A stretch of DNA of 37,295 nucleotides, taken from Rhodospirillales bacterium. Its GTDB lineage: Bacteria > Vulcanimicrobiota > Vulcanimicrobiia > Vulcanimicrobiales > Vulcanimicrobiaceae. Below the pieces are notes generated by a model. That model worked only from the letters and a program-made list of their open reading frames with translations, did no database searches and had not been told where the DNA came from. Of the stretch, positions 1 to 37,295 are shown in pieces. The DNA lies in contig CAJCIN010000237.1 of NCBI GenBank assembly GCA_903970385.1, forward strand, positions 1 through 37,295. Reading direction: 5' to 3'. How positions within the stretch are numbered: the stretch's first letter is position 1; the number at the start of each line of letters is the position of its first letter. The position numbers and the translations under genes are program-made.

Positions 1-2
1 CG

Positions 3-104
3 GTGTTCGACGTCGCACGCGACGCGATCGACCGCTCCGCCGACGCGCTCCGCCGCGCGTTTGCGGCCACGCGACCGAAGGTGGGGTCTCGACCGGCACA
101 GTAG
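3..104 (+). CDS. C-terminal end of an unidentified protein (5' truncated)
   Basis: An open frame enters from the left edge and ends at TAG 102-104, 11 nt before the exopolyphosphatase start. The 33 visible residues (VFDVARDAIDRSADALRR, then AFAATRPKVGSRPAQ) look like an amphipathic helix followed by a disordered basic tail, a typical protein C-terminus. The other two forward frames read as Arg-rich shadow or as the upstream extension of the next gene. Too little remains to name a family. The short gap suggests co-transcription with the phosphatase; polyphosphate kinase or CHAD-domain genes often sit here, but nothing in the residues proves either. Confidence 0.5.
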   Translation: MFDVARDAIDRSADALRRAFAATRPKVGSRPAQ

Positions 105-115
105 GCACAGCACCG

Positions 116-1714
116 ATGCTGCTCGGCGCGATCGATGTAGGGACCAACTCGATCCATCTCATCGTCGTCGAATTGGATCCCCATTTCGGAACGTCGCGGA
201 CGATTTTGAAAGCGCGCGAGATGGTCCGGCTCGGCGGCGGCGACGCGCTCGTGCGCGGCTACCTCGGCAAGAAAGCGGTCGCGCGCGGCGTCGCGGCGAT
301 CGCGAGATTCGCGGCGTCGGCGCGCGCCGCGGGCGCCGTCGACATACGCGCCGTCGCGACGTCCGCCGTGCGCGAAGCGTCGAACGGCGGCGAATTCGTC
401 GCGGCCGTGCGCGCGTCGAGCGGCATCGAGATCGAGGTGCTCGGCGACGTCGAGGAAGCGCGTCTGATCCATCTCGGCGTGAGCCGCGGCTTTCCGCTCG
501 CCGGCAAAACCGCGTGCATCTTCGACATCGGCGGCGGCTCGACCGAGTTCATCGTCGGCGACGAGGATCGTGCGTATTTTCTGCACAGCGTCCGCATCGG
601 GAGCTTGCGACTGTTCGAAGAGTACGTCGGCGAAGCACCGACGGCGCAAGGGTATCGCGCGCTCGAAGCGTTCGTTCGCGAAACGCTCGCGCCCGTCGCC
701 GTCCGACTCGCCGATTACAACTTCGACACGCTGATCGGCACGTCGGGAACGGTGCTCGGGCTCGCCGCGCTCGATGCCGCCGCGACGGGCCTGCCGTCGC
801 AGCGCGCGCACGGGTACGTGTTGCGGCTCGACCGGTTGCGCGCCTTACAGCAGACGCTCGCGAAGCTGTCGCCGGCGGAGCGCCGCAAATTGCCGGGCAT
901 GAATCCGCGCCGCAGCGACATCATCGTCGCCGGCGCGACGATCGTCGTCACCATCATGGAGCTGCTCGGCCGCGAAGAACTCGTCGTGAGCGAACGGGCG
1001 CTGCGCGAGGGCATCGTCGTCGATTACCTCGAGCGCAATCTGTCGGTCGCGCGCAAGGTCGGTGACGAGCGGTCGCGACGCTTCGACGAGGCGCACGCGC
1101 TCGCGCGCCGTTTCGGCCAGATGGACGTCCACGAGACGCACGTGGCCGCGCTCGCCGTCCAGATCTTCGACGCCACGGTCGACCTGCACCGGTTCGAGCC
1201 CGCCGATCGCGACCTGCTCTTCGCGGCGGCGTTGCTCCACGACGTCGGCCGCGCGATCGCGGTGAGCGCGCATCACAAGCACGGCGCGTACGTCGTCCGG
1301 AGCGCTGGGCTTCCCGGTTGGCGCGCGGAGGAAATCGAGACGATCGCCTCGCTCGTGCGGTATCACCGGAAGTCGCCGCCGAAGCCGACGCACGTCGAGT
1401 GGGCGAACGCCACACCCGCGATGCGAACGAAGATCGAGGGGCTCGCGGCGCTGCTGCGCATCGCCGACGGGCTCGACCGCCGTCACCTCGGCGTCGTCGG
1501 CGGCGTCTCGGCGCGTAAGGGTCCGGGAAGCGTCACGTTCGTTCTGGATGCGCTGCAAGACGTCGCGGGCGAGATGGCCGCCGCCGCGTTCAAGGCCGAT
1601 CTGTTCGAACGCACTTTCGGGCTCGCCGTCTCGTTCGAAGCGACGGTCCGCGCGGACGTGCCGTCCTTCGACGATCAGCCGTCCACGCCGGCCGAGATCG
1701 AAGCGCTCGGTTGA
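116..1714 (+). CDS. ppx: Exopolyphosphatase / pppGpp phosphohydrolase (Ppx/GppA) with C-terminal HD domain
   Basis: Ppx/GppA enzymes release orthophosphate from the ends of polyphosphate and/or convert pppGpp to ppGpp in the cytoplasm. The 532-residue length is near the long two-part Ppx form of about 510 residues. The N-terminal actin-like half shows the phosphate-1 motif IDVGTNSIHL with Asp7, the acidic LGDVEEARL stretch, the second phosphate loop FDIGGGSTEF (Phe136-Phe145), TSGTV and NPRRSDIIVAG. The C-terminal half carries an HD domain with LLHDVGRAI (His375, Asp376) followed by HHKHGAY. The ATG at 116 gives the family N-terminus directly. It is followed after 97 nt by phoB and phoR, so it belongs to the phosphate-response locus. 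A second, shorter homologue lies at 27145-28074. Substrate preference between polyphosphate and pppGpp cannot be read from sequence. Confidence 0.93.
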   Translation: MLLGAIDVGTNSIHLIVVELDPHFGTSRTILKAREMVRLGGGDALVRGYLGKKAVARGVAAIARFAASARAAGAVDIRAVATSAVREASNGGEFVAAVRASSGIEIEVLGDVEEARLIHLGVSRGFPLAGKTACIFDIGGGSTEFIVGDEDRAYFLHSVRIGSLRLFEEYVGEAPTAQGYRALEAFVRETLAPVAVRLADYNFDTLIGTSGTVLGLAALDAAATGLPSQRAHGYVLRLDRLRALQQTLAKLSPAERRKLPGMNPRRSDIIVAGATIVVTIMELLGREELVVSERALREGIVVDYLERNLSVARKVGDERSRRFDEAHALARRFGQMDVHETHVAALAVQIFDATVDLHRFEPADRDLLFAAALLHDVGRAIAVSAHHKHGAYVVRSAGLPGWRAEEIETIASLVRYHRKSPPKPTHVEWANATPAMRTKIEGLAALLRIADGLDRRHLGVVGGVSARKGPGSVTFVLDALQDVAGEMAAAAFKADLFERTFGLAVSFEATVRADVPSFDDQPSTPAEIEALG

Positions 1715-1774
1715 ACCGCCTCCGGCTTGCGGCCGGGCGGGCAGGTGCGCTATGGTGTTCGCGGCGGCGCTCTT

Positions 1775-1791
1775 CGGAACGTCCCGTTCCG
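1775..1791. promoter_or_regulatory. Perfect inverted repeat upstream of phoB
   Basis: CGGAACG (1775-1781), a 3-nt centre TCC, and CGTTCCG (1785-1791) form a perfect 7-bp inverted repeat 20 nt before the phoB start codon, in the 97-nt ppx-phoB gap. It could be a dimeric operator or a small RNA hairpin. No known consensus was recognised, and in this GC-rich background a chance 7-bp palindrome is possible. Confidence 0.3.
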
Positions 1792-1811
1792 CGTGCCGGT
1801 AAGGATTCCAG

Positions 1812-2510
1812 ATGGTGGCCTCGGGCCCGAAACGCATCCTGATCGTCGACGACGAGTCGGCCATCCTCCAGACCCTCCGCTTCAATCTCGAACGCAACGG
1901 TTACACCGTGGCGACGGCCGGCGACGGCCGGACGGCGATCACGCTCGCCGCGAGCGAACGCCCGGATCTCATCATCATGGACATCATGTTGCCGGTGCTC
2001 GACGGCATCGAGGCGTGTAAGGAGATCCGCAAGACGAGCGGCGTTCCGATCATCATGCTGACCGCGCGCGATCAGGAGATCGACAAAGTCCTCGCGCTCG
2101 AACTCGGCGCCGACGATTACGTGACGAAACCGTTCTCTCTGCACGAGTTTCTCGCGCGCGTCAAAGCGCGCTTGCGCCGCCAGCCGTCCGGCGAAGGCAC
2201 CGTGCGCAGCGACGCGATCTCGGTTTCCGACATCGTGCTCGATCCGTCGCGCCAGTCGCTGATCGTGCGGGGCCGTACCGTCTCGCTCGCGCCGAAGGAG
2301 TTCAGCCTCCTCCACGTGCTCATGGAGAATCGCGGCCGCGTCGTGACGCGACAGACGCTGCTCGACAAAGTGTGGGGCTACGATTTCGAGGGCGAACACC
2401 AGACGATCAGCGTCCACGTTCGCTGGCTGCGCGAGAAGATCGAGATCGATCCGAACAATCCGCTCCACATCATCACGGTCCGCAGCCGCGGCTATATGTT
2501 CAAAGAATAA
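1812..2510 (+). CDS. phoB: Phosphate-regulon response regulator, OmpR/PhoB family
   Basis: DNA-binding response regulator that, when phosphorylated by PhoR, would bind Pho boxes and activate genes for phosphate uptake. The receiver domain (about residues 7-120) has the acidic pair Asp13-Asp14, phosphoacceptor Asp57 in IIMDIMLPVLDG, Thr84 in IIMLTARDQ and Lys106 in DDYVTKPF. The C-terminal winged helix (about 135-232) has LAPKEFSLLHVLMEN and GYDFEGEHQTISVHVRWL, ending RGYMFKE. Start ATG 1812 is supported by AAGGA at 1801-1805, six bases upstream. phoR follows after 30 nt. The name PhoB rather than another OmpR member rests on its neighbours ppx, phoR and pst; the four-unit Pho box at 4957-4997 is the probable local target. 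Confidence 0.9.
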   Translation: MVASGPKRILIVDDESAILQTLRFNLERNGYTVATAGDGRTAITLAASERPDLIIMDIMLPVLDGIEACKEIRKTSGVPIIMLTARDQEIDKVLALELGADDYVTKPFSLHEFLARVKARLRRQPSGEGTVRSDAISVSDIVLDPSRQSLIVRGRTVSLAPKEFSLLHVLMENRGRVVTRQTLLDKVWGYDFEGEHQTISVHVRWLREKIEIDPNNPLHIITVRSRGYMFKE

Positions 2511-2540
2511 CGGCAACGTTATTCGGTTCGAATCGTAACG

Positions 2541-3695
2541 ATGCTCCTCGAATGGGTCGCGGGTGCGTGTGCCGTCGCGCTCGGGTTCGTGCTCGGTCGC
2601 GCGACGCGAGGAAACGCGCTCGACGGGGTCGTCGCGGACGACGGCTCGGCGGAGATCGCCTCCGACTCACGCTTCGAGCAATTACTCCGCTCGTTGACCG
2701 TCGGAATCGTGACGGTGGATGGGCGCGGCCGCCTCGATTCGATCAATGCAGCCGCGGGCGCCATCTTCGACGTCGGGAACCGGCCCGTTCTCGGTCGCGC
2801 GATCATCGAGGTCGTGCCGTCGTTCGATCTCGACCGGCGCGTGCGGGAAGCGCTCGACGGCCAACCGTCACGCGGCCGGATCTCGCTCAACCGCCCGGCC
2901 GGCACGCGCGTCCTCACCGTCGCGACGCTGCCGATCGACGGTTCGCGCGGGGCGCTGGTGATCGCGAGCGACGAGACGCGATTGCACGAACTGGAACAGA
3001 CGCGCCGCGATTTCATTTCGAGCGTCTCGCACGAACTGCGCACGCCGCTCTCGTCGATCAACTTGATGATCGAGACGATTCTCGACAACGACGGCGACAT
3101 CGAAGCGATCGACATCTTCCTGCCGCGCATCAAACGCGAGGTCGACCGGATGGTGCAGCTGGTGGAAGATCTGCTCGAGCTCGCCCGTGCCGAATCCGGT
3201 CAGCTGCGACTGCGCCGCGAGCTCGTCGATCTCGCGAGCGTCGGAACGACGATCCTGAGAACGTTCGAGCCGCGCGCGGCGCAACTCGGCGTCGCGCTGC
3301 GTTTCGAAGGCGAGGAAGTCCGGATCAACGGCGACGCGGACCGTCTCGCGCAGATCTTCGTGAACCTCATCGACAACGCGCTACGGCATACCCCCTCCGG
3401 CGGCGAGGTCGTCGCCCGGGTGCTCTCGCACGACGGCAGTGCGACGCTCGTCGTGCGCGACAGCGGCATAGGCATCCCGTACAACGATCTCCCGCACGTC
3501 TTCGAACGGTTCTACGTGGTGGACCGCAGTCGCGCGCGAGAGTCGACCGGTACCGGGCTCGGTCTCTCGATCGTCAAGCAGATCGTCGAGGCGCACGGCG
3601 GCACCGTCACGGCTGACTCGGAGTTCGGTCGCGGCGCGACGGTAACGTGCGTGTTTCCGGCGGCCCGGCCGCTGCCCGCAGGCGAGACCACCTGA
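2541..3695 (+). CDS. phoR: Phosphate-regulon sensor histidine kinase PhoR
   Basis: Membrane-bound kinase partner of PhoB (384 aa). One N-terminal membrane helix (about residues 3-20, LLEWVAGACAVALGFVLG) is followed directly by a PAS-like cytoplasmic domain (about 40-140), the dimerisation/phosphoacceptor helix SSVSHELRTPLSS with His164, and the catalytic ATPase domain with N box FVNLIDNALRHTP, G1 RDSGIGIP, F box HVFERFY and G2 TGLGLSIVKQIVEAHGG. It has no extracytoplasmic sensor region, as expected for PhoR kinases that read phosphate status through the Pst transporter. Its last 89 bases overlap the convergent acyltransferase at 3607-4833. phoU, the usual adaptor between Pst and PhoR, is not in this window. 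Confidence 0.9.
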   Translation: MLLEWVAGACAVALGFVLGRATRGNALDGVVADDGSAEIASDSRFEQLLRSLTVGIVTVDGRGRLDSINAAAGAIFDVGNRPVLGRAIIEVVPSFDLDRRVREALDGQPSRGRISLNRPAGTRVLTVATLPIDGSRGALVIASDETRLHELEQTRRDFISSVSHELRTPLSSINLMIETILDNDGDIEAIDIFLPRIKREVDRMVQLVEDLLELARAESGQLRLRRELVDLASVGTTILRTFEPRAAQLGVALRFEGEEVRINGDADRLAQIFVNLIDNALRHTPSGGEVVARVLSHDGSATLVVRDSGIGIPYNDLPHVFERFYVVDRSRARESTGTGLGLSIVKQIVEAHGGTVTADSEFGRGATVTCVFPAARPLPAGETT

Positions 3696-4833
3696 ATGCG
3701 AACGTTTGCGGCTTGATCGTGCCGAGCAACGGACGTTCGATGAAGTACGTCACCGCGGTCGATACCGCGAACGTGATCGCCCAACCCGAGGCGATGTAGA
3801 CCGTCTTCCAATGCGGATCGTCGTGGGGATTCGGCGTCGCCGCGCGCGGCACGCCGTGTTGCCACATCCAGATCATCAACAGCGTGTGCCAGAGATAGAC
3901 GTTGTACGAAACGACGCCGCAGAAGACGAAGAACGGATTCGCGAGGACGACGCGCCACGCGCGTAGCGCGAGACACGAGCACGCGATGAGACCGCCCGCC
4001 GCGATCGCGACGAACGTGCGGCCGATGAGATCCCAGCGCTGGGGGCCGAGGGCGACGTATTGCACGGTGTCGGCCGACTGCATGAGCCGGAACGCCCCGT
4101 ACGCACAGAGCGCGGCTCCGAGCGTGAAGACGGCGGCCGGAACGCGCAGTCGACGAACGCGCACGTACGCGACGCAGTACGCGGCGAACATGCCGCACGC
4201 GAAGAGGTCGAGATATGCCGGCAGTTCGCGGACGATCGTCTCGTCGCCGAGGCAGCACGTCGAAACCGCGTGGCGGTAGACGAACGCGATCGTGCAGAGC
4301 GCGACGGCCGTTGCGAAGGGCGACGTGCGGAACGCGCGCGCGACGAGCGGGAAGATCAGGTAGAACTGCATCTCGATCGCGAGGCTCCAGAAGACGGAGT
4401 TCGCCTTGCCGAGCCCGGTCGGAAACGCGTTCTGCACGAACAGCGCGTGCGTGAGTGCGTTGACGGCCAGATCCTTGCGGTCGAGGTATGCCGCGGACAC
4501 GGCGAGCGTCGCGATGAGCGCGAGCGCGTACGACGGGGCGATCTTGACGAACCGGCGCCGCGCGAAGTCGCGAAGGCCTTCGACGCGGACGTCCGCACCG
4601 AGCGCACGCAGCGCGTGCGGGAAGCCGAGCACGAAGCCGCTGATGGCGAAGAAGAGGTCGACGCCGAGGTAGCCGTCGCGCGCGTACACGTCCACGGGCC
4701 ACTGGATGCCGAACGCCGCGAACTCGGGCGTCAACCACGAGAACAGGTACGTGTGGTACACGAGGACGAGCAGAATCGCGATGCCCCGCAGGCCGTCGAC
4801 CGCCTCCGTGCCGCTGCGGACGTGTTCGCGCAC
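3607..4833 (-). CDS. Acyltransferase 3 family membrane protein (OafA/YrhL type)
   Basis: Integral membrane O-acyltransferase that would move acyl groups, often acetyl, onto cell-surface polysaccharide, peptidoglycan or lipid sugars; the acceptor cannot be predicted. The 408 residues open with DGLRGIAILLVLVYHTYLF, carrying the invariant Arg16 and catalytic-type His27. GVDLFFAISGFVLGFP and SVFWSLAIEMQFYLIFPL follow, all family hallmarks, with about ten hydrophobic segments. The C-terminal SGNH domain of larger relatives is absent. The only start in frame is GTG at 4833, without a clear ribosome site. It lies antisense between phoR and pstS and overlaps the phoR 3' end by 89 bp, so the two messages are complementary over that stretch. 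A role in phosphate starvation is possible but unsupported. Confidence 0.85.
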   Translation of the reverse strand: MREHVRSGTEAVDGLRGIAILLVLVYHTYLFSWLTPEFAAFGIQWPVDVYARDGYLGVDLFFAISGFVLGFPHALRALGADVRVEGLRDFARRRFVKIAPSYALALIATLAVSAAYLDRKDLAVNALTHALFVQNAFPTGLGKANSVFWSLAIEMQFYLIFPLVARAFRTSPFATAVALCTIAFVYRHAVSTCCLGDETIVRELPAYLDLFACGMFAAYCVAYVRVRRLRVPAAVFTLGAALCAYGAFRLMQSADTVQYVALGPQRWDLIGRTFVAIAAGGLIACSCLALRAWRVVLANPFFVFCGVVSYNVYLWHTLLMIWMWQHGVPRAATPNPHDDPHWKTVYIASGWAITFAVSTAVTYFIERPLLGTIKPQTFAFRWSRLRAAAGPPETRTLPSRRDRTPSQP

Positions 4834-4956
4834 GCTCGAAGCTTCGGCGCCGGGCGCTCGAGCCCGTCTTAAGACGATGATAACGCAAGGATAAGGTCGA
4901 GCGCGGATACTGTTCGACGTCGCCGGACGTTTCGGTTCGAGCGATGTCCGACGAAG
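4834..4956. other. Divergent intergenic region, acyltransferase side
   Basis: This is the acyltransferase-proximal half of the 234-nt gap between that gene and pstS. It contains a perfect 10-bp palindrome GTCTTAAGAC at 4865-4874 and an AT-richer stretch around 4875-4893 that may hold the acyltransferase promoter. I could not place a convincing -35/-10 pair. Confidence 0.35.
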
Positions 4957-4997
4957 GTTAACGGCTCCTTAATGCGCCGTTAAACCGGTCTTATGCT
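4957..4997 (+). promoter_or_regulatory. Pho box: four direct repeats at exact 11-bp spacing upstream of pstS
   Basis: Four TTAA-cored units begin exactly 11 bp apart: GTTAACGG at 4957, CTTAATGC at 4968, GTTAAACC at 4979 and CTTATGCT at 4990. PhoB-family regulators bind direct repeats with an 11-bp period. The core resembles the cyanobacterial 8-bp Pho unit with 3-bp spacers (CTTAACCT type) more than the E. coli CTGTCAT unit. The fourth, weakest unit contains TATGCT (4992-4997) and could double as the -10 element, leaving three true operators. The array ends 70 nt before the pstS ATG, a sensible distance for a phosphate-activated promoter of pstSCAB. PhoB and PhoR are encoded 1.3-2.5 kb upstream. 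Confidence 0.85.
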
Positions 4998-5067
4998 GCG
5001 GCTGCGACCATCGAGGCCGCGTGCATGTCGTCGACGCGAATTGCAACGCACATCAGGAGGTTCTCCC

Positions 5068-5886
5068 ATGTCCAGGTCCGCACGCCTTGCGGCCATCGCA
5101 CTCGCCGCCGCGATCGCGCCCTCGGCCGCATTCGCCGATACGTCGATATCGGCCGCCGGCTCGACCGCGCTGCAACCGCTCGTTCAAGCTGCGGCGGACG
5201 AGTATCAGCAGAAAAACTCCGACGTCAAAATCAGCGTGACGGGCGGCGGTTCGCGCACCGGTTTGTCGCTCGTGTCCTCGAAGGCCGTCGATCTCGGCGA
5301 TTCCGACATCCTCGCTCCCGACGGCACGAACGGCCTCGTCGATCACAAGGTCGCCGTGATCGGCTTCTCGGTCGTCGTCAATCCGGCAGCGGGTGTCAAG
5401 GGTCTCAGTAAAAAGCAAGTCCAGGATATCTTCACGCTCAAGGTCACCAACTGGAAAGACGTGGGCGGTAAGGACCAGCAGATCACCGTCATCAACCGCC
5501 CGGCGAGCTCGGGGACGCGTGCGGTCTTCATGAAGACGCTCATGGGTTCGATCGACACGCTCCCGCCGACGCTGACCGAGGACGCAACCGGCACGGTCGT
5601 GCAGAAGGTCGCGCAGACGGCTGGCGCCGTTTCGTACGCCTCGTTCTCCGGGACGCACAACGCGTCGGGCGTGAGCGAACTCGCGATCGACGGCGCTGCC
5701 GCGACGGAAGACAACGTGATGACCGGAAAATATCCGTTCTGGTCGTACGAGCACATCTATACGAACGGTCCGCCCTCGAAGGACATCGCGAAGTTCATCG
5801 CGTTCCTGCAAGAAGACACCGCGGTGTTTAAAAAGACGGGCTACATCCAGATCCGCGACATGAAAGTCACGGAAAACAACCGCTAG
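5068..5886 (+). CDS. pstS: Periplasmic phosphate-binding protein PstS
   Basis: Captures phosphate outside the membrane and delivers it to PstCA. The frame opens earlier at 4993, but that ATG lies inside the Pho box. The true start is ATG 5068, preceded at 5055-5060 by a perfect AGGAGG with 7-nt spacing. This gives 272 residues with a classical signal peptide, MSRSARLAAIALAAAIAPSA then AFA, cleaved before DTSIS. Mature motifs include ISAAGSTALQPLV, VTGGGSRTGLSLV, DLGDSDI and INRPASSGTRAVFMKT, the phosphate-contact loops of the PBP-like family. No lipobox cysteine is seen, so it is probably a free soluble protein or held by the transporter. First gene of pstSCAB; pstC begins 40 nt downstream. 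Confidence 0.95.
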   Translation: MSRSARLAAIALAAAIAPSAAFADTSISAAGSTALQPLVQAAADEYQQKNSDVKISVTGGGSRTGLSLVSSKAVDLGDSDILAPDGTNGLVDHKVAVIGFSVVVNPAAGVKGLSKKQVQDIFTLKVTNWKDVGGKDQQITVINRPASSGTRAVFMKTLMGSIDTLPPTLTEDATGTVVQKVAQTAGAVSYASFSGTHNASGVSELAIDGAAATEDNVMTGKYPFWSYEHIYTNGPPSKDIAKFIAFLQEDTAVFKKTGYIQIRDMKVTENNR

Positions 5887-5926
5887 TTTCGAGACGCGTG
5901 TTCGCCGAAGGGGACGATAGGTCGGG

Positions 5927-6811
5927 ATGGTAGGGGTCCGCGCCAGCAAGGCACATCGTGACGAGGGCATCGCGCTCGTCGTCCTCATGTCGTGCAGCGC
6001 GCTCTTCGTGATCGCGATCGCGCTCATTCTCGGCTTCCTCGCCTTCAACGGCACGCGTCTCTTTTGGGGCGATCACTATTCGCCGCTGAAGTTCTTGTTC
6101 GGTACGGACTGGGACGGGTTCGGCGGACACTACGGGGCGGCCACGTTCATCGCGGGTTCGCTCGTCGCGACCGGCATGGCGATCGCGATCGGCGGACCGC
6201 TCGGCGTCGCGATCGGCGTCTTTTTCTCGGAGCTCGCGCCGAAGCGTGTCGCGACCGCGTTCAAGCCCGCGATCGAGGTGCTCGTCGGCATCCCGTCCGT
6301 CGTCTACGGCTGGCTCGGGTTGACGTTGCTCGTGCCCGCGATCGCGACGGTCTTCCATCTCCCCGACGGCGACGGTCTCCTCGCCGCCGGCATCGTGCTC
6401 TCCATCATGATCCTGCCGACGGTGATCTCGCTCTCGGAAGACGCGCTGCGCGTCGTCCCGAACTCCCTCCGCGAGGGATCGGCGGCGCTCGGCGCCACGC
6501 GCTGGGAAACGATCACGAAAGTCTTGCTGCCGTCGGCCTCGAGCGGCATCGCGGTCGCGGTGATCCTCGGCGTCGCGCGCGCGATCGGCGAGACGCTCGC
6601 CGTGCAACTCGTGCTCGGCAATGCGGCGATCTTGCCGACGTCGCTGCTGAAACCGGCGGCCGCGCTCACGTCCGAGATCGTCATGGACATGGGCGACGCG
6701 CCGGACGGTAGCGGTTTCAAGCACGCGCTCTTCGCGATGGCGTTTCTGCTGCTGCTGATCTCGATGGGGTTGATCCTCTTGATCCGCCTCGCGCTCCGGC
6801 GCCGGACGTAG
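5927..6811 (+). CDS. pstC: Phosphate ABC transporter permease PstC
   Basis: One of two membrane subunits forming the phosphate channel. The 294 residues begin with a hydrophobic helix ([19 protein letters not shown]) and contain about six membrane segments. The permease signature region that docks to the ATPase is [20 protein letters not shown] followed by [15 protein letters not shown]. The [14 protein letters not shown] loop matches the PstC family pattern of FLFGTDWNP type. Start ATG 5927 has AAGGGGA 12 nt upstream, slightly long spacing. Its TAG overlaps the GTG of pstA by one base (TAGTG), so the two are translationally coupled. Confidence 0.94.
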
Positions 6812-7734
6812 TGGCGCAAGCGGTGATCGCACAGCCCGCCGTCGCGCGTCTGCGCGGCAGCAACGCGCGTTCGCGCCGCATCGTCGATCGGATCGCGACG
6901 GCCGCGCTCTGGGGTGCGTCGAGCCTCGTCGTGCTGCTGTTGCTGCTGTTCATCGGCTTCGAATTCTACCGCGGCGCGAGTTCGATCTCGTGGCAGTTCC
7001 TCACGGGGTCGCCCACCGCCGGCACGGCGGGCGGCGGCATCGGGCCGCTCATCTTCAACTCGTTCTACGTGTTGATCCTCACGCTCGCGTTCACGGTGCC
7101 GATCTCCGTCTGCGCGGGCATGTACTTGCAAGAGTACTCGGCCGGCGGCCGCTTCAAAGCGATCGTGCAGTTCAGCGCGGAGTCGCTCGCGACGGTCCCC
7201 TCGATCGTGATGGGACTCTTCGGTCTGCTCGTCTTCGTCTCTGCGTTGCACTGGCATTTCACGGCGCTCGGCGGCGCGCTCACGTTGACGCTGCTGAATC
7301 TGCCGGCGATGATGCGCGTGACGCAAGAAGCGCTCGCGGGCGTTCCGGGCACGTATCGCGAGGCATCGATGGCCTGCGGTGCGACGAAGTGGCAGACCGT
7401 TCTCAAGGTCATCTTGCCGAGCGCGATCGGTCCGCTCACGACGGGCGTCGTGCTCGTCTCCGGCCGCATCTTCGGCGAGACGGCCGCGCTGATCTACACG
7501 GCCGGCGCGTCCGTTTCGTACGGTCGCAGCGCGTACGACGTCAATCCGTTCCACACGGCGGAAACGCTCGCCGTCGGACTGTACCAAGTCCATCGCGAGG
7601 CGCTCGTCCCCGACGTCGATCGGATCGCCAACGGCTCGGCGCTCGTCCTGCTCGTCATGGTGCTCGTGTTCAACGTCGTCGCGCGCGTCGTGGGGCGCGC
7701 GCTAACCCTGCGCTTCACCGGGAAGGCTCGATGA
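6811..7734 (+). CDS. pstA: Phosphate ABC transporter permease PstA
   Basis: Second membrane subunit of the phosphate importer (307 aa). It starts at GTG 6811, sharing one base with the pstC stop. The first helix is at about residues 33-53 ([16 protein letters not shown]), followed by [34 protein letters not shown], and the ATPase-coupling loop [19 protein letters not shown] then [16 protein letters not shown]. All are typical of PstA. The TGA at 7732-7734 overlaps the pstB start in ATGA, indicating coupled translation of channel and ATPase. Confidence 0.94.
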
Positions 7735-8519
7735 TCCAATCGCAACCGGCCGCCGCGCCCGCGCTCGCCGACAAGATGAAGATCGAGAATCTCGACATCT
7801 TCTACGGCACGTTCCAGGCGATGAAGCGCGCGAACCTGAGCGTGCCGGATCGTCACGTCATGGCGCTGATCGGCCCGTCCGGCTGCGGCAAGTCGACGTT
7901 TCTCCGGGCGCTCAACCGGATGCACGACCTCACGCCCGGCGCGCGCGTCGAGGGCAAGGTGACGCTCGACGGCGTCGACATCTACGCGCCGTCGATCGAT
8001 CCCGTCACGGTGCGGCATCGCATCGGCATGGTCTTTCAGCGGCCGAACCCGTTTCCGAAGTCGATCTTCGAAAACGTCGTCTACGGCGCGAAGATTCACG
8101 GCGAGAAAAATCCGAAGCGTCTCGCCGAAATCGCCGAGAAGAGCTTACGCGCCGCCGCGCTGTGGGACGAAGTCAAAGACCGGCTCAGCCGCTCCGCGCT
8201 CGATCTCTCGGGCGGTCAGCAGCAGCGCTTGTGCATCGCGCGCGTGCTCGCGGTCGAACCCGAAGTGATCCTCATGGACGAGCCGGCGTCGGCGCTCGAC
8301 CCGATCGCGACGTCGAAGATCGAAGATCTCATCGGCGAGCTCAAAAGAGATTACACGGTGATCATCGTGACGCACTCGATGCAGCAAGCGGCGCGCATCT
8401 CCGACTTCACGTCGTTCTTCTTGCTGGGCGAGCTGATCGAGGTCGGCACGACGTCAGATATTTTCACGCGGCCTCGCGACAAGCGCACGGAAGACTACAT
8501 CACCGGCCGCTACGGGTAG
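7731..8519 (+). CDS. pstB: Phosphate ABC transporter ATP-binding protein PstB
   Basis: Cytoplasmic ATPase that powers PstSCA. The 262-residue protein starts at ATG 7731, overlapping the pstA stop by 4 nt; longer in-frame extensions lie inside pstA and are not real. It shows Walker [10 protein letters not shown] (residues 48-56), [10 protein letters not shown] specific to PstB, Q-loop [18 protein letters not shown], signature [16 protein letters not shown], Walker [14 protein letters not shown] and H-loop VTHSMQQA. It ends [12 protein letters not shown], the canonical PstB C-terminus. The expected next gene phoU is missing: a secreted hypothetical follows 45 nt later. Confidence 0.96.
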
Positions 8520-8564
8520 CCGACCCGCCGCCCTATGCCGACGAGTGGATAAATCGGAGGGCTC

Positions 8565-9092
8565 ATGATTTACCGGGCACAGCACGGAGCCGCGGTCGCA
8601 CGCGGCGCATCGGCGGGGATGCGAATCACGATGACGGCCGCCGTACTCTTCGCCACCGCCGCGGCTCCTTGTCTTGCGGCTCCGCCGGCATTCGTCGCGC
8701 CGGCCGGTTGGCGTGCGAATCCTCCGGACCAGAACGCCCCCGCCACGGCGAGCCCGGTGATGCAATGGCACGTGCCGGGCGACACCACGACGAGCCTGAC
8801 GTTTCTCCACACGTCGCAGTCGTACGACGATTCGCTCGGCGCGATCCACACGAACCTCGCGACGAACAAGATCAAGCCGGCCGTCGACAAGGACCTGCCG
8901 TGCCAGGGCAAGACCGCACACGTCGTCGAGTTCACCGTCGGGCCCGACGCGCACAAGATCGTGATGAATCGCCTTCTCGTGCCGATGCTGGACGGCGTTG
9001 CGGCGATCACGTACTCGCACGAGGACGGGTCGAAACCGGATCCCGACGTGGTAAAGGCGGAGTCGGACTACTGCGCCGCGAGCGGCACCTGA
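8565..9092 (+). CDS. Hypothetical secreted protein
   Basis: I do not recognise a family. The 175-residue protein has a signal-peptide-like stretch MRITMTAAVLFATAAAPCLA followed by PPAFVAPAGWRANPPDQ, then a compact domain with two further cysteines (DLPCQG and SDYCAASGT) that could form a disulfide. ATG 8565 has GGAGGG just upstream at a short spacing. ATG 8619 (residue 19) would give a more standard signal peptide start, so the annotated start is uncertain. The start lies 45 nt after pstB, so co-expression with the phosphate operon is possible, but the gene may equally be independent. Confidence 0.65.
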   Translation: MIYRAQHGAAVARGASAGMRITMTAAVLFATAAAPCLAAPPAFVAPAGWRANPPDQNAPATASPVMQWHVPGDTTTSLTFLHTSQSYDDSLGAIHTNLATNKIKPAVDKDLPCQGKTAHVVEFTVGPDAHKIVMNRLLVPMLDGVAAITYSHEDGSKPDPDVVKAESDYCAASGT

Positions 9093-9176
9093 CCGCCGCG
9101 AACCGGCCCGAGGGAACGAACCCGAGTCGAGAACTGTCGACTGACCTAGTGTCAATCACATTCAGACTGGGGATTC

Positions 9177-9581
9177 ATGTCCAATATCGTTCAGACCGCC
9201 GATAAAGCCGGCACGTTCAAGACGCTTCTCGCCGCGGTCAATGCCGCCGACCTCGCGACGACCCTCGAAGGCAAAGGACCGTTTACGGTCTTCGCTCCGA
9301 ACGATGAGGCGTTCGCCAAATTGCCCGCGGGCACGGTCGATGCTTTGCTCGCCGACCTTCCGAAGCTCACGAAGATTCTCACGTACCACGTGGTGTCGGG
9401 AGACGTCCGCGCCGCCGACGTTGCGAAACTGCACAACGTCAAAACGGTCGAAGGCGGCGACCTTCACATCCACGCGAACGGCGGCGTAAAGATCAACGAA
9501 TCGAACGTCATCGGAGCCGATGTCGTCGCCGATAACGGCGTCATTCACATCATCGACGCCGTGCTGCTACCCTCGAACTAG
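9177..9581 (+). CDS. Fasciclin (FAS1) domain protein
   Basis: A single FAS1 domain filling all 134 residues, with the family H1 motif [15 protein letters not shown], central [10 protein letters not shown] and H2 motif [13 protein letters not shown] at the C-terminus. FAS1 domains are adhesion or ligand-binding modules, usually exported; here no signal peptide or membrane anchor is visible and the domain starts at residue 3. Start ATG 9177 follows GGGGA closely. An inverted repeat AGTCGA/TCGACT (6-nt loop) lies about 40 nt upstream. It converges with the Crp/Fnr regulator and is separated from it by a strong hairpin. Function is unknown beyond the fold. Confidence 0.88.
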
Positions 9582-9591
9582 GAGTCCTCGT

Positions 9592-9625
9592 AGCGCGAGC
9601 GGCCCGGTGTCGGGTCGCTCGCGCT
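9592..9625. terminator. Long GC hairpin between convergent genes, probable bidirectional terminator
   Basis: Arms AGCGCGAGCG (9592-9601) and CGCTCGCGCT (9616-9625) pair perfectly, extended by a G-T wobble and CCCG/CGGG, with a 4-nt loop at 9607-9610: a 15-pair stem. It sits 10 nt after the fasciclin stop and touches the stop codon of the convergent Crp/Fnr gene. There is no long T tract on either side, so termination is inferred from position and stem strength. Confidence 0.65.
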
Positions 9626-10401
9626 TACGATCGTCCCTTCTTGCGGAGACCCGCGACGGATCGCAACAGGCCGCCGAACTGCTCACGCGCGACGTCGTAG
9701 CATTCGCACGAAGCGCCTTCGAGGCCGGCGCGATCGACGATCGAGATGATGCCGTGACCGTAGGTGATGAATCCGGCCTTCTGTAGGGTGCCGGCCGCGA
9801 TCGTGACCCCGGAGCGCTGCGTCCCGAGCATCATCGCGAGATACTCGTGCGTGAGCGGGATCTCGGTCGAGTCGACGCGATCCTGCGTCATCAGCAACCA
9901 GCGCGAGCACCGTTCGTACACGTTGTGGAGCCGATTACACGCGGCGAGTTGACCGAGCATGTTCACGTACGCCTGGACGTAGCGGTCGAGAAGTTGGCGA
10001 AACGTGTGATTCGCTTGCAAGCGGTCGAAGAGGCCGACGTCCATGCGGATGGCCGCGCCGGGAACCTGGCAATAGGCTTCGTTCGCGGTCGTCGTCGCGC
10101 CGAGGAGCAGTGGAATGGCCGAGACGCCCTCACGACCGATCGTGCCGACTTCGATCTGGCTGCCGTCTTTCATCCGCGTGACGATCGAGAGGACGCAATC
10201 GAGCGGGAAGAAGACGTCTTTGATTCGCTCGTCGGGCCGATAGATTTGATGGCGTACCGGAAGCGTCACGAACGTACCGCGCTCGAGTACGAGCGCGATT
10301 TCCGGTTCTTGCAGACTCGCTAAGATCGCGTTGAGGCGCAGCGCGTCTCGCGTGACGGGCGTCGCGGCCGCGCGCGTCGGCTGCCGGCTTTTGGTTACCA
10401 C
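9625..10401 (-). CDS. Crp/Fnr family transcriptional regulator
   Basis: 258-residue regulator with an N-terminal cyclic-nucleotide-binding-like beta barrel (about residues 30-150: VLERGTFVTLPVRHQIYRP, VFFPLDCVLSIVTRMKDG, VGTIGREGV) and a C-terminal helix-turn-helix (about 180-235: IPLTHEYLAMMLGTQRSGVT, LQKAGFITYGHGIISI). It lacks the N-terminal cysteine cluster of FNR, so an iron-sulfur oxygen sensor is unlikely. It also lacks an obvious Crp phosphate-binding RxS motif, so the ligand is unknown. This variety, with the GREGV motif in the barrel, is common in soil bacteria. Start GTG 10401. It diverges from the STAS gene across a 126-nt gap in which I could not identify an operator. Confidence 0.85.
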   Translation of the reverse strand: MVTKSRQPTRAAATPVTRDALRLNAILASLQEPEIALVLERGTFVTLPVRHQIYRPDERIKDVFFPLDCVLSIVTRMKDGSQIEVGTIGREGVSAIPLLLGATTTANEAYCQVPGAAIRMDVGLFDRLQANHTFRQLLDRYVQAYVNMLGQLAACNRLHNVYERCSRWLLMTQDRVDSTEIPLTHEYLAMMLGTQRSGVTIAAGTLQKAGFITYGHGIISIVDRAGLEGASCECYDVAREQFGGLLRSVAGLRKKGRS

Positions 10402-10527
10402 GTACTACCCATTCGATATGACGAGCGATTGGCCCCCGATCCCTCGAATCGGTCGAATGTTCGCTTACCAGGCGGAAATGGTCAAATTTACACAGACGGA
10501 TCGACGTTTCGAGCGCGATGATGTCCC

Positions 10528-10887
10528 ATGGACAACCTGCGCGTGATCGAGTTCCACGGCGATATCGACATCGTTGCGAAAGACTGGGTCGAGCGCGAAC
10601 TCGGCCGGCTCGAAGTCGCGGGTGACGAGGCGTTCACGATCGTCGACCTGACGCGCGTGCGGTATCTCGACTCGACGTTTCTCAACGCTCTCATGGCCGT
10701 CCGGAATCGGATGGCGAAAAACACGCCGGATCTTCGGATCTCCCTCGTCGCACCCCGCGTGGGCAACATTCGGCGGCTGTTCGAGATGGCGAAGTTGGAC
10801 GCGGTGTTTCCGCTGTTCGACGACGTGCCGTCGGCCCGTCGAAGCCTCTTCGCCGTGTTGCCGTTCTCGCTCGCGACGCCGGCGTGA
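10528..10887 (+). CDS. STAS domain protein (anti-sigma factor antagonist-like)
   Basis: A 119-residue single STAS domain. The conserved loop before the second helix reads RVRYLDSTFLNALM with Ser49, the position phosphorylated by anti-sigma kinases in SpoIIAA/RsbV proteins. FTIVDLTRV forms the preceding strand, and the C-terminal half resembles the usual LFEMAKLDAVFPLFD ending. By family analogy it would bind and release an anti-sigma kinase in the cytoplasm in a partner-switch pathway. No RsbW-type kinase or PP2C phosphatase is nearby, so the partner must lie elsewhere. A Cys-rich miniprotein follows 19 nt downstream. Confidence 0.85.
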   Translation: MDNLRVIEFHGDIDIVAKDWVERELGRLEVAGDEAFTIVDLTRVRYLDSTFLNALMAVRNRMAKNTPDLRISLVAPRVGNIRRLFEMAKLDAVFPLFDDVPSARRSLFAVLPFSLATPA

Positions 10888-10906
10888 TGCGCCACGGGAG
10901 AATCTA

Positions 10907-11098
10907 ATGCTCGAATCTCTCTTGCTCTGTACGGCTTGCGCGCACGGCGTCGGGTTCCATACGGGGTCGGGTTGTGAGGTGCGTCGCTGCGCGTGCCCGC
11001 ACGACAAGCACAAGCTCATCGATCGCGCGATGTCCGACGAACGAATCGAGCACCGCACCCTGTGGGCCGCGATCGCGCCACACCGCGCGCTTCCGTAG
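10907..11098 (+). CDS. Small cysteine-rich protein, possible zinc-binding miniprotein
   Basis: 63 residues, not recognised. The N-terminal half carries Cys8, Cys11, Cys23, Cys28 and Cys30 with His13, His18 and His32 (CTACAHGVGFH, then CEVRRCACPH), a pattern fit for a zinc knuckle. The C-terminal half is helical and charged. A good ribosome site GGGAG (10896-10900) lies six bases before ATG 10907, the best argument that it is real. It follows the STAS gene by 19 nt and would be co-transcribed. A partial analogy exists with the CxxC/CxC protein at 17034-17300, but the two are not clearly homologous. Confidence 0.5.
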   Translation: MLESLLLCTACAHGVGFHTGSGCEVRRCACPHDKHKLIDRAMSDERIEHRTLWAAIAPHRALP

Positions 11099-11169
11099 GC
11101 TCGTCCACTTTCGTTTCGCGCGGCGGCGCTTGACGGTGCGGGGAGTGGTGCGGGCGAAGCACGGCGAGC

Positions 11170-12093
11170 GTGCAACGTCTCCATCAGAACGTTTCCTTTC
11201 GCGTGTTCGCGGCGGCGGACGATCCGTTTGCGCCGGATGACGTCACGCGGCTCACCGGGCTAACGCCGACCGACGTCCGGCTTCGGGACCTACAGCGCGA
11301 GCGGCCTCGAAACTTCAGCTAGTGGGAATTCTCGCCATCTTCGAGTGGCGACATCAACGAAAAAATCGAGGAGCTGTCACGCTCGCTGCACTCCGCAGCG
11401 GCGGGATTGACCGATATCTGCGGCCTTCAAGAATCCGAGCTGCAGCTTCCGATCGAGACCGGGCGGCAAGCGGTCGAGATCCGCATCCCGGCAGGTCTCA
11501 TAGATCTCTTGCAAGTGCTCGGCACCGAGATCGACTGCGATCTGTACTGGCCACGAAAGCAACAATTCATCGACGGCACCTGCGTTCATTGCGGGCTATC
11601 CGAAATGTGCAGCGTTGCCGAATTGCGGTGGTCGATCGGCGGCCAATTACATGCGGCCGAGTGGCAAGCGAGATACTCGCTTTCCGCGCCCCCACCTCAT
11701 GCCATCTCGAAGTTTTCGCCCGATGCGCCCGAATATTGGCCACGGCTAGATCGAAATCTCGAGGCGGCATATTTCGAATCGCTCGACATCCTCCAATTCA
11801 GCTCGGACTATTGGCCATGCTCCGGATCCATAGCTGAGATATCGGCCGAATCGCACCTCTCGAATTTTCTCGACGTACTCGAGAGATACGTTGGGCCGTT
11901 GATCGGCGACGCACGGGCGAGCTCGCGAGTGACGATATCCCTGCTGGAACGCGGCGACTTCCAAGGCAGTGCCGGCCTTCGCTTCGACAAGAGATCGCTC
12001 GAGAGAATTCATCGGCTCGGCGCTTCGCTCTGTCTTCGTTTATCGTCGATTCCCGTGCCGAACGTTCAAGCCGATGGAACGTGCTTCCATTGC
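11170..12093 (+). repeat. Ancient in-frame tandem duplication of a roughly 167-residue unit
   Basis: The DGTCVHC motif (11572-11592) and the DGTCFHC motif (12073-12093) lie exactly 501 nt (167 codons) apart. Each is preceded at similar distances by a W-containing strand, a helix with leucines (INEKIEELSRSL versus LSNFLDVLERYV) and an LG-(T/A)-(E/S)-x-x-C/L strand. DNA identity is low, so the duplication is old and preceded the nonsense mutation. Confidence 0.55.
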
Positions 12094-12138
12094 GACAAGC
12101 GACTCCTCGGCGACGGTCAGAGCGATCGTCATTTTTGA
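11170..12138 (+). pseudogene. Tandem DUF4279-like protein interrupted by an in-frame TAG
   Basis: Reading from GTG 11170, the frame gives VSFRVFAAADDPFAPDDVTR then LTGLTPTDV, the typical N-terminal half of a DUF4279 domain. It meets TAG at 11320-11322 and continues in the same frame with WEFSPSSSGDINEKIEELSR, the expected second half, then LGTEIDCDLYW. A second, diverged copy follows (YWPCSG ... HLSNFLDVLERYVGPL ... RLGASLCLRLSS). Each copy ends in a CxxC motif, DGTCVHC and DGTCFHC. No ATG or GTG restarts translation between the TAG and TTG 11407, so any downstream product (243 aa from that TTG) would lack half of domain 1. TAG ends many healthy genes here, arguing against readthrough. Base composition is visibly less GC-rich than the neighbours, suggesting transfer. 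DUF4279 function is poorly known; several members occur in toxin-immunity settings. Confidence 0.65.
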
Positions 12139-12409
12139 CCAGCGTATCAATCGCCGAAGCCTTTCAGCGAGGTCGCGAACGGCGGCCGGTGAGCGTTGCC
12201 GACGCAGGCACTCGCATCCAGGCGCTTCGCATCGCGCGTCCGCACGAAACGGACGATCAAGGCGTCGGTGCAGTCGGATTCGCCGTCGTGCGACTCGTGT
12301 GGAACGAGGATCTGCCGGGCGCGAGGATGCGGTCTCAGCGTCGAACCTGTCTTGACGCAGTGCCGAACGGAAGCCCACGCTCGGCGCACGGCGTCGGACG
12401 ATGAGGCCA
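12139..12409. other. Gap without a convincing gene
   Basis: Between the broken DUF4279 gene and the tRNA terminator several short open frames overlap on both strands, the longest sensible one at 12147-12410 on the minus strand (87 codons, starting MASSSDAVRRAWASVR). None has a recognisable domain, a ribosome site or supporting context. The stretch may be decayed sequence. Confidence 0.4.
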
Positions 12410-12455
12410 TCGTAAAAGGAACAGGTCCGGAGCGCTTCCACGCTGCCGGACCTGT
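12410..12455 (-). terminator. Rho-independent terminator of the tRNA-fMet gene
   Basis: Just beyond the tRNA 3' end on the minus strand, a perfect 10-bp stem ACAGGTCCGG (12446-12455 reversed) with CCGGACCTGT (12421-12430 reversed), plus an inner AGCG/CGCT helix, is followed by the T-rich run TTCCTTTTACG. Stem, position and U tract all fit an intrinsic terminator. Confidence 0.85.
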
Positions 12456-12459
12456 GATG

Positions 12460-12536
<77 letters not shown>

Positions 12537-12630
12537 ACGGGCGACGCTGAGTATACACGTTGCGGCAAGCGGTGTCAAAGAGGATTCGCTCGCGGGGAAC
12601 GCCGCCGATCGTCACGGAAATGCGCGGGAG

Positions 12631-13689
12631 ATGATCGACCCCCAAACCACGGCCGCGGACGTCGAACTCGGCCGTCTCGTGCGGCGGCTGCCGAAGGTGC
12701 AGCTGCATTGCCATCTCGAGGGGACCGTGCGCGCAGAGACGTTCCGCGCGCTCGCGGCCGAACGCGGCGTCGACAGCGAGCGAGCGCGCGGAACGCTCGA
12801 AGCGACGTATGCGTTCGCGACGTTCCGCGAGTTCTTGCTGACGTTCGCGGAGGTGTGTAAGACCCTCCAGCGGCCGGAAGACTACGCGCGGCTCGCGCGC
12901 GACTACGTCGTCGATGCCGCCGCGCAGAACGTGCGGCATGCCGAACTCTTCATCTCGCCGTCGGTGTGGACGTTCTTCCACGAGGACCTCGACGTGCGCG
13001 AGACGGTCGCCGCGATGCGTGCCGTCTTCGACGACGAGGGCGCCCGGCGCGGCGTGACCGTCGCCCTCATCTGCGATCTGACGCGCAACTTCGGCGTCGA
13101 GCGCGCGTTCGACACCGCGCGCGTCGCCGTCGGGCTGGCCGAGGCCGGGTTCGGGGTGGTCGGAGTCGGGCTCGGGGGCGACGAAGCCAACTTCCCGCCC
13201 GCCCTCTACCGCGAGCCGTTCGACTTCGCCCGCGCCCACGGTCTGCACGCCGTCGCGCATGCCGGGGAGGCCGCGGGCGCGACGAGCGTCCGCGACGCCG
13301 TCGAGATCCTCGGGGCGGAACGCATCGGGCACGGGGTTCGCGCCCTCGAAGACCCGGCCGTCGTCGACCTTCTCGTCTCGCGCCGCATCCCGCTCGAACT
13401 GTGCCCGACGTCGAACCGGCTGACGGGCGCGGTCGCGGCCGGATCGCCGCACCCGATCGCCGAGCTCGACGCGCGCGGCGTCGTCTGCACCGTGGACGCG
13501 GACGACCCGGCCCTCTTCTCGACGACGCTCGACGAGGAGTACCGCATCGCCGGGCGGGCCTGCGGAGCGGCCGCGCTCGTTCGCTTCGCGGCCAACGCGA
13601 TCGACGCGAGCTTCGCCTCGCCCCGGCGCAAGGCGTCGTTACGTCGCGAACTTTCCGCCGCGGCCGGCCTGGAAACGAACCCGGCGTAG
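12631..13689 (+). CDS. add: Adenosine deaminase family protein
   Basis: Zinc amidohydrolase predicted to convert adenosine to inosine (or a related aminopurine) in purine salvage. From ATG 12631 it is 352 residues, near the family length. Motifs: zinc ligands His26 and His28 in VQLHCHLEGT, GVGLGGDEANFP, catalytic HAGEAAG, RIGHGVRAL, ELCPTSNRLTG and the terminal zinc Asp pair VDADDPALF. The frame stays open upstream through the antisense tRNA, so the upstream part is not coding. GTG 12679 is an alternative start. Adenine deaminase and aminodeoxyfutalosine deaminase share this fold; substrate choice is therefore moderately uncertain. The DtxR-type gene follows after 17 nt. Confidence 0.88.
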   Translation: MIDPQTTAADVELGRLVRRLPKVQLHCHLEGTVRAETFRALAAERGVDSERARGTLEATYAFATFREFLLTFAEVCKTLQRPEDYARLARDYVVDAAAQNVRHAELFISPSVWTFFHEDLDVRETVAAMRAVFDDEGARRGVTVALICDLTRNFGVERAFDTARVAVGLAEAGFGVVGVGLGGDEANFPPALYREPFDFARAHGLHAVAHAGEAAGATSVRDAVEILGAERIGHGVRALEDPAVVDLLVSRRIPLELCPTSNRLTGAVAAGSPHPIAELDARGVVCTVDADDPALFSTTLDEEYRIAGRACGAAALVRFAANAIDASFASPRRKASLRRELSAAAGLETNPA

Positions 13690-13706
13690 CGAAGGTTACT
13701 ACCGAT

Positions 13707-14408
13707 ATGGCGGGTCACACGCATTTCGACGAGTCGACCGAGGAGTATCTCGAGGCGATCTACCGCCTCGAACGCGAGGGGCCGGGCGTTTCGACGTCGC
13801 TGCTCGCGAACGATCTCGGCGTCGCGCCGGCCTCGGTCTCGGGCATGCTGAAGAAGCTGACGGCCGAAGGCTACGTCACGCATCGCGCTCGCGGCGAGGC
13901 GAAGCTCACACAAGAAGGCCTCAAGGTCGCGGTCCGGGTCATCCGGCGCCATCGCCTGGCCGAGGTCTTCCTCACGCAGATGCTCGGCATGGCGTGGGAC
14001 GAGGTGCACGAGGAGGCATGCCGCCTCGAACATGCGATCTCGGCCAAGGTCGAGGAGCGTCTCGTCGCCGTGCTCGGCGATCCGCAAACGTGTCCGCACG
14101 GCCACGCGATCCCGCCGCTGGATCTCAGCGATCCGATTCGCCCGGGCGTCTCCCTGTCGCAACTCGGGCCGGGCGATACCGCTCGCGTGCACGGCGTCAC
14201 CGAAGAGATCTCGGAGATCTTGCGCTATCTCGCCGAGATCGGTCTGCGGCCCGGTGCCGATATCGAAGTGTTGGAGAAAGCGCCGCTCGGCGGCCCGGTG
14301 ACCGTGCGCGTCGGCGAAACGCGGCACGCGATCTCGCTCGAACTCGCCGGCATGGTGACGGTGCTGCCGGCGGCGGCATCCGCTCCCGGGGATCTCGTCA
14401 GCGCATAG
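13707..14408 (+). CDS. DtxR/MntR family metal-dependent transcriptional regulator
   Basis: A 233-residue repressor of iron or manganese uptake genes. The N-terminal winged helix (STEEYLEAIYRLER, VSTSLLANDLGVAPASVSGM, YVTHRARGEAKLT) precedes the metal-binding dimerisation domain (RHRLAEVFLTQMLG, DEVHEEACRLEHAIS, GDPQTCPHGHAIP, with His, Glu and Cys ligands typical of IdeR/DtxR). A C-terminal FeoA/SH3-like domain (about 150-220) follows. Having both the Cys-containing site and the SH3 domain is closer to iron-type DtxR/IdeR than to short MntR, but the metal is an inference. An Nramp-family transporter begins at 36825, a conceivable though distant target. Start ATG 13707. Confidence 0.9.
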   Translation: MAGHTHFDESTEEYLEAIYRLEREGPGVSTSLLANDLGVAPASVSGMLKKLTAEGYVTHRARGEAKLTQEGLKVAVRVIRRHRLAEVFLTQMLGMAWDEVHEEACRLEHAISAKVEERLVAVLGDPQTCPHGHAIPPLDLSDPIRPGVSLSQLGPGDTARVHGVTEEISEILRYLAEIGLRPGADIEVLEKAPLGGPVTVRVGETRHAISLELAGMVTVLPAAASAPGDLVSA

Positions 14409-14447
14409 CGTGAAACGGAACCACGTGCCTGCCGGAAGACGGCGGGC

Positions 14448-15083
14448 ATGAACGCGCATACGCCGGTCACGATCGCGCTCGTTCTCGTCAACATCGCGGT
14501 GTACGTGTTCATGCAGGTGCATGGCGGTGCGAGCGAGTCGAATCGATATTTCATCGCGGGCGTGCTCGACGGCCCGGACGTGCTGCAGCGCGGGCAGTGG
14601 TATCGCATCGTCACGAGCGCGTTCATGCACGAAGGCCTGCCGCACATCGCGCTCAACATGTTCGCGCTCTTCCAACTCGGGACGTTCGTCGAAACGATGC
14701 TCGGAGGCTGGCGCATGTTCGTCGTGTACGCGATCTCACTCGTCGGCGGCGGCTTGGCCGTCGTGTATTTCAGCCCGGACGTACCGACGCTCGGCGCGAG
14801 CGGCGCGATCTTCGGACTCTTCGGCGCGCTCTTCGCGATCGGTCTGCGCATGGGCAAACCCGGCCGCGCGTTGATCTCGCAGACCGTGCCGGTGCTCGCG
14901 CTCAACCTCGTCTTCACGTTCGCCGTGCCGTTCATCTCGAAGGCCGCGCATCTCGGCGGTCTCTTCAGCGGCTTCGCGGCGGGGTTCCTGTTCTACGCGA
15001 TGCGGCGGCGCGCGCCGGCCGCGCTCGTAACGGATGCGGCGACGGGTGAATCGACCGAGGCGGAACTGCTGCCGCCCGCATGA
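14448..15083 (+). CDS. Rhomboid family intramembrane serine protease
   Basis: Six-helix membrane protease of 211 residues that cuts substrates within the bilayer. The catalytic dyad is Ser118 in the GASGAIFGLFGA motif and His168 in SKAAHLGGLFSGFAAGF. The conserved HxxxN of helix 2 is present as HIALNMFALFQLG, and the WR-like loop motif before it is QRGQWYRIVTSAFMHEG. No extra soluble domain apart from a short polar tail. Its TGA overlaps the ATG of the helicase gene (ATGA). Substrate unknown. Confidence 0.92.
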   Translation: MNAHTPVTIALVLVNIAVYVFMQVHGGASESNRYFIAGVLDGPDVLQRGQWYRIVTSAFMHEGLPHIALNMFALFQLGTFVETMLGGWRMFVVYAISLVGGGLAVVYFSPDVPTLGASGAIFGLFGALFAIGLRMGKPGRALISQTVPVLALNLVFTFAVPFISKAAHLGGLFSGFAAGFLFYAMRRRAPAALVTDAATGESTEAELLPPA

Positions 15084-16990
15084 GCGCGCCGCACGTCGCA
15101 TCGATCGAATCGGTCTTCGCCGAGTCGGGCCCGCTCGCGTCGCGTCTTCCCGGCTTCGAGGCTCGCGCCGGGCAAGTGCAGATGTCGCAACTCATCGAGC
15201 GCGGGTTTCTCGAGAACGCGCACACGCTCGTCGAAGCCGGCACGGGCGTCGGAAAATCGCTTGCGTACCTCGTGCCGGCGATCCGCAGCGGGAAGAAGAT
15301 CGTCGTCTCGACGGCGACGATCGCTCTGCAAGAACAACTCGTTCGCAAGGACATTCCGCTCGTCGTGAGCGCGCTCGGCGTTCCGACGCGCGTGCAACTG
15401 CTCAAGGGTCGCGGCCATTATCTGTGCCGCGCCAAGCTCGACCGGATGCGCGGCGAACGGCTGATCGCGCCGAGCGGGACGATGGAAGCGATCTGGGACT
15501 GGGCGGATCGCACGGAAACGGGCGATCGCGCGGAATTGCCGTTCGCGCCGCCGGGGCTCGAATGGGAGTCGCTCGACGCGGACGCGGACGATTGCGTCGG
15601 CGAGTTCTGCGACCGGTTCCGCGACTGCTGGTTCTTCAAGCATCGCGATGCCGCGCGTTTCGCCGACATCGTCGTCGTCAATCACGCGCTGTTCTTTCTC
15701 GACCTCGCGATGGGCGGAACGTTACTGCCGCCCTACGATTACGCGATTCTCGACGAAGCGCATCAGTGCGAATCGTGGGCGTCGGCGGCGCTCACCGCGA
15801 CGCTCTCGGCATCGGGCATCAATCGCTTGATGCGGCGCGTACACCGCACGTATCATCTGCCGGCGAGTTACGATGCGGAGATCGACGAATCGATGCGCGG
15901 CCTCGCCGCGACGCTCGCGCGCGTGCCGGGCGAACGTTATCCGCTCGCGGCGAACGAGTCCGCGGCGGACGCGCTCGCCGCGGTGCAACGTTCGTTCTAC
16001 CGGCTGGAGAATTGGGTCTACGCGAACTGGCAAGCCGCGCTCAAGCGTCCCTCCGAAAACGTCGCCGAAGCAGAGCGCCGTCGCGATCTCGTGATGCGCG
16101 GCGTGCTCGCGCACATCGCGACGGTCGATCGCACGGCGCTGCCCGACGACGAAGCGATCACGTGGGTCGAGCGCACGGACGGCGAGGGGCGTTACGCCGT
16201 CAACGCCGCACCGTTCGACGTCGCTGAGTATCTGCGCACCGCCCTGTTCAGGCGCGCGCAGAGCGTCGTGCTCACGAGCGCGACGATCGCGACGGGCACG
16301 TCGTTCGCGTTTTTGAAGCGCACGCTCGGCGTCGACGAGGCGCAAGAATACGTGGCTCCGTCGCCGTTCGACTACCGCGTGCAGGCGCGGCTCTTCGTCG
16401 CGCCGCCGGATTGCAACCCGAAGGACGCGCGGTTCGCGCGGCGCGTCGCGCCGCTCGTCGAGGAGATCCTCGACATCACGAGCGGCCGCGCTTTCGTGCT
16501 CTTCACGTCGTACGCACGATTGCACGAAGTGTACGCGCTCGTGCGCGAGCGGATCGTCTTTCCGACGAAGTTGCAAGGCGAGATGCCGCGCGCGCATCTG
16601 CTCGAGTGGTTTCGGCGCACGAAGAACGCGGTGCTCTTCGCGACGGCGACGTTCTGGGAAGGCATCGACGTCGTCGGCGATCAGCTCTCGTGCGTGATCA
16701 TCGACCGGCTCCCGTTTCCGTCGCCCGGCGATCCGATCGTCGCGGCCCGCTTGGCGGCGCTCGAGGCCGCGGGTCTATCGAGTTTCGAAGAGTTCATGAT
16801 TCCGTCGGCGATCGTCCGCCTCAAACAGGGGTTCGGGCGGCTCATCCGATCGAAGACGGATCGCGGCGTCGTGGTGCTGCTCGACGGGCGCGCCGCGTCC
16901 ATGCGCTACGGCGACGGCATCGTCGCGGCGCTGCCCCCGGCGCGGCGCGTGAAGACGCTCGGTGAGTTGCGCGACTTCTTCGTGAGCTAG
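15080..16990 (+). CDS. dinG: ATP-dependent DNA helicase, DinG/XPD family
   Basis: Superfamily 2 helicase, 5' to 3', with an iron-sulfur domain, involved in resolving R-loops and damaged DNA. Of its 636 residues, Walker A is GTGVGKS (54-60), the DEAH box is LDEAHQ (Asp225-His228) and C-terminal motifs include FATATFWEGIDVVG and LKQGFGRLIRSKTDRG. Four cysteines, Cys116, Cys172, Cys177 and Cys183, match the cluster spacing of E. coli DinG (the last three at +5 and +6), so a 4Fe-4S cluster is expected. No exonuclease domain is fused at the N-terminus. Start ATG 15080 overlaps the rhomboid stop by 4 nt. No LexA box was identified upstream. Confidence 0.92.
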   Translation: MSAPHVASIESVFAESGPLASRLPGFEARAGQVQMSQLIERGFLENAHTLVEAGTGVGKSLAYLVPAIRSGKKIVVSTATIALQEQLVRKDIPLVVSALGVPTRVQLLKGRGHYLCRAKLDRMRGERLIAPSGTMEAIWDWADRTETGDRAELPFAPPGLEWESLDADADDCVGEFCDRFRDCWFFKHRDAARFADIVVVNHALFFLDLAMGGTLLPPYDYAILDEAHQCESWASAALTATLSASGINRLMRRVHRTYHLPASYDAEIDESMRGLAATLARVPGERYPLAANESAADALAAVQRSFYRLENWVYANWQAALKRPSENVAEAERRRDLVMRGVLAHIATVDRTALPDDEAITWVERTDGEGRYAVNAAPFDVAEYLRTALFRRAQSVVLTSATIATGTSFAFLKRTLGVDEAQEYVAPSPFDYRVQARLFVAPPDCNPKDARFARRVAPLVEEILDITSGRAFVLFTSYARLHEVYALVRERIVFPTKLQGEMPRAHLLEWFRRTKNAVLFATATFWEGIDVVGDQLSCVIIDRLPFPSPGDPIVAARLAALEAAGLSSFEEFMIPSAIVRLKQGFGRLIRSKTDRGVVVLLDGRAASMRYGDGIVAALPPARRVKTLGELRDFFVS

Positions 16991-17033
16991 TTCACAGTGC
17001 GGCTCCGAAGGGCCGCGCGCGCGAGGCAACGCG

Positions 17034-17300
17034 ATGCCGCGAGGTGGAGCTACGCCTCGAATGGATCGCGAGTTCGTCCCCATCGGCAAACCCATCGAAG
17101 AGCGTCCGCGCTGCCTCGCGTGCGGAACGCTCATCGAAGGCTTGCCCGAAGGCGAGACGTTTCGCCGGCGCGGCGCCTTCGCGATCGTCGTGCAGTGGCG
17201 CATCTGCTCGTGCGGTGCGTTCGCGCGAACGCAGCGCGTCCGCCGCATCGTGACGGGGCCGCCCGAACCGGGCGAACCCGGCGACACGCTCGGCGCCTAG
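17034..17300 (+). CDS. Small protein with CxxC and CxC motifs, possible zinc ribbon
   Basis: 88 residues, family not recognised. PRCLACGTLIEG and WRICSCGAFARTQRV supply four cysteines in a CxxC-x(n)-CxC layout suited to one zinc ion, between a proline-rich start and end. ATG 17034 has CGAGG at 17022-17026 at good spacing. ATG 17061 (MDREFVPIG) would give a tidier 79-residue product. It lies 43 nt after dinG and its stop overlaps the convergent acetyl-CoA synthetase stop by 4 nt. Confidence 0.5.
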   Translation: MPRGGATPRMDREFVPIGKPIEERPRCLACGTLIEGLPEGETFRRRGAFAIVVQWRICSCGAFARTQRVRRIVTGPPEPGEPGDTLGA

Positions 17301-19264
17301 TCTTCTTTTCCGGCCTCCGCCTTCGCGCGTTCTTGCAGCTCCGCGACGACGCTCGAGTCCGCGAGCGTCGTCGTATCGCCGAGCATGCGGCCCTCCGCGA
17401 TATCGCGCAACAGACGGCGCATGATCTTCCCGCTGCGCGTCTTCGGTAGTTCTTGCGTGAACGTCAGATACTTCGGCGTCGTGAATTTGCCGAGTTTGTC
17501 GCCGACGTGCTTGCGCAACTCGTCGCCGAGCTCGGGCGAGCCCGGGTTCGATCCGCGGAGCGAGACGAAGCAGCAGATCGCCTGACCCGTCGTGTCGTCC
17601 GTCTTGCCGACGACGGCCGCTTCCGCGACGGCGGGATGATCGACGAGCGCGCTCTCGACCTCCGTCGTCGAGATGCGATGGCCGCTGACGTTCATGACGT
17701 CGTCGATCCGGCCCATGAACCAGTAGTCGCCCTCGACGTCGCGATTGCAGCCGTCGCCCGCGAGATACATGTGCTCGAACTTCGACCAGTACGTCTCGAC
17801 GTAGCGTTCCGGTGCCCCGTAGATCCCACGCAACATCGAGGGCCACGGACGCCGCAGCACGATGTAGCCGCCGCCGCCGAGCGGCACGCTCTTACCGGCC
17901 TCGTCGACGATGTCCGCGAGGATGCCGGGAAACGGTTTCGTCGCGCTGCCCGGCTTCGTCGTCGTGATGCCGGGCAACGGCGCGATCGCGATCGCGCCGG
18001 TTTCCGTCTGCCACCACGTGTCGACGATCGGGCAGCGACCGCCGCCGATGTGCTCGTGATACCACATCCACGCTTCGGGGTTGATCGGTTCGCCCACGCT
18101 GCCGAGAAGACGCAACGACGAGAGATCGTGTTTCTGGACGTACTCCACGCCCCACTTCATGAACGTGCGGATCGCGGTCGGCGCCGTGTACAGGATCGTG
18201 ACCTTGTAGCGCTCGACGATGTCCCAGAGGCGATCCTTGTCGGGATAGTCGGGCGTGCCTTCGTAGAGGACGCTCACCGCGCCGTTGCAGAGCGGGCCGT
18301 ACACGATGTACGAGTGCCCCGTCACCCAGCCGATGTCGGCGGTGCACCAGAAGATGTCGTCTTCTTTTAAATCGAACACGAGATCGTGCGTCGCCGTCAC
18401 GCCGGTCAGATAGCCGGCCGTCGTGTGCATGATGCCCTTCGGCTTCGCCGTCGTGCCGCTCGTGTAGAGCAAGAAGAGCAGGTCTTCGGAATCCATCGCT
18501 TCGGGCTCGCACGTTTCCGGTTGTCCCGCGATCACGTCGTCCCACCACGCGTCGCGGCCCGCTTTCATCTCGACGGCGTCGCCGACGCGTTTCGCAACGA
18601 TGACGCGCTCGACGCCGGGCGTCTGCGCGAGCGCGACGTCGACGGTGTCTTTGAGCGGGACCTTTTTGCCACGGCGCCAGCCTTGATCCGCCGTGATGAT
18701 CGTCGAGCATTCGGCGTCGTTCACGCGATCGACGATCGCATCGGACGAGAAGCCTCCGAAGATGACCGAGTGGGCCGCGCCGACGCGCGCGCACGCGAGC
18801 ATCGCGACGGGAAGTTCCGGGATCATCGGCATGTAGATCGCGACGCGATCGCCCTTCTTGACGCCGCGCTCGCGCAGCCCGTTCGCGAAACGGCACACGT
18901 CGGCGAGCAATGCGGCATACGTGATCTCGCGCCGGTCGCCGGGCTCGCCTTCGAAATAGAACGCGATGCGCGAACCGCGCCCGGCTTTCACGTGGCGATC
19001 GAGCGCGTTGACGGACGCGTTGAGTTCGCCGCCGACGAACCATTTCGCAAACGGTTCCTTCCATTCGAGTACGTCGCGGTACGGCGCGGACCACTCGAGC
19101 TTATCCGCCCACGACGACCAGAACGCGAGATAGTCGCGCTCCGCTTCCTCGTAGATGCCGGCTTTCGCGTTCGCTCGCGCCGCGAATGCCGCCGGCGGTT
19201 CGAAGCGTCGCTGTTCTTTGAACAGCGCCTCGATCGTGTCGGAAGCGTGATCGTTCGTCGTCAT
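17297..19264 (-). CDS. acs: Acetyl-CoA synthetase (AMP-forming)
   Basis: Converts acetate, ATP and CoA to acetyl-CoA via acetyl-AMP in the cytoplasm. From ATG at 19264 the protein has 655 residues, the standard length. The frame stays open upstream to 19471, but that stretch overlaps the divergent thioredoxin gene and is Arg-rich. Motifs: P-loop LYTSGTTAKPKGIMHT, DIGWVTGHSYIVYGPL, DTWWQTETGAIAI (CoA and acetate pocket with Trp), AGDGCNRDVEGDYWFMGRID and the acetylation-controlled lysine in TRSGKIMRR (about Lys613). The Cys in the AGDGCNR position replaces the more usual aliphatic or Ala residue. A PAT/Sir2-type control by lysine acetylation is plausible; a deacetylase-family gene is at 32410. 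Confidence 0.95.
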   Translation of the reverse strand: MTTNDHASDTIEALFKEQRRFEPPAAFAARANAKAGIYEEAERDYLAFWSSWADKLEWSAPYRDVLEWKEPFAKWFVGGELNASVNALDRHVKAGRGSRIAFYFEGEPGDRREITYAALLADVCRFANGLRERGVKKGDRVAIYMPMIPELPVAMLACARVGAAHSVIFGGFSSDAIVDRVNDAECSTIITADQGWRRGKKVPLKDTVDVALAQTPGVERVIVAKRVGDAVEMKAGRDAWWDDVIAGQPETCEPEAMDSEDLLFLLYTSGTTAKPKGIMHTTAGYLTGVTATHDLVFDLKEDDIFWCTADIGWVTGHSYIVYGPLCNGAVSVLYEGTPDYPDKDRLWDIVERYKVTILYTAPTAIRTFMKWGVEYVQKHDLSSLRLLGSVGEPINPEAWMWYHEHIGGGRCPIVDTWWQTETGAIAIAPLPGITTTKPGSATKPFPGILADIVDEAGKSVPLGGGGYIVLRRPWPSMLRGIYGAPERYVETYWSKFEHMYLAGDGCNRDVEGDYWFMGRIDDVMNVSGHRISTTEVESALVDHPAVAEAAVVGKTDDTTGQAICCFVSLRGSNPGSPELGDELRKHVGDKLGKFTTPKYLTFTQELPKTRSGKIMRRLLRDIAEGRMLGDTTTLADSSVVAELQERAKAEAGKED

Positions 19265-19338
19265 GTGCGCGACTTTCGTGCGGCGCGTGGGCGTCCTCCC
19301 GGAGATTCTCGCGCGCCCGCAGAACGGTCGTCGCATCC

Positions 19339-19929
19339 ATGCCGTCTCGTTTCGCCGCTGCCGTCGTCGCGTTCGTCGCAGTGTCGCTTGCGTCGCTCGC
19401 CGCCGCGCCGGTCGCGAGCGCGCGACGTACGCCCGGCACCGGTCTCGCCGCGATACGTTACGCGCAGGCACCGCCGGATTTCACCTACACGACGCCCGCG
19501 GGGCCGCGAACGCTCGCCGCGCTCTTCGGTCGCCCCGTCGTCATCAATTTTTGGGCGACGTGGTGCGAGCCGTGTCAGGCCGAGATCGGCGCGTTCGCCG
19601 CGCTGCGTAAAGCGTACGGCGACGCGGTCCCGCTCGTGACGATTTCGGAAGATGCCGTGCCCGGCGCCGCGGCCGCGTACCTCGCGGCGCACGGCGTCGA
19701 TGCCATTTCGATCGACGATCCCGATCGGAAGATCTTCGAGCGATACTCGGTCGTGCCCATCCCGGTGACGCTCGTCCTCGCGCCGAACGGCGGCGTCAGT
19801 CACGTCTCGATCGGAGAGCTCGACTGGCTCGAATTGCAGGCCGCCGTGGAGGCGGTCTCGCCCCACGGCTTGACCCTGCCGCCTCCTTTTGATACCTTAA
19901 GGCGTAATGCTGGCACTCAGGGCCAATGA
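19339..19929 (+). CDS. Secreted TlpA-like thioredoxin-fold protein
   Basis: 196-residue exported thiol-disulfide protein. A Sec signal peptide (AAAVVAFVAVSLASLAAAPV, cleavage after ASA) is followed by a TlpA/ResA-type thioredoxin domain with VVINFWATWCEPCQAEI (Cys76 and Cys79), the cis-proline region VVPIPVTLVLAPNGG and a C-terminal helix. Such proteins reduce disulfides in apocytochromes or other envelope targets. Start ATG 19339 is 74 nt from the divergent acs gene. Its last codons overlap the hrcA start (ATGA at 19926-19929), and its 3' end carries the CIRCE operator and the likely hrcA promoter. Confidence 0.88.
   Translation: MPSRFAAAVVAFVAVSLASLAAAPVASARRTPGTGLAAIRYAQAPPDFTYTTPAGPRTLAALFGRPVVINFWATWCEPCQAEIGAFAALRKAYGDAVPLVTISEDAVPGAAAAYLAAHGVDAISIDDPDRKIFERYSVVPIPVTLVLAPNGGVSHVSIGELDWLELQAAVEAVSPHGLTLPPPFDTLRRNAGTQGQ
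19870..19898 (+). promoter_or_regulatory. Putative housekeeping promoter of hrcA-dnaJ
   Basis: TTGACC (19870-19875) and TACCTT (19893-19898) are separated by 17 bp inside the 3' end of the thioredoxin gene. A start about 7 nt downstream would place the CIRCE operator at the transcript 5' end, the usual arrangement. The -10 match is modest. Confidence 0.5.
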
Positions 19930-19936
19930 CTGCTAA
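19910..19936. promoter_or_regulatory. CIRCE operator for HrcA
   Basis: CTGGCACTC (19910-19918), nine spacer bases, and GACTGCTAA (19928-19936) match the CIRCE consensus TTAGCACTC-N9-GAGTGCTAA at 15 of 18 arm positions. It lies across the hrcA start codon (19926) and the thioredoxin stop codon, so bound HrcA would block both transcription and access to the start region. This implies autoregulation of hrcA and heat induction of dnaJ. Confidence 0.8.
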
Positions 19937-21005
19937 GGATTTTGCAGTCCCGGAGCGCGCGCTGCCGCCGGACCTCGACAAGCGCAAAGCCTTCATTCTG
20001 GCAACGGTCGTCTACGAGTACGTAGCGACGGCGGAGCCGGTCGGTTCGAACACGCTTACGCAGAAGTATCAGCTCGGCGTGAGTTCGGCGACGATCCGCA
20101 ACGAGATGGCGGAACTCGAGGCGCAAGGGTATCTCGTGCAGCCGCATACGTCGGCCGGCCGCATTCCCTCCGACGCCGGCTACCGCACCTACGTCGATCA
20201 GCTGATGCGCCCGGAGCCGTTGCAGACGGACGAGCAGCGCCGGATCCAGGACGAGTTTCGGGCCGCGAGCCGCGAACTCGACGAAGCGATCGAGCACACG
20301 ACGCGTCTGCTCGGGCAGCTCTCGCGCAACGTGGCGTTCGTCGTCGCGCCGGTTCGCGACACGCAAGCGTTCCGGCACGTGCAATTGATTTGGTTGACGG
20401 AACGGACGGGTCTCGCGATCATCGTCACCTCGCTCGGCGTGGCCGCGCAGATGCCGTTCGAGCACGCGCCGGACGTCGAAGCCGACGATCTCACGCGGCT
20501 TTCGAATCGCCTCAACGTCGCGTTCGCCGGCAAGACGATGCGGGAGATCACGAGCGCGGATCTGGAACGGATCGCCCGCGACGCGGGCGTCTCGGACGAA
20601 CTCGGAGCGACGCTCGGCCGTGCGTTCGCGGACGCGGCGCGTTCCGACGGTCCGCCGGCCGTCGTGTCGAGCGGCGCGCAACACTTGCTCGACCAGCCGG
20701 AATTTCAGGATCTGCGCAAGCTGCGGTCGATCTTGCGCGTTATCGAAGAGCAGAAGGCGCTGTACGATCTCGTCGCGGATTCGATGGCGCTCGACGCGCC
20801 GCACGTGAAGATCGGGCACGAACTCGGCTCGGACGAGATCACGGAGTGCAGCGTCGTCACGGTGCCGTATCGTTTCGGTGACGAAACGGTCGGCGTGCTC
20901 GCAATCCTCGGTCCGAGGCGCATGCCGTACGCGCGCTTGCTCGCGCTCGCGACGGGGACGGCGGCGTCCCTCGGCCGACACCTTTCGAACACCGAGCTCC
21001 GTTAG
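19926..21005 (+). CDS. hrcA: Heat-inducible transcription repressor HrcA
   Basis: Represses chaperone operons by binding CIRCE; GroEL assists its folding. The 359 residues hold the N-terminal winged helix ([59 protein letters not shown], all family signatures) and the GAF-like dimerisation domain. The latter has [15 protein letters not shown] and, near the C-terminus, [18 protein letters not shown] and RMPYARLL. The only ATG, 19926, overlaps the upstream stop in ATGA and falls inside the CIRCE spacer, an unusual placement. dnaJ starts 7 nt after hrcA, with no grpE or dnaK between them. Confidence 0.95.
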
Positions 21006-21012
21006 AGGGACC

Positions 21013-22137
21013 GTGCCGACCGACTATTACTCGGTGCTCGGCGTCGATCGCGACGCATCCGAGACTGATATCAAGCGTGCGTATCGCGGCCTCGCGCGCA
21101 AATACCATCCCGACGTCGCCGAAGACAAGACGTCGGCCGAGAGCCGTTTCAAGGAAATCAACGAGGCGTACGAGATCCTCAGCGATCCCGCGAAGCGCCA
21201 ACACTACGATCGCTTCGGTTCCGTACAAAATGGCGCGGGCGGCGGCGCGGGTGGCTTCGGAGGAGGCTTCTCGAGCGGCGAAGGCATCGGCGATATTTTC
21301 GACATGTTCTTCGGCGGCGCACGCGGCGGCGGTCAGCAGCGCGCGGCGGGACCGGAGCGCGGCTCCGATCTGCGCTACGATCTGCAGATCACGCTCGAAG
21401 AAGCGTTCGCGGGCGTCGAACGCGAGATCGCGTTCACGCATCTCGGCCAATGCACGACTTGCAGCGGCTCGGGCGCGAAGCCGGGAACGCTCGTGTCGCG
21501 CTGCGACCGCTGTGGCGGTTCCGGTGCGATGCGCAGCGTGCGGCAGACGCCGCTCGGCCAGTTCGTCACGCAGACGACGTGCACGAAGTGCGGCGGCGAG
21601 GGCACGTTCATTCCGACCCCGTGCGAGACGTGCCGCGGTCGCGGCCGCGTCGAGCGTCCGCGCTCGCTCACCGTCAAGATTCCCGCCGGCGTCGACGACG
21701 GCAGCCGGATTCGCGTGTCCGGCAGCGGCGAGGGCGGCACGCGCGGCGGACCGCCGGGCGACCTGTACGTCTACCTTTCGATCGCGCCGCATCGCGTGTT
21801 CCGGCGCGAGGGAAACGACCTTCTGATCGACGTGGCGATCGGCTTCGCGCAAGCGGCACTGGGTGCGTCGTTCGACGTCGACTCGCTCGACGGTGCCACA
21901 CCGCTGACCATCGGCCCCGGAACGCAGACGGGTTCGCTCTTCCGCATTCGCGGGCGCGGCATGCCGACGGTGCGCGGTTCGTCGCGCGGCGACTTGCTCG
22001 CGACGGTTCACGTTGCGGTGCCGACGCGCTTGACGCGCCGCGGTCGCGAGCTGCTCGAAGAGTATGCGGCGATCGAAGCCGAGCACGACGACAAGACGTT
22101 CTTCGACCGCGTCAAAGACGCGTTTCGTCCGGAGTAA
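21013..22137 (+). CDS. dnaJ: Molecular chaperone DnaJ
   Basis: Hsp40 co-chaperone that delivers clients to DnaK and stimulates its ATPase. From GTG 21013 (AGAGGGA just upstream) it is 374 residues. It has a J domain with His32-Pro33-Asp34 (ARKYHPDV), a Gly-rich linker around [12 protein letters not shown], and four CxxCxGxG zinc repeats ([32 protein letters not shown]), so it is a full type I DnaJ. The C-terminal substrate domains follow ([20 protein letters not shown]). rsmE follows by 3 nt. Heat control through the upstream CIRCE is expected. Confidence 0.96.
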
Positions 22138-22140
22138 GGC

Positions 22141-22878
22141 GTGGGGGCCACGCGATTCTTCGTCTCCGGCGTCTACGCCGAGGGCGACGTCGCGACGCTC
22201 GCCGACGACGACGCGCGCAAGGTGCTCGTCGTGTTGCGCAAGACCGCGGGCGCGCCGCTCGAGATCGTCGATTCGTCCGGACGCGCGTACGCCGCGCGGC
22301 TCGTCGTCGATGGTTCGTCGGCGCGGGCGTCGCTCGATCGCGCGGTCGATCCGGCCGCACCGGCCGCGCTACGCCTGACCCTCGCGCAGGGCATTCCGAA
22401 GGGCCAGAAGATGGACTTCGTCGTCGAAAAGGCGACCGAACTCGGTATCGCACGCATCGTGCCGTTTTCGAGCGAGCGAACCGTCGGCGGCGACGCCGCG
22501 CGCGACGGGAAACTCGAACGCTGGCGGCGGCTCGCGCGGACGGCAGCGCAGCAATGCGGCCGCGCCGACGTGCCGGCGGTCGATGCGCCGCTCGCGTTTC
22601 CGGAACTCGTCACCACGATCGGCGGCTTCGATGCGACGTTCGTGCCGTGGGAACTCGCGGAGGCAAGACCTCTACGCGAGGTCCTCCCGGCGCTACTCGC
22701 GGGCGTTCGCGACGCGCTCGTGGTGATCGGTCCGGAAGGCGGCCTCGCGGCTGCCGAGGTGGACGCGGCGCGTGCCGGCGGCGCGCACGTCATCTCGCTC
22801 GGTCGCCGCATCTTCCGGACGGAAACCGCCGCGCTCGTCACGTGCAGCGCGCTCGCCTACGCCGCCGGCGACCTGTAG
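22141..22878 (+). CDS. rsmE: 16S rRNA (uracil-1498-N3)-methyltransferase RsmE
   Basis: SPOUT-fold methyltransferase that modifies U1498 of 16S rRNA. The 245 residues start at GTG 22141 and contain the family motifs KGQKMDFVVEKATELG, ARTAAQQCGRADVP, VVIGPEGGLAAAEVD and the knot LGRRIFRTETAALV. The dnaJ-rsmE order is common in many phyla (often dnaJ-prmA-rsmE); prmA is absent here. It probably shares the hrcA promoter. Confidence 0.94.
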   Translation: MGATRFFVSGVYAEGDVATLADDDARKVLVVLRKTAGAPLEIVDSSGRAYAARLVVDGSSARASLDRAVDPAAPAALRLTLAQGIPKGQKMDFVVEKATELGIARIVPFSSERTVGGDAARDGKLERWRRLARTAAQQCGRADVPAVDAPLAFPELVTTIGGFDATFVPWELAEARPLREVLPALLAGVRDALVVIGPEGGLAAAEVDAARAGGAHVISLGRRIFRTETAALVTCSALAYAAGDL

Positions 22879-22920
22879 GCTCGTCTTCCTAGATGAGAGC
22901 AGCCTACTATAGTCGTATAG
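22875..22920. other. Paired hairpins between rsmE and the glycosyltransferase operon
   Basis: GTAGGCT (22875-22881) pairs with AGCCTAC (22901-22907), overlapping the end of rsmE. CTATA (22907-22911) pairs with TATAG (22916-22920). The AT-rich TATAGT in this stretch is also the best -10 candidate for the downstream operon. No T tract follows, so this may be a processing or promoter region rather than a terminator. Confidence 0.35.
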
Positions 22921-22945
22921 GAACGGTTCATGGGACGGCGTCTTT

Positions 22946-23701
22946 TTGAAGTCTAGTATCGTCATTCCGACGTACAACGAGGCGGGCGGAATCGCACGGC
23001 TCATCGAGACGCTCGCGGATCTTTTCGTCGCCAATGCGATCGATTGCGAGATCGTGGTCGTCGACGACAATTCGCCCGACGGCACGGGCGGGATCGTCGA
23101 CGCGCTCGCGGATCGCTATCCCGTTCGCTGTCTGCATCGCCCGGGAAAACTCGGCCTGTCGTCCGGCGTCATCGACGGCTGGCGTTTCGCGCGGCCCGAA
23201 TCGACGTTGCTCGGCGCGATGGACGCGGACTTCAGTCACGACGCCACCGTCGTCCCGAAGATGATCCGCGCGCTCGAAAGCGGCACGTACGGGCTCGCCG
23301 TCGGCAGCCGCTACGTGAAGGGCGGCGGCATCGAGAATTGGCCGTTCAAACGCAAGCTCACGTCGATCGTCGCGTGCGCGATGGCGTGGCCGCTCACGCC
23401 GATCCGCGACATCACGAGCGGCTTCTTTCTCGTCCGCCGCAGCGCCCTCGCCGGCGTCGAGCTCGACCCGATCGGTTTCAAGATCGGTCTCGAAGTCGCG
23501 GCGAAGGCGAAGTACGGCCGAGCGATCGAGATCCCGTACGTCTTCAAAGACCGCGTCGTCGGCGAATCGAAACTGAACGGCAAAGAGATCTCGAATTATC
23601 TCAAACAGCTGCGGCGTCTCTACGCGACGCGCTTCTTCGGCGCACCGTCGCGCGGCCGCACGATTGCGAGCGGCGCGATGACGGGTGAGAACTCCGCCTG
23701 A
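22946..23701 (+). CDS. Glycosyltransferase family 2, polyprenol-phosphate sugar transferase type
   Basis: 251-residue cytoplasmic GT-A enzyme resembling dolichol-phosphate mannosyltransferase and bacterial polyprenyl-phosphate glycosyltransferases. Motifs: SSIVIPTYNEAGGIARLIE, nucleotide-sugar DDNSPDGT, metal-binding GAMDADFSHD, GSRYVKGGGIENWP and ITSGFFLVRRSAL. It lacks the C-terminal membrane helices of ArnC/GtrB-type enzymes, so it is a soluble DPM1-like form. The start appears to be TTG 22946; the ATG at 22930 is out of frame. Its TGA overlaps the accD ATG by one base, placing it first in the acc operon. Donor and acceptor are not predictable. Confidence 0.85.
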   Translation: MKSSIVIPTYNEAGGIARLIETLADLFVANAIDCEIVVVDDNSPDGTGGIVDALADRYPVRCLHRPGKLGLSSGVIDGWRFARPESTLLGAMDADFSHDATVVPKMIRALESGTYGLAVGSRYVKGGGIENWPFKRKLTSIVACAMAWPLTPIRDITSGFFLVRRSALAGVELDPIGFKIGLEVAAKAKYGRAIEIPYVFKDRVVGESKLNGKEISNYLKQLRRLYATRFFGAPSRGRTIASGAMTGENSA

Positions 23702-24582
23702 TGGCGATTCCCGATTGGCTGCGCCGTCTTCGCGATCGCGACGTTTCCGCCGAAGACGCGGCACTGTGGACGAAGTGTCCGTCGTGCGGTGAGATGCTGT
23801 ATCGCAAGGATCTCGAAGCGAACCTCAGCGTGTGCACGAAGTGCAACCATCACTTCCGCATGTCCGCGTACGATCGGATCAACACGCTCGTCGACGGCGA
23901 TTTCGTCGAGATCGGGATGGAGTTTCTGCCGGGCGATCCGCTCGGTTGGGTCGACAAGCGCTCGTATCCGGAAAAGCTCGAGGCGGACCGGCTCAAATCG
24001 AATCTCACGGAAGCCGTCGTCACCGGCTTTGCGACGCTCGACGGGTTCCCGGTCGCGCTCGGCGTGATGGACTTCAGCTTTCGCGGCGGAACGATGGGCA
24101 CCGTCGTCGGCGAGCGGATCACGAACCTTCTCGAAGAGGCGCGCAAGCGCAAGCTCCCGTGCATCGTCTTCACCGCGAGCGGCGGCGCGCGGATGGAAGA
24201 AGGCATGCTCGCCTTGATGCAGATGGCCAAGACGACGCAAGCCGTCGAACGGTTCATGTCCGACGGGAATCTCTTCGTGACCGTCCTGACCGATCCGACG
24301 ACAGGCGGCGTGTCCGCGTCCTTCGCGTTTCAGAGCGACCTCATCGTCGGCGAGGCGCGCGCGTCGATCGGGTTCGCCGGCCGGCGCGTGATCGAACAGA
24401 CGCTGCGCCAGAAATTGCCGGACAACTTCCAAACCGCGGAGTTTCTCCTCGAGAAGGGCCACATCGACATGGTCGTCACGCGCGCCGAGCTGCGCGCGAC
24501 GCTCGTGCGCCTCCTCGATTACGCGGTCGATCGCAAGCGCGTCGCGCCGGCGCTCAAAGCGGTCCCGGAGTTCGCGCTGTGA
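23701..24582 (+). CDS. accD: Acetyl-CoA carboxylase carboxyltransferase subunit beta
   Basis: With AccA it transfers the carboxyl group from carboxybiotin to acetyl-CoA, making malonyl-CoA for fatty acid synthesis. 293 residues. The N-terminal zinc ribbon has Cys26, Cys29, Cys45 and Cys48 (KCPSCGEMLY, CTKCNHHFRM). Crotonase-fold motifs are FRGGTMGTVVGERI, FTASGGARMEEGMLALMQMA, TDPTTGGVSASFA and GFAGRRVIEQT. The ending near HIDMVVTR matches AccD. It overlaps the glycosyltransferase by 1 nt and accA by 4 nt (GTGA), giving stoichiometric coupled expression. Confidence 0.96.
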   Translation: MAIPDWLRRLRDRDVSAEDAALWTKCPSCGEMLYRKDLEANLSVCTKCNHHFRMSAYDRINTLVDGDFVEIGMEFLPGDPLGWVDKRSYPEKLEADRLKSNLTEAVVTGFATLDGFPVALGVMDFSFRGGTMGTVVGERITNLLEEARKRKLPCIVFTASGGARMEEGMLALMQMAKTTQAVERFMSDGNLFVTVLTDPTTGGVSASFAFQSDLIVGEARASIGFAGRRVIEQTLRQKLPDNFQTAEFLLEKGHIDMVVTRAELRATLVRLLDYAVDRKRVAPALKAVPEFAL

Positions 24583-25553
24583 ACGTCATCGTCGAGCGCG
24601 AAAAAGGCCCGTTGCAAGAGCTCGAGGCGCGCATCGCGGCGTTGCGCGAGCGCGAGACGGGCGACTCGAGCGATCTCCGCGACCTCGAAGAAAAATATCG
24701 CATCCTGCTCGCGGATCTCTTCGGCAATCTCACGCCGTGGGAGCGCGTCAACATGGCGCGCCATCCGAAACGGCCGTTCGCGGGCGATTACGTCGACGCG
24801 CTCGATCAATTCGACGAGCTGCACGGCGATCGTCACCTGCGCGACGACCGCGCGCTCGTCGGCGGTCTCGCGAAGCTGCGCGGCCGGCGAGTCGTCGTGC
24901 TCGCGCAGCAAAAGGGCCGCGACACGAAAGAAAACATCCGCCGGAATTTCGGCATGGTGTCGCCGGAGGGCTACCGGAAGGCGAAGCGCCTGATGGAGTT
25001 CGCGTCGCGTTTCGGTCTGCCGATCGTCACGTTCGTCGACACGTCGGGCGCCGATCCCGGAATCGCTTCGGAGGAGCACGCGCAGTCGGAAGCGATCGCG
25101 TCGTGCCTCGTCGCGCTCTCGAAAGTCGGCGTGCCGGTCGTCGCGACGATCGTAGGTGAAGGCGGTTCCGGCGGGGCACTCGCGATCGCGCTCGCCGATC
25201 GCGTGATCATGGCCGAGAACGCCGTGTATTCCGTCGCGTCGCCCGAGGGATGCGCCGCGATCCTTTGGGGCGATGCCGCGCGCGCGCCCGAAGCCGCCGA
25301 ACGCCTGAAGCTGACGAGCGCGGATCTGATCGGTTTCGGCATCGTCGATCGCGCGATCGAGGAGCCGCTCGGCGGCGCGCATCGCGACGCGCCGGCGTTC
25401 GTCGCGCGCGTGCTCGACGCGATCGACCAGGAGTTGCGCGTGCTCGAGCCGCGCAAATCGAACGAGCTGCGCGATGCGCGCTACGAAAAGTTCCGCCGGA
25501 TCGGCGCGTGGGAAAACGAATCGCGCGCGCGGTTGGCGACCGCTCTGACGTGA
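24579..25553 (+). CDS. accA: Acetyl-CoA carboxylase carboxyltransferase subunit alpha
   Basis: Partner of AccD (324 aa) starting at GTG 24579 within the accD stop. The N-terminal helix LQELEARIAALRE is followed by RHPKRPFAGDYVDALDQFDE, GDRHLRDDRALVGGLAKL, RNFGMVSPEGYRKAKRLM, VDTSGADPGIASEEHAQSEA, VGEGGSGGALAIALADRVIM and YSVASPEGCAAILW, all canonical AccA. The biotin carboxylase and carrier genes accC and accB are not in the window. Its TGA overlaps the GTG of the next gene. Confidence 0.96.
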   Translation: MNVIVEREKGPLQELEARIAALRERETGDSSDLRDLEEKYRILLADLFGNLTPWERVNMARHPKRPFAGDYVDALDQFDELHGDRHLRDDRALVGGLAKLRGRRVVVLAQQKGRDTKENIRRNFGMVSPEGYRKAKRLMEFASRFGLPIVTFVDTSGADPGIASEEHAQSEAIASCLVALSKVGVPVVATIVGEGGSGGALAIALADRVIMAENAVYSVASPEGCAAILWGDAARAPEAAERLKLTSADLIGFGIVDRAIEEPLGGAHRDAPAFVARVLDAIDQELRVLEPRKSNELRDARYEKFRRIGAWENESRARLATALT

Positions 25554-25855
25554 AGCGGGCGGCGAGCATCCTGCGCCTCGCGGGCCGCATCGCGATGCTC
25601 GCGATCGTGTCGTGCGTTCTCGCGCTCGTGTCGATCCAATTCGAGGGCATCTGCGCGAAGAACGTCGCGATGGTGCGCGAAGTCGGCGCGTCCCGCGCCG
25701 AGATCGCGGCCCTCGAGCGACGCGAACGCGAGCAGCAACGCACGTTGCGGCGCCTCGCGACGCCGGACGGCGCGATTCCGGAGATCCACGCGAAACTCAA
25801 TCTCGTCGGACCGCACGAGGAAATCTTCTACGTGCGCGGCCTCACGGACCGTTGA
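25550..25855 (+). CDS. FtsB/DivIC-like septum formation initiator family protein
   Basis: 101 residues starting at GTG 25550 within the accA stop. One membrane helix (LAGRIAMLAIVSCVLALVSI) is followed by a coiled-coil stretch rich in E, R and Q (RAEIAALERREREQQRTLRR). It ends with EIHAKLNLVGPHEEIFYVRG, the short conserved tail of FtsB/DivIC proteins that bridge FtsL and FtsQ at the divisome. The heptad Leu/Ala pattern and size fit. The acc operon is an unusual place for it, since ftsB is more often near eno. Identification rests on architecture and the C-terminal motif. Confidence 0.7.
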   Translation: MKRAASILRLAGRIAMLAIVSCVLALVSIQFEGICAKNVAMVREVGASRAEIAALERREREQQRTLRRLATPDGAIPEIHAKLNLVGPHEEIFYVRGLTDR

Positions 25856-26241
25856 TCCGGGGAACCGTCATCAACATCCACGCGCACGGTGCGCTCGTGC
25901 GTCTCGAGGACGGCTCGCTCGGCACCGTCACGAGCCGCGAACTCGCGGCGCACCGCCCGGCGTATGCGGCGAGTCTGGCACGGCGCACGATGCTCGAGCT
26001 GTCGCTCGACGACGGCGGCCGGCATCGCGTGGTCTCGATCGGCGAGCCGAGCGCGCCCGCGCCCCACGAACTGACAGACGCCCCGCAACTCGTCGACTCC
26101 GCATTCGAGGAGCGCATCGGGGCGTATCTCAAAGAGACGGAGGCGTGGGCACCACCGGATCGCCCCGCGCCGGCGGAGCGGCATTTCATCCGCAAGAAGC
26201 GGCGAGCCGCGTTTTTCGAGGCGAGACAGAAACCCACGTAG
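25852..26241 (+). CDS. S1-like RNA-binding domain protein
   Basis: 129 residues from TTG 25852, overlapping the preceding TGA (TTGA). The first 65 residues fit an OB/S1 fold: IRGTVINIHAHGALVRLEDG, SLGTVTSREL and a strand LELSLDDGGRHRVVSIG. The rest is helical, ending in a basic tail (ERHFIRKKRRAAFFEARQ) suited to RNA or ribosome contact. Short S1 proteins next to DivIC-like genes are known in other phyla (the YabR-type genes beside divIC in Firmicutes), which supports both calls. Specific role unknown. Confidence 0.65.
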   Translation: MIRGTVINIHAHGALVRLEDGSLGTVTSRELAAHRPAYAASLARRTMLELSLDDGGRHRVVSIGEPSAPAPHELTDAPQLVDSAFEERIGAYLKETEAWAPPDRPAPAERHFIRKKRRAAFFEARQKPT

Positions 26242-26252
26242 AACGACCGGGC

Positions 26253-27137
26253 GTGAAGACATCGCCCGATGCCCCACGCATCGAACCCGTCAACGTTCCC
26301 GGGTGCTTCATCCGCATCCAGGGCACGTACAGTTCGCTGCGGACGGCGGAGCAACGCGTCGCGGACTTCATTCTCAAGCATGCGGAAGAGCTGATCTACC
26401 TCACGGTGACCGAGCTCGCGGAGCGTACGCAGACGAGCGAATCCACCGTCGTGCGTCTCTGCCAGAAGATCGGCTACAAGGGCTATCAAGAGTTCAAGAT
26501 CATGCTCGCGCGCGATCTCGTCGGGCCCGCCGAAACCGTCTACGAAGAGATCGACTCGGACGATTCGCTCGAGGCGCTGAAGACGAAAGTGTTCCAGGCG
26601 AACGCGCAGGCGCTCAAAGACACGATCGAGGTCCTCTCCGACGAAGAGCTCGCGAAAGCGGTCGAAGCGATCGTGCGCGCGCGGCGCGTCGAGATCTACG
26701 GCATCGGCGGCAGCGCGCCGCTCGCGCTCGACGCGTATCACAAGTTCATGAAGCTCGGCATCTGCGCCGTCTGGCTGAACGACAGCGATCTGATGGCGAT
26801 GTCGTCTTCACTCCTCTCCGCGGGCGACGTCGCCCTCGGCATCTCGCACACGGGTGCCTCGCGCGACGTCTGCGACGCGATGGAGAACGCGCAGAACGCC
26901 GGCGCGACGACGATCTGCATCACGCATCGTGCAACGTCGCCGATCACGAAGGTCTCGAACGTCAAGCTCTTCACGGCCGCGAAGGAGACCGCGTTCGGTT
27001 CCGATGCGACGTCGAGCCGCATCGCGCAGCTTTCGATCATCGACGTCCTGTACGCCGGAATCGCGAATCAAGATTACGATCACGCGCTCGCGCGGATCCA
27101 GAAGACGCGCGAAGCGTCGGCGGGGAAACGCTACTAG
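26253..27137 (+). CDS. MurR/RpiR family transcriptional regulator with SIS domain
   Basis: 294 residues. The N-terminal RpiR-type helix-turn-helix (YSSLRTAEQRVADFILKH, YLTVTELAERTQTSESTVVR, LCQKIGYKGYQEFKIMLARD) precedes a SIS sugar-phosphate isomerase-fold domain (about 135-270) with YGIGGSAPLALDAYHKFMKL, LGISHTGASRDVCDAMENAQ and ICITHRATSPITKV. Such proteins sense phosphosugars and control sugar or cell-wall recycling genes. GTG 26253 is chosen because residues before it read as an Arg-rich extension over the S1 gene. No sugar catabolism genes adjoin it, so the regulon is unknown; the next gene, 7 nt on, is a Ppx/GppA homologue. Confidence 0.9.
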   Translation: MKTSPDAPRIEPVNVPGCFIRIQGTYSSLRTAEQRVADFILKHAEELIYLTVTELAERTQTSESTVVRLCQKIGYKGYQEFKIMLARDLVGPAETVYEEIDSDDSLEALKTKVFQANAQALKDTIEVLSDEELAKAVEAIVRARRVEIYGIGGSAPLALDAYHKFMKLGICAVWLNDSDLMAMSSSLLSAGDVALGISHTGASRDVCDAMENAQNAGATTICITHRATSPITKVSNVKLFTAAKETAFGSDATSSRIAQLSIIDVLYAGIANQDYDHALARIQKTREASAGKRY

Positions 27138-27144
27138 CACTCGC

Positions 27145-28074
27145 GTGCGACGCGCGCTGATCTCGCTCGGCACGAACACGGCGCGGATGCTCGTGGTTCG
27201 CGATCTGCCGAACGGCGAGCTCGAAGCGCTCGAACACGATCAAACCGGGACGCGCCTCGGCGAGGGGCTCGGCGACGACGGGACGTTCGCGCCCGCGGCC
27301 GTCGAGCGCACGCTCGCGGCGGTGCGCGCGTTCGTCGCACGCGCGCGCGAACTCGATGCGACCCTCTCCGGCATCGCGACGAGCGCGATGCGGCGCGCGA
27401 ACGACGCACCGGCGTTCGCGTCGCGCTTTTGCGAGATCGCGGGCGTGCCGCTCGAGGTGATCGACGGCGAACTCGAGGCGGCGTCGAGCTTTCGCGGCGC
27501 GACGTACGGTGCCGTTATCGGCGACCGGCGCATCGCCGTGCTCGATATCGGCGGCGGCAGCACGGAGTGCGCGATCGGGACGGCCGCCGGCGTAACGGAC
27601 GCGATCTCGCTCGAGCTCGGCTCGGTGCGCGTCGCCGAGCGGTTTCCGGCGCTCTGCGGCGGCGAACCCGGCGCCACCGCGCGCGCCGCTGCCGTGGCCG
27701 CTCGCCGCGAGATCGCCGCGAAGCTCGCGCCGCTCGCCGCGTTCCGCCCGCTCGCCGAGGTGCGCTGCGTGGCGGGAACGCCGCTCACCGTCGCCGCCGT
27801 CCATCACGGCTCGCACGTCGATCGCGTGAGCGGAACGCTGACCGTCGAGACCCTCGATGCGACGATCGACCGTCTTCTGGATCTCGCGCTCGCCGAGCGC
27901 CGCGAGCTGCCGGGCATGATTCCGCAGCGCGCGGACATCATCGTGGCGGGCGCACTCGTGCTCTCGGAATCATTGATCGCGCTCGGCGTACGCGAAGGAC
28001 GACTCGAACGCAACGACCTGCTGCTCGGCTTTCTCGCGCTGCGTCACGGCGTCCGACCGATGCAACGTCCGTAA
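27145..28074 (+). CDS. Ppx/GppA phosphatase family protein, short form with altered phosphate-1 motif
   Basis: 309 residues from GTG 27145, the length of the single-module Ppx2 type without the HD domain. Family motifs are present: GIATSAMRRANDA, DGELEAASSF (acidic catalytic region), LDIGGGSTECAIG, LELGSVRVAERFP and PGMIPQRADIIVAGALVL. The first phosphate loop reads RALISLGTNTARML, with Ser7 where the paralogue at 116-1714 and the family have Asp7 (IDVGTNS). That Asp helps bind the metal-phosphate in the ASKHA fold, so activity may be reduced, altered or regulatory. Last gene of the glycosyltransferase-acc operon, before tRNA-Leu. Confidence 0.85.
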   Translation: MRRALISLGTNTARMLVVRDLPNGELEALEHDQTGTRLGEGLGDDGTFAPAAVERTLAAVRAFVARARELDATLSGIATSAMRRANDAPAFASRFCEIAGVPLEVIDGELEAASSFRGATYGAVIGDRRIAVLDIGGGSTECAIGTAAGVTDAISLELGSVRVAERFPALCGGEPGATARAAAVAARREIAAKLAPLAAFRPLAEVRCVAGTPLTVAAVHHGSHVDRVSGTLTVETLDATIDRLLDLALAERRELPGMIPQRADIIVAGALVLSESLIALGVREGRLERNDLLLGFLALRHGVRPMQRP

Positions 28075-28118
28075 GAAGAAAAAAACGAATGTCGCGAAAG
28101 TCTCGGGGTGACCGAAGT

Positions 28119-28202
28119 GGGACGATGGTGGAATCGGTAGACACAGCAGACTTAAAATTTGCCGCTCGTGAGAGCATCCGAGTTCGAGTCTCGGTCGTCC
28201 CA
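28119..28202 (+). tRNA. tRNA-Leu (UAA)
   Basis: An 84-nt class II tRNA. Acceptor GGGACGA (28119-28125) pairs with TCGTCCC (28195-28201), with discriminator A at 28202. The anticodon stem-loop GCAGACTTAAAATTTGC has anticodon TAA. The long variable arm contains GCTCGTGAGAGC, and the T arm is CCGAGTTCGAGTCTCGG. The D arm (TGGAATCGGTAGACAC) is typical of leucine tRNAs. CCA is not encoded. The discriminator A is also the first base of the ATG of the next gene. Confidence 0.96.
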
Positions 28203-29005
28203 TGTCGCTGACCGCTTTCTTCGAACCGCTCGGCGACGGGCGCTATCGCGCGACCCGTGCGACCGAGAGCCCGTGGGATCGCCGGCTCCAGCACGGCAGC
28301 CCGCCGACGACGTTGCTCGTGCACGCGATCGAACGCGTGCATCCGCGGCCGGACGTCCGCGTCGCGCGCGTCAACGTCGAATTCCTCGGACCCATTCCGC
28401 TCGACGAGCTCGTCGTGCGGACGTCGCTCGTGCGGCCCGGCAAGCGCATCGAGATGCTCGAGGCGACGCTCGAGAACCGCGACGGGCGCGCCGTAGCGAT
28501 CGCGCGCGTCTGGCGGATCGCCGTCCAACCACAGCCGGAACTCGAGCGGCGCGCCACGCTCGCCGCACGGCCGCCGCCGTCGGCGTCTGCGGCGTCGCCG
28601 GAACTCTTCGGTATCGAAATCGGCACCTGGGGCTACGCGGACGCACTCGAGTGGCGCTACGTGAAGGGCGGGCCGAACCAGACCGGTCCCGCCGCCGTAT
28701 GGACGCGCGCCCGCATCCCGCTCGTCGCGGGCGAACCGATGATGCCGCTCGAGCGCATCCTCATCGTCGCGGACTCGGCAAACGGCATCAGCCACGAGCT
28801 CGATTTTGCCGACTGGCTGTTCATCCCGCCGTCCCTCTCGATCGCGTTGCAGCGGTACGCCGCGGACGAGTGGGTGTACCTCGATGCCCGGACGTCGCTC
28901 GGACCGGATGGGCTCGGCGTCACCACGTTCGAGCTCGCCGACCGGGACGGCTACCTCGGCGGGGGCACCCAGGCGCTGCTCGTGGAGCGCCGGGCGCCGG
29001 CGTAA
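28202..29005 (+). CDS. Thioesterase superfamily protein (TesB-like double hotdog)
   Basis: 267 residues, two hotdog folds in tandem as in acyl-CoA thioesterase II-like proteins. Seen: ESPWDRRLQHGSPPTTLLVH with HG at the first hotdog, VNVEFLGPIPLDELVVRTSL and RIEMLEATLENRDGRAVAIA. The second domain follows with ILIVADSANGISHELDFADW, FIPPSLSIALQRYAADEWVY and LADRDGYLGGGTQALLVE. It likely hydrolyses or binds acyl-CoA; substrate unknown. ATG 28202 gives the natural N-terminus (MSLTAFFEPLGDGRYRA) yet overlaps the last base of tRNA-Leu, leaving no room for a ribosome site, so translation must use an unusual route. The etf genes follow after 78 nt. Confidence 0.85.
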   Translation: MSLTAFFEPLGDGRYRATRATESPWDRRLQHGSPPTTLLVHAIERVHPRPDVRVARVNVEFLGPIPLDELVVRTSLVRPGKRIEMLEATLENRDGRAVAIARVWRIAVQPQPELERRATLAARPPPSASAASPELFGIEIGTWGYADALEWRYVKGGPNQTGPAAVWTRARIPLVAGEPMMPLERILIVADSANGISHELDFADWLFIPPSLSIALQRYAADEWVYLDARTSLGPDGLGVTTFELADRDGYLGGGTQALLVERRAPA

Positions 29006-29083
29006 CGTCCGAAGCAGGGTCGCCGTTATCGGAGGGGCAATCGCATCGAGTTTGCCCTCAGACCTCGGAGGCTCGGCCACGAC

Positions 29084-29872
29084 TTGAAGATCCTCGTCAC
29101 CGTTAAGCTCGTCCCGGATACGACCGCCGAAAAGCGGATCGATCCGTCGACGAAGCGACTCGTGCGCACCGGCGTCGAGACCGTTTTGAACCCGTTCGAC
29201 GAATACGCGATCGAAGCGGCGCTGCAGCTCAAAGAGAAGGCGGGCGGCGATACGACCGTCACCATCGTGACGCTCGCGCCCGAATCCGGCAAGGAGATCG
29301 TGCGGAAGGCGCTCGCGATGGGCGCGGACGACGCCCTCATGATCAGCGATCCCGCGGCGGAAGGCTCCGACGTGTGGGGCACGGCGTACGCGCTCGCGCA
29401 GGCGATCAAGAAGAACGGCTTCGACCTCGTCATCGCGGGAACGCAGTCCACCGATTCGACGACGGGCGAACTGCCCGGCGCGCTCGCGGAATACCTCGGC
29501 GTTCCCGGCGTCACGTACGTGCGGAAGCTCGATCTCGACGGCACCGCGCTCAAGGCGGAACGCGAGACCGACACCGGATACGCGAAGGTCTCGACCGACC
29601 TGCCCGCGCTCGTCAGCGTGACGAAGTCGATCAACGAACCGCGTTACCCGTCGCTTAAGGGCATCATGGGCGCGAAGAAAAAGACGATCGCGGTGCAGAC
29701 GCTCGCCGATGCGGGCGTCGACAAGCCGATCGGCTCGGACGCCGCGCGCACCGAGGTGACGAACCTCGAGACGCCGCCCGCACGCGGCAAGGGTCAGATC
29801 TTCGAAGCGGCCGACGCCGTGGCCGGAGCAACGAAAATCGTCGAATTCCTCCGTGAGAGAAAGCTCGTATAA
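29084..29872 (+). CDS. etfB: Electron transfer flavoprotein subunit beta
   Basis: Carries electrons from acyl-CoA dehydrogenases to ETF-quinone oxidoreductase together with EtfA. 262 residues from TTG 29084; no ATG or GTG fits the family start KILVTVKLVPDTTAEKRID. Motifs: NPFDEYAIEAALQLKE, ALAMGADDALMISD, DLVIAGTQSTDSTTGELPGA and the signature LPALVSVTKSINEPRYPSLKG preceding a family-typical KKKTIAV. The stop overlaps the etfA start by one base (TAATG), giving a 1:1 heterodimer. A GGAGG lies 12 nt upstream. Confidence 0.95.
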   Translation: MKILVTVKLVPDTTAEKRIDPSTKRLVRTGVETVLNPFDEYAIEAALQLKEKAGGDTTVTIVTLAPESGKEIVRKALAMGADDALMISDPAAEGSDVWGTAYALAQAIKKNGFDLVIAGTQSTDSTTGELPGALAEYLGVPGVTYVRKLDLDGTALKAERETDTGYAKVSTDLPALVSVTKSINEPRYPSLKGIMGAKKKTIAVQTLADAGVDKPIGSDAARTEVTNLETPPARGKGQIFEAADAVAGATKIVEFLRERKLV

Positions 29873-30846
29873 TGCGCGACGTCATCATCTTCGTCGAACA
29901 CGTCCAGGGGCAGCCGCGCCGCGTCTCGCTCGAGATCGCATCGAAAGCGAAAGAGATCGCGACCGCGCTCGGCGGCACGGTCCACGCGATCGTCCTCGGC
30001 AAGAACGCGAGTGCGGCGGCCGAGGCGCTGAAGGCGTATCCGGTCGACACCATCCACGTCGCCGAAGATCCCGACATCGACGCGTACTTCATCGATCCGT
30101 CGGTCGATTATCTCGAAGCCGCGGCGAAGGCCGTCGGCCCGGCGCTCGTGCTCGTGCCGTACACGATGATCGGACGCGATCTCGGGAGCCGTCTCGCGGC
30201 GCGCCTCGATGCCGGCCAGACGGCCGACGTGACGGACGTCGTGGTCGACGGCGGCAAGGTCGCCTGCGTCTCGCCGAAGCTCGGCGGCACGGTCCTCACG
30301 AGTTGCGCGTTCAAGGGCGACTACGGCATCGCGGCGATCCGGCCGAATTCGTTCAAGGCCGCGCAGAGCGCCGGCGCGGGAACGATCGTCCAACTCGAAA
30401 AGCCGGCCGGCAAGACGTATCGCATCAAGGTCGACGAAGAAGTGGTCGAAGCCGCGGGCGAGCTCGGCGTCGAAGAAGCGTCGACGGTTATCGCCGGGGG
30501 CCGCGGCGTCGGCGGCCCGGAGCCGTTCTCGACGATCCTCAAAGATCTCGCCGACTCGCTCGGCGGCTCGGTCGGCGCGTCGCGCGCGGCGGTCGACGCA
30601 GGCTGGATCGGCCACGGCCATCAAGTCGGCCAGACCGGCAAGACGATCTCGCCGAACCTCTACATCGCGGTCGGCATCTCCGGCGCCATCCAGCACAAAG
30701 TCGGCATGCGTACCGCGTCCACCATCGTCGCCATCAATAAAGACGGCACCGTGCCGATCGGCGAGTTCGCCGATCTGCTCGTCGTCGGCGATCTCTTCTC
30801 GATCGTTCCGGAGCTCAGCAAGCAGATCCGCGCCGGTCATTCGTAA
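29872..30846 (+). CDS. etfA: Electron transfer flavoprotein subunit alpha
   Basis: FAD-binding partner of EtfB (324 aa). The N-terminal half has VIIFVEHVQGQPRRVSLEIA and LVPYTMIGRDLGSRLAARLD. The C-terminal FAD domain shows VIAGGRGVGGPEPFSTI, LGGSVGASRAAVDAGWI, GQTGKTISPNLYIAVGISGA and AINKDGTVPIGEFADLLVVG. This is the ordinary ETF set without extra ferredoxin domains, so a classical rather than clearly bifurcating ETF is likely. A TPR protein gene follows after 16 nt. Confidence 0.96.
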   Translation: MRDVIIFVEHVQGQPRRVSLEIASKAKEIATALGGTVHAIVLGKNASAAAEALKAYPVDTIHVAEDPDIDAYFIDPSVDYLEAAAKAVGPALVLVPYTMIGRDLGSRLAARLDAGQTADVTDVVVDGGKVACVSPKLGGTVLTSCAFKGDYGIAAIRPNSFKAAQSAGAGTIVQLEKPAGKTYRIKVDEEVVEAAGELGVEEASTVIAGGRGVGGPEPFSTILKDLADSLGGSVGASRAAVDAGWIGHGHQVGQTGKTISPNLYIAVGISGAIQHKVGMRTASTIVAINKDGTVPIGEFADLLVVGDLFSIVPELSKQIRAGHS

Positions 30847-30862
30847 CCCGAAAAGAGCCTCA

Positions 30863-32413
30863 GTGTTGAATGCAGCCCGCCCCTTCGCCGTAACCGCGCT
30901 CGCGGTGGCGATCTCGATCGCGACCCTTCAAAGCGCGCAGGCGAAGAAAAGCGATCCGTCGCCGTCGCCCGTGCCGTCGGGAACCGCATCCGCGGCTCCG
31001 CTACCGACGGCGACGCCCGAGCCGCCGTCGTCCGCTATCCCGCGCCTCGAAGCGAAGATCAAGACCGATCCGAACGACAAGGAGTCGCTGCAAGAACTCG
31101 CCGGCTACTATCTCGGTGAAGGCCGCGCGGATCAGGCGCTCGCGGTCACGCAACGCTTGATCTCGCTCGGCGACAAATCCGCCCAGGTGCTGTACCTCGA
31201 CGGTTCGGCGAACCAGGGTCTCGGCCGCATCAAGGAAGCCACGGCGGACTTCGAACAAGCGACGACGCTCGAGCCGACGAACGCGCAGATTCTCCTGACG
31301 CTCACGAATCTGTATCTGCAGACGAATCGCGCGGCCGACGCGGAGCGCGTCGCGAAGCGTGCGACCGTTTTCAACCCGACGGACAAACGGTCGTTCGAGA
31401 ACTACGGGCTCGTGCTCGGGCAAGAAGGCAAGTTCGACGACGCGCGCGCGCAGTTCGAAGCGGCCGCGAAGCTCGATCCGAAAGACGCCGAACCGGTCGA
31501 CCTCGAAGCGCGCGCCTACGTGTCGCAGAAGTCGCTCGCGCTCGCGGGGCAGCTCTACGATCGGGCGCTCACGATCGATCCGAAAAACAGCGACGCCCTG
31601 TTCGGCAAAGCGAGCCTGCAGGCGGCGAATCACGACGTGACGGGCTCCGTCGCGACGTTCGAGCAACTGCTCGCGACGGAATCGACCGACGACGAGCGCG
31701 TGGCGGTCCTGCTCGAGGAGCAGCGTCTCTACGTCGCGGAAAAGCAAAACGACAAGGCGCTCGACGTGCTCAAGCGCATCACCACGACGTACCCCGCGGT
31801 CGCCGCGGGCCACGTCGCGTACGGCGATTACGATGCGTCGATCGGCAAAGATCTCAATGCCGCCGAACGCGAGTGGACGCTCGGTGAAGGTCCGAACAAA
31901 AACAATCCGGAGGCGCTGCAACGCCTCGGCCAGCTCGCCGCGTCGCGCGGCCGCTTGAACGATGCGATCGGCTTCTTCAAACAGCTGACCCTCGCCGTGC
32001 CGAACGATCCGCGACCCTACGGCATCCTCGCGCAAGCGTACGGCGCGAGCCGTCAATTCTCGCTCGCTCGCGACTCGTACCGGCACTCGTTCGAACTCGC
32101 GCGCACGCCGCAGGCGCTCGCCGGCATCGGCACGTCGGACTATCAATTGAAGAACTACAAGGAATGCGGCCAGGCGCTCGGTGCGATCGACAAGAACGCC
32201 GCGCCGTTCATGAAGGCGAATCCCGTGCTCTACTACGTGTACGGCAAATGTGCCGTCGCGACGGGTGACAAGGCCGCGGCGAAGAGCGCGTTCACGCGCA
32301 TCAAGCCGCTGCTCAAAGATAACGGCCCGATTGCAAAAGACGTCACGAAACAGTTGGCCGCACTGAACGCCGCCGCGCCGAAACCGAAAGCGTCGGCGAA
32401 ACCCACGCATTGA
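30863..32413 (+). CDS. Exported TPR-repeat protein
   Basis: 516 residues. A signal peptide (LNAARPFAVTALAVAISIAT then LQSAQA) precedes a Pro/Ser/Thr linker (about 28-55). About ten tetratricopeptide-like helical repeats follow, for example ADQALAVTQRLISLGDKSAQ, AQILLTLTNLYLQTNRAADA, NYGLVLGQEGKFDDARAQFE and LDPKDAEPVDLEARAYVSQK. It ends in a Lys/Pro/Ala-rich tail. TPR arrays are protein-binding scaffolds; the envelope location is inferred from the signal. Start GTG 30863 or TTG 30866. Its stop overlaps the TTG of the deacetylase gene (TTGA). Confidence 0.85.
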   Translation: MLNAARPFAVTALAVAISIATLQSAQAKKSDPSPSPVPSGTASAAPLPTATPEPPSSAIPRLEAKIKTDPNDKESLQELAGYYLGEGRADQALAVTQRLISLGDKSAQVLYLDGSANQGLGRIKEATADFEQATTLEPTNAQILLTLTNLYLQTNRAADAERVAKRATVFNPTDKRSFENYGLVLGQEGKFDDARAQFEAAAKLDPKDAEPVDLEARAYVSQKSLALAGQLYDRALTIDPKNSDALFGKASLQAANHDVTGSVATFEQLLATESTDDERVAVLLEEQRLYVAEKQNDKALDVLKRITTTYPAVAAGHVAYGDYDASIGKDLNAAEREWTLGEGPNKNNPEALQRLGQLAASRGRLNDAIGFFKQLTLAVPNDPRPYGILAQAYGASRQFSLARDSYRHSFELARTPQALAGIGTSDYQLKNYKECGQALGAIDKNAAPFMKANPVLYYVYGKCAVATGDKAAAKSAFTRIKPLLKDNGPIAKDVTKQLAALNAAAPKPKASAKPTH

Positions 32414-33416
32414 TCGTCGTCTACGACGACCTCTACACGGAACATCTGCGCCGGGTCGGTCATCCCGAGTCGCCCGATCGCGTCTCGAGCGTCGCGGCGC
32501 ATCTCGAGCGGCGCGGCCTGACGGATCGCGCGCCCGCGCGGGATGCGACCGACGGAGAACTCGAGCGCGTCCATCCGCACGGATACATCGAGCGCGTCAA
32601 ACGCGACGTCGCATCCGTCGGCGAGCGCGCCGGCTATCTTTCGACGGGCGACACCGTCATCGACGCGTCGTCGCTCGCCGTCGCACGCCGCGCGGCGGGC
32701 GGTGCGCTCGCGGCGATGGAACTCGCCGTCGAGTCGAACGGCGCCGCGTTCGCGCTGGTTCGCCCTCCGGGCCATCACGCGGAACCGGCACGCGGCATGG
32801 GTTTCTGCGTCTTCGGCAATGCGGCCGTCGCGGCGCGCGCGTACGTCGCGACGAACGGCGGCCGCGCGCTCGTCGTCGATTTCGATTACCATCACGGCAA
32901 CGGCACGCAAGCGGTGGCGGGCGACGGCGTGTCGTTCGTTTCGACGCATGCGTTCCCGGCATATCCCGGAACGGGTGGCGACGCGGAACAACGCTTCGAT
33001 CCGCACGGCGCGATCGTCAACGTTCCGCTGCCGCCGCACGAGTTCGGCACGGAAGCGTTCGTCGCGCTGTGGCAGCGGCTCTTACCGGCCGTCGCCGCAC
33101 GCGTGCGGCCGGATCTGATCGTCGTCAGCGCGGGCTACGATTTCGCCGCGGGCGATCCGGTCGGCGATCTCGGCGTCGACGCGGACGTCGCGTCGTCGGC
33201 GCTCGCCGCGACGATCCGTGAAGTCGCGGAAACCTACGCGTCGGGCCGCGTCGCGTATTGTCTCGAAGGCGGCTACGACGTCGCCACGTTGTGCGGTGCG
33301 GTGGAAGCGACGTTGCGCGCGCACGATGCCGCCGAACGCACCCCGGCGGCGGACGCGGGCGCTCTCCGCCGCGCCAACGGCGCGTGCTCGACGCGCTCGA
33401 CGCATGGCGTATCTGA
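32410..33416 (+). CDS. Histone deacetylase family (AcuC/HDAH-like) amidohydrolase, apparent 3' frameshift
   Basis: Zn-dependent deacetylase-fold protein acting on acetyl-lysine or acetylpolyamine-like amides. From TTG 32410: catalytic His122-His123 in RPPGHHAEPARGMGFCVFGN, zinc ligands Asp159 and His161 in VDFDYHHGNGTQ, Asp244 in VSAGYDFAAGDPVGD, and Tyr289 in CLEGGYD. All key residues are present. The frame has no stop until 33894 and would run through the whole next gene as an Arg-rich tail. Shifting frame near 33340-33375 instead gives RQRRVLDALDAWRI and TGA at 33414-33416, the expected length (about 335 aa) and a 13-nt overlap with the next start. A one-base deletion (natural or assembly) explains this. 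A lysine deacetylase could act on acetyl-CoA synthetase. Confidence 0.8.
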
Positions 33417-33883
33417 TTCTCGTCGCACGCGTCGCGATCGGCGCGTTGCTGATCGTCGCGGGCGTGCTCAAAGCGCACGACGGACCCGCCGCCACGGCGA
33501 CCTCGATCGCGGGCTACAGGATCTTGCCGCCCGCGATCGTCGCTCCGCTCGGCGTCGCGTTGCCGTACGTCGAGATCGCGCTCGGCGGCTATCTCGTTGC
33601 CGGCCTGCTCGTGCGGATCGCCGCCTCGATCGCCGCCGTGCAATTCCTCGTGTTCGCGGGCGCGGTCGCGTCGCTCGTCGTGCGCAACATCCCCGCGGAC
33701 TGCGGCTGCTTCGGCTCCGCCGTCCCGACGCCGCCGTCGTGGTCGCACGTCGCCGCCGACGTGGCGCTCGCGGCCGTCGCCGCGGCGATCGCGTGGCGCG
33801 CGCCGGGCGCGCTGTCGCTCGACGAACGGTTCTTTTCGGAGACCGCCGCGGGCGGTGCGTTCGACCCGCAGCACGAAGCGTGA
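33404..33883 (+). CDS. MauE/DoxX-like membrane protein
   Basis: 159 residues, ATG 33404. Four hydrophobic segments (YLILVARVAIGALLIVAGVL, LPPAIVAPLGVALPYVEIAL, IAASIAAVQFLVFAGAVASL, VAADVALAAVAAAIAW) enclose the MauE hallmark NIPADCGCFGSAV with Cys100 and Cys102. MauE proteins supply reducing power or disulfide chemistry to periplasmic partners and are often paired with a TlpA-like thioredoxin, as here: the next gene begins 7 nt downstream. The methylamine dehydrogenase genes themselves are not present, so this is a general thiol-redox pair. Confidence 0.82.
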   Translation: MAYLILVARVAIGALLIVAGVLKAHDGPAATATSIAGYRILPPAIVAPLGVALPYVEIALGGYLVAGLLVRIAASIAAVQFLVFAGAVASLVVRNIPADCGCFGSAVPTPPSWSHVAADVALAAVAAAIAWRAPGALSLDERFFSETAAGGAFDPQHEA

Positions 33884-33890
33884 GGCCGTC

Positions 33891-34553
33891 ATGAATCGAG
33901 TCGAACGCCGCCCCACCATTCCGTCGCGTGCCGAGATCGAGGCGCGCGCGAAGCGTCGCCGGGTCGCGGTGATCGCATCGTTCTGCGTGCTCGCGGTCGT
34001 GATCGTGGTCGCGATCGCGCTCGCCTCGCGCGTGCCGAAAGCCGCCTCGGACGCGCCCGCGAACGCGGCGCTCGCGGTCGGCCAGAAGGCGCCCGAATTC
34101 TCCGTTGCGACGACCGGCGGCCCGTTCGATCTCGCGACGGCCGGCAACAAGCCGACGCTCCTCGAGCTCTTCGCGACGTGGTGCCCGCACTGTCAGCGCG
34201 AGACGGCCGTGCTCGATGCGGTGTACACCGAGTACGGCGGACGCGCGAACGTGGTCGCGGTTTCGGCGAGCCCGTATTCGATGACCGATCAGTCGGTACC
34301 GGAGTCGCAGGCCGACGTCATCGCGTTCGTGCAGAAGTTCGGCGTGCGTTATCCCGTCGCGTTCGACTCGACCCTCGACGTCGCGAAGAAGTATCTGCAG
34401 GGCGGTTTTCCGACCGTCGTTCTCATCGGGCGCGACGGCGTCATCCAGTCGATCCGCGACGGTGAGATTCCGAAGGCCGACATCGAGAACGCGCTCGGCG
34501 CGTCGATCGCGGGCGGCAAACCCGATCCGAAGATGGGACTGAAGGCGCCCTAG
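33891..34553 (+). CDS. Membrane-anchored TlpA-like thioredoxin
   Basis: 220 residues from ATG 33891. After a basic cytoplasmic start, one uncleaved membrane helix (VAVIASFCVLAVVIVVAIAL, about residues 25-45) anchors a periplasmic thioredoxin domain with GQKAPEFSVATTGG, LLELFATWCPHCQRETAVLD (Cys98 and Cys101) and GGFPTVVLIGRDGVIQSI carrying the cis-proline. The likely partner is the MauE-like protein directly upstream. Its stop overlaps by 3-4 nt that of the convergent RseB-like gene (shared CTAG). Confidence 0.9.
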   Translation: MNRVERRPTIPSRAEIEARAKRRRVAVIASFCVLAVVIVVAIALASRVPKAASDAPANAALAVGQKAPEFSVATTGGPFDLATAGNKPTLLELFATWCPHCQRETAVLDAVYTEYGGRANVVAVSASPYSMTDQSVPESQADVIAFVQKFGVRYPVAFDSTLDVAKKYLQGGFPTVVLIGRDGVIQSIRDGEIPKADIENALGASIAGGKPDPKMGLKAP

Positions 34554-35614
34554 GGTACGACGCTCCGGGCGATCTCGACGAGCTCGGGGAGCAAGAGATC
34601 GCCGACGAGCGCGAACGAGAGACCGTGCTCGCGCCACGTCAGCAGCGTCGTCGGCCCGTCCTCGATGTAGTCCGCGGCGTGGCCTTCGAAATGCGTCGTC
34701 TTCGGCTTGTTCGGGCCGAAATCGGCGGCCGCGTTCGCCGCGTTCTCGAAGAGTGAGATCGACCGCAGTCCGTCCGAGTACAGGAAATGCAAGGTGCGCA
34801 CGCCGTTCTGTTCGGCCACGTCGGCGCTCGCGATCTTGAAGCCCTGCGGCAGATCGTGGGGACGGTACGGCGAAAAGCCGGCGTCCTTGATGGAACGCTC
34901 GACGTCCGGCGACGGCGATGCGTTGTCGGGTCCGGCCACCTGTTCGTAGCCGCTCGGCGTCTGCGTGGAAAAGATCTCGTCGGGAATCGATCCCGTGTAG
35001 CGGATGTCCTCGAAACGCGTCTGCGACGCGACGGCGCCGTTCGCGTGATACTCTTCTTTTTTCAGCACGAGGTTCGTGTCGCGGTCGATCCACGCGCGCA
35101 TCGCGCGCTCGCCCGTGTACTTGTTGACGAGCACGATCGAGATCGTCGGGCGATCGGCGACCGTCTGCGTTCCGTCGTACACCGTTCGATAGTTCGCGAG
35201 CATGTTGTCGAAGTTGCCGGAAAGCGTCACTTGATCGTCGAGCGCGGGCGCGTGCGAGATGGTGACCTTCGAATGCTTCGTGTCGAACTGATACGTCGCC
35301 GGCCCGCGCGTGATGATGTAATCGCCGTACAGTGCGTCGGGCGCGACGTACCAGCGTCGCGTCGAAGACGGTGCCCGATGCTCGATCTTCACGATCGTGG
35401 CCGCGGCGCGATTCGAGCTGAAACGCACCGTCTCGACCTGACCGACGTACGACGTCGTCGTCGGGGCGAGCAGACTCGAACGCAGCAGCGCGGCGGGGTC
35501 GACGGGTTCCGGTGCCGGGGCCGACGCGGCGACGGCGCCGCGATTCCCGGCGAGCGATCCGAGGGCGAGCGCCGCGAGTGCCGCGACAGCCGGAAACGTC
35601 CTAGCGCACGACAT
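34550..35614 (-). CDS. MucB/RseB-like secreted regulator of the sigma module
   Basis: 354 residues with a signal peptide (TFPAVAALAALALGSLAGNR, cleavage near AVA). The N-terminal domain (about 40-215: TSYVGQVETVRFSSNRAAAT, RRWYVAPDALYGDYIITRGP, GERAMRAWIDRDTNLVLKKE, IRYTGSIPDEIF) has the LolA/RseB-type lipid-binding beta fold. The C-terminal domain (YRPHDLPQGFKIASADVAEQ, LHFLYSDGLRSISLFE) matches the smaller RseB domain. In proteobacteria RseB protects the anti-sigma factor from proteolysis until envelope stress. Its position as third gene after an ECF sigma and a zinc anti-sigma factor fits that role. It overlaps the anti-sigma gene by 14 nt. Confidence 0.72.
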   Translation of the reverse strand: MSCARTFPAVAALAALALGSLAGNRGAVAASAPAPEPVDPAALLRSSLLAPTTTSYVGQVETVRFSSNRAAATIVKIEHRAPSSTRRWYVAPDALYGDYIITRGPATYQFDTKHSKVTISHAPALDDQVTLSGNFDNMLANYRTVYDGTQTVADRPTISIVLVNKYTGERAMRAWIDRDTNLVLKKEEYHANGAVASQTRFEDIRYTGSIPDEIFSTQTPSGYEQVAGPDNASPSPDVERSIKDAGFSPYRPHDLPQGFKIASADVAEQNGVRTLHFLYSDGLRSISLFENAANAAADFGPNKPKTTHFEGHAADYIEDGPTTLLTWREHGLSFALVGDLLLPELVEIARSVVP

Positions 35615-36119
35615 CGACCGCGCCCGCCGCGGCGCCGTCGTCCTGACCTCGCGGCGAGCCGGGCGCGATCATCGAGGTTTCGAGGGCCGGAGAACTCGAC
35701 CGTTCGGAGAGCGGCGTGATCGCCGATTGCGCCGCGTGCGCCTCGAGGTAATAAGACGCGGCGATCGTCGGATGCGCGGCCGGGTGGGCCAGCGGCGAAA
35801 CGAAGAACCCGCCGATGAGGACGGCTGCCGCAACGGGCAGCGCGTATGCGGGACGCAACCACGCGGCCAGCTTCGCGAAAGGGCCCGGCTCCGCGTGCCG
35901 GATGCGGTCCCAGACGGCCGCGCTCACGAGCGACGGGAACTCGCGCTCGTCCGCTTTCGCGGCCGACCGGAGGGCTTCGGTGAGCGTCGCCTCGAGTTCG
36001 TACGCCTCACGGCACGCGACGCAGCCGGCGAGATGGGCGTGCGCCATCGCGTCGTCGGCCGGGGAGAGCTCGCGGTGTACGAAGTCCACGAGGAGGTCGT
36101 TCGAAAGGTGGTCGTTCAT
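35601..36119 (-). CDS. Zinc-finger anti-sigma factor
   Basis: 172 residues from ATG at 36119. The cytoplasmic N-terminus carries the ZAS motif (NDLLVDFVHRELSPADDAMA, then HAHLAGCVACREAY, giving His-x3-Cys-x2-Cys) that grips the sigma factor. A membrane helix (ALPVAAAVLIGGFFVSPLA, about residues 90-108) and a Ser/Ala-rich outer tail follow. It would hold the adjacent ECF sigma inactive until cut by envelope proteases. Its ATG overlaps the sigma stop (ATGA). An in-frame extension runs upstream inside the sigma gene and is a shadow. Confidence 0.88.
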   Translation of the reverse strand: MNDHLSNDLLVDFVHRELSPADDAMAHAHLAGCVACREAYELEATLTEALRSAAKADEREFPSLVSAAVWDRIRHAEPGPFAKLAAWLRPAYALPVAAAVLIGGFFVSPLAHPAAHPTIAASYYLEAHAAQSAITPLSERSSSPALETSMIAPGSPRGQDDGAAAGAVDVVR

Positions 36120-36760
36120 CGTTCCTGTTGCGCCTGAGCGCGCTCGACGAGGCGGCGGAGGAGGGCACGGGCCCGGTGCAATCGCGAGCGCACCGTTCCG
36201 ATGGAGCACCCCATGATCTCCGCGATCTCTTGGTAGCTGTATTCCTCGATGTCCGCGAGGACGACGACTTGGCGTTGGTCGCCGGAGAGTTGTGCGAGCG
36301 CCTTCGAAAGCGGTTCGCTCAACTGGCGATCGACGAAGTCGTCGATCGGGGTGACGGCGAGCGGCCGTTGCCCTCCGAATTCCTGCGGAGCGTTGTCTTC
36401 GGGTATCTCTTCTTGGAAACGCCCTTTTCGTCTCCGAAGTTCGTCTCGATACAAATTCGTGACGATTCGGTAGATCCACGAGAGGAACGACGTCCCCGGA
36501 GAAAACGAGCGCCACGCTCGGTAGACGCGCACGAAAGCATCCTGCGTGAGGTCGCGTGCGTCCGCTTCGTTGCCGGTGAGGCGATAAGCGAAATTATACG
36601 TCGCCTTCCCGTACTGGGTCATCGCCCGTTCGAGGAAAGCGGCCTGCTCCGGCGTCGGCGGCTCGAGCGGGGTCCGAGGTTCGCCCATCGAGCGACCATA
36701 TTGGGGCAACGGCGTGGAAACCCCCACCGCTTCCTGGGACGAAGCCGAGGCAGGGCGCAT
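36116..36760 (-). CDS. ECF (RpoE-like) RNA polymerase sigma factor
   Basis: Sigma-70 family ECF factor of 214 residues. Region 2 has TYNFAYRLTGNEADARDLTQ, DAFVRVYRAWRSF and SFLSWIYRIVTNLYRDELRR. Region 4 has LSGDQRQVVVLADIEEYSYQ and EIAEIMGCSIGTVRSRLHRA. The first 24 residues (MRPASASSQEAVGV and on) are weakly ordered; an ATG at 36688 would give a 190-residue product more typical of ECF factors, and neither start has a clear ribosome site. It heads the sigma, anti-sigma, RseB-like operon and diverges from the Nramp-type gene across 64 nt. Autoregulation is usual for such modules, but I could not identify the promoter motif. Confidence 0.92.
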   Translation of the reverse strand: MRPASASSQEAVGVSTPLPQYGRSMGEPRTPLEPPTPEQAAFLERAMTQYGKATYNFAYRLTGNEADARDLTQDAFVRVYRAWRSFSPGTSFLSWIYRIVTNLYRDELRRRKGRFQEEIPEDNAPQEFGGQRPLAVTPIDDFVDRQLSEPLSKALAQLSGDQRQVVVLADIEEYSYQEIAEIMGCSIGTVRSRLHRARALLRRLVERAQAQQER

Positions 36761-36824
36761 TCTTAGGCTGGGCTAAAACGACGCGGAGGGCGTCCTAAGC
36801 AGCACTCGGGGAGAATCAGCCGTC

Positions 36825-37295
36825 TTGGCAGCCATCACCGCACCGAAATCACCGCTCGCGACGCTGCCTCCCTGGCGGCGTTTTTTCGTGCGCCTCTTCG
36901 CCGTCGTCGGGCCGGGACTGATCGTCGCCTTCGCCGACACCGAAGCCGGGAGCGTCACGACGGCGGCCAGTTCGGGCGCGCAGTTCGGCATGAAGCTCGT
37001 GCTACTGCAGCTGCTGCTCATCGTGCCGCTGTACGTCGTTCAGGAGATGACGGTACGGCTCGGCACGGCGACCGGCAAGGGCCACGCTCAGTTGATCCGA
37101 GAGAACTACGGCTCGTTCTGGTGCTGGGTCTCGCTCGGCACGATGCTGGTCACGAATCTCGCGGCGCTTGTGACCGAGTTCATCGGCATCGCCGGCGCCG
37201 CGTTGATCTTCGGCGTGAACCCGGCGCTCATGATCGTCGCGGCCGCGGCCGTGTTGATCGCGGTATCGCTGACGGGCGCGTATCGCCGTGCGGAA
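36825..37295 (+). CDS. Nramp-family divalent metal transporter-like protein (3' truncated)
   Basis: 157 residues up to the right edge, from TTG 36825 with GGGGAG at 36808-36813. Nramp landmarks: FAVVGPGLIVAFADTEAGSV in helix 1, SGAQFGMKLVLLQLLLIVPL, VVQEMTVRLGTATGKGHAQL and LAALVTEFIGIAGAALIFGV. The metal-binding DPGN of manganese/iron transporters is replaced by D-T-E-A after Asp38, so this is a divergent branch and should not be called MntH; metal specificity, or a change of role, is open. It may be divergently expressed with the ECF sigma gene. The DtxR-type regulator at 13707 is a candidate controller only in principle. Confidence 0.85.
   Translation, partial: MAAITAPKSPLATLPPWRRFFVRLFAVVGPGLIVAFADTEAGSVTTAASSGAQFGMKLVLLQLLLIVPLYVVQEMTVRLGTATGKGHAQLIRENYGSFWCWVSLGTMLVTNLAALVTEFIGIAGAALIFGVNPALMIVAAAAVLIAVSLTGAYRRAE

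Follow-up and report, generated by a model that had tools for sequence, protein, structure and literature searches.

The Bacillus subtilis PhoP box (TTAACA-type) combines a TTAA-rich core with 11-bp repeats. In cyanobacteria, triple repeats with a TTAA core are the established PhoB/SphR site (PMC11126600, PMC1906773), and mutational EMSA showed that Synechocystis PhoB requires all three TTAA repeats (PMC11126600). The kind of site analyzed here is therefore already known, and what is new is the phylum. The literature that we searched contained no description of a Pho operator for Eremiobacterota, nor of the geometry rule or the target list reported below. The host is an uncultured soil bacterium of the Eremiobacterota with a 3.26-Mb metagenome-assembled genome, and among named relatives a Candidatus Eremiobacterota genome is the nearest to it at pstS (71% identity).

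The window, i.e., the whole stretch of 37,295 nucleotides that we analyzed, carries in order ppx/gppA (116-1714), a phoB-like response regulator gene (1812-2510, plus strand), a phoR-like PAS histidine kinase gene recognized by profile match (2541-3695, plus strand), a minus-strand acyltransferase gene (3607-4833), the array, and pstS, pstC, pstA and pstB. The four pst genes lie on the plus strand and score above the cut-offs of their models: pstS, encoding a phosphate-binding protein of 272 aa (5068-5886, TIGR02136), with the ribosome-binding site AGGAGG at 5055-5060 (plus strand); pstC (5927-6811, TIGR02138); pstA (6811-7734, TIGR00974); and pstB (7731-8519, TIGR00972). An earlier note on this DNA had placed the array downstream of phoB-phoR, which holds, but the acyltransferase gene sits between phoR and the array. 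phoU is encoded at a distance from the window's pst operon (G000:C31:4194-4748, L179). A fasciclin-domain protein (9177-9581) is encoded 3' of pstB, and at another locus (L058) a fasciclin-like gene is divergent from a phosphoesterase gene.

Upstream of pstS, positions 4957-4997 read GTTAACGGCTCCTTAATGCGCCGTTAAACCGGTCTTATGCT, with the array written out as GTTAAC-GGCTC-CTTAAT-GCGCC-GTTAAA-CCGGT-CTTATG. We predicted four PhoB units on the plus strand, namely TTAA at 4958-4961, 4969-4972 and 4980-4983, each conserved in relatives, and a degenerate, promoter-proximal TTAT at 4991-4994, which is also found in G007, G020, G015 and G022. All steps are exactly 11 bp, and 73 nt separate unit 4 from the pstS start codon ATG (5068). 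The array thus has the direct-repeat units in an 11-bp step, at least two in number, that mark a PHO box. The exact 11-bp phase claimed earlier is borne out by the sequence and goes far beyond chance; the unit starts given then (4957, 4968, 4979 and 4990) are right in spacing, but they include the preceding G or C, and the cores begin 1 nt later. Given the base composition, one would expect the full four-unit array 6e-8 times per window and 5e-6 times per 3.26-Mb genome. Since TTAA is short and self-complementary, the three matches in the window to three phased TTAA (up to 2 mismatches), against 0.02 expected, are by themselves a modest argument. Across the whole genome of the host, a search for the pattern that allowed up to 1 mismatch gave 4 places versus 0 in the reversed control. 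Matches with 2 mismatches (10 places versus 5 in the control), and likewise those to a longer pattern with 2 mismatches (7 versus 16), were excluded from the evidence.

Lack of conservation upstream of pstS in relatives had been named as an observation that would refute the reading, and it was not borne out. In G016, G007, G020 and G022, the 300 bases 5' of pstS are mostly dissimilar save for the array and its position, so that the array is kept despite differing flanks. Most of these four genomes show TTAA-TTAA-TTAA-TTAT; the fourth unit of G016 is ATAG, and the first step of G022 is 10 bp. G015 also has the array before pstS and G014 has a degenerate form, while pstS copies without an array were seen in several of the relatives examined. 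With the gaps left variable (4 to 10), 63 places were found in 37 family genomes, arrays from related genomes being non-independent samples; 19 of them had steps of 11+11 and 17 of 10+11, and no other combination exceeded 4. Judged from these counts, the 11+11 or 10+11 spacing, present in 36 of the 63 variable-gap arrays, is under selection. In 10+11 arrays, which precede pstS, pstB and pstC, the 10-bp step is the promoter-distal one; examples before pstB or pstC, with the 11-bp step proximal, are L071, L072, L077-L082, L074, L075 and L080. PhoP of M. tuberculosis binds about 20-fold more weakly when the step is shortened (PMC4832192); tolerance of a distal 10-bp step therefore sets this lineage slightly apart.

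We then considered the promoter. When arrays were oriented by their downstream gene, 23 of 37 had TANNNT at an offset of 15/16 or 26/27 nt, counted from the first T of the last exact TTAA; shuffled flanks gave a mean of 1.7 and a maximum of 8 (2000 trials). After correction of orientation, 33 of 36 arrays had.A...T at these offsets. All 16 arrays with the longer offset (26/27) carried another TTA-type unit, the fourth, one 11-bp step beyond, and those with the shorter offset mostly did not (Fisher 2e-5, for a classification made after inspection of the data). Because the longer offset tracks the fourth unit, the -10 element begins 15-16 nt from where the true last unit starts. The same offsets, judged by eye, were seen in G056. 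By this rule, the -10 of the window is the hexamer GACCAT (5006-5011) with a TG upstream, i.e., a candidate extended -10, TG-n-GACCAT, at 5003-5011 on the plus strand, proposed from its position, with the hexamer 15 nt from where unit 4 begins, and from its conservation. GACCAT is a weak match to TATAAT. Transcription would start near 5018. In terms of sequence, then, the units stand at a fixed distance from a -10 and would take the place of a -35, as at PHO boxes.

Alternatively, PhoB might bind three units only, with the fourth (TTATGCT) being the promoter -10, TATGCT. TATnnT is indeed kept at the fourth unit in the host genome, G007, G020 and G022. However, arrays with a fourth TTA unit have a separate.A...T 15-16 nt further on, just as three-unit arrays do, and in E. 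coli pstS four units are followed by a -10. We therefore regard the three-unit arrangement as unlikely, and the array is treated below as four units followed by a -10.

A second phased array, TTAA-N7-ATAA-N7-ATAA, which the earlier note did not contain, is present at 4869-4894 on the plus strand. It is followed by a candidate -10, GATACT (4906-4911, plus strand), which begins 15 nt from the first base of the array's last unit. In the window, this array and GATACT may form a second pstS promoter. We also tried the second array as a divergent operator of the acyltransferase gene and rejected it: no -10 fits on the minus strand, whereas GATACT fits on the plus strand, and in G007 and G020 the conserved array precedes a small ORF. 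This ORF represents a small, hitherto undescribed protein, about 50-66 aa long with the core LAFLEEYCRGMTLRDVREWY, that is conserved in many family members and encoded between phoR and the pst array at at least 13 loci (L004:1261-1422, L006, L048, L049, L057, L060, L081, L082, L087, L098, L143, L146 and L184). The one copy scanned had no Pfam match. TTAA-N7-ATAA-N7-ATAA lies 5' of the small gene in G007, G020 and G030; the gene was not found in the window, which retains its array at 4869-4894.

The array had also been proposed as a pattern for finding the Pho regulon, and scans of the host and related genomes did return phosphate genes. Exact TTAA-N7-TTAA-N7-TTAA occurred in 24 places versus 1 in the reversed control (55 genomes of the class; counted from the match table). 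Eighteen of 19 inspected loci were 5' of pst, pit, porin-like, TonB-receptor or phosphoesterase genes: pstS (5), pstB (1), Pit (1), outer-membrane proteins of about 480 aa (8), TonB-dependent receptors (2) and a phosphoesterase (1); the remaining locus gave no clear target. Genes were assigned by eye at many loci, and porin-family membership was judged by eye for 7 of the 8 outer-membrane proteins. Pfam searches with representatives returned OprD, PHO4, Phosphoesterase and Plug/CarboxypepD_reg. Like PHO boxes, the units are thus found upstream of phosphate-acquisition genes in several genomes. In the host genome, a perfect array lies 5' of the Pit gene, and few genes make up the regulon when stringency is high (pstS, pit and one weaker TonB receptor gene); the host's OprD-like homologue (38%) has no evident array. 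Two TTAA units plus the -10 gave 68 matches versus 9 in the reversed control (101 genomes), and with this excess of about 7 to 1, Pho regulons can be drawn from incomplete genomes. The AT-rich phylum members G055, G057 and G059, where control matches were equally or nearly as frequent, were left out.

OprD-like porins of about 480-495 aa are encoded behind TTAA arrays at L048, L049, L051, L052, L053, L056, L057, L060, L111-L113 and L116-L118, and are candidate phosphate porins. Several other gene types were also seen. In genus g36 (L099-L110), an array with TAGACT lies 5' of a gene whose product carries a copper amine oxidase N-terminal (stalk) domain. YncE-like beta-propeller genes occur near TTAA-type arrays (L090, L091 and L152), and the one in the host genome is divergent from a TonB receptor gene. 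In G056, which belongs to another class, 20 exact TTAA arrays versus 0 in the control (L169-L178) precede genes for small secreted proteins and a flagellin-like gene.

The presumed binder of the array is the phoB-like regulator, so assigned from its Pfam domains, its recognition helix and the orthologues that adjoin pst arrays. It has the receiver and winged helix of a PhoB-like OmpR-family protein and is encoded beside a PAS histidine kinase and pst genes. Almost all genomes of the class have one orthologue (61-90% identity), which is well set apart from the next regulator (about 45%) and in most cases encoded at the pst locus. The recognition helix reads QT[IV]SVH[VI]RWLR in all 30 orthologues read; in an alignment with E. 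coli PhoB, the thymine-contacting Thr194 and Val197 are kept and Arg201 is replaced by Trp, residue 205 of the window regulator. In E. coli PhoB, Arg201 hydrogen-bonds guanine (PMC3973317). Trp at this position is also found in more distant members of the class and in one G056 regulator. The replacement is consistent with guanine-free TTAA units, though a causal relation would be our inference. The window regulator scores 226.7 bits with the PhoB model TIGR02154 (cut-off 296.2) and 258 with the YycF model (cut-off 340); being under both NCBIfam equivalog cut-offs, it is called 'PhoB' from context.

The higher score with the YycF model, albeit below the cut-off, and the many outer-membrane proteins among the targets would suit another OmpR-family regulator, e.g., a WalR/YycF- or MtrA-like one, that binds the array and controls envelope and transport genes without being a phosphate regulator. 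Against this stand pstS, pstC, pstB, pit and a phosphoesterase gene among the targets, and the regulator orthologue encoded beside arrays at the pst locus, and we consider control by such a regulator very improbable. That the array is a chance run of A+T-rich repeats within a G+C-rich intergenic region is hardly conceivable: short, self-complementary cores would favor it, but the window, genome, class-wide, spacing and -10 statistics contradict it, and conservation in relatives had already refuted it.

Taken together, the array is very probably a double PHO box of pstSCAB, with four PhoB units in tandem, acting within the mechanism proposed here. Conservation before pstS, the other phosphate genes, the selected spacing, the fixed -10 distance and the presence of phoB-phoR at the locus in most relatives strongly support the Pho-box reading. 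Under low phosphate, the PhoR-like kinase would phosphorylate the PhoB-like regulator encoded 2.4 kb upstream of the array, which would bind the 11-bp-spaced TTAA units head to tail and recruit sigma-70-type RNA polymerase to the extended -10, whose distance from the start of the last unit is 15 nt; the box would thereby substitute for a -35. In the host genome the same code would also drive pit, and in relatives it would drive pit together with genes for OprD-like porins, TonB receptors and a phosphoesterase. The array is most likely the switch that turns on high-affinity phosphate uptake, presumably upon phosphate limitation. As a tentative extension, which we hold to be possible rather than probable, the helix with Trp for Arg201 would therefore read the G-less TTAA in Eremiobacterota, and the protein of about 55 aa at the locus, which in some genomes has a PHO array to itself, would take part in Pho control.

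The new elements are the code of this lineage, the geometry of its promoters, a candidate regulon and, at the locus, a small conserved protein. With them, a widespread phylum of oligotrophic soils that is almost uncultured gains a Pho operator and a promoter grammar that can be used in searches; OprD-like porins and TonB receptors emerge from the target list as likely outer-membrane parts of phosphate scavenging; and the recognition helix and the unit, having changed as a pair, offer a testable case of the evolution of the PhoB code.

Compared with known systems, the array resembles the cyanobacterial SphR/PhoB box (CTTAACCT repeats) in its TTAA core, its three tandem repeats, its 11-bp step (8 bp + 3 bp) and its position before pstS; porin genes carry sites in cyanobacteria too, as in this lineage (PMC1906773, PMC11126600). 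The TTAA core is present in at least three repeats, but the flanks C....CCT are not: C precedes TTAA in about 64% of units, and CCT after it is not conserved. Unlike the cyanobacterial box, the sites here thus have no conserved CCT flank, and they lie in a high-GC genome, with four units at pstS and a frequent 10-bp first step. The description of the unit as cyanobacteria-like therefore fits its CTTAA core and the repeated 11-bp layout, but not the CCT tail of CTTAACCT. Whether it is nearer to the cyanobacterial than to the enterobacterial type depends on the feature: the core is, while the four-unit layout is equally close to E. coli pstS. There, the sequence has units at -105, -94, -83 and -72 and TATTTT at -56, i.e., a double PHO box with the same 11-bp steps and a -10 at 16 nt, versus 15 nt here. 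The E. coli unit TGTCA contains guanine and is paired with Arg201, whereas the TTAA unit here lacks guanine and is paired with Trp. The Streptomyces PhoP box (GTTCACC) likewise consists of 11-nt direct repeats but differs in its core (PMC4415409).
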